Source: Xiphias gladius (lineage: Eukaryota > Chordata > Actinopteri > Istiophoriformes > Xiphiidae). From it: 64,000 nt of DNA. Where the stretch lies: the NCBI RefSeq assembly GCF_016859285.1, contig NC_053422.1, forward strand, positions 14,620,501 to 14,684,500. Direction: 5' to 3'. This document shows, piece by piece, positions 1 through 64,000 of this stretch. The position numbers and the translations under genes are program-made. Each line of letters opens with the position of its first letter. Position 1 is the stretch's first letter. The notes under the pieces were generated by a model. That model was not told the origin of the DNA, did no database searches, and saw only the letters and a program-made list of their open reading frames with translations.

Positions 1-1435
1 CATATTTGTTTGCTGTCAAGTGAAATAATGCAGACATGATGAGTCTACAGGTTAAAATGAAAACTCGCTATTATTACTGTCTCCCCGGCACGTGGCTGGC
101 CATCACTGATCCAGCGTTTCTTCTCAGGGCGATATTTCACGTCATATTGTACAAACTGTGACTGAGCAGCCAAGTGGAAACAAAAGAGTTTACTTCAGCC
201 TGCTGTAGTTTTCTAATTCAGAGTTAGAAATAACAGTAAGTCTCAACAGCTACAATATCTCCCACTTGGCAAAACCATTTGCAAACCGAGAACAAACCGC
301 AGCAGTAAATAAAATCCAATACTGCCTCCACTACTGAAAAAGGAGCTACACACAGTTTGTTGCCTAGTTTCACTTAAGCTTATTTTATTATTTTAACCTA
401 GGTGAAACAAAAATTAGCTTATCTTGTTGGCATTACACAACAACAACATATCCTATTACTCTTCTGCTCACTGTCAAAGCCTCATGGGGGCTACTCTGAC
501 TTATTCTATTCTATAAGGCTAAAATATCCTCCAGCTGTTACGTAGTCTGACTCTCTTGGAAACCTTGCCAGAAATGTCCAACGACGGCCTGCATATCTAC
601 CTCAGAAAAAAAAAAAAAAAAGAAAAAAATTACACTTCTCCGATTTTGAATTCCCTAATTTCATCATCTCAGTCTAGTGAGTATTGAGATGATGCACTCC
701 GGTCAGGCTAACATTGGGTGTTGAGGGTGCTTCACATCGAATAATGTGTGCCTCTGATTAGGTATGGTGACTAGACACCTGGGGTCACATGTAGAAGGGG
801 ATCTCTGCATGAATATAAACCTTGAATCTGATGCGACCTTGAAAAGTGCCTCAGTAGCCCTACAGTCTGACGACTTACGAGTTTTAGTTTGGTTACGCTT
901 TGCTCTGCTGAGTCAGAGTGAACAGGTTACAGTGGCTCTGATGAAAAAGAAATTGCACAGTGAAATAGTGGGCACCTTACAAATGGATGAAGACTAAAGC
1001 CCCATTGAAACCATAGAAATGAAAGTTAGATGTAGTTTAGCAGCTGTTTCGTTGAGCACTTTCTAACTTTAACTTTAGCTTTTAAACGTTATCAACCCTT
1101 TTCTGAAGAAATGACACAAACCCTGACTTTATTCACAAATACTCTGTGTTCTTCTGACCTCTGACTTCTACAACCGCCGTCTTAGTCAGCTTCCAGATCA
1201 CTGCTGACCTACTCTTGATTATCAGTATAGTTTAACAGGATCATAACGAGTAAAGCCACAGTAACAGAGGCAAACACATGCACACACACATGCCTAGAGC
1301 AGTAGTTGGTGAAGCAAGGTTAAAATCTCGTGCTGTGAGGTCTTCCCAATCAGGTGCTGCAAGCAATGTAGCCTGCTGCATGTCTTCAGATGTGATGAGT
1401 GTGTAATGAGAGTAATATGTGCGTGTGTATGTATA

Positions 1436-1538
<103 letters not shown>

Positions 1539-2363
1539 GAGGGGGGAAGTAGGCTTTGCATGTCTTTGACCTCACAAACAAATCAGATGTAGTATTATAT
1601 TTAGTGACAATCCAACGCACACAACGCACGCACTAAACCACGCTGTACCTATACCTACTTCCCACACACGCATGTCATTGTATACAGTATATTGCATATG
1701 TTGCATGTTCACGATGCATGCAATCTGCACTGCATATGACAATAATGGGTCGTATTTGTACATACACACATACACACACACACAGAACTGCCGCAGGGCT
1801 GATTTCACCCATGAAATCAACACAGAACAGTGTCTGACTGGGTCACAGAGCTTCAGTGATAGTGGGTGGTTTGAAACAAGGACACTGCCAGAGTTTCCTA
1901 CATTTACACTTGTGGGAAAAAATCATACATCCATAATTTTGACTTCTTTATTCAAAATTAAAAGTCGTCTCGTGAACAACAACTTTAAATTAGAACTGCC
2001 TATGGTGCAGTCAACTGGACAATTTACATAGCACTTAAAAAAAACTTTGGTTTCCAACTGTTTTTATGTCTCCACAACCCTGTTTGCTGCCCATGTTGAA
2101 TTCTTAAGGATAACTGAATATCTGCCGTCCTTCTGCCAAAACAAATATTCAGAAATGTAATATTAAATATCAAAATGGATTTATCTTTATTGTCTTTTCT
2201 TTTTCATTTAAAAGTCTTTTCTCACCTTTTTTGTCACCTGTTGCTCCCATTTTTTTGTAATGTGTTCCTTTTCTCTGTTTTTATGTCTTGTGACATCCTT
2301 TTTTGTGCTTCATGAATAAATTTTCCTTGGCATGACTGTTGGCTATGGCTTTCCTGCTTACAG

Positions 2364-2402
2364 GACAGTCTAAACCGGAGGATGACAAAAAAGATAAGAA
2401 AG
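2364..2402 (+). other. candidate 39-nt microexon, unassigned
   Basis: A pyrimidine-rich stretch ending in CTTACAG precedes 39 bases (13 codons), followed by a GTGGAT donor. One frame gives a strongly charged peptide (QSKPEDDKKDKK). A second frame is also open. No neighbouring plus-strand exon was found and I do not recognise the peptide, so this could be chance. Confidence 0.2.
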
Positions 2403-4589
2403 GTGGATTACATAAGAGGTCGAGGCTAGAGTTTTTTGTTTTGCCCTTTACATTGAACTGAGCTTGGCACCGTAGTAATAACAGCTGTCATGGCAACAGC
2501 CCATTCATAGTTTTTCTACAATTTTTTTCCTCAGTTGTCAGTCTTCCATTGGTATTCTCCCCCTGTCCAGCAGTAGTCTCCAGTTTGTCACACCAGTTTT
2601 CATCACCCGACTATCAAACCTACTTTTCCCTGCCTGTCAGTTACCAAACCTGGCTTTGATCATAGAGCTCCTAAACTTTGCTGTTACTCTACTGCTGTAT
2701 CTGCAAGTCATGCATTTGTGTCCACACCTCCCTTAGCTGATTTGTTACAAATATCAATAACGAGTCAAGTGAAGTCAGTTTTGTCTATATAGCCCAATAA
2801 CAGAGGTCGCAAATGTGCCTGATTCTGTACATCATACAACACTCTCTATCCTTAACACACGGTTTGAATAAGAAAGCCTCCCACAGCCATCAGACTGCAT
2901 CTTGAGAGCTCACTTTTAGCTATAAGATCTACATCCGGAAACAACCATTCAAGATTCAGAGGACCAATTAGTCAGCAAGTGATCCAGTCAGGTGTAGGAA
3001 GAGTTCATATGTATGTCCTCTATTATGTAGGCCATCGTGAGGTGACAGCTGTTCTAAGTTGAGTCATCCCTGGCATTGCGAGTCTACGGCCAGCACAGGA
3101 AAAACTGTGGTCAGCCTGTGCCAGGACAAGGCAAATTCACCTTGAACCAACAAAACAAAAAACAAAAAAAATGATGAGATGAGATTTTGGAGGTGATCTA
3201 ATTCTGAGACCTCTACCTGTAGACAATTAAACTTCAGTTGAAAAAAAAAAAGATGTCACTGATGCCTTGGGATTTAACAGCTTGTTGGAGAGTTGTATAG
3301 CTTCGGTAGTGGTTCAATTTCAGCTACAAAGAGCACACCATTTTAAAGATACTGCAATATAGTCAACCACTCATATGGAAACAGCTGTGCAGACACTTGT
3401 GAACTGACATCAGCAATGTACTTGTGTCCAGACATCTCAAAAATCTGGCACTTTACTATGAATATTGTTTATTTTGGTACTTTACTTGCACTGGTTCTCA
3501 GCCATGCGTCCATCTGTCATATTAATGAATATTCAAGATAAAGATGTTTTCTGAGACATGTCAGGATCAAACTGAAAAGAAGAGGCACTAAGCTTTAAGT
3601 GCAGGAAGGAGAGGTATATTCTACACTTGGTCGTTCTACATTAACCTCCACTAGACCTCCATCTGAGGAGGAGACAAGAAGTGTCCAACGTCTGAGCAAC
3701 TATGACATGACACTAAACCCTCAGGGTAAATGTCTTCAGAGAGCTTTGAAACGCAGCGCTCTCTCTGTCAGGATTAGACAGAGAGAGGAGACAGAGACAC
3801 ATGAGAGGAGGAGAGGACAATAGACACATACACACACACACACACACACACCACAACAAATAACAGCAACATCACAGTGTGAGACAAAACAATTTCCAGA
3901 TTAGAATAATCATCTGATAAAATGAAATAGGATCATGCCGTATTATGGCAATTATTCATGGGAAATCGCAGTGATCCATGAGTTTGCTTGATGGGGATCA
4001 CAGCGTGGCAATAACTCATTGTTTGTGTGCGATAAGGGTGTAAACTGCTGCATAATGGCAGGCAGGTTTCTACTGCTACTTAAAAGAACTGCTGCGGTTT
4101 TGAGATATTTGGTGGCCTGGGAGTTGAAACGACACTTCCTATAAATTATAAATTGTTGTCTTTTCAGCGTTATTTGGCATTGAGCTTTGGTTAACTGGAT
4201 TAAAGGCTTGTTAAAGAGCAGCAGATATTAAACCACGGAGCAGTGACAAACAGATGAGGGGCCATAAAATTTATAGTATTTGAGGATCCTGATTCGTAAG
4301 TTATTGAACTATAATTAGTATCTGTGCTGCTAAAATAAAACAAAAACTATCAATGAAAAAATGTACTCCCATTAAGCTTCAATTAAAGGGCCACTCAACA
4401 GATTTTACACATAAAGGTCAGTTTACTCATCATGAGGACTACTAAACAGCCATTGACAACATTTGTATAATGTCCTCTGCTTGTTTGATTTTGACCATTC
4501 TATTTTTTTTTTTTTATATGTCTCTTGTGAGAAATACTAAATAACTGGAATATCTCTTTAAAATTTGCATTCGGTGTGCTACTGTTCAT

Positions 4590-4680
4590 TTGTTTGTTAG
4601 TGGGTTCGAACCGGAGCACCCAAAGGAAACACACGCAAACTCAACAATGAAAGGCCGCCAGATTGCAGGTTTGAACCCAT
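4590..4680 (-). repeat. tRNA-like SINE / LINE-tail fragment
   Basis: On the minus strand this resembles the common fish element that contains a tRNA-like B box (GGTTCRAAYCC type) followed by a 'GTTTCCTTTGGGTGCTCCGG' segment. Related copies in this window are at about 55255-55510 and 63263-63442. Confidence 0.5.
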
Positions 4681-4734
4681 AAATGAACCACTACACTGCA
4701 CTAGTTTTAACCTCCCCATTGCTTCTAAACATTT

Positions 4735-5040
4735 TGGTAGCACTTTAAACTGTATGCGGCAATAATACAGTTATCAATATTAATAAAAGTGTTCTTAGTG
4801 TGTTCTTATCCATCAAGTCTGCAATTGTGAACGTTCATAAGTTGTTAATGAATGGATTTTTGGATGCCCTGCCAGAAGGTAAGTGGTCATTGGGATAAAA
4901 TAAAGAGCTACTGTAGCTAAAAAGGAAGAGCAAGTGTTAGGCTGAAGGAGCCTTTTCCTCAAAGATTGCTCTCATGAATGGCTTATAACCGATCTATAAA
5001 GTACTTGTCAATATGTATTAACCCTTATTAGCAAAGGGTA
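4735..5040. repeat. probable dispersed repeat
   Basis: Begins with TTTTGGTAGCACTTTAAA, a start I associate with widespread short repeats of fish genomes, and runs through AT-rich sequence to about 5040. The family assignment is from memory only. Confidence 0.3.
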
Positions 5041-5379
5041 AAGGCATTGGCTTATTGTTTCTTTTCAGTAGAGAAACTCTGATTTCTGACTTACAGAAAA
5101 AAGAGATATCGTACTGCCTTAAAAATGTAAAGGGCAGGCATAAAAATAAATACAGCACAAAAAATTAATAAACTCCGAGAGACAAATGACTTCATGTGAC
5201 CTCTGGAAAGGACCGAGGATGGGGAAGAAGCCCAGTATAGACTCTATAGAGTGGAGGTTTTGGGTTTGACAGAAAATCCTGAACCAGTAGATGAGGCTAA
5301 AATGAGATGTGTATGAGGCTGATGTAAGTAGCATTAGGGAGTCTACCATCAGGTCTCATCACACATGTATGCACACACA

Positions 5380-5426
<47 letters not shown>
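5380..5426. repeat. (CA)n microsatellite
   Basis: About 47 bases of CA repeat. Confidence 0.97.
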
Positions 5427-5429
<3 letters not shown>

Positions 5430-6003
5430 TGTCCGCCCCGCTGCACTCTCCACACCTCAATAATTCATCGCCGCTAAAATAAAAATGCCATCATCTCACA
5501 AGCACTGAGACTCGAACACAATCAAATATTATTCCCCAAGTCTTTCCCAATCAGATAAGATCAACATAAAGCCTCCATCACAACATACGGAAAGTATATA
5601 ACCACACAAAGAAACCTTTCAGACACACTGCCGAGTTTGGGTGATGCAGATGGATAGACAGGCTGTGTCATCAGTCCAGAGTCCAGAGAGAAAAAAAAAA
5701 AAACAAAATTCTGCATCCTGTGGGTTCTTTTCTAGGGTAGTGAATTATTCAATGTGTTACCATCTGGGGTGGCCTTTCTGAGGCCAAAACAATTTAGGCT
5801 TCAGCTGTCTTTGGATTAGCTCAGCACACTGCCTGTATCAGTCATTTTATAAAAGACAACCATGTGCCATTCATCTGCATCAGCAGCCACATGGTCAGGC
5901 TGCAACAAGACACTTCACATCGCTCACAGTGTATCTACTGCCTGAGATATTTTTGTGTTTTTAGTGTTTCATGGGATTTCTGTTGGTTGTTTACCCTCAG
6001 ACC

Positions 6004-6044
6004 TTTCATCCTCACAGACAGTTCTTCTGTCTGTGAGGATGAAA
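6004..6044. repeat. perfect 18-bp inverted repeat (hairpin)
   Basis: The left arm (6004-6021) and right arm (6027-6044) are exact reverse complements separated by the 5-base loop TTCTT. It would form an 18-bp stem in single-stranded DNA or RNA. No known RNA family was recognised. The stem is shorter than a typical pre-miRNA. Confidence 0.9.
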
Positions 6045-8441
6045 TCAACTATTCTATTACTACAATGATTTTTTTTTTTTTTTTTTACCTGTCATAACTT
6101 CTCCCTTGTGATTTTGTGTCCTGCTTTGCTCTTTTCTTCTCAGCAGCGACAGGAACAAGTGCCGGTTGAGCACAGAAGAGAGACAATGGCAGCAGGAAAA
6201 ATGACTTTCTTCCTGCTCTCAGCTCCCCCAGTGTCACACTGATATGTTACTGCTGCTTGAATTTGCTCTAGGTTCTACTAAACACATCTGCTGCAGCTCT
6301 CTCTGGCTTGAAAACCACATTGATCTCTCTCTTCATCTGCCTCTCTCTCTCTGTCAAAGAGCAGCAACATCCAAACAAGTGTGCCAACGCAGTGACTAAT
6401 AGTTTACTATGAATTGTTGACTCACTGACGTAGGGCCCTCTTGACCAAACACACATATGCAGTTATGAGAAAGCAGTTTTGAAACTCGAGAGAAACAACA
6501 ACCTTTGAAAAACCCCAGGACGAAACTTAGAGCTGCATATTTCTGCCTGCCCTCATTTCACCCAGAGGCCATAGAAAAGCAAAGTCAGGGTTGTGTGAGG
6601 GCTTCATGCAACATGCTAAACACAGATAGCATGTGATCCCCCCCTCTTGCACCCCTAGGCACTGTGCAAGCGTTTAATGAGCAAAACATTTAATCGGGGA
6701 TAGCTGTAGCACATATTAGCACTTAAACTACATCATGCAGCTGATACACAGAGAGACAGAGGGGGTAGGAGACAGAGGAGTGCGTGATGAGGAACTGAAA
6801 ATAGCATAAGAGTAGGAGTCTGGAAAAATATAAGATGAAATAGAGTAAACCAGAAAATGGGGCGTGCAGGAAGAGACAGAGAGAGGCACAGAGACTAAAA
6901 AGGGTCAAGAAGAAGACAGGAGGCACAATGAGGCAAAAAAAAAAAAAAACATAATAATACAAATAATACTGCCGGACTGCCAGCCAGGGTGAGGACAGAG
7001 CCACAATCATGCAATGCCTCAACTGCGGACAAAGTACAGGTTATAGCGAGAGAGTCACAGAAAAGAGACCAAGTTGGATCTGTTAGCCAACAAAAAAGGG
7101 AACAAAGAAGTCAAGGAAAGGCAAAGTGAAGAAGGAAGGAGGGGATTGGAACAATCAGAAGGAGACTCACTAAACTTAAAAAATGCAAAAACTGCAAAAG
7201 GTCCGTAACTGATCATTTGATCTTGAGAGAAGTGCTCATTTGATCGAGTCTGACACAAAATTGAAAAAGTTCACATAAGTTTTCGAGTTTACGGTATTGT
7301 AGATGTGAGACTTAGAAGCAAATGTAAGGCAGTACAAACCTGAGGAAGAGAATGAAAAGAAGACAGTTGAAAGGTCATCAGGGCAGGCAAATGTACGAGT
7401 AAACAGGTATAAGAGGGACAAGTAAGAACTGACCTTCAGCCACATAATGTTTCCCACGAATGAACTTCATGTTTGTACTGATTTAGTGACACATAAATGA
7501 ATATACCTAACAAATTATATATAGATATGGGTTTTTGTTTTTTTTTGGTACAGTACTTATCCACTCTGTTTTCAGATAGTTAAATGAGGATTTTCCACCT
7601 TTTCAAAAAAAAAAAACTTTTGTTATTACTGTTGTTATTAGAAACGCCTTCCATATTAATTAATATTTCTTTTAACTGCACCGAGCAGGCCTTTATTCCA
7701 AGGAATACATGTCCAAATCAGGGCACTGGGGATGACACACTAAAGGGAATGTGAGGAACCAGACACAGTGGGTACTGGGGTCTGCCCTGTTGACTGCCGT
7801 AGCCCCCATTCCAGCACCGCGGACAGCTCCTCGCAAACTGCCTCACTCGAGTCCCAGCTTACATTACAAGCCAGGACTGCTGGGAAATGTGTGCAACGGC
7901 AATGCACCAGTGTCTAATAGCACACCCGCGCATGTGGAAAGCAACTCCGTTGTGACTGCGTGGGCTCGCTGTGTAAAGAGGAGCGAGTTAGTTAACTGAG
8001 GCGTGCCGAATCACGTGCCAAAGTGTTTGACGCAGGGAAACGCGACTACTTTTTTCCCCACTGGCCCTGCTTTCCAGTATCCCCAGTTATCTGTAAAGTA
8101 AAAAAAAAAAAAAAAAGATCGAACCAACATTGAAGTACTCAGCAGACAGACAGTGGTTACAGAGAATATTTTGCATTTTAGCTTCCAAGGGCGCAGTTGT
8201 GTGATGTTTTTAGCTACAAAGCACATGAGATATTAAATAGAATTTCCAACACTGATTTCTAATATAGACTCCCCAGACCTATTACATGAAATGGCATGGA
8301 CAGAGCCCAGAGAGAGTGTGCTATTTTACGATGCACAGCCCCAGACCGTCCGATTTAAGCCCCATACACAAAGTAAAAGCCTCCCTGTCCCTTCCCGTCC
8401 CGTTCCGTTCCGTTCTGGGAGGATTTGAAAGGATTACTTAC

Positions 8442-8493
8442 TTGCCACACTGAGGACCAGGAGAGCCAGCGTTGCTTTCACCGGGACCGCCAT
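8442..8493 (-). CDS. first coding exon with signal peptide, gene unidentified
   Basis: On the minus strand ATG at 8493 opens a 52-base coding segment reading MAVPVKATLALLVLSVA, followed by the strong donor GTAAGTAAT. The peptide has a short basic start, a hydrophobic Leu/Val/Ala core and a small-residue end, typical of a secretory signal peptide. The exon ends in phase 1. The GC-rich surroundings (about 8400-9060) fit a promoter and 5' UTR. The remaining exons should lie at lower coordinates. None is convincing inside the window, so they are probably beyond the left edge. I do not recognise the protein; a secreted or membrane protein is the most that can be said. The 17-codon length leaves a chance of coincidence. 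Confidence 0.5.
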
Positions 8494-9400
8494 CGCTTCC
8501 TCCCCCTCCAGTGGGACAGACACACGAAAACTTGCAGATGGAGGTTTGTTTCTCGCGCGTCTTTTCCCTCTTCTCTGCCCTCGATGTGAAGTAAAGAAAA
8601 GAGTCAAACAGAAAAGAAGGAGAGAAAAAAAAAAAGAAAAGTGGGGTTATAGCGGTTTCATTGCGAGGAATTCCGCAGATGGCGACCGGTCACGGAGGCT
8701 TGGAGGCATGGAGAGAGGCGCACTGACTGCTGTCTCAGCCCAGAGACGAGGGGGCTGGGTGCTTTCTGCCAGAGCGCACCGACCCCACCGCTGGTCCTGG
8801 AGCTGTGCGCGCAGCAGAACCCGGCTTCAGAAAAACAGAGTCCTCCCTTAATTCTTCGTGAGCGACGAGCGACAAACAGCGTTTTTCCTGGGGAATATGG
8901 GTCAGCAGCTAGTGGGGATACGCCAGTCCCGTTATCAGTGAAGCGGCCATTCTTCAGATGAAAGATTTAAGCGCCCCGGTCCTCACATCGCCCTGCCCGC
9001 CCAGAGCGCTCCCTCGCCGGGCGTCGGTTTCACTCTCTGCCTGTCTTGATCGACACAGTTTGACATGTGTGACAACAAACAGGAAGCGATAAGAGTCAGA
9101 AATCCCCGTAGGAAGACACTTAATAGCTGGAAGCCACTGAAACCAACCTTATCCTCTCCAATCAAACGAGAATCCCTTAATTGACTTTTTACTTTCAGTT
9201 AATCAAAAGACACTTTGAAGAAGCTCAGAAGAGAGTACAGGGTGCCGATGCCTTTCCGGTTGGACTCTGGCCAAAACTACAAAAAGAAAAACTTAATCTG
9301 TTAATTTAGGAGAAAATAAAAAACATGAAATCCAGAGAGTGAAGTCAGCAGAGGCCTTGTTATCTGCATTAACCACACTGTGCTTCAGCTGTTTGCTCCC
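8494..9400 (-). promoter_or_regulatory. putative 5' UTR/promoter region, GC-rich
   Basis: The sequence upstream of the signal-peptide ATG is richer in GC and CpG than the flanks, with a purine-rich block at about 8594-8640. This fits a CpG-type promoter for the minus-strand gene. No TATA box is assigned. From about 9180 the sequence returns to ordinary composition. Confidence 0.35.
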
Positions 9401-9978
9401 TCACTGAGGCCGGTTAGGGTGAGGATGTGGGGGTGGGTGTGAGGTGGCGTGGGGGTCACGTCGTTTGGTGCAGGACGCGTGAAGACCTTTAGGTCCTGGC
9501 GGCCCACTCTTCGAAATAAAATCAGTCCGGCGTATGTGATGTTTCACTGGCCACTGCGGGTCAGCTACAGGACAACACAAACAAGAGCTGGGGAGGAAAC
9601 AGTGCTTGGCAAAGGTGAGCATCTGATCTGAGCATGGACTGCAGCGGTGACACACAAAGGGGCAAGAAAGCGGACGACTGAAGTCGTTCGTCATCGTGAG
9701 TTCGTCAAAACAATTGTTTACACTCGTCAAAACACGAAGACAGGCACGTAAATAACCAAAACCAGCAACCCCCCCCCCAGTAAATGTAACTGTAATCACA
9801 TCTGCCTTTGCCAATCAACAAATGTCTGAGAGCAGCAGCCCAAATATACTGTGTTTCACCTCTAACTGCAGAATCCGTGGTTTAACATAGATCAACAAGG
9901 GGAACCATGACAGGCAATACTTTTTATTGCCCACTCATGACGTGGTGAGGCAGCCTCACTTTGTGGGTCATGGGTCTG

Positions 9979-9979
<1 letters not shown>

Positions 9980-10059
<80 letters not shown>

Positions 10060-10094
10060 TGTGTTTGTGTTTGTGTGTGTGTGTGTGTGTGTGA
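9980..10094. repeat. (GT)n microsatellite, interrupted
   Basis: About 115 bases of GT repeat with a few GTTT interruptions near 10055-10075. Confidence 0.97.
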
Positions 10095-10894
10095 GTGGAA
10101 AAAGCTTGCAGGCCAACTCAGTCTGCACACGTCAATGCGGTATAACTACCCCAGAGGTCCCTTTGGTGATGTAAGGGGAGGAGAGGGCAGGAGGAAGACA
10201 TGGCTTTAAATTTGCTTGACAAAATGACTCCAGCTAATTATTTCACTGCATGGACGGAGAAGAGGAGGAGGAGGAGGAGGCAAAGAAAAAAAAAATTAGA
10301 GTACAAAGGGGGAAAATATGAGGTTGCCCATCATAGACTGGGAAGAATTAAAGCTGCAGCTGAATTAAAGCCTTTCATGATGACTGTGGTCATTTTTATG
10401 GAGAAGATAATATATTCAATGTTGAGCAAAAGATTTGTGCTTTCGCTTTCCTACAGAGAGTTAGATGAGAAGATCAATAACACCCTCACGTCTGAAGCAA
10501 GAGCCAGCAGCCAGTTAGGTTAGTTTAGCTTAAAATCTGGAAACAGAGGGAAACAGATAGTCTGCCTCTCTGTTAGGGTTACAAAATCCGCCTACCAGCA
10601 ACTTTGAACTCCACTAATTAACACTTTAGATTTTGTAAATTTTATCCAAAAACAAAACACACACACGAAGCGTAAAATGACGCATTGTGGTTTTACCTCG
10701 GAGGTTCATGTGCCAGAGTATCTCTTGCCCAGGAGCAGTGTCTTCTTGTGTTGGTCACCAAATTAAACAACAAAATACAGTATTTCATTGGTCCATGTGC
10801 TGTACAATGACACATAGAAGCATTTTTTTGATGTGATGCCCGCTATCAGCAGGATAACGTCGTCTGTCTGTGTCCTCCAAAACTGTGACAAAGC

Positions 10895-11100
10895 TGGTTT
10901 AGGGTTTAGGTTTGGTTTGGTTTAGGCCCCAAACCAACTTGGCAAGTTTTAGGGAAACATCATGGTTTGGGTTAAAATGACTACTTTGTTAAGGGTAGGG
11001 AAGCTTCATTGTCATGGTTACTATGTTAAATCTTTGGTTATGTTTAGGGAACAATTGTGGAACTGCTATGAAGAAACCACCGTCTACTTGACGAACAGTG
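10895..11100. repeat. GGTTTAGG-like low-complexity or dispersed repeat
   Basis: Repeated GGTTTAGG, GGTTTGG and TTAGGGAA motifs over about 200 bases. It looks like part of a dispersed fish repeat or a degenerate minisatellite rather than a telomeric array, since no regular TTAGGG run is present. Confidence 0.35.
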
Positions 11101-11824
11101 GTCTCCTGTAGTTAAGTTTGAGGTTTAGTTGAAGACCCACCCCCCCCACGCGAACTTTGTCGCTCTATAACAGCGTCACCTGACTTCCTCCTTTGCTCCC
11201 ATCATTTTTACTACAGCCACTATAGGGCTCTGCTGAAATGATTCTGGTGTTCCTCTTGAGAGGACAGTCATTGCCTCTCTTCGATTAATGTATGGACGTA
11301 GAGGTGCCGGTGAGCAGATTTGGGACAGACCGGGGCCAGCTGTTTCCCCATTTCCAGTCTATCCCTTTAGGTCCTAAACAGACATTGTTCCTGAGAGTTG
11401 GAGGAATGAGCGAAGCAACCAACTTCTGAATAAACTCTGGGTAATGTGTGACTCCTCAAACATGTGCAGTCAAGACAAGATGCAGGGACTCAGAGTCTAA
11501 CTCTCACCTGAACTTTGGTCAAACTCCCTCCCTCATACATCCAAGGCATTTTATGCCTCATACATTCATGTACACACACCCCATAAAATTAACACCCCAT
11601 CATGGCTCCAAACGCAACAAAATTGTATTACCCTCACATCGCTCCCCATTACAGCCACACTTGTGCAACATGCAAGCATCCGAATCCCAAAGTCCCCGCC
11701 CGTCTCTCCAAATGAACATTATCTCTGCATCCTAAAAGCAATGGAGAGGAGCAGAGGGAGGCCAAATTTAATCAGAGCTGCTTAGAGCTCACTGTGGGGT
11801 CTGCTGGGGCTCTGGAGAGCCAGA

Positions 11825-11826
<2 letters not shown>

Positions 11827-11862
<36 letters not shown>
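11827..11862. repeat. (CA)n microsatellite
   Basis: About 36 bases of CA repeat. Confidence 0.96.
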
Positions 11863-11863
<1 letters not shown>

Positions 11864-14800
11864 GATAAAATCTTTGTTCCCATGTTTCGTACACACTGTA
11901 ACTGATAGCTGGAACATTAGCGATATCACATGCAGGCAGTCACACAAAACACGCTAATTACCAGACACACACATAAACGTGGTTTCATTAAAGCACTTAT
12001 GAGGACACAAAATCTCAGCTACTTTGACCCAATGGAAACCAGTTCGTATTTCTATTTAAAGCCCATATCGGTGGTTTTGCATGTTGTAACCCATTAAGTA
12101 CAATTTGTGTACATGAGTTCTGACCATTTTCCAGAGTTTGGATTAATTTTCTACCTTCCAGGCAGCCATTTCTTTCCAGTCACATCACTTTGGTATTAAG
12201 GTACTAACAATGGTTGTCAAGGTGCTGGAAAGTAATCCATTAAAGTGAAAAAAAAAAATTTCACATTATCATTACAAGCAGGAACTGTTTTAAAAACTTG
12301 GGAAACTTGGACACTGGAGTGTTGACAGTTGACTGTTGTACATCCTCAGCCTTTTTCCATGGAGGGTATTTTGACATGTCACAGTAGGAACAGCGCAGGT
12401 GTGAATAATAAACTTCATGATGGCTGAATTCCTTTTAGCGGCTTGAGTTTCAGGGTTCTGGTGCTGTTCATGCTGGCTCACACTGTCATGACTTACTGGG
12501 ACACTTGTTATTAACTACACAAGTGCTTTTCCTACTATGACAAGTCAAAACAACTGCTGTTGAAACAGGCCTATTATTCATGAGCTGTGCCGCTGAAAAA
12601 CCAAAACCATGAGGCAAGCCAGAAACAATCATGTGAAAACGATCACAAAAAATGTGAATTTTTGTTGCTCCTTGCTTTTTGTATTAGGCAACAATAATGT
12701 AACTTTGAGAAAAACATAAAGGTGACCCAATGGTAAATTTGTTCACCTTTATGGTGCCTCTGTACCACTGTTATTGTACCTGATTAGACCTCATCCCAGG
12801 ACTATGTGGAGGTATACAGAATGATTGATACCTCTGTCACTCTCAAGTTCTCTGCTTCTAGACAACATACAACTTTATCAGTCTCATTCTGCCACATTTA
12901 TGTCATGTGGGAGTTACTATAATTACCAGTCTTAAACTTGTACAGGGTTTTTTGTCGATTCTATTACAAGTGGGAATCTCAGATTTTTCAGAACGCTCCA
13001 ATATTTAGTTCCTATATAAGTCTCTAAGAAGAAAAATAAATGTAGATGTCTCATATCAGCCAAAGTCAACTGTTCAAGGTAACTAAAAAATAAATACATA
13101 ATAATATTTATATAGTGCTAGATTATCAGTGCACAGTATTTTAAACCCTCAAAGGACCAATTCTGAAATCACACAACCATCTTTAATTGTCTGATCTGAA
13201 TGCTCAAATTCATAGACATGGGAATCTACAAATCCATCTCTTTGAAAATGCATACCTTTTGATCGGTCTGGAAGTCAAAGTGCCAAAGTATTTCGCATTT
13301 GCATAATCATTCATCAGTTGACTTCCTACAGCCATGATAATGGGATGTCTACCGGAGCACGGCCACTCTGTCATCATAATCCAGTTAACCATATATTGCA
13401 CACAGCTCCATATGTGTATGTAGTGGATCCACTCCGTGCAAACACACAAACACACACTCTACACCCTCCACACACTCCTTGGGGTCACAGCAACCACGCA
13501 ACATCTGCATCTGTTTCCCAACAGCTGCATCATCATATTGTATATCATTTGAGGGGATTAAGTTTGTTTAGATTAGCCTCCTCACCAGCCCCTCTGTCAT
13601 CTAACAGCGTGAGTTTTTGCCTCCAGGCAGCATAGGCAGAGACAGTGTGCCCCGGTGAAGTGGATGATTCCCCGGCTGCATTAATGTTATCATAAATTCA
13701 TATCACTAGGGGACATTTGTGTCTTGGACTGACAGTATGAGATTGGGCTTCCTAGATTCCTGACTGGTAGCCTGTCACAGCTGGTCATTGTCCTGATCTT
13801 GTGGGATAGAATCAGTACGAGGGACCTCCCGGATGCGTAGTGATGAATGCATCTCATCATCTATCTTTATCTCTGTCTAATCGTCCTGTTGCTGCTCTCT
13901 GGTACTCACCATCGTCGATTGCCTTCAGTCCTTATTCGTACTCTAAGTCTCACTGCTTGTCCTTTTGTTCCATTCTTTTGCTTTTCCGTCCTTTTCACCT
14001 CCTTTTATCTCCTCTCAGTACTCCTCTTCCTACTTATTACTTTTTCTTCTCGAGTCCTCTACATACCCTCTCGCTCTTCTCTCATCTCTCTTAAACCAAA
14101 CAGGCACATAGACCCTGCTGAGCTCCCAGCGGGTGGGAGAAAAATCTTGGAGAAATTGTAGCAATCTTATCATGGCTAAACTCAATTAAATGTTCTGACG
14201 GAGCCCATAGCCTCAGAGCATGTCCCCAAACTGCCTCTGAGTGTCCAATGCCACTCTGCCTGATTTGGCTCTCTGTAATGTTTAAGAGGAAGGTGGGTTT
14301 CTGTGAAAGCCCGAGGTTTGCCCCCAAATCTTTTAGGAAGTCAGCAAATTCAATGAGTGAGTATGTTCTCAGTTTCAGGATTTGGTATACAGCATGCACG
14401 CTGTCCTTATCGGAATTGGCCTGAGTACTCGTACTGAAAACTGGCTGCATAACTTTTCATGATGTGGAAAATCCAACTCAGAGCACAATTATTTCAACCA
14501 TACGAATACAAGTATGTAGGTTGATCAAATTTTAAAATGTCCTTACAGGGCTCAGGGTGTGCAGGATGGCGTGTACATGCATGGCTGCTCTGTCTCTATG
14601 GCAGCTCTTCTCCACAAAAAAGCCTCTCATGTCATCTGTACCGCAGGCCAAGAAGATTCAGCACTGCACATAATCCATAGGCAACAACAATCTGACAGGC
14701 TTGGACCCCATGCACATGAGCAGCAGAAGAAATATGACAGCGCCACACAATCCAGCATGTTCCCGTGGCACATACACGCTCCCTGCCCAGAGACAAGCGA

Positions 14801-17800
14801 AGAAGATCGAGAGGAGGAGACTCTGAGGGGAGAGCAGTTGGTGATGAGGATGAAGGTTGAAGTGAATGAATATCATAATTTAAATCCATAAAAGCCTAAC
14901 TGAAATTAATTTACAGAAGAAAAAAGACTTTTAAAGTGTAGTTTTATTATAGATATAAACATGTTTGAATGGCAAGCCTTTTCCGTTTGTTTTCCAAAAA
15001 TAAATAAATAAAAGCAAACTGATGCAAATGAGTGATCCCTACACAAAAACACAAATTGGTGACAATGATTTTGTTGAAAGTCTCCATCACACATGACTCT
15101 ATCCGACCACCTTTGGACTTTTATGCAGAGCGAACTTTGAAGAGTCCACTTAAAACAAGAGCTGCAAAGCAAGTTTAGGGGAGCAGAACGAAAAGAGTTC
15201 ACAGACCTATCACTAAACCTATCACAGACTTTTTTAAAAGGACTTACTATATTGTAATTCTCCTAATCCCTCCAGTAGAACGGAGGGATGTACAAGATAA
15301 TAAGCTGATAAAAGTTTGTTTTGGTTCATCAGATCAGGACAGCTCTCACTTGAGTAGAGGTCCACCAGAGTTACAAAACTCTTTGTGTATGCTGTTTGTG
15401 GCAGTGTGCAGTGTGTGGTGGGGGCTATCGATGCACATAGTTGGTTTGAGATGCAGGTGTGGCCTTACATTTTCTATTTCCAGGTGCACTCACATGAACA
15501 TGAGCACTCATGAATAATAAAGTGTTCCATACTGTGTGTCTCTTCTCCTGGAATGAGTCTTGTCCCTCTAAGCACTAGACAGTTGGCTTAAATAGCAGTG
15601 AACCATAGTATAGGTGGATCTGTCTCCATTACTGGGGTGGTTACTCACTCATAGTTAATTGAATTAAATAGAAGATGAGTGGATTCAAATGGCTCCAAAA
15701 CATTTTCATCTTCTATTTTCAATGCTTGGATTGTAAATGAGCAACAGATGGTCAACACTCAAGATGCTTCAGGAAAGGAAGACGATCTTCAGATGAGTAC
15801 AGAGCATTTCTGACAGTGCTGACCTCCAAAACCAAAGAATAGGAACTGACTAAACAGTTTGGTGTTTATGTGCGAATTTTTTTTTTTTTTTGCAGACTAA
15901 AGTAACTGAAGCGGCTGCAAGTTTCAACAGAACTCCAATCAACAAAGTGATTACCCTCAACAGTTTGAATTAAGGTTACATATTGTCCATCGTGTCAGTA
16001 GCCAGTCCTCTTAAAATTAATGCAACAGCAGGTGAATGAAACACAAGTCTAGAAGCACAGAACTGGCCTAGTTAAAACCTCCGACCTCCTGTTATCCAAG
16101 CCATATGCAAGCAGATCAGTACAGCTCCTATAGGCTGAAGCTAGCTTGCACCGCAGCGTAAAAAACGAGATGTGAAGTAATTATCTGGGGCAGAACATAC
16201 AGCGTGTTACAGAACACATGAGCCCCATGGAATAGGTCAAAGCTGGAGCATGAAAAGGTTGCTACTGCAGTCCAAAAGCAGCAGGCCAGAGTTACGGTGG
16301 TTTGCTTTCAGGGGTTTTACGATACCAGGAAGGTTGATGATCTATAATGAGGCTATCCCTTTGATCTCATATTTACTGCACGCAGTACGACAGTTCAGTA
16401 TTTAGGGTCAGATAAAGACCTGGTCAAACCAGCATTTAAAATGTCAAAATGTGGCAGTGAAATCACTTCATCCTGATGAAACTGCAGCGTTCAGTGGATT
16501 CACTAGCAGTGATGAAATAAATCCACAAAAAGCCGACAATGAGAGTATGCGCCACTGACTGACAGCGCTGACCTCCGAGGCAGCGCAGAGCCAGAGCTAT
16601 CATAGCTTATTAGCTGTGTTGCATCATTATTTAACCTCTTCAGCCAAAGTATAAACCACTCCACAAAAGAGGAATGGTTTACAGACACTTACAGAGGATT
16701 GTACAAATGTGTCTTCTGAATAAACTGGGTGAACGTACGGTCCTTAGCGACCAAGCTAACAGACTGCTTACTGACAGCTGGCAATCGGTTAGCGGGCTGT
16801 TAGCGCAGCAAGCTTTGTTTCCCCTCTTCAGTAAAACTCTTTAATGAATCAAATGAGGCACAATGTTGAGAGAAAAAAAATGCCCAGGGGGAGCAAATGG
16901 CACGGTACAGAAAAAATAGAAGGAAACTTCGAGACTAACTAGCACTACTATGTTGATGGCTAACTAGTGTGTTAGCGGTTAGCCTAGTGAGTAGTCCTTA
17001 TACCTCACCAAGCCTCTCACAAGGATGAACAGATAAACTTTAGGCTGATAAAAAAAACTTCCATATAGAGAGTATAGTAAATAATAAAATAATCGATTAC
17101 TCAACACAATCTAAATTTACTTTAACTACTTTATATCTAAGCATATATTTAAACTACCACTTTATTTTCCACAGAGGAACAACTGACAAAAATTGTACAA
17201 TTTAGAAAAAAATGAAACAACAGCAGCAGAGATGGAACTCTAACCCTCGAAGGAACCGAAGGAAAATTAGTTCTCTTTTTGCCAGCAAATCAAACGTAAG
17301 TCAGTGAACAGACAGCAAGGAGACAACAGACTCCCAAAAAATGTTCGACTTATGTTTGTGTGTTTGAATGTTGCATTAAGGTTAAGACTGAGAGGTGTGC
17401 ACCCTGTAGGCCTGCAGTGTTATGTCACCATGACGCATGTTGACCTCAGCACACTTGACTCAGGGCGCTGTGTTGCGTGGCCGGCAGCCTGCACCTCGAC
17501 ACGCGCATAAACACAAACATGTGCACGCTCAGACTGATGCACCATTCACACACATATACAGGCGAGGGTGTGTTCATTAACAGACACACACAAAAAGCAG
17601 AAATTCCGTTTTTTTTTCCTTTCCTGATGGTGATGCTAGCACTTGATACTCTGGATAGGACACAGTCTCACAAGCACAAGTGTATTTTGGAAAAAGGATG
17701 TTATTGATATGTTGAAGTACTTTATGAGCTAAATTTGATGGTAAAAAAAAGAAAAAAAAAAAGAATGTTTCTGTAAAAAAAGATGGAAATCCTCAAGTGC

Positions 17801-18261
17801 CAACTTGGTGCAAAAAAGGGTACAAGTGTACTCACTAGCTTTTCTTTTCAGATCGTTGATTTTTAAAATCGTTATCTTCAGCGCAAATGACACATAACAT
17901 ACAACATTATTCGGTGAATTGCTTGTTGATATTTCATTAGGCGGAGATGCATTTCTCAGTCTTTTGACATGCATCAATGACGGTCACGCTGTCCTCCAAG
18001 AATTTCGTAGCTTAGCATAGCTTTCGTTTCTCCTCCACGCACCGTGCATGGATATGGAGTACAGACAGTATTTCAGTATACTGCCTTGTGCGTTGTAGGA
18101 AGAGACTGCAGCTCCAACTCTCACCCTCGAGTGTTTACATTGTAGATATATTCTGCTCGTGTTATGCATAAACAAACAATTTGTACTCAGCACTGATCTG
18201 CTTAGGACCAATATGACATATTCCTGTATCATCTATTGTATTATTATAATTTACAGTGGGG

Positions 18262-18400
18262 ATCCTGGTAGCCATGGGGAATAAGGCATATACTGTAACC
18301 ACAATGTTCCGGGTTTGAATCTGGCCCGGGCAAGTTCGTTACATGTCATCCCCACTCCCCCCACATTTCCTGTCCTATGGCTACTATCAATAAAGGCAAG
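18262..18400 (+). repeat. tRNA-derived SINE copy
   Basis: A degraded tRNA-like head with a B-box-like segment (GGGTTTGAATCTGG) is followed by a body resembling the fish SINE core 'CATGTCATCCCCACTC', 'TTTCCTGTC' and a tail 'CTATCAATAAAGGCAA'. This layout matches a tRNA-derived SINE common in percomorph fish. A shorter piece of the same body is at 23856-23930. Confidence 0.6.
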
Positions 18401-19954
18401 GGAACAGCAGAATTTACTGAGAGTGACAATGACAATTAAGCAGTGTGGGACTTTCCATTACTTTTTTAAATTATTCAGCTGTCAAAGGACCAGCACTGTT
18501 AAATGGTACATTCTGCTCGGGTAGCAGCTGGAGTTGTGTATTAAGGGAGAGGTTTTTAATTTTACATTTAATAATGTTTTCCTATTAATTTCATAGCGTG
18601 TGCCGCTGTGGCCAGTTAACACAGCCTGTTTCAATATATGATCTACAAAATGTTTCTCTTATACTTCGTTTTGAGCTAAATGAACTGAAGGCTGTCCTTT
18701 GTCAGCTCCTCTTTTGGCACTGATCAGCCTTGTAGTGGTAGCAGTTGGGGTTAATTTAAGGAAATTAAAGTACTGAATTTGAGGGTTCATTTTTTACTAT
18801 TCATGGGTATAAACTTGATTAATTGCTTCATAGTTTGCTAGAATTATTCTTCTCCAGATTTTTCTCCTTTTCCATTTTCTCCAATTGTAATACGAAATTC
18901 TGTATAGAGTGTACACTGGATGATTGTTTCTGGTTAAAACAATAAAAACGGTTCCCAATTTTTTTTTTAAAAACATCATCTCTTTTTAATCATCTTCAGA
19001 TTAGTATGTCAAATCTTATTTTCATCTTCATTGCACTAGAGGCTGATAGAATAGCCCAAGCAACAAAGGGAAATGTCTATTTGCTTATGTTGTAGACAGA
19101 TTCTTATTTATCAATGGATTTGTTACCAAAGATATGGAATAATTTGGGTCTTTTGCTTCTTTTTATGTTACCGCTCATCCATAAAAACATCTCACACTGT
19201 AATTTTGGATGTGCATTTTGCGTCTTTTCTGCATCGCACATACAAAATAGCTGTATGTCTTGCTCCCTCTGTCCCACCAAAACAACCAGGACCTCATAGA
19301 TCTCTGTTAAGGCACAAACTGAACCCAACATCACAGTCCAGGGTGACTTACGTGACTCATATTGGCCCATTTGCCTCTTTGACCTGTTTGCCAACTCTCC
19401 TTGAGACAGAAACCAATAATATTCCATTTTCATGACTTCACCTCCAAACTATAACTTAAAAACTGCAATAAATTATATTCCTATGACATGATCTGACATA
19501 TTGGGTTTATGCGCAGGCATAAACCCCAGGACAGAAAAATGACCCCCAGACAAATCATCAAGCCAGCTGGCATCAGATGCACCTTTGCACCTTTCTCTTA
19601 AATAATATCAAATCAGTGAGAAAACTGATGTAACACCATAACCACGGAGGCTTTAAAGGGATAACCAAAGGGACAGGAAGGAGGACAACAAGGTGGCAAA
19701 TACGGCTGATGTCGCTCAAATCAAAATATAATTCTAGTAGTAGAACATGTAAATCACATTCAGCAGCACTAAAAGTATATTTTATGTGAGTGAGTGCATG
19801 TTTTTTTCCATTTGTTTTAAGTGTGCGCATGCATGCATTCATAGAGGCATGTTTGCATATACTTAGAGAAGACAGTTTTGCAGAGGGATGTCCTTTCTGT
19901 GAGTTCTCATAACTAGAAAGGACTGATCTTAAATTTAAGAACTAGAATTAGGAT

Positions 19955-20002
19955 TAAGTTAAGTTAAGTTAAGTTAAGTTAAATTAAGTTAAGTTAAATT
20001 AA
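19955..20002. repeat. AGTTA pentanucleotide tandem repeat
   Basis: About nine copies of a 5-base unit (AGTTA/AATTA) in a row. Confidence 0.9.
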
Positions 20003-20883
20003 AAACTGGGTTAGGGTTTGGGTTTAAACCATAAGGTTTACCTTTAGAAAAATGAACGGATGACATTTTCTCTGTGGCAGGGGCTTAGAAGACCCCAGAA
20101 ATGAATATAATTCATAACCACAATGCTGCGACTACATTTTCAGACAATACTATTAACAATTTTAACCAACCTTTGCAGTTTACACCAGAATATTTTGGGT
20201 TTTTTTGGGTCATTTAATGAAAAATTCACAGTTTTACATCATCATAGTATGTACATTTATATATAATTATTAGAAAGATATATATGACCAAATGCCAACA
20301 GGAGAACTGTTGGCTTTCATAACCCGTTTTCAGAATAAATCAAGCTCAAATTACTTAATTGATTACTTTATTTTACCTATACTGTAACAGTTAAATACGG
20401 GGAGTTTTACTTTAATTTCAAATTATTATAATGTAGCAGATTTGATTTTTTTTTTTGTAAGTGGCATGATTTTATAGGGTCTGTTGTCTCGTATTAATAT
20501 ATATGTTGTGATTTATAAAAGCCAACTAACAATACAGACAGCGTTTACTTTGACTTCGTGAACTTTGCTCCTCTCTACAAGGCTCACACTAGCTCCCTGG
20601 AGAGGGAATTATCCAGCAGACTGGGAAGACGACCAGAGGGTCCTGCCATCCATGTTCACTGTGGTTGTGTACACAGGGTGTACACTGTGTACATATCAAA
20701 AACGCATGTGATGCACTCTGCCTTCAAGCTCGCCTCTCCTCACCGACTAAATGTGTCAAATGGAAACCCCCTCACCTGACTTTACTGCTCCCACTGAGCC
20801 CCCAGTACGGCACAACACACACATCCAAGTTCTGTCTGTCTCTCTGTTTCTGTCTTGTCCCTTTCTCTTCCTCATTATGTCTG

Positions 20884-20884
<1 letters not shown>

Positions 20885-20952
<68 letters not shown>

Positions 20953-20964
20953 CACACACACATG
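20885..20964. repeat. compound (CT)n(CA)n microsatellite
   Basis: A CT run to about 20907 passes directly into a CA run, with one CG interruption near 20945. Confidence 0.95.
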
Positions 20965-21375
20965 CACACACGTACACACGCACCTCATGTACCATGAGTA
21001 ACGGCGATGGCCTTTGACAGCTCAGAACTTGATGACATGGCTGGCAGCCACCCAGCATGCGGAGGGGAAAATCCCTATGAAAAAAATATTACACACACAC
21101 TTCACTGCTGAAGCTGCTGACATGTTCACATTTAACCCTCACACTGCTGAGTGTGCAGAGTGAAAGATATAACAGAAGAAGAAAGAGTGCGAAAGGAAGA
21201 TACAGTGCGTGCAAGTGTGCACATGCGTGTGTGAGCATGTGTGTGAGTGTAAGTGAAGCAGGCAGAGCTCAGTGCCCACATTTTCTTTTTATATACAAGC
21301 AGGATGGAGAAACCATGTACCCTGTCAGCTTGGGTCAATCCGCACAACAGATACACACAATACACACAACACACA

Positions 21376-21401
21376 ACACACACACACACACACACACACA
21401 C
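21376..21401. repeat. (CA)n microsatellite
   Basis: A short CA run following degenerate ACACAA repeats. Confidence 0.9.
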
Positions 21402-23087
21402 TCTCGCATTTACAAGTGTAGGCTGCCAGGAGGAGAGGAGCAGAGATGGCAGAGGTGTAAGAGCCTCTCCTCTCTGTGCTCATCTTAATTTGGGGTTTAA
21501 GGCACATGTATGAGCAAGATTTTGTGACATCAAAACTAGTCTGGAAACCTGTCATGGTCCAATATGCAACTTACACAAGTGTAATGTGGAAACTTGAAAG
21601 CTCCAATGCGCAGTGGACTGTACACAGTACACTGTGAAGTAGGAGACATCTTGTGTCAAACAGACACATATTTGTAGATTCTGGATTTTTCAGTGACAGA
21701 GAAGGATTAGATGTAATTTTAAGAATTGTGAACAATGTCAATTAAGTATTACAACCTATTCAACCTATTTCTACAGCTTCTATTGAAAATGAAAGATTCT
21801 CAACCACACTTTTAAAAAATATATTGTTTGCAGTAGGCTAACAAAAATATAAATTCTGGCGATTCCTCTTAAATGTTCTTCTTCTCCACCCTCTCTCTGA
21901 CCTGCAACTGGCAGACTTGAATAAAGTTCCTCTTCTTCACAGCTACTGTAGGACAAGCTGCCTGGAACATGTCACCAGTCCCAGCACAGCCTGAGGACAG
22001 GACAGCCTGTCGTGCATGAGTGACCAGAGTGCAATTAACCAACCAAGGAGGAGGACGTACAAACCAGAATTTTTTAGCAGTGGAAGTCCTCTTGGGCAGC
22101 TACAGCATCACTGTAAGGAAATGTTATTTGGGTTTGTGAAAAAATTAGGGGTCAGCTGTGAACACGGTGTTGTTAAGATTCTTTATCAAACTAACTGTGA
22201 AACTGTATATGACAGGGTTGGACTGCAACAGTATCTGGTGATACCTCGTGTCAAAATTGTTAAAATTCAATGGTATTTTGAAGTAAACAAACAAACAAAC
22301 AAAAAAACACTGCAACTTATATTTAGCACTTTGCTGTCCGTCCCACTGTGAGTGTTTTGAATGTTGGAACAAAAGGAATTTTGCAACATCAAGATGGGCT
22401 CGCCTGCCATCAAAAATTGGGCAAATTCAAGCCTCATAAACTCCTGCTTAGGACGTGGGAGAAAGCAATAGAAGACAAATACTGTTTGTTCCCTGAGTGG
22501 AGTAACTGGGAAGATAGTTTTAGGCAGAAAATCCCCATCGCTTCCACTTCAGCGCGTCGCAGCGGAAGCGGGTTAAAGGAGTGGATGGCGATCACTTTAG
22601 AGGCAAAGAGGGAGAAGAGGAGGGTGGAGGAGAAGATGCACAGCGGAGAACTGAGAGGGAGAAAAAATTTTAAAAAACAGGACAGTGTGTGAAGAAGGCA
22701 AGAGGAGGAGAGGAGCAGTCACTTTAGGAAAGTATTGAAGTGGTAGAGGAAAAGGAAAGATGTGAAGATTTGAAAGTTGAAAAACAAAAAAGGAGGGTGG
22801 TAACAGTTGGATAGAGTGAAGGAAAAAGACGGGAGGACAGTGAGTCATCAGGCCCAGGCCAAAAGGCTTCTCATTTAATTAAATATGAACTCAAACAACA
22901 TACTGTATGCATCATCTCTGTCTGTCAAAGAGATGCAATTATCTGACTTTTTTTAGGTTTCAGATGGCATAAACCCACGTCACCCTGTGTGGTACTTTTT
23001 TGCCGTTTACAAGCCAAATGCAAAAAATAAGTGGCAGTCAGACCTTGGACTTAAAGGAGTCAAAGTTACACCTGCAGAAATTTTTTG

Positions 23088-23565
23088 TAGCCTTCCCCAG
23101 ATCTGTGCCTCGACAAAATCCTGTCTCTGAACTCTGCAGGCAGTTCCTTCTACCTCATGGCCTGGTTTTTGCTCTGGTATGTAATGTCAGCTGTGAAACC
23201 TTATGTAGACAGATGTGTGCTTTTCCAAATCGTGTCCAATCAATCAATCAACAGTTGGACTCCAATCAAGGTGTAGAAACATCTCAAAGATGATCAAGAG
23301 AAACGGGAGGCACCGGAACTAAAATTAAAGTGTCTTGGCAAAGGGTCTGAAAACTTATGTTAATATGATAATTCAGTTTTTCCTTTTTAATACATTTGCA
23401 AAAAATTCTAAAATTCTGTTTTCGCTTTGTCATTATGGGGGATTGAGTGTAGAATGATGAGTTAAACGATGAATTAAACAATTTTACAATAAGGTTGCGA
23501 TATAACAAAATGTGAAGGGTTCTGAATACTTTCTGAATGCACTGTACTTTCTGAATGCACTGTAG
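23088..23565 (+). mobile_element. Tc1/mariner-like terminal region (non-coding remnant)
   Basis: The right end 'GAATACTTTCTGAATGCACT' resembles the terminal inverted repeat of fish Tc1-like transposons as I remember it. The internal 'TTTTCGCTTTGTCATTATGG' also matches those elements. No transposase frame survives here. The last 18 bases occur twice in perfect tandem (23529-23546 and 23547-23564). Confidence 0.6.
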
Positions 23566-23855
23566 ATATCAGTGTTACAGAAGACAGGACCAAACGTGTG
23601 CTCAGACATGATCAAGTCACTTTTTAAAGATGTGTTTGCAGTCTCTTTCAAACTGTTTAATTTTACAAGATGCATTTTGCCACTGAGGTATCTTAGTTCA
23701 TAAAACAAATCCACAGCTTGTTATAGATGGTGGCGTGAGATGCGTAAGGATGACAGGAGAAGGATAAAACAGATAATTAATATCGGCTAACAACAAAAGC
23801 AACATGGGTAATGCAAAGAGAAACTAAATGAATGAACCAAAACGTCCCCGATTTG

Positions 23856-23930
23856 TGTCCGACTGGGGACCTTTGCTGCATGTCATTCCCTCTCTCTCTG
23901 TCAACTACCACATTAAAGGTATAAAATGTC
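23856..23930 (+). repeat. SINE fragment
   Basis: Contains 'TTGCTGCATGTCATTCCC' followed by a CT-rich tract and 'ATTAAAGG'. This is the same SINE body as at 18262-18400, without the tRNA head. Confidence 0.5.
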
Positions 23931-24039
23931 CAAACAAGGAAATATTAGAAAATGTAAAAATTTTAAGAAAACTATGTGTTTATACAAGCCCATTCTTTTA
24001 CAGTGTAATTCCACCATCTTTTTCCTGCCCGTGACCTCT

Positions 24040-24345
24040 TTTAAGCACCCTAAGGCACGGACGCATTATGAGACACAGGGCCCCTGGGCACAGATATGCA
24101 TAAAAGGTCCTCCACCATTCCTACATAAGAGCAAGAACCACAAATTCAAAGAGTTGTCTTTTTGGTCAATTTGAGTCTCTTGGTGGGTTTTTTTTTTTTT
24201 TTTTTGCATCACTTTGTAGTCATTTTGAATCTCTTAATAGTGATTTGATTTGCTTCCCATTAAATCATCAAACAGAGACTCTGGCCCAAGAGCCCCCTGG
24301 GCCTGTGCCCAGTAGGCCTGTTCAGCAATCCATCCATGCCCTAAG
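24040..24345. repeat. probable dispersed repeat
   Basis: Contains the pattern 'CAGGGCCCCTGGGCACAG' near the start and 'GAGCCCCCTGGGCC' near the end, around a T-run. I associate this layout with a widespread fish repeat but cannot name the family. Confidence 0.35.
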
Positions 24346-25849
24346 GGAATTCAGGCTTGACACAAGATCCCCAAAACCAACATCTTAGGTCGGAGGTCTC
24401 AATAACCTCTTCCAGAAGTTAGAACATTTGTTATTGCAAAAACCACAGAAAAAAATAGAACTAAAAGGCCACGTTTCCATCAATCAGTAAGAACGGTTCT
24501 ATGCAAAGAAGATGGAAAATGTTGATCGGTGTCTGTGCCCTCTGTCACAAATTTCCTCCACTGAAAAACGATGACATTTGTGTTCTCTGTGCCTCAAGCA
24601 GCTCCTCTTGGTTTCAAAAACGTAGTCAATGGTGCTGTAAGGCTTAGAGGTGACATCTGCCTTTTGGGTTTCAACTGTAGATACTGTATTAGTAACTACA
24701 GCAACACAGTCTCCGGTCTGTTAATCAACAGAAGGCACAAGACAACAGGCGTGTGCTGCCAGCAAGACAAACATGTACATCGACATGGGGAAACAAAAAT
24801 CTACTACAAGGGAAGTTGGACGACCTTTCTTTCCTGTCTCTCCTCACTATGAAACACTTGTGTATTAAATTGTCCACTATGGATTTTAATTGATTAAGAT
24901 GCTTGGTTCCAATACCTTGTTTAAGTTTGTTCTCTTTGTTTCAGATTCATATACAATTGTAACCTTAATTATGGCACTTATTACCTCTTGGTTTATGTAA
25001 ATTTACCTGCTCATTTATGTCTTATTTTTAGTTGGAATAATTCCACTTTATTGTTTGGGACTGCTGCTGCAGAATTAAAGCTTATTATTATGACTGCATT
25101 AATTATTATTTGCAAGTGTTATTTCCGTGTGGGTAAAATTTAACTCGCCCCATTGGTTCAGAGTAATTTTAGCTCCTAATAACAGGTGTAACAGCAGCGT
25201 CGGGAGTTTGCTGGGAACCCCAAGAGATGTTGGGTGTGTTTATCGTCTTGCCCTGCTGGCATTGATTGAAAGAAGAAGAAAAAAAAAAAAAAAAAAAGTA
25301 GCCCACAGCCCAGAGTGACTGAAAAATGCTACACATGATAAATGTAGGGCTACACAACACAAGGTTGCCATTTAACAACTGTGTCACTCCATCAAGAGTC
25401 TACAAATCAGCACACAACCTGTATTACTGCCTGACAAGTCTCTTACGTGCTACTACACTTTGTTATGTTTAACAAACATGATAATCTACAGTGAAATATA
25501 GTTATTTACTTAAAGTCTACCTGTACACCAGTGTATGTATTAGGGAAAGCAAAACATAACTGAAGGTCCAAAACTTCGGCAGGTGTGGAGTGACGATAGT
25601 ATAAAAGAGCAGTGACACCACCTAGTGGCAGCTTGAAGCTGTTACACCTCCTGGGCAAAAATCTGAGAAGATTGAGCCACCCGAAGCAGCAGTCAGTGTC
25701 AGCTTTAATAACACCACCACTTCATCTCACACAGAGAAATCAAGCACAACCAGACCTGAATTATTTCACCAGTTCTTAATTCTCTGTTAAAAAAGAAGAG
25801 AAAAAAAATAATTACAAAATGCTAAGTTTAAAAAGTTCATATCAAGCCT

Positions 25850-25855
25850 TTTATT
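25850..25855 (-). terminator. candidate polyadenylation signal of rnf38
   Basis: TTTATT on the plus strand is AATAAA on the minus strand, about 1.0 kb downstream of the rnf38 stop codon. This is the likely 3' end, giving a 3' UTR that contains two GT repeats and an AAT/ATT-type array. Confidence 0.45.
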
Positions 25856-26090
25856 TGGTATACAGATATTCATAGATTTATACAGTATATATAGATATAT
25901 GTATATATGTAACACATGTGCCACTGCAAAGTCACAGACAAAATTATTTTTTCTAAGGAAAAAAGGAAAAGAAAAATATATAATGTGCTTAATTTCAAAG
26001 TCGTGCCATGAAGCGCTTGTAATGAAAGATGACCAAACCGGAATGATGACGTAACTGCCAGGCAGGAAAACAATCACCTATAATGGTCGA

Positions 26091-26111
26091 ATAATAATAC
26101 TAATAATAACG

Positions 26112-26176
<65 letters not shown>
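26091..26176. repeat. (AAT)n trinucleotide microsatellite
   Basis: About 85 bases of nearly pure TAA/AAT repeat in the predicted 3' UTR of rnf38. Confidence 0.97.
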
Positions 26177-26433
26177 TCTACTGAAACAAACGGATCAAAG
26201 AGGAAACTGAGAAGTATAGTGGCAGCATGGACCCTTAGTGTCAAACTAGAGAAAAGGATTAATGTCTATAACATACATTCACACAGAGTATGCATACAGA
26301 CAGACAGTGCATAAACGTACAAACAGGAAGTAAAGTCAGTCACTCATGAGAGCAAAAAAACCTCTCAGATGTCGTTACTCTTGTCTGATACACAACAGAA
26401 ACTCAGGCATGCTCCAAGACACCTAAAAGTCTC

Positions 26434-26435
<2 letters not shown>

Positions 26436-26482
<47 letters not shown>
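26436..26482. repeat. (CA)n microsatellite
   Basis: CA run on the plus strand; it would be (GU)n in the rnf38 3' UTR. Confidence 0.97.
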
Positions 26483-26485
<3 letters not shown>

Positions 26486-26514
26486 CGAAAGCGCACAGTC
26501 ATGTACCACAGCTT

Positions 26515-26515
<1 letters not shown>

Positions 26516-26562
<47 letters not shown>
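26516..26562. repeat. (CA)n microsatellite
   Basis: A second CA run 34 bases from the first, also in the predicted rnf38 3' UTR. Confidence 0.97.
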
Positions 26563-26564
<2 letters not shown>

Positions 26565-26863
26565 ACCACTGCAGGATGGTGATGCGGGATACATGCACCA
26601 CGTGCAAGTACGTGTACAGGAAAGACTAATGGGAGGAAAAATGACAGAAATTGGCGAGAGGGAAAATGTCGGGGAGGGTGATGCACATAAGTTAAACAGA
26701 AAAAATGACAGAACAAAATAGAAGGAGAGGGTGCTGCAAAAAAAAGCCAGGAAATGGTGTATGTGTGTATGTGTACAAGCACGAACGTTTATCACTACAT
26801 TAGGAGCAGGCAGTACTGAATGTGTCGAACAGACAGTGAGGAGTGTCTGGCTCCCTCGTGTGG

Positions 26864-38099
<11,236 letters not shown>

Positions 38100-39690
38100 G
38101 GCTGGGGAGGAGGAGGAAGATGAGGAGGAGGGCGGTGGTGGATGGACGTGATGAAGGTAGGCTGGAGAGATGGACGTCCAGAAACGATCAGGAGCCTCCC
38201 TCTTCAGACCGCTTCTCGGCGTCTTTCTATCCACCTAGTTACCTCTGATGACGACCGGTTACTGCGAGTGTTTTCTGAGACTTTTAAAGCGGATGTCTCA
38301 ATATAAGGAGGTGAGATACCTGGAAGCAGCGAGTTCAGGGAAGCACAGCCCTTATATGTCGCACAAGCAACATCTGCATCGACTCCATCCACTCTCCCCC
38401 TGCTATCCGTGCGGGTCAACTTAACGGAAAACCGCTTTTTTATTTTACCACTTATGAACGTGCATAAGTATTGAAAAATATTGTTAAATCAACATGCGGT
38501 AGAAGAAAACAATGATACAACAAAATACAGTTATCTGTGGTTTTCGTCGTTAGCAGAACAACAGCCGAGCAAGTCCCAGGTTCTCTATTGTCTTTTCACA
38601 GAGGACCACTGTCAGGCTTTCCCACAGTAAAGTAAAGTATTTTTTATAGATATTTGACGCAAGCAGTTGGGCCCATTGTCGACGCACACATTAACAAGCA
38701 ACTGCGACCGAAGTTAGTATCTCTGCCACCAAAAGCTAGCCAAGTTTAATACTTAAGTCCCTCAACACAAGCAAGATGGCTAGCTGTCGAGCGTTAGCAA
38801 ACTAAAGGAAACCAGCCGCCCTCATAGCTGGCTGGGAAACAAAGTTATTAGCATAGGTTGGTGAATAAATTACGACTAAACTGCAACGGTTAGCCCACTG
38901 TAAGTAGTGAAGTTGCACCCATTTGCGTTGGCAAACTATACCTGCTCGTTAATTTGCATAATTTCGATTTTCCAGCTAGCCCGAGGCTAGAAGGAAGCGG
39001 GGTCTAGAGGGGAAAACAAGTCCAACAGTGCCGACATTACAAGCTAGCTAACAGCGCACTGTATCGATGTTAAGCTAGTTGTTAAACAGTGCTAATAGCG
39101 GATTACCTCACACTGCATGAGAAAACAGATCGCTACCTTGTCCGTCAAGCAAGGTGGACAATATTTGTCCAATTTAAATCCCCTCTCGCATTCGCTGTTT
39201 TCTCTGGTCAGCGGGGAGTGTAGTGGAGATCAATCAATGGGAGTTTCACATCTCTGCCGAGTCTCCCCCAATCGATCACAGAGAAACATGTCGCTCGACC
39301 GTAGGCAAACTCGCGTCGTGCTTTTACGTCAATCACACGAACTCTAAAGCGAAGACAACGTTAAAGGTCGTACAACTCCCACCAAAGCGACATTTTTTTC
39401 ATTAGTAGCGGTCAGGGTCGATTTTACTTAGCAAGCTTGTTATCAGAGTTGACTGCTTCGGTCTGGCAAACCCTGGGCAGCTGCTCAGCTCATTAATAAT
39501 TCAGCAGCTTCATAGCCAGAGATACTACACGACAGCGCTTTGAAAAACACTGACTTCTTACATACAGGTTTGAAGCATTCTCCGATGTTCAACATGAACC
39601 CAAACCCCCTAATCTCGAGCGTTTTCACGTAGCAAAACGTCTCACGATAAACCTCTGTCCTTGAACACAAATTATCCATGGCGTTATGTA
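38100..39690 (-). promoter_or_regulatory. rnf38 5' UTR/promoter region
   Basis: The sequence upstream of the rnf38 start codon keeps an open, Ser/Pro-rich frame to about 38234 without an ATG, so that part is probably 5' UTR. From about 38500 to 39350 the sequence has frequent CpG and GCTAGC-like motifs. No other gene begins here. The next feature upstream is the 3' end of zcchc7, so the two genes are tandem rather than divergent. Confidence 0.4.
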
Positions 39691-39700
39691 GAAATGCATG

Positions 39701-39706
39701 TTTATT
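39701..39706 (-). terminator. candidate polyadenylation signal of zcchc7
   Basis: TTTATT on the plus strand gives AATAAA on the minus strand, about 470 bases downstream of the zcchc7 stop. It is the best-placed signal seen. Confidence 0.4.
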
Positions 39707-40173
39707 GTCGTTGTCTTTACAATATAAACATCACGCTTTAAAAGGGCCAATCAAAGGTCTGTGCCTTTGACCTGATTTCAAGTATTTTCTTGACAGAAAA
39801 TTACACGTTAATGTAAAGCTAGCATTATATTTAGGGAGATAACAAATCACTCAACAACAGGATACAAATTAGCCAAAAAAGCAGGCATAGTGTGAAACAT
39901 TATCCAGAATACTGTATGTTGAAAACTTATTAATTTTGGCCCACCAATTTAATAGCAGTATATGTACTTGCAAGACAAGGTTAAAGTACAAAGGTACATT
40001 CACAGTGACACTGAAGTTGCCGATCCTTAAACTGTATTTGCTATTCTAGGTTTTTTTCTAGTAACAATAAATAACTCAATCAATCAAAAGACCATGAGAT
40101 ACATAATCACTTTTTTAGTGTCCAGTTACATTTCTCACTATTCAATAATAAAGAATAAAAAAACAATCACAAT

Positions 40174-43100
40174 TTATCTTCTTCTGTGGCGTACTCTTTG
40201 CTTTGGGGAGAGAAGGTTTTCACTGCCAATGTCTGTGTCACCACGATGATATAAATCTCCACGTTTTATCCCTCTTCTCTTCTTCCACCTCTCGTCCTCT
40301 CTGCTCTTCCTATTCCTTCTGACACTTGCCTCATCCCTCCTCTTCTTCTGTGGAGGGGGTATGGACTGCCAGTGACCATGGAGGGGGGACTTGAAGGGGT
40401 CTGCATGGCATGCTTCGTCATCAGAGTTACCCCGGGACCTCCCCAGTAGTACTCCTTCTCGTCTGGCTTGGGCCTTTCTCCTTAGCCTCTTCACCTCCTG
40501 TCTCTCTCTGCGCCTCTCTGGCCACGTCTTCCTCCTGCCAGCTTGGCTAAATTTCTCCTGCTTTGCCCTGCTCCTTCCCTGGACCGCTTGATTCTCCTCA
40601 CCACTCTCCCCTGTTGGTTCAAACAAGTGCTGCTGGTCTGAGGGACGTATGGATCCTGCACTTCCAAGCTCTGAAAACACAAACAACAATTATAAACAAG
40701 ATTCCTTGATAATCAGCGTGAGCCTGTATAGAGTCTAATGTGAGCGGGGCTGCTCACTGAGACAAACCTACAGAGAATTATCAACCAACTCTGCAGCTCC
40801 CCAGCGCTGTACAGAGCATTTAAGCATCTTTCAGCTTATTGTGTTGGTTTCATTGTCCTCAACTTCACTGTTTCACCACATTCCCCAGACTCACCAACCC
40901 TTTTTTCAGCCGCAGCAGGCAGCTGTTTATCAAAATAGCTCTGATAAACCCAACTGCTCAGCACCAAACAGTAGACAGACAAAGTTAGCTCTAGACACTA
41001 GGACAGAGTTGGATGTCACACACACCATAGAGGGATCACAATAATTATCACAATAATAAATAATTATTATTTACTCAAATTACTTCTGTGTTTTCATTGC
41101 TATGTCCAGTAATTGTATTGTTAAAGTGTAACAATTTTGTCATCATATACCTGTGAAAGGTGACCCTTCGAAGATTAGATTGGTTTTAATTATATTGAAA
41201 AAACTCAACTCCATCCCCCTCATAAACATCAATAAAGAGCACCGATAAAACACACTATTTTATGCAAACATTTACATCATTGTATAAATAGTAAATATGT
41301 GTTTTGTCACCTTTGGCTCTTTTCTGCCTCCTGGTACGACATTGGAGGATGTCATCCATAGTGTCATAGTGGCAAACATAGGGAAGAGAAGGAAAAATCC
41401 CACTGACCATTCTCCTCTTAGTGCACTCCTGATACGGACAGAGAAACAGAGACACAGAGGTAGGGAATAATGGAAAAAGTGAAAGATGGATGTGGGATGG
41501 TGAAGAATCGTGTTACAAAAAAAAGTAATTGAGGGAGAGAGAAGAGAGAGTAGAGGAAATTAAAAGTGAGGAAGCAATACTATGAAAGAAAACCAGATAT
41601 AGTGAAGTCCGATCCAAACCAAAGAGAGAGAGAGAGAGGGAGGGGGAGAGAGTATGTCTGCCTTTCTCTTCCCCTCTTTATACGTTTGTCCAACAGAGAC
41701 ATGAGACAGTTTAGAGGGATAACAGAAGCAAAGAACAGAGACAGCATAAGTAAGGGGAGGATTCCTTTCTAATTTCACCACTTACATAGCCATAATGTCC
41801 CCTCTTAGAGCAGTTGTAACAATGAGCGAGGCATCTCTTATGTTTGTGGATGTGGACTTTCCATGGCCTGAGTGGAACCTCTAACCGGATCTGCAAAAAA
41901 GGCCAAACAAAAGAACACTTTTAAACATGGAAAAAGGACATTAGTCACCACGTAAATAAAAAACACCTGCTTAAAATGGTCCTCTGCTATCCTCTGCCAG
42001 CCTCTTTAAAGGATTTCATTTCACTAATTTTGAGCAAAAACACTAAAAAACTCAAATGAGCGGTCTTTCTACAGTGAGCCAAACCTTTTAATTTTTAGAA
42101 GACTGCTTATTAAGAGGTAAGATGAGAAAGGGCTGTAAAGTCAAAACTTGAACTCACCGTCATGTGGTATTGCCTCCATGTATCAGGGCAGGCCTGAGGT
42201 AAACCCAGGAAACAGAGGAGAAAATTACTCTTTTGGGCAAGAATACAGAAAAAAGCAGCGTGTAAATGCACTGAGGATGAGGAACTGTTTGCCGAGATCA
42301 AACAACACTTCATAAATAGGGCCCACACAAGCCTGAGGCCAAAAAAAAAATCTGTCAATGCACAACTGACAAATGCTTTCAAAGTTTCATTCAACACAGC
42401 AACACAAACACTCAAAGAGGCCAGATCTGGGGGCTAACAGACAAACTCACATCAGAGAGGTGTCCTGTCATCCCACAGCGCTGGCAGTGCTGGTTCCATA
42501 CTGGAGGCTTTTCACAGGGCCTGAGGCCATGTGAAAGCAGCCCACAGCTGGGGCAGGGGCGGCTCGGACAGTCCCTCTGGATGTGGCCCTGGATCCCACA
42601 GAGGACACAGGTGGGACATTTCTGCAGACACAGAGACACAAAAAGGTTTCTTTAAAAGGGCTTTAAGATGGGTGTTATGATGTTATATCACCAATCAGTC
42701 TCTAAAGGTGACCATGGGATTACAACAATGCTGATGTCTCTACACAGTTTATGGCAGCCTGAAAGGAAAGATTGAGTACGGTGGTCAATTACAGCAGAGA
42801 TCAGCAGAAGCATAGTGAAAAGGTATTACATATCACAGTATAAAGCGTTAATGTTTTATCATCTATTTTTCAACTTGGTAGCATAATTTCAGGCAAGGGC
42901 ACAGAAATATTCAATGTGTAGGCAGCTGAAAATATGGGGAATGATTTTCAAAACAGAACAAAAGATGAGTGTTTTAACATTCTGCCCCAATTGGACACTT
43001 CGAATAGACCAATGGGACCCCAGGGGCCAGATGCATAAAACTCTGTAGATTCATGACTAAAACTGAATGTGTATGCACAAAGATAGAAATATGCAGAGGC

Positions 43101-46100
43101 ATTCTTTTTGTCAGATTTATAAAGCTGTGTATACGCCTGGTTCTGTTTTATAGATCTCAATCGTGGAAGTGGGCCCAAGTGCACGAGCCTCATTTCCACT
43201 TCCATAGTTCACCATAAATAGATGATGTTACACATCTGTTTGCATACTGATACTTGTGCATGCTCCACCTCTCAGTAGACCTGTCAGTGTGAAGAATGGC
43301 AAAGACAAAATTCAGTTTTACTAATTGTGTCACATTTGCAAGGCTCTCCAACATCATCAGAACAGCTGTCATTGCACACGACCCTGACAGACGGCTGTGG
43401 ATATTTCCAGTGCCCATACTACTGAGGGTATCACACGTATCTGTAAACCATCATTGCAATGATATCTCAATCATAAGAGATATCACTGCAATTCTTTCTG
43501 GAGTTTAATAATCGAGGATAAAATAGTTTGGGATAAAATTAAAAGATCAGTGACGGGGAAATAACACAACAACATAAACCAGACTTCAGAGGAAAAAATT
43601 CAAATTCCTTGTAAATGATCCGGATCTTCCCCAAAATTTAATGGGTTCTTCCCTGGCCCATGCCCCATCCCTCCACCAAGTTCAGCGCAAATCAGTACAG
43701 TAGTTTTTGTGTAATCCTGCTAACAAATAAACAACAAACCAACAAACAGAAACGGGTGATCATAACCTCCTTGGCGGAGGTATTTAAGCCTATACATGAG
43801 CCTTTGATCAAATTTTTACAAATTATTGTCTAGTTTTAGATTTAGAAAATAATAATACAATCACCATAACACAACTAAACAATGTTTTACTACAACATTA
43901 AGCTAGAAGTCTCAGCAGGTGGGTAGGTTTTTCAAGCCAGCAACTGTATCAAACTCCTGTAATGGCTTTTTTTTTTTTTTTGCAACAAAAACATAATAAA
44001 TGCTCACTACTGACAGTGTGAAAGTATATTTTGTGGGTGTAAAAGAAAGAGAGTGCTTGATCCTTTACCTTATGGTAGTAGCAGCTTTTGGCAAGATGTC
44101 CCATCCTGTTGCAGATGTGACAGGTCAGAGAACGACCAGGCACAAAATAGCGGCTGGACAGAGACTGATCAGCACCACATTCGATAATATGAAATATTAA
44201 AAGACAAAGACATGACAATCAACATTCAAAAATCCAATTATGTAAACTCATGCTACCGAGTTCATACTGCAATATTAGATTAAAGCCAACCATAATTTCA
44301 AAAACTAGTTTCTTTCCATCTTTCTTTCCTCTTTTGCCACAGTTTTCTAAATCCATACTGAGAATTGTATTACTCATTGCTTATCTTTAAATGTCCTGTA
44401 ATGTATTTTTTGTATTTGTACAATATTAATTTTTGAATTTTGATCATAAAAAAATGAGTACAAAAAATACTGACTACTACTCAACAGATATTTAAAGTGC
44501 CAGCGGCCTGGATGATAATAGACACACATTTACCTGAATAAATGAGCTCTCCTGTTATAGTCCTCAAAATGGATAGAAAACAAAAGTTACCTTGTCTTTC
44601 TCTGATACAGCCCAAGTATCTTTAAGTGACTTCACATTTGGATCTGTGATGAAGAGATTGACCATGGAGATCATTAAGTTATGCAGATATAAATGTACTC
44701 CACAATGAAAGCCATAATTGAGTGGCTCCCAGGGAGGATACTTCTTGAACTCTACCACCATTTCCAGCCCTTACAAAAGAGGACAGATCAGGAGTTTTAC
44801 TGAGCCTAATAAATGTCGTCTTTCCCAGGTACTTTGCCTTGTAAAAGCTGTTGCGCGGGGCTTAGATACTTGATGAAAAGCATTTGACCTTCCTAAAATA
44901 ACTGTCACTTACATGTGAGGAGAACCCTAAAACCTCTCTGCTCCAGTGGAGCTGTTCGCTGGCAAGACCAGATGAAGTGGCGGTGAAGGACAGCGCCCTG
45001 GTGTGAGTATGAGTATCTTCATTAATGTGAAGCAGAGCATTTCTGAAAAACAGAGTGCATGCTGAGCAAACTGTCTCTGTCCAAGTTTAAAAAATAAATT
45101 GCACCCCCACAGATTTATATAAATCTCTTTAATTCAACACAGAGTAATTGTCTGAGCTGTTAACTCTGCTTCACTATGAAATATTACTGATTATGGAGTT
45201 ATCCGTTATGCTGGGAAAAAGGTTTGTTTCTCGATATAAAACAGATTATTCTAATAGTTGAATAAAAAGAATTTAATAAAAACTTTACTTCAACTTAAGT
45301 TTCCTAAAGAGCAACAGTTGTGTGGTCTGTTTGGTTTGTAAGAACATTCATTATCACCCTGCATCTTTGGTAAGTGGAAGTTATTGTGAGTTCATAGTTT
45401 TACTACAGCAGTAACATAATTTCAAAGAGCCAGAGTGCAAAGCTTTTTTCCCACAACTGAATAACAAATTTTAAAATCCTTCCTTTAATTAAAGCCACCT
45501 GATTTTAATTGAAGAAAAGATTCATCCATAACCACTTCCATATTGTTAAGTAAAAGAAAGTGGTGATATACCTTGAATTTCTGGCCCCTATTTGGTTGAT
45601 TTTTGATTATTAGTTTTTACTGCTACCCCTTGGTAATGTACCATGCCATGGGAAATCGGCCGTCAGTTATGGTCCTTCATGAACTTACACTTACTCCAGG
45701 GCAAAATATGATGAATGTTTGTCCAATCAAATACTGACAAGCAAATTAGTTTTCACAGTTGCAGCAGTATCTTGTTTAATCATGTTTACATGTAAAATCT
45801 ATGAACCTATACTCATGGGTCTGCAGTGATGTTCTCACACAACACACACATTCCCCACAACCAAATTCAGAGGTTAAGCCACACAGTTGTAACCTATGTA
45901 CTTTAAGTCTAATATACACTGGCTAAGCCTAAATATAGGTTACAGACAGGTTTTCATGTCTGATTTTTGTATAGTTATTTCTGTTATCATTGCACGGCAA
46001 AAGATGATCCTTCAGGCCTTGAAGCAGGACGCTCCTCGAACTTCTCTCTGTTTCACTTGTTTTTCCCTCTGGTAAACATTTCAGAAACCCACAATGCAAA

Positions 46101-46575
46101 TTTAACTACTCTAAAAATAATTTTCTTGCACTCGCACTAGGCGTATTCAAACAGGATGACAGACAGCAACACAATGTTAACCTTCATGTCCAGAGTCATC
46201 CTCAGAGCTGCTCCAGTAGCCAAGGTTGAGCTGGATGCTTGAGTCTCCCACTTGCTCCTCTCCTCCTAGGATCATCCACTCCTCCACTGGCTGCTCACTG
46301 TCCTCCTCCTCCTCCTCCTCCTGCTCCTCCTGTAAGGCAGTACTGGAAGCTGGACTGGGGCTGCTGTCCTCCAGAGCCCGTCCAGAGGTGATGGAGAAGG
46401 CCAAGAGAAGAGGAGGAGAGCTTTCCCTGCTGAGCCGTGCAGCTTGTTTACATCTGCTCCCATGCCTCTGGTCACTTAACTCGAACACTCCTTCACCATC
46501 TGAACTACAGGAGTCCGCAACAAAGGCAGCCTCCTCACAATCATCATCCTCTTGGTTTTCCCTGGTGTAGTCCAT
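40174..46575 (-). CDS. zcchc7: zinc finger CCHC domain-containing protein 7
   Basis: Eight exons, all in phase: 46575-46182, 44643-44591, 44164-44069, 42621-42451, 42193-42158, 41890-41786, 41428-41311, 40670-40174 (489 residues). Five CX2CX4HX4C zinc knuckles are visible at C164-C177, C186-C199, C204-C217, C227-C240 and C274-C287; the last two are each split by an intron. The N-terminus is acidic and Ser-rich, with VEEWMILGGEE resembling the human VESWMLLG segment. WRQYH between knuckles 4 and 5 is also shared. The C-terminal exon is Arg/Lys-rich, as in the family. ZCCHC7 is the human counterpart of yeast Air1/2, working with a non-canonical poly(A) polymerase and the MTR4 helicase in nucleolar RNA surveillance. 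The start is the first ATG in the frame. The protein is somewhat shorter than human ZCCHC7 (about 540 residues), mainly at the N-terminus. Intron 1 holds an exon-like segment (44913-45042). Confidence 0.92.
42950..43280. repeat. probable DNA-transposon-derived dispersed repeat
   Basis: Lies in a zcchc7 intron. Segments such as 'TATACGCCTGGTTCTGTTTT' and 'GTGGAAGTGGGCCCAAGTGC' resemble a Harbinger-type fish repeat as I remember it. No transposase frame is present. Confidence 0.35.
43605..43782 (-). repeat. dispersed MITE-like repeat in a zcchc7 intron
   Basis: Reverse-complement relative of 27100-27360: 'CCATGCCCCATCCCTCCACC' here pairs with 'GGTGGAGGGATGGGGCATGG' there. It ends in CCTCCTTGGCGGAGG. 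Confidence 0.65.
44913..45042 (-). other. exon-like segment in zcchc7 intron 1, possible cassette/poison exon
   Basis: On the minus strand CTCTGTTTTTCAG precedes 130 bases that end at a strong GTAAGT donor. The segment is GC-richer than the flanks. One frame is open throughout (beginning NALLHINEDTH). However, zcchc7 exon 1 leaves phase 1 and joins exon 2 perfectly (GAT for Asp), and 130 bases is not a multiple of three. Inclusion would read into TAG inside the segment. It could be a nonsense-inducing cassette exon, an exon of a nested gene, or chance. Confidence 0.3.
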
Positions 46576-49535
46576 AGTACAATGGGACACAAACTGCGGC
46601 TGAACAGCGCCACACAACAACGGCTCGATGCACTGCTGTCAAACAGTGGTGGCTGTCGACTCATTTACTACTACTAACCGGGCAGAAATAAAATTAACTG
46701 CTTTTTCTTTCTTTATTTTGGATATAAACATGCAAAATATCCTCACACGTAGGTTACCGTTAGTCTTACCAGCTTTAAGCTAACATTAATTAGCTCTGTA
46801 GTAGCCGATGGTATTAATGTAGCCAAATTAGCAAACATAGCCAAGTCAAATAAAGTCTATAAAGGCCTTTTTCGGGTCCTTACTGTTTGTAGTTCCCTAT
46901 ATATCTGTTGCGACTTCACGTAAAATCACAATACTAATTTTCCTCCACACAACTGAAGGGACTGTCGCTTCCGTGCTTATTTACACGTGTGAACTACTTT
47001 ATCCGACGTTTCCGGAAAAAGTTGGACAACCAAAACTAAACCCAGCGTTAAAGAAAACAATAAAAAAAAACCACGGAGTTTGGCTGCTAGTGACGTTCCC
47101 GGAGTTCAAATGTTTGGGTTTTTTTTTTGTTTGTTTGTTTTATTTATCATCAGTTGTAATGTGCTAGTCATGAAGTAATGTTAAATGACCGATGTTAATA
47201 ACAGAAACATTATAAGTAGTTGCTGTCAAAAGTTGTTCCCATAGCAACGACCTCAAATCAGTCTACCAAAGAGTTTCGGTACCAGCTGAGAAGGCACCGT
47301 TTATAAAGGATTTATATGATGTAGCCTAATTAATTACTCTATTAATGGTTAATAAAAATTAATGCTGTATATATCAGTTATAATCCATTAATAAGAGTAA
47401 CTTTTGGGTTGCCAGAAAATCCTGCTCTGGCACGACACTTTGTTTCGCTTTTTCGCTCTTTAATTCGTTAGGGAGACCTCTCCAGTGGGCTGTTTGACCA
47501 CTTCTGGAGAAGGGCCGCAGGACACCTGAACCAACCTCCATTTATAACTGCTTATTAACCTTTACAACTCCAGACTTATTCTGATATAATCATTTGTTGA
47601 CTTTCACATAGCGTTTGGATAGCCGTTGATCTGCATGCCAAACTCAAAATAGTACAAATGTAGAGAGAACAATGCAGTAAATGTTGTCCAGAAGATAAGT
47701 TGTCAAACAGTCCAATGGAGAGGTCTGCGTAATGATTTAAAGAGCTAAAAAGACAAGCAAAGTGTTGTGCTGGAGGGAGGATTTTCCACAATCTGCAGTG
47801 ACGGAGCCAAGGGGTGGCCAGGGGTGGCCTGGGCCACCTGTGGTTAAAGTCTGGCCCCTCCACGTGCCACCCTACACAGCGCCGTATTTCAGGTCACTCT
47901 TTTTTTTTTTCTTACACAGAACCGATTCTCCACTGCCGCAGCTCCAACGGGGACGCTTTTTAACAGCGCACTCATCTGGTTGTACTGCCCCTCTCCCACC
48001 CACTCTTGTGTCCATTCAACGCACTTACTGCAGTGGTCTAAGGTGCTGCATTATGGTGCTAAGTTCTGCTGATGGGGGATAAAACCAATGTCACTCCTGG
48101 CAGTATAGTTACCAGCAAGACGTTTCGTTGACAAGTTTGAACTGTTTCATGAATGGAGGTGTTTGCGTGAAGGTTTGGGATTGAGCATACAAGGCATAAA
48201 ATAGCTACTGGCTTTTCATATGGCTGGGATACGTGTGCTGAGTGAGATCTGAGCTCCTGCTGCACACACACAGCGCAACTCGTTCCAAAAAAGTATAAAA
48301 CAGCCTCACCTTGTTTGCTCCCTCTCCTAACATTGTTCACTGTCATCATTAAAACTGATGCACCTACAAAAAGGGTCCAAAGCATCCATGTCTCGTTGTG
48401 TCGGAACATTTTCTCTTCCTAAACAATAGTAGCGCTGATCATAAATACTTTTGCTTTTTTTTTCTGTGGCTGCTTTACAATAATAGCAGCCTGGTGTTTT
48501 GTCAAGGGAGAATTTTACGTGGACGAGCAGCAGCAGGAAATCTTCGGTTAGCATTAGCAGTGTATTTACTGTATACGTGCAGGTGCGGGGGATGAGCTGC
48601 AAATGGAAACAGTGAAGCGTCCGTTTGAAATGTGAAAATTGGAACCGATCGAGGGGGACCCAGAAATGCTGAACCAGCGTGTCGAGCGTATCCAGGAGAC
48701 TCGTGTGGTCAACAGTGTCAAAAGCTGCACTGAGAACTAGAATAAGTTGTTTTCATTTTATTCATTCTCAGGCAGCAGTCGGTCTTTTTCTTATTATTAA
48801 TTCTGATACTGATTTAAATTTGTAAGACTGCACTGTAGGCCCATGTGAACAAGTGGAATTACACTTCACAAAGTCCCAAAGGCTGAATCTTGTACAAATG
48901 ATATATTAAAAATGAGATGGATTACCAGCAGGGTAGCTGCTAATTGGGTCACTGGGGTCGTACCCTCTGTATTTTTTTCTAGGAACTGCATGAGCTTTAC
49001 CCTGAGGTATCAGCCTACATTCAAAAGTTTGTTTGTTTTTTTAAATTTTACACATGGTGGGTTTTTTATCTGCTGATCCCAGCATTTTTAGACCCACTAT
49101 ATATAAATTTAAAATATAGTGCCAACAAAAAATCAAATGGATTTAGTGATCTATTTCTCCCCGATGATTTGAATCCAGGTAGTATGTGGACAATACTTTT
49201 TTTCTGGGGGGGGGGGCTGACTTCTGTATATCAGAAATCCAGACTACAGCACTGACCACTGCGTCCTCCCAGGTAAAATCAAAAAAAGAATAACTGGCCG
49301 CGTGCGCACCAGTGCACGAGTGTCCAATCAAATGAGGCTCGTGCCGCTGAGCGGTGGTCCGCCGCACGGGAGGGAGTCTGGGCAGTGCTCTCTTTAAAAA
49401 AAAAACTTCTTTTATTCGCTTTTTATGTCGGACTGAAAATGGTTCATCCTCGAAAACAACTACACTTTGTCGCCAGCAGCGTTTAAAGTTCAGTTTTTTT
49501 GTTTTTTTTTCTCAGAGTCAGACAGCGGTGTGTTG
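46576..49535. other. intergenic region between zcchc7 and the Pax gene
   Basis: The first about 400 bases are the presumed zcchc7 promoter and 5' UTR. The two genes diverge, with start codons about 3.0 kb apart. The rest has no supported gene. A GC-rich patch at about 47790-47880 (GGGGTGGCC repeats) may be a dispersed repeat. There is a run of ten G near 49207. From 49290 the sequence becomes GC/CpG-richer toward the Pax exon 1, as expected for its 5' UTR. Confidence 0.45.
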
Positions 49536-52500
49536 ATGGAGGTAGGCTTTGGACAGCTGCCGCTCACCGTCACGCGCAGTAAGTAACGGCGTTTCTTATG
49601 AGATTAGAGTGAACGGGGTTGCGGCCGGCAGCCCACACGCGCACCGCAGCGCAGCGCTGCCTGAAATCCCGGCGACGACTGCAACCCTGTCTTTTGACCG
49701 GTGTTTGTCTTTGATCCGCTCCGGTGCTCAGGGCACGGCGGGGTGAACCAGCTCGGCGGGGTCTTCATCAACGGGCGCCCGTTACCGCACGCGGCGAGGC
49801 AGCGCATCGTGGAGCTCGCGCAACTGGGCGTGCGCCCCTGTGAGATCTCCCGCCGCCTGCGCGTCAGTCACGGCTGTGTCAGCAAAATACTGGCCAGGTA
49901 CATTCATTTAGTCTGTTTGTCTGTTTGCACTTCTCAAAACAGGGTCGCATGAGTTAAAAGTGAAAAACAGCCATTTCTTAACATGTTTATCGATAATTTA
50001 GAAAATGTATATGGCTATTTATAAACCGCCCACTTTCACGAAAAGGCCTAAATGCGTTACATTTATTTTCAAATAGCCTAATATTTGACTGTCTGCGTGT
50101 AGTAATTCCAACATAATTTGATATATATGCATGGATTCCACAAAATGTCAGAAAGTGCTCTTTCCTTTCTGCTCAGCGCTGACTGCATCACATCATTTCT
50201 GCAGATTTGTCAGCTGCACATTCATGCTGCCAATCTCCTGTTCCACCACGTCCCAAAGGGTTTCTATTGGACTCAGATCTGGTGACTGGGGAGGCCACTG
50301 ATGCACTCTGAAGTAACGCATTGTCGTGTTCATGAAACCAGTTTAAGATGACTTTTGCTTTGTGTGAATTATCCTGCTGAAAGTAGCTATTAGAAGATGG
50401 TATAAAAAAAAAAAGTGACCAGAAAGGCAGATTCATGAGGATCCAGGCTACATTTTCCCAGTCTTCAACTGTCCAGTTTTGGTGAGCCTGTGCCCACTGC
50501 AGCCTCAGATTCCTGTTCTCGGCTGACAGGAGTGGAACCCCGACGTGGTCTCCTACGGCTGTAGCCCACCCACCTCAACGCTGGACATGTTGTGCATTCT
50601 GAGATGCTTTTCTGCTCCACCGCAGTTGTGAAGTGAGGTTATCTGAGTTACCGCAGCATTTCTGGCCATTCTCCTCTGATCTGTCTCATCAGCAAGGCAT
50701 TTCCGCTCACTGGATGCTTTTTTTTTTTTCACTCCAATCTGAGTAAACGATAGAGATTGTTGTGCTTGAAAATCCCAGGAGATCAGCAGTTTCAGAAGCC
50801 AGCCTCTCTGACGCCAACAATCATGCCACGGTCAACGTCGTCTGCATGATATTATGTATTGCACTGCTGCCAGGTGGTCATAATGAAGTGCTCAGTTGAG
50901 TGTATATGCTTTACTGTCACCCGGTGTCAGAAAACTAGGTTTGAGGCGAAGGCCTTGGGACTTTCAGCAGGACAACGGGCCAAAGCGTTTTAAACTGGCC
51001 AATAATTAGTTATGACCTAAATCCCATTGTAAACCTTTGGAGAGAGCTGAAATCTGCCACTGCAAAAGGGACTCCTGCAAACTTAAAAGAGCTTGAAGGC
51101 ATAGCAATGGAAGAGTGGCAGAACGTACCAGCAGACAGGTGTGAGAAGCTTCTAGATGGCTACAAGAAACGTTTAGAGGCTGCCATTGTAGCCAAAGGCT
51201 CCGCAACCAAATATTAGTGAAGGATTCCATTAATTGTGTCTGGGGTAAATTTTGTGTTTGTATGATTTCACTACTATGCAAGTTGTGTGGTTTTTTTTTC
51301 CCTTTCATTCTGTAACCTTGGACTTTTACTAATATATTTTGATTGTAAAAAATTGGTTAGTTTGCATTAATTTCTGAAAATATTCTAAATTCTGTACTTA
51401 AAATTCAGGGGTGCCAATAATTTCAACCAGGACTGCATAAAAAATAATCTCATGATGAAATGGTTTTCTTTGAATGTGCAGTGGAGCTCTGTATACTTGT
51501 ATATTTCTGAGGTAAGATGTTAACCTCTCCTGACAGATATCAACATTGCTCATTCAGGTACAATGAGACAGGGAGCATCAGACCAGGAGTGATTGGAGGC
51601 TCTAAGCCCAAAGTGGCCACTCCTAGAGTTGTGCAAATGATCCTGCATCTGAAACACACCAACCCAACCATGTTCGCCTGGGAGATCAGAGACAGGCTGA
51701 TGCTGGAGCGAGTGTGTGACCATGACAGCGTGCCCAGCATCAGCTCCATCAACAGGTATAGAGGATCTCACGTGTATGTGTGTGCCCGAAAACACAGATC
51801 GTTAAAATGAGAGTTGAGTGAGTTCCCTGTGTCATTACAGGATCATCCGAAGCAGAGTCCAGTCTGAGTCTTGTGTCGTTGGTAAGCTTTTCCGCCCCTT
51901 CTCCTGTCTCTTGGTATATCTATCTGCCTCTCTCTAACATTTCCTGACGCTGACCTCTGCCACTGCAGTGTCATCAGCATCACCTCTTGCCGTGGGAACG
52001 GCCCATTCGTCTGAGTCCACTTATTCCATCAGTGGCATCCTGGGAATCAGAAAATGCAGCAGTAAACACAAAGAAGGTACTACAATCTGGGAGAGGGATC
52101 GGTGTGTGTGTGCATGTTGTGAAAGTGCATGTATATGAGTGCATCTGATTCTGTTCGTTTGTTTCCATGGTAGACATTTTGACGCGTCGGCCTTTCCATC
52201 AGCTTGAATACAGTCACGAGTTCTGTGCGCATGCATACGTTTCTTCATAGTGTACGGTTTTGGCATTTGGGATACAGGAAATGAATGTACTTTATTGTTA
52301 CGTACTTATAGGGAATGGTACAAGACACTAATGGATGTTAGTGTAACTGTGACTTCACTGCTACTGCCACTCACAAAGTCTGAAAACCTAGCAAAAGGGA
52401 GATCAAAACGCTCTATCAGATGTAATAATTTATTCCTTTATTTTACTTTATTTCCCGAACAGTTTTTACATTGTCCATAATTTGTTTTTGTTTTTTTTTA

Positions 52501-53743
52501 ATTTTCTACTAGCAGCTCCTCCCTTTTTTGCTTATTGTGTATACTTCAGCATCACACTAAAGAAATCAAAATTTGTTCAACATACTGATTTTATTAGAAA
52601 TAATTCTGTCTCTTTACTGTGCGAATGCATTACTAGCTCAGATTAGTAAATTAAATCAGTATGTTGCACGTTGATACACAAAGTATTCTTGGAGTGGGCA
52701 TCTGGGACCAAAGGAAATGTACTTTAAGACACTTCACAGTAACTTGATGTTTCTTACTTCATTTAAAAAAGTAATTAAGTTTTATATTTAGTCACACAAG
52801 CCTGTTTGATTTTTCTTTATTTCAGAAAACCTATGGGGACAGTCAGCGACTCAACACCAATGTCTTTCTGTTCCATTGTTTTCAGAAATTTTCTAGAAAT
52901 TAATATCTTGAGGCAGAAGAAAATAATCCGACTCATATCAAGAAAATGACGCTGAAGCGAACAAGTTGTTTCAGATTGTGAAAAAGAAATGCCCTTATCC
53001 AACGGCAACTTCTTTTTCCTGTGTCTTAATAACAAAATGTAAGATCCCACACAGGATCAAACATCTCATGAAGATGGATGTACTTTCGGAGCAGACAAAG
53101 AGATTACAGTGGGTTTTCTTTGGTACCAGACCACACAGCAGACCGATGAGTAAAGCCGGTGGTCTTGTGTTAATATTAGTCTGAATGAAACAACCTCCGC
53201 AGCAGGAAATCCACCTCACCGCCCCAGGCTTCTGTCCTCCCAGCCAGCAGGCTCTCTGCTCCTCCCTGCCTCCCCCTCACCTTTGCCTCTCATTACAGGC
53301 CTGCTTACACCTCCACTCCTCCATCACTGACGCCATTAAAATAAGAGATCAAATAGATAAATACACACAGTTACACTTGGGAGCACACACATGCACGTGT
53401 TTTGTCATTCTTCTAATTAGAACAAGTGAGGATCACAGTCGGGGGATTTAGGTAAGAAGGAAAATAAAAGTGAACGTGGCCTGGAGCTGTTTTGTTTTTT
53501 CTAGGCAGGGACGTCTCCTGCAGCGTGTACCACGACCAGCCATGTTCCTGTAATGACGCCTGGGGACGGTCTGAGTGCTGCCCGACCTCCGTCTCCAGCC
53601 TGACCTTTTACCCCGGCCTGCCAGCTAATCGTAATCCAAACCTGATAGGTCAGTCTGCATCAAAATATGATCATGATCATGATTATGTCTGGTATGAGTT
53701 CAGCTTTGATGTGTTTTCTCAAAGGCGTTTCTCTCTTGTTTAG
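49536..53743 (+). CDS. divergent, compact Pax2/5/8-class paired box protein
   Basis: Six exons join in phase: 49536-49578, 49732-49897, 51558-51755, 51841-51881, 51969-52076, 53505-53743 (264 residues). The paired domain begins at R15. The N-terminal half carries [11 protein letters not shown] and [13 protein letters not shown]; the C-terminal half carries [18 protein letters not shown] and FAWEIRDRL. These are Pax2/5/8 signatures, as is the intron after the SKILxR segment. The Groucho-binding octapeptide YSISGILGI (168-176) is perfect. The protein is a sequence-specific nuclear DNA-binding factor by family. Oddities: Arg instead of Gln at paired-domain position 42, many substitutions in an otherwise near-invariant domain, no partial homeodomain, no C-terminal transactivation/inhibitory region, and a last exon with five cysteines in about 30 residues that matches nothing I know. 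Mammalian PAX5 spans about 200 kb; this gene spans 4.2 kb. Its place beside zcchc7 and rnf38 suggests a PAX5 relative (inference). Exons 1-5 are secure, exon 6 less so. Confidence 0.82.
50200..50912 (-). repeat. old dispersed DNA element in Pax intron 2
   Basis: Segments such as 'GGAACCCCGACGTGGTCTCC' and 'TGTTGTGCATTCTGAGATGC' match a very common fish repeat as I remember it. The copy is degraded. The start, near 'GCTGCACATTCATGCTGCCA', may belong to a second element. Confidence 0.45.
50960..51437 (+). mobile_element. Tc1/mariner transposase remnant in Pax intron 2
   Basis: A plus-strand frame encodes the C-terminal end of a Tc1-like transposase: [13 protein letters not shown], then [13 protein letters not shown], and KGSATKY before a stop at about 51217. 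It is followed by a non-coding tail ending 'GGTGCCAATAATTTCAACCA'. Upstream transposase sequence, including most of the DDE core, is missing, so the copy is dead. Confidence 0.8.
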
Positions 53744-53919
53744 GGTCCCCATGTCATTACAGCAGAAGGGGGCTGTAAAATATCCAAGAAGAAAGAATAT
53801 CATCCATTTTTGTGCCAATAGAAACCCTGATTTTACAGCTGGATTGACTGAAATTTTATGTGTTACAAAACAATGACATCAAGATAGAAATCTTCATCAC
53901 AATTTGCAAGTATGTTCAA

Positions 53920-53925
53920 AATAAA
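53920..53925 (+). terminator. candidate polyadenylation signal of the Pax gene
   Basis: AATAAA lies about 180 bases after the predicted stop codon at 53743. This supports exon 6 as the terminal exon. Confidence 0.5.
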
Positions 53926-55254
53926 GCTGAAATGACATGACTCATTTATTTACATAAATCTTTTTATTTACATAATTAGGGCTCAAAACATACACTGTTA
54001 TTTCAGAGGCTTAATGGAGCTTCATCAGTCCAACATATTATCCCCCATCCCGTGTCAGTCCTGTGGCCATTTTCCCCCCAGTCAGTGGTTGAGGTGGAGC
54101 ATCATTAGGGGCCCCGTGATGGAGAACAGTTGCGGTTTTTTCTCCTTAGTGTGCGTCTCCCTGGGCCCCCCTCTAGGAAGAGAGATTAACGGAGAAGATG
54201 GGCGCTGCCAGAGGAGCGGCAGGGTCAGACAACACAGCTGAGAGAGAAATCTGTGGCCAGCAAGTGGGCATCAGTCTGCAGGAGGCATGGAGAGAACACG
54301 TGGTGGCGTATGCTTTTACTATGTATATGTATATACAAGCACACACCCACACACGAATCTTCCATCTCACATCTGTGCATCTCAAACTACTTGTGTCGGA
54401 GGCTGTTGGGAATGAATAGAGTCAAACTGTTTGCTATGAAAAAACAAACGCTCCTGGTTTTAACACGGTGATCTCAGGGTCAAAGTGTTGGGTACATTAT
54501 ATGAAACCACAGCTCAGTGATGTAAGTGGCGTTTTTTTGTCTTGTGTGCGTGTATTCGTCCCCCTTACCGTAAGCAGAGCATTGTCTGAACCCCACTAGT
54601 TAACAAGCAGAAGACTGCATCAGTAGTTATATCAGTAGTTTTCTTTGCAAGATGACTCAGTGCTCCTTTGGCAAAAATACCAGAAACAGAGCTGTTACTT
54701 CCAAGCTCCGACTCGTTGAGACAAGATAGCTGGCTCTGATTCACTTTGATGAACGGCGACGGTGAACTGGCTGCTTACCCTCCAGCAGCATCCCAGTAAA
54801 TCCGTTGTTTTCTGGCTTTAGTTTTGTGCAGTCAATTCTCCGGCGGACATGATAGGACCAGCTGTCGTTGCTAGGAGGATATTGACACAAGCGCAAAGCT
54901 AGACAGCCAAAAGAGAGCTCTTATTTTTGGCCTAGACACCAAAACCAACAGGGACCTGAGCAAAGATCTCCAGCTGTGTTCTGTGTATTAACATGAGCCG
55001 GATCTATTGATTCCATAAAAAGTGAATGAATCTGAAAGTAACATTTAGTGTAGTGACAGAATGTTTAACTCAGTTGCTTGCGTTGTCAATCTCACGTGAT
55101 TTCTTGTATCGTAACCCGGATTTCTGCCGCACGCCGTGCAGCGCAGCCTCCCGCAGATATTGGCTACTGAAGATAAATAATGTGGAAATATGCACAGTGT
55201 GGAATGCAGACAGACCAGCTTTCAGCATCCTATTTAATTACTGAGCAAATGTTT

Positions 55255-55510
55255 CCTATGGTGCAGTGGTTAGCACTGTCGCCTCACAGCAAGGAGGTTC
55301 TGGGTTTTTGAAGCCGAGCTCGGCCAGGGGCCTTTCTGTGTGGTTTCCTCCAGGTGCAGTCCAAAGACATGCAGGTTAGGTTTGAATGAGCAAGGCTAGG
55401 TGTCCTGTGAAAGACCAGTGACCTGTCCACGTCTCGCCCAATGACCCACTGCCTGGATGTGGATCCTCAGATGGATGGCAGAGAAACAGGCTGATATGTT
55501 GTGTCGATTA
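55255..55510 (+). repeat. tRNA-like SINE / LINE-tail copy
   Basis: Starts 'GGTGCAGTGGTTAGCACTGT' with 'CGCCTCACAGCAAGGAGGTT', then 'GTCCAAAGACATGCAGGTTA' and 'CCAGTGACCTGTCCACG'. This is a widespread fish element; its tail is degraded. Confidence 0.7.
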
Positions 55511-57446
55511 ATACCAGTCAAATATTAAAAGCTTTGGAAACAGTGGAAATAAAGTTGGGAAACTAATATCTCCTCTTTTTTCCCTCCATTTTAAATTATG
55601 ACAATTACAAGAGAAAGAACATATAGATATAATGCTTAATGTATAGCATGTGTTTATATTTCATACTTATTTATTTCTGAAGTTGAATAAATTGGATAAT
55701 TTAATCAGTAATATAAAATATTATGATCTTCCTCTGTGACCTTAATGTTTTCTCTGGATTGTTTGTTGGCTCCTAACATGGATTGCAAATAATTTACTGT
55801 TAACTTTGTCTTGCGATATATGCCTCAAACAGCGAGATCCAGCCGAGTGTTATAATATTTGACCACAAAGATGCTCATGAGTGTTTTCGTCTATTCCTGC
55901 TAAAATAGAAAAACCGTTGGTAAGAAGGAGAACGATGCACAAGTCCGTTTGAGCACACATTAACTCAAACACTCTGTGAAAACATTCACGACTTCCTGAA
56001 ACAAAACAAAAAGAGTGACATGTTCCCTTCTGGGAAGCTGATGTCATTCCTCCGTCCAAAGCATTGCGGTTGTTGGGTGGTTGACCAAGGGGCTGCTGTG
56101 GTTCATCTCAAACGACCTAACTGTGTCGCTGTCTGTCATCTCTTCTGTCCCTTGTCCTGCTACTGCTACATTACTTATGTGATGCTGCGCATTTTAGTGT
56201 CAGTAGACTTTAATCAAGACCTCGGGCTCTGACTTCTCTTTCAACTTTAAGTCACTTCATAAAACCTATTATTATACAAAGTCATTCTCCTGATTCTTAT
56301 TTTATTGATTGTTTTAATTAATTTGTAGAGTGCTCTATTTTACCATTTTTGTCCTTATTTCTTTTTCCCTCCCCAATGTTGTATAATCTTTAAACTGTTG
56401 AAAATTGTGTGAAAAGTGTGAAAATGGTTTTCTATTGGTTGTCCTGGATTTTCATTCTGTCTTGTAAAGGACTTTGTAGCTGTGCTTTGAGAGGTGCTAT
56501 ATAAATGAAGTTCCACGGCCTGGTGTTATCTATCCTCAACAAACTTCAGATAAACATTGTTGCGTGACTGAGTTCCCCGAGTTAATTTGCATACCACTAT
56601 ACTGCTACTATTACGTTACATTTTAGCATTTAGCTTTATCCTAGAGTTGCCCGGTCACACTGGCTGCTATCCAGCAAAAAGTTACACGGTGTCACATAGG
56701 AAAATATTAACTAGTGATCTAATCACGTGTTTACCGTCGTTTTATAAAGATATTTGTGCTGTATCTTTTTAGACTGTGAGTTTACAATAATGAATGTTAA
56801 AATATTTATGAAGGCTTTGTATTTATAGGTTTTATACTGTATATACTCTATCTTTATTTACAGGCTTTATACTGTATACTCCATTTACTGTAAGATTTTT
56901 GCATACGGTACCTGTATATATTCTCAATATATCTATTTATTTCACTAAACTATTTGTTTCTTTCCTTTAACTACATTTGACAGTGTCTTGACCCTGCAGT
57001 CACACCCAAAATACAATATAGACAAATTTAACAATTGCTGTATTTTAATGGCACAGCTTCTTGTCTGCTATATTACAGACTTTATTGATGCATGAGTGTT
57101 TTTTTTGTTTTTTTTTAATATTTACGATAGCATCATTAAATGCTGTCATTAATACATTTTTAGTAGCGGTGCAAGGCTGACATTTCGAGCAAGAGAGTTG
57201 TTCATCATTTTACTTGTAGATCTGTTAATGAAGTCAATTTACAGTTGCCTTTGATATTATAATAAATTTGATCCGCATTTACCCAGCTACTGAACTCACA
57301 GCTTCTAGCTGGACCAGTATGGGGAAAGAATGTGTCTGTACAAGACTCTGAAATGTTTTCACTCTAATAATCTAACATTAATCCATTAAAAAGTATAAAC
57401 TATGACCGAATGTTGACTTAGGAAGATTAACTGTTCTAGTGCATTC

Positions 57447-57473
57447 GTGTGTGTGTGTGTGTGTGTGTGTGTG
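57447..57473. repeat. (GT)n microsatellite
   Basis: About 27 bases of GT repeat. Confidence 0.95.
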
Positions 57474-57868
57474 CAAACATGTGCCTGCATGGTTCATTGG
57501 CTCTGAGTGTGTGGTGTAAAGCCGTCTTTCTTGAGTTATGCTCAGGTTCAAAGTGAAAAAGTGGATTTTTATTTGGAATGTTTTATACCCAACTACTTCC
57601 TTCTTTAGAATTTCACTGCAGAATTTCCTCATTCTCAGAGTCAAAGCACCATTAGGACTGAATGAAAATGGGGGGGGGGCTTATCAGTGTAGGTTTATAG
57701 ATAAGAGTAATCATCTCAGATATACTGACTCAGTGTGAATTCATCAGTGCTCTGAGAGCTGCACTAGGAAACAACAAGGAAAAAAACTTTCTTGAACTCA
57801 AGTGGAAGTGTAGTGAACTGAGAACTGAACCAAACCAGGCCAGAGGAGCTCAGACGGAAGGCTGTACA

Positions 57869-60822
57869 ATGTCCGTGCACCCCAGAGTCGTCCACAAGAG
57901 GAGGGTGACAATCACAGCTCTGCCTCTGTACTACTCTGGACAGCTGCTGAAGAAACACACCGAAGAGAGGGTGAGGACAAAGAAGAGAAAGAATCAAAAT
58001 GTACAAGTGGAGCGGGAGTAAAAATAATTGGGAATAAAATCCGACAAGCAGGGGATAAATGGTGTGAAATTTCAGTATGGTAAGAATATGTTTGGTAAAG
58101 GTTTTATGACTGTAATGAATTCTGTTTAATCTGTGAGGGCAGCGGAGGAAGACGCAGTCTGATATTTTACTCTCCCGCCCCGACCAACCTTCCTACTCTC
58201 GGCCTCGTCCTCCCCCTCCCCTCCACCAGCCAAAGACAAGCAGGACCACCACAACCCCAACATGCCTTTGTAAGTTAGAAAGTCTCCAGAAAATGTTCTG
58301 TCCCTCGTCGCCGCTCTCTGACAAATACAGAAACAGTCCGGACATCCCCACTTGCAGGTTTTCTGGGTTTTAAGACAAAACAGAACACGAGAAATACAAC
58401 TAAATGGTTATCATGGACGGGGGTTTCAAGCATTTTCGAAAACACAGATGAACATGTCTGTGCCTTTTCCTTTGCCATCTGAAAAGACATACCCGCACCT
58501 TTTTTACCCCTGCAGACAATGAGGAAGTGTTTTTTTTTCCCCTCTTTCTGCAGGTGTTTCTTCGATGTGACTCGGCAGGAGGCCGAGAGGATGCTGGAGG
58601 CAAACCTAGAGTATGGAAGCATCATCCTCCGCCCGTCCACCCTGGCCAACTACTACGCCCTGACCCTCAGAAAACTGACGCCCAGGTCTGAGGATCCATC
58701 TCAGCTTCTGAAATGTACCACTGATTACAGGCTAATGCATGAGTTTATATTTAACTTGCTCTTTTTCATAAATATGAATCTTTGGTTTTGGAGTTTCTCT
58801 TTTAAATCAGTGCTTCAATACATATATTTTGCTCTTGTGAGCCATTGAAAACATACAAGCACAGGAAGAGAAGGGTCCAATAGAATTTAATTAACCAGGA
58901 CAGGAATCGATTTCAAAATTTGAAAGACAGACGTAGACAGACGTGCAGACAAAAGTAAAAAGGTGATAAGTTTGGATGACAAATGTTTTTTCTTCACCCA
59001 AATTTAACAAGTGTTACTGTAGAATCAACAGTGTCTCGTCAGCATATGGATAATTTGCATTTCAGTGTGATGTAATTATCATCACGATCAGTAACCATGA
59101 GATGCTACAGCTGAAAAAGGGATCATCATACGGATTAGTAACTGTTGTTCACTCAAATTATCAGAGGCAAAGTCACCAGTAGGTTAATAATTCTCCTTGT
59201 GTTTCAGTGGGCCTGTCGTGAAGAACTACAGAGTGACCTCCACAAACTCAGGGTTTGTGATTGAATAGTAAGTCCCACAGCTCACAACTTAGTACAACTT
59301 TTAACTAACGTGGACATCAGGCAAATGTGGCATTCGGTGAAAGAAATTAATCTAAGGGAAATTTAAAAAAAAAAAACTGGCCAACAAATGATTTCTGTCC
59401 TGCAAAGCAGACTGTTGATCGGGCTCCTTCTTGATTTCAAGTGGGTATTACACTTAGAACTTCCACCCTGCATGGTGTTAAAGGGGCCTGTGTATTTGTC
59501 TTACCGGCAGATGACCAGTGAATGACTCAAAAATGTACTCAATCCTGTTGAACCTGCGTAGGATATATATCGACGCAGTATATTTTCAATGGCATCAGTG
59601 CCTCAAGTTGGGAAAGTGACGGGCCTCTCCTGCCACCATATATACCCAAAACAAGAGTGTGGACTTGCATGGACAGGCTTATTGGCCCTCTAATGATTGT
59701 TCTCCACCACTGCAAGAGTCAGACAAAGCCTGGTTTTGCTGAGTGGCTCAAATTAATGACAGACATTGCCTCTTTTGAATCTCTAAGTGTGGTGTCATTA
59801 TTTCAATGCACAATATATAAAGAAAGTAAAACAACAGGAAGTAAATATTCCCACTATTTTTATGATTAAAATGTGCTACCCCGGTTATGTTGTATTTGTG
59901 TGGTATTTTATTCAAACTTTGTGCCCCTCCTTTCTAATCTTATTTGTATTAGCTACCTCTAGGTGCTAAGATGTGTCCTTTTTCTGTTCTGTTTGCTGTT
60001 ACCTGTTAACTGATTTATTGTAATATGTTGTCTTATGTTGCATTGTGTCTTTTTGTTTGTTGGAATAGTGGGATTCTACAGATTTAATTTAGTTCACAGT
60101 CTACATTATACAGAGAGCGCAGTACAGGAAATGATCTAAATTCAGCCATGGAACTGTCATAAAAATCTTCAAACTGGCCTCCTTTTGCTTCACTTCCTTT
60201 ACTTTCCTCTCTGCAGGTGACAGTCTTCTCTTTGAATGATGTACTTAAATACTTCCTTGATAGGACAGACTACCGTCTTCATCCCTACGTGGCATCTCAG
60301 CCCTACGACACTCGGATCGGTGAGTAGAACGCTGCTTTTAGAAACAGTCTCAGTTTTACTGACAGGTACAAGTGCAAGAGCACAGCTCCTAGCAGGGTTT
60401 GTGTGTGCATTTGACAGAGGTGTCACCCGCTCCGAAGTGCATCAGCATCACCTCACCTACGCCTAAAACGGTACCCAAGGCGGAAGTGGCACCCATGCCG
60501 CGGTCGCAAACCGCAGAGGAGCCTGATGATCACAACCTAAAAGATAGGTGAGAACGAGTTTGAGTATTTGTTTTAACATGAGTATTTATCAGAGCTCCTC
60601 TAGGTTTGAATTAAGGTGTATCTATGACCGAGTTAAGTGTAAATGAGTGACATTTGTGTGTTTTTGTCTAAACTAGTTCAGTTGGACAGTGAGCTTCGGC
60701 GAGTTTTGAATTCCCGGAGGGAAAACATCTACAGCGCGAGTGGCGAGGAGGAAGACTCCTACTATGAGAATCCAACCACTGAAAAACCCCACTCTTGCAC
60801 TACGAAGAGTACAGCAGTGTGA
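57869..60822 (+). CDS. STAP-family SH2 adaptor-like gene, PH domain mostly lost, possibly decayed
   Basis: Exon-like segments: 57869-57970, 58230-58269, 58554-58685, 59208-59267, 60217-60319, 60418-60547, 60690-60822. The first encodes VTITALPLYYSGQLL, matching the start of the STAP1 PH domain (ITALPLYFEGFLL). The next segments give an SH2 domain: CFFDVTRQEAERML, GSIILRPSTLANYYALTLR, VVKNYRV, DVLKYFLDRT. The C-terminal exons are open and end with a Tyr-containing SYYENP motif. STAP proteins link receptor and cytosolic tyrosine kinases to downstream signalling through PH and SH2 domains. Two defects appear. Only 259 bases separate the first two segments, with no exon for the rest of the PH domain, and their phases do not match. 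The 59267/60217 junction is out of phase and creates TAG. The last junctions are in phase. It may be a pseudogene, a gene with unseen splicing, or an assembly error. Whether it is nearer STAP1 or STAP2 is unclear. Confidence 0.65.
59640..59960 (+). mobile_element. probable L1/Tx1-type LINE 3' remnant
   Basis: Lies in an intron of the STAP-like gene. The frame at 59657-59869 contains FAEWLKLMTDIASFESLSV, resembling the W-L-...-E/FE-K/SL pattern near the C-terminus of fish L1-like reverse transcriptase proteins. It is short and the match is from memory. Confidence 0.35.
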
Positions 60823-61200
60823 CGCACGTACTGTTGTTGCTTTAGTAAGAGCCCGACTAATTTCATGCGCAACTCTCATCTTCAGCTGATAGATAACAAG
60901 TTCCCCTGTGGATCAGACAAAAATTCTGCCACCTTTAGTGTTATGAAAGTCTTTCAAACATGCAATGGACAAAGTTAAAAAAGTGTGGCGGCTACATTTA
61001 AAATGAAAGAAGTTTCTTAGACTTAGCCGCTGGCCAGATTGCTCCCTGGACAGATCACAATGATTTTCCATTGTTGACGTGAAGGGCTGAAGAAACTTTA
61101 AAAATATTATATGACAGATACACATGAATCTCATGTTACTTTCTTTGCTCATAAAAAGTAAAGAAGCAAACATGACCATAATCCAGGATGATCATTATTC
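60823..61200. other. 3' UTR of the STAP-like gene / convergent 3' region
   Basis: Ordinary AT-rich sequence with no gene. It belongs to the 3' end of the STAP-like gene and possibly overlaps the 3' end of the convergent ankrd13-family transcript. Confidence 0.4.
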
Positions 61201-61206
61201 TTTATT
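61201..61206 (-). terminator. candidate polyadenylation signal of the ankrd13-family gene
   Basis: TTTATT on the plus strand is AATAAA on the minus strand, about 460 bases downstream of the stop at 61666. Confidence 0.35.
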
Positions 61207-61387
61207 TTTCACACATAGGAGTAAGCCAACATAAATGTTTCAAATGTTATAATCATATTTTTTATAAGTTATTCCATTAAGATTGTATTTTCATATTTTT
61301 CCATCATTATCATGGATCATGTTATAGGTTTAAAGTTTAAGGATCATTTATCACTCAATGAAGACAGCAAGACTGTGAAAAATACTC

Positions 61388-61393
61388 AATAAA
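61388..61393 (+). terminator. candidate polyadenylation signal of the STAP-like gene
   Basis: AATAAA about 570 bases after the stop at 60822. It lies beyond the minus-strand signal at 61201-61206, so the two 3' UTRs would overlap by roughly 190 bases. Confidence 0.35.
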
Positions 61394-61665
61394 AAAGAAA
61401 AACAAAGACACTCTCCCTTTTGTCTCCTCCTTTACTGTGGTGTGTTTCAGAGTACCTCTTCTCATTTCTCTCCTCACACTCATTCTCATTTGTTATATTC
61501 CGGTACTTTACGCTCTCCCGTAGCAGCCTTTGTGTGCGAAAGACAAATAAAATAATTTCTTTAATAACTTAATGTCTCAGGATTTAAAAAATAAAAATAA
61601 AACAGAATAAATTAAGAGGATATTTCCCCGAATGAAGACCTGACTCCATTGCTGTTGTTGTGACA

Positions 61666-63903
61666 TTACTTCTCGGTGAGTGACAGCTGTAGGATCCGCT
61701 CCAGCTCCTCCTCTTCCTCCTTCTGCTTCCTGTGGCAAACATTAAGACATAAAAGGTCACCAGTCAGACAAAAATTAAAATTAAAATGAATTAAAATTAC
61801 CGCTTTACAGGAATAGATTACTCTTCCTCACCATAACTGAAGTTTTATTTCAAACAACGAACAACAGCTAATGATGTTATTCCTCCGTTTGATCATATTT
61901 GTACATAACATTTTAAGTTAAAATAAACAAAAAGCTAACGTTACAGAATGGTTTGATTTGGCAGCATATCAGTTTTAATTCCTCTGAACGGTATATGGGA
62001 GCATCTGACCATGTTTATAGTGCTGACCTGAGGGTTTTACTGTGTGCAATGGCAGGGAGGGGAAGTCTGTTGCACACAGCAATGTTGGCAGGTTGTTTCA
62101 GGTTGTCTGTCTGACACACTTGTTGATGAATGCTGCTCTGCAATATGAGTATGGGATTTGAACCATTTGCAAAGTTTGTATAGTAAGCTACCATAGTCTA
62201 ATAGTCGCATGGTAGCATTAATGGGGTTTGGAGAAGGCGTTGTTTGTATGTTTCAGTGAATAAGATAAGCTCCAGTAAACGGACACACAAGAACAGATGC
62301 GCTAAAAGTACCGGGTTCCTGCAGGTATTTTTTTCTAGTAGAGTTTATTTTCAATTTTATTTTATTTGATTAAATGCTTTAATCTCAGTTTCACAGTATT
62401 CAACCCTAGTCACAGATTATAGCGACCGAGGGCAACACTGTACTTGAAATTCATCAAGTATCTTGTTTTCCAATTTCGCGTTTCAAGTTTCCAGAATATC
62501 ACAAACAAATCTGACTTCTTTAGCCAATCAGTCGATAATTACTCAGCCACTGCCTGACTGTCAAACATCACAAATACCAGGGCTACTCAAACTCGTCTAC
62601 TCACGCGTGTCATTAATAGGGCTGCAGATAACCGTTAATTGATTAATCCACTGATTTAGTCCATAAAATGTCAAAACAAATTGTATAAATAAATAAATAA
62701 AAAGAGCAATTTCCAAGACTCCAAAGTTACAACGTCTAAATTCTTGTGTTGACTAACCAACAGTATAAAACCCAAACGATATTAAGTTTACCATCATAAG
62801 ACGAAGAAAAGCAGCAGATTGTTACATCTGAGATGCTTGAACCAGCAAATGTTGGGCATTATGGCTTGAAAAATGACAGGAGCGATCAATTCATTATCAA
62901 GACAGTTGCCGATAAATATTTTTTCAATCGACTAACTGAGTAATTGCGTCATCATTGCAGCTCCAGTTGTGACCTCATCCTCGTTGCACCACCTCCTCAT
63001 TAATGTGCACAACTAACAGCGTGAAGCGATGACACAAAGAGTTTGTTTCCTTGCATTTGGATGTTGGGAGATTTCGACACCCCGCTGTGTCACAGATGTC
63101 GTTTGTCTCCCTGCTGTGCTAAAACAGAGTCTGAGATGGAAGAGCTGGGGGAGAAGCAGGGAGCCTAAGTTCTCTAAAGCCCACACAATGCAGTCTGTGA
63201 ACTGCTTTCTAATACATGCCATGATAAAAAAAATGTCTTTATTCTAATTTTTCATCTGTAACCATGGTGGTGCAGTGGCGTGTGGGTTTCCTCTGGGTGC
63301 TCTGGTTTTCTCCCACATACCAAAGACAGACAGGTCGGGTCCACAGGCGAGATTATGAGTGTGAATGACTGTCGACATGCACATTATCCCTGGGATAGAC
63401 TGGCAAGCTGGATAAAGATAAGTATAGATAACGGATGAATGGACCGTCATCTTCTCCCTGCTTTCCTTGTGAGTTCTCTTTGGCTCTCGTGCATCTAAAA
63501 ATTACTCACAAGAGCGACACAAACAAAATCAAAACTTCTGAAAACAACAAGCACTTGTTGTCGAGCAGTAACCACTAAGTCGAGCTGATTCGAATGTGAT
63601 GTTTTTGTCTCAGGTAATCTAATGCATGGCAGACTGCTCATATTTGTCTTTGTATTCCTCCTGCTTCACCTGTCTATCTCTTCCTGCTCCCTGCACGACA
63701 GCTCCATGGCGATGCGCAGCTGCTCGTCGAAGCTCGTCGCCACACCCAACTGTCCTGACAACCGGGGATCAGTCACGGCGCTGTAGGAGATCGGGGAGTT
63801 GGAGGTAGGGTCCAACGGGGAGACGGAGGAGGGCTGGCTGGGGTCGGACGTGTCTTCTCCCTCTCTGCTGGCCAGTGAGATGGACAGGGACTCCTGAATC
63901 GCC
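61666..63903 (-). CDS. ankyrin repeat domain 13 family protein, C-terminal two exons (partial)
   Basis: Two exons are in the window: 63903-63670 and 61729-61666, joined in phase. Upstream exons lie beyond the right edge. The visible 99 residues carry three ubiquitin-interacting-motif-like helices: AIQESLSIS, then FDEQLRIAMELS, then EEELERILQLSLTEK at the very C-terminus. Repeated UIMs with short acidic and Ser/Pro linkers are the C-terminal pattern of ANKRD13A/B/D. Those proteins bind Lys63-linked ubiquitin on internalised receptors such as EGFR at the membrane and endosomes. The last UIM has Ile where the consensus has Ala. The N-terminal ankyrin repeats cannot be seen, so the paralogue is not assigned. 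The about 1.9 kb intron contains a MITE-like copy (62627-62970) and a SINE-like copy (63263-63442). Confidence 0.82.
62627..62970 (+). repeat. dispersed MITE-like repeat with ATTGATTAATC-type ends
   Basis: Begins 'AGGGCTGCAGATAACCGTTA' with 'ATTGATTAATCC' and 'TCCATAAAATGTCAAAACAA', and ends 'AATTGCGTCATCATTGCAGC'. Same family as 33103-33430; diverged copy. Confidence 0.55.
63263..63442 (+). repeat. SINE / LINE-tail copy
   Basis: 'GGTGGTGCAGTGGCGTGTGG' followed by 'GTTTCCTCTGGGTGCTCTGG', 'CCCTGGGATAGACTGGC' and a tail resembling 'GATAACGGATGAATGGA'. Related to the copies at about 55255-55510 and 4590-4680; the tRNA-like head is deleted. Confidence 0.65.
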
Positions 63904-64000
63904 CTGAGAAAAGAAAGAAATCCGTGGTATTAAGATTTAAACTGAAGTATTATTAAACAAAGAAGAGTATCTTAACAGGAAAGTTTCACTGCTGGGCTTC

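Follow-up and report, generated by a model that had tools for sequence, protein, structure and literature searches.

The Pax gene in the analysed window (64,000 nucleotides of a swordfish contig, C23) is very probably a coding duplicate of pax5 that is without exons 6-8, and the best explanation overall, to which I give a probability of about 0.5, is that this gene, here called pax5b, is such a duplicate, and that it competes with full-length relatives and recruits corepressors. It is the fifth Pax2/5/8 locus of the genome, besides conventional pax2a, pax2b, pax5, and pax8 on contigs C9, C11, C15, and C20, respectively; loci on C8 and C2 have a similarly split paired domain, but are of the Pax6 type and another non-2/5/8 type. 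The conventional pax5 (pax5 is a regulator in B cells and brain) that the initial annotation thought worth looking for elsewhere in the genome is thus the C15 gene, and the neighbourhood lends good support to the annotation's reading of the window gene as a diverged PAX5 ohnologue. A zcchc7 copy stands head to head with the window gene and a second one lies upstream of C15 pax5 in the same divergent orientation, while rnf38 has a copy in the window and another on C15 at 26.51 Mb. Because zcchc7 and rnf38, like pax5, are present on both C23 and C15, the window gene is best read as a second pax5 and partner of the full-length C15 copy, derived from an ancient duplication that was most likely the teleost whole-genome duplication. 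No second copy was found of a third, stap1-like neighbour, and an rnf38 query stripped of its RING exons gave no PDB match.

The gene lies on the + strand from 49536 to 53778, with a reading frame that is open throughout, in all seven exons, and GT/AG ends on all six introns (Table 1). The six in-phase exons from 49536 to 53648, originally annotated with a full paired domain and an intact octapeptide, were confirmed, with all splice sites in place. The last of them need not run on to 53743 as had been proposed, since a splice donor follows 53648 and a splice acceptor precedes 53744, which would join it to a seventh exon that had been missed. The spliced protein has 244 amino acids, against 264 for a form in which exon 6 continues to 53743. 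Exon 1, with its start codon, is the piece of the model placed with the least confidence; it does not clearly resemble exon 1 of C15 pax5 (MEIHCKHDPF...). A search for relatives of the gene in viral and genome contig collections confirmed none, as expected of a fish gene.

Table 1. Features of the window pax gene and its neighbours (window positions).
Feature	Positions	Strand	Content or basis
rnf38 copy	26850..33965 (approximate)	-	RING exons match RNF38 4v3k, E 3.2e-48
zcchc7 copy	40231..46584	-	head to head with the pax gene; zinc knuckles; extent is that of the exons used
Exon 1	49536..49578	+	proposed start codon, 14 codons + 1 nt; donor A|gtaagt
Exon 2	49732..49897	+	paired domain, N-terminal half; C15 pax5 exon 2 matched by blastn at 73% over 171 columns
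Exon 3	51558..51755	+	paired domain, linker and C-terminal half; C15 pax5 exon 3 matched by blastn at 75% over 206 columns
Exon 4	51841..51881	+	end of paired domain
Exon 5	51969..52076	+	octapeptide YSISGILG, intact; C15 pax5 exon 5 matched by blastn at 82% over 44 columns
Intron 5	52077..53504	+	site of exons 6-8 in normal pax5; none recognised here
Exon 6, most likely diverged Pax5 exon 9	53505..53648	+	alignment and phase; insertion of ~20 residues
Exon 7, coding part, probable shortened Pax5 exon 10	53744..53778	+	stop codon TAA at 53776-53778
AATAAA poly(A) signal	53920..53925	+	sequence

Conserved non-coding elements were sought with blastn between 46.5-64 kb of the window and 50 kb of C15, and besides exons 2, 3, and 5 three matches were obtained. 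Two fell on a CA-type repeat at 57.4 kb, and a weak 73-base match at 55.26 kb was taken for a repeat as well, so the idea of such shared elements was dropped.

The paired domain is complete (Pfam PF00292, residues 16-139, E 2.3e-65), and its best PDB match is PAX5 (1k78, E 3.3e-67), followed by PAX8. That it evolves fast, as noted at the outset, holds true: it is 76-81% identical to the paired domains of the four other Pax2/5/8 genes of the same genome (81% to C15 pax5), which are 91-98% identical to one another. Compared with six Pax2/5/8 sequences, private residues occupy 24 of 128 positions, many of them at 78-89 and others including 30, 31, 37, 41, 54, and 57, and relative-rate counts of the window gene versus C15 pax5 were 23:0, 23:0, 22:0, and 12:0 with four outgroups (23:0 with the pax2 genes). 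Such changes would suit a neofunctionalised factor whose paired-domain specificity has shifted towards a target set of its own rather than Pax2/5/8 sites, and those at 54 and 57, which I take to be the end of the first recognition helix, could alter or weaken DNA binding. I nevertheless regard this reading as unlikely: the linker carries none of the private residues, the C-terminal recognition segment has a single change (V116I), and changed positions number 3 of 42 in the linker and recognition segments, the limits of which are assumed, versus 21 of the 86 remaining positions (Fisher p 0.028). The equivalents of human PAX5 R38, P80, and R140 are retained.

Loss of three exons, a shortened C-terminus, a basic stretch following the octapeptide that is weakened (KRKRDEG in C15 pax5, SSKHKEG in exon 5 of the window gene), and a length of ~4 kb versus ~46 kb for C15 pax5 (exon 1 at ~17255534 to exon 10 at ~17301706) are what a decaying duplicate might look like, still open but losing its function as its ends degenerate. 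This alternative is distinctly unlikely given seven open exons, six introns with GT/AG ends, an intact octapeptide, and the rejection of omega = 1 over the whole branch (2 delta lnL 18.9). The omega estimate on the window-gene branch was 0.014, and a drop of 1.92 lnL falls between 0.05 and 0.1; these tests covered 136 codons, namely the paired domain minus two split codons plus ten octapeptide codons, with a single codon model, written by hand, on two trees that were assumed. The paired domain has therefore been under past constraint, a statement that concerns the whole branch of a gene examined in one fish species, so that relaxation may have followed recently, and that is made at saturated synonymous sites (of four-fold sites, 40 of 55 differ between the window gene and pax5, but only 26 of 53 between it and pax2a). 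A pseudogene was rejected on the unbroken frame and splice sites together with the omega test.

In a normal pax5, exons 6-8 encode the partial homeodomain and the start of the transactivation region. A partial homeodomain is present in the genes on C15, C9, and C11, and was not seen in C20 pax8 with the patterns used. Searching 48-60 kb of the window by tblastn with exon 6-, 8-, and 9-type queries returned nothing credible (best E 0.63 among the matches listed); this search was insensitive, since it also missed the exon 9 remnant that is exon 6 of the window gene. Open AG...GT segments in the correct phase were all scored, in intron 5 and in control stretches; the top intron 5 candidates for each of exons 6, 7, and 8 scored no higher than those of the controls, and reading intron 5 in three frames recognised no partial homeodomain exon. 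In line with the original observation, no homeodomain remnant was recognised between exons 5 and 6.

Exon 6, in contrast, had been called unrelated; alignment, boundary, and phase make it most likely that it is Pax5 exon 9 in diverged form. Its alignment with exon 9 of C15 pax5 was matched by 1 of 5000 shuffles, and it came top of 343 candidate exons for exon 9 in seven stretches, albeit with a modest margin (a score of 17 vs 13 for the best chance candidate). Derivation from exon 8, which also starts with GRD, was tried and rejected as the worse fit (155 of 5000 shuffles equally good). For exon 7 against exon 10 alone, 54 of 5000 shuffles were equally good (pax2b exon 10 was left out of the shuffle test), and its acceptor position and phase are identical to those of exon 10 (SPYYYS) in the four other Pax2/5/8 genes, so that exons 6 and 7 share boundary and phase with Pax5 exons 9 and 10. 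The window gene most likely consists of Pax5 exons 1-5, 9, and 10, without 6-8. Exons 6-8 may still be present in unrecognisable form, or the read-through form may be the one in use, as the reading frame stays open from exon 6 as far as 53743 and the model is drawn from the sequence; the homology to exons 9 and 10 with a shared junction and phase, and intron 5 candidates no better than control stretches, make this very unlikely. The proposed absence of a transactivation region survives only in part: no exon of the exon 8 type was found, but exons 9 and 10 are kept, diverged and shortened, and because their place is within or close to the activation/inhibitory region of Pax5, a lack of activation is uncertain for this protein. 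Since paired domain and octapeptide are present and a partial homeodomain exon is absent from the recognised exons, the gene is a member of the Pax2/5/8 class by descent and a variant by architecture.

Grouping the window gene with C15 pax5 was the best of six tested placements in both alignments used, the paired domain alone and a hand-aligned extension with the octapeptide and exons 9/10 from which the exon 6 insertion and a C-terminal tail that could not be aligned are omitted (UFBoot 70 and 71), and a codon tree was 6.3 lnL better with pax5 than with pax8. On the paired domain alone, the phylogeny suggested in the initial annotation, the AU test excluded none of the six placements; on the extended alignment it excluded three of five rivals and retained 'with pax8' and 'sister to all Pax5'. 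R63, R106, and S112 are common to the window gene and C15 pax5. Protein and codon trees agree with a pax5 duplicate while not being decisive alone. That the gene is no teleost duplicate but the fourth Pax2/5/8 gene, long thought lost, from the two rounds of genome duplication early in vertebrate history fits the saturated synonymous divergence from pax5 and the retained 'sister to all Pax5' placement, but is barely plausible with the nearest other zcchc7 and rnf38 copies on the contig of pax5, and with R63 and S112 shared with fish pax5 and not with human PAX5.

The Pax5 octapeptide is a docking site for Groucho/TLE. Under the preferred reading, an ancient duplication would have left two pax5 copies, of which pax5b lost exons 6-8 and kept 1-5, 9, and 10, so that its protein would retain paired-domain DNA binding and the octapeptide but have no partial homeodomain and an incomplete transactivation region. 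With DNA-binding and repressor-docking parts kept and the middle exons gone, it is a possible competitor of its full-length relatives: it may bind a subset of Pax2/5/8 sites and reduce the output of these sites, both through competition with full-length Pax2/5/8 proteins and by bringing in Groucho-type corepressors through the octapeptide, an interaction reported for Pax proteins (PMC4488758). I put this mechanism, to which the retained parts and the analogy of PAX5 variants point, at slightly less than even odds. The analogy itself cuts both ways, as the source on those variants describes dominant-negative PAX5 fusions as well as other studies in which such fusions have targets of their own rather than acting as dominant negatives (PMC9456430). 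It is doubtful, if conceivable, that a teleost lineage keeps a dedicated germline PAX5 without exons 6-8, under purifying selection, as a competitor or corepressor of full-length pax5, and such a gene would possibly tune B-cell or mid-hindbrain programmes. If true, a second pax5 that has been retained with a fast-evolving paired domain and with exons 6-8 permanently lost would serve as a natural experiment on the dispensable parts of PAX5, and as a normal gene in which to test the inhibitory role proposed for truncated PAX5 in human B cells and leukaemia. A chordate PAX survey reports no extra PAX5 or PAX8 copy in its 8 ray-finned genomes (PMC3759438). For eel, an annotated 'Pax-5-like' gene is listed in PMC9780358.

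Compared with C15 pax5 and vertebrate PAX5, the window gene has the same order and phases of the kept exons, zcchc7 head to head, the paired domain, and the YSISGILG, ERVCD, and NPxLxGSPxxYS signatures; it differs from C15 pax5 in its ~4 kb span, its 81% identical paired domain, and the absence of exons 6-8 (the partial homeodomain GRDFLRKQMRGELFS..., exon 7, and the LPGYPPHVPP exon). I take a paired domain in a single exon to be a mark of the Pax1/9 class, and the single-exon paired-domain loci on C10 (two) and C4 are presumably pax1/9. Membership of this class was rejected for the window gene, whose paired domain is split over exons 2-4 and which has Pax5 residues and neighbours, even though the domain set of paired domain and octapeptide without a homeodomain is the one described for Pax1/Pax9 (PMC4488758). 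Those leukaemia fusions of PAX5 that keep the paired domain, described in some studies as dominant-negative (PMC9456430), would share with the window protein DNA binding without a normal C-terminus, but they are somatic whereas the window gene is germline. The closest match in exon content is a human PAX5 splice isoform without exons 6-7-8, reported in the same source (PMC9456430), which has the same exons 1-5, 9, and 10. That isoform is an alternative transcript of a full gene, whereas the window gene itself is without recognisable exons 6-8, so that in swordfish a dedicated gene might do what mammals may make by splicing.

The identification of the window gene as a second, shortened pax5 (termed pax5b here) is carried by synteny. 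It stands head to head with zcchc7, which occupies 40.2-46.6 kb on the - strand. Contig C15 carries another zcchc7 copy, likewise on the - strand and some 50 kb ahead of a + strand pax5. The nearest other copy of the window's rnf38 is also on C15, 9 Mb away, with an additional weaker match at 20.1 Mb on the window's own contig, C23. Human RNF38 lies near PAX5, and RNF44 is the older relative of RNF38. Human PAX5 adjoins ZCCHC7 (PMC9640836). Three genes common to C15 and C23 is the pattern that teleost genome duplication leaves, and the diverged PAX5 ohnologue proposed in the initial annotation is supported by the zcchc7 and rnf38 copies on both. Across their zinc knuckles the zcchc7 copies (40231-46584, -, and C15:17204846-17205235) are roughly 40% identical; zcchc7 and the neighbouring pax gene, both strongly diverged, may have accelerated together. 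To the right of the pax gene lies a stap1-like adaptor gene (58555-60822, +), whose SH2 exon has STAP1 as its best PDB match (3maz, E 2e-6) and for which no second copy was found in the genome; STAP1 is a B-cell adaptor. A further gene has an exon at 63666-63929 (-), in which a possible ubiquitin-interacting motif reached E 0.11 against Pfam UIM_2, below the cut-off.

A six-frame search of the 690.8-Mb genome (window, C23:14620501-14684500) with PF00292 returned 31 matching stretches, six of them weak (E 6e-5 to 7e-4), and I grouped the 25 strong ones into 14 loci. Five are Pax2/5/8 loci: the window gene and four named by their own motifs, pax2a on C9 (MDIHCKADPF, YSINGILG), pax2b on C11, pax8 on C20, and on C15 a conventional pax5 (25 residues, not shown), for which a search elsewhere in the genome had been suggested. 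Loci with similarly split paired domains on C8 and C2 are of Pax6 type and not of 2/5/8 type, respectively, and the other seven were assigned from hit pattern only. Together with the neighbouring genes, this Pax set reads as that of a teleost fish. For exon 1 of C15 pax5 the sole candidate recognised, at about 17255534, belongs to the pax2-like MEIHCKHDPF type, and no MDLEK-type first exon turned up in a pattern search ahead of exon 2.

Grouping with C15 pax5 was the best of six placements for the paired domain and for an extended alignment, with ultrafast bootstrap values of 70 and 71. For the paired-domain phylogeny suggested earlier, all six placements survived the AU test on this domain alone, the lowest p being 0.051. 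On the extended alignment, placements with pax2, with pax2b and outside 2/5/8 were excluded, and sister-to-all-Pax5 (p 0.27) and with pax8 (p 0.16) were retained. Under a codon model, the pax5 placement beat pax8 by 6.3 lnL. Four-fold sites show 40/55 differences from pax5 and 26/53 from pax2a; given their saturation and the unequal base composition, these counts deserve little weight, yet they are no help to the pax5 placement.

The gene has seven exons with GT/AG at the intron ends and consistent phases, and encodes 244 residues with a complete paired domain and the octapeptide YSISGILG. The six exons described initially are correct as far as 53648; the run-on of the sixth is most likely replaced by a splice to a seventh. 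Intron 2 holds, by eye, a remnant of a Tc1/mariner-like transposase C-terminus (50945-51217).

Exons and polyadenylation signal of the window gene (window positions)
Feature	Position	Strand
Exon 1	49536-49578	+
Exon 2	49732-49897	+
Exon 3	51558-51755	+
Exon 4	51841-51881	+
Exon 5	51969-52076	+
Exon 6	53505-53648	+
Exon 7, coding part including stop	53744-53778	+
AATAAA	53920	+

The end of the gene had been considered unrelated to Pax, which most likely does not hold. Only 1 of 5000 shuffles aligned as well as window exon 6 with exon 9 of C15 pax5 (pax2b 3, pax2a 9, pax8 150), and a splice-aware scan with an exon 9 query ranked it first of 343 candidates in seven stretches, its score of 17.0 standing a modest margin above the top chance score of 13.0. 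Window exon 6 was missed when exon 9 sequences served as tblastn queries. Window exon 7 by itself is weaker (54/5000 for pax5, 75/5000 for pax2a, 161/5000 for pax8), and its start, read from the DNA, has the splice position and phase common to exon 10 (SPYYYS) of the four other genes.

In C15 pax5, exons 6 (partial homeodomain), 7 and 8 sit between exons 5 and 9. At 48-60 kb, tblastn with exon 6- (from pax2a/pax2b), 8- and 9-type queries gave nothing credible (best E shown 0.63), a weak search that also missed window exon 6. The best splice-aware candidates in intron 5 scored -7.5, -2.0 and 2.0 for exons 6, 7 and 8, against 4.5, 7.5 and 20.5 reached in control stretches, in agreement with the homeodomain remnant reported missing. 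Since exons 9 and 10 have their likenesses and no intron 5 candidate rises above the controls, the sequence most likely comprises Pax5 exons 1-5, 9 and 10.

The octapeptide binds Groucho-family corepressors (PMC4488758), and PAX5 transactivation is assigned to exons 8-9 (PMC9456430). By analogy, the product may be a Pax5 version that competes and brings corepressors. PAX5 fusions retaining the paired domain are dominant-negative in some studies and have independent targets in others (PMC9456430), and one main rival is a paired domain with altered DNA specificity. Its identity to the other four Pax2/5/8 genes is 76-81% (91-98% among themselves), 24 of 128 residues are absent from all six sequences compared, and relative-rate changes against C15 pax5 were 23:0, 23:0, 22:0 and 12:0 with four outgroups. 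Changes affect 3/42 positions in the linker and two recognition helices vs 21/86 elsewhere (Fisher p 0.028, with assumed segment limits), and the octapeptide and the equivalents of human R38, P80 and R140, which are mutated in leukaemia (PMC9640836), are unchanged. The other main rival to a competing, corepressor-bringing product is late decay. Omega on the window branch was estimated at 0.014 (136 codons, codon model), with lnL losses of 9.4, 3.5 and 1.4 at fixed values of 1, 0.1 and 0.05; this shows constraint over most of the domain's history and, because synonymous sites are saturated, does not imply it for the present day.

In the parts of the sources consulted, a survey of eight ray-finned genomes reports no extra PAX5 or PAX8 copy (PMC3759438), and only pax2 duplicates are named for teleosts in this class (PMC2532684). 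Titles and abstract openings among the open-licence matches listed describe no second teleost pax5; an eel blood gene panel has one table entry 'paired box protein Pax-5-like' (PMC9780358), and second pax5 genes may already stand under automatic names in fish annotation databases. PAX5B is also an isoform name in the human literature, and human PAX5 transcripts without exons 6-7-8 are listed in the same review (PMC9456430); there this make-up is a splice form, whereas in the window it would be the gene itself.
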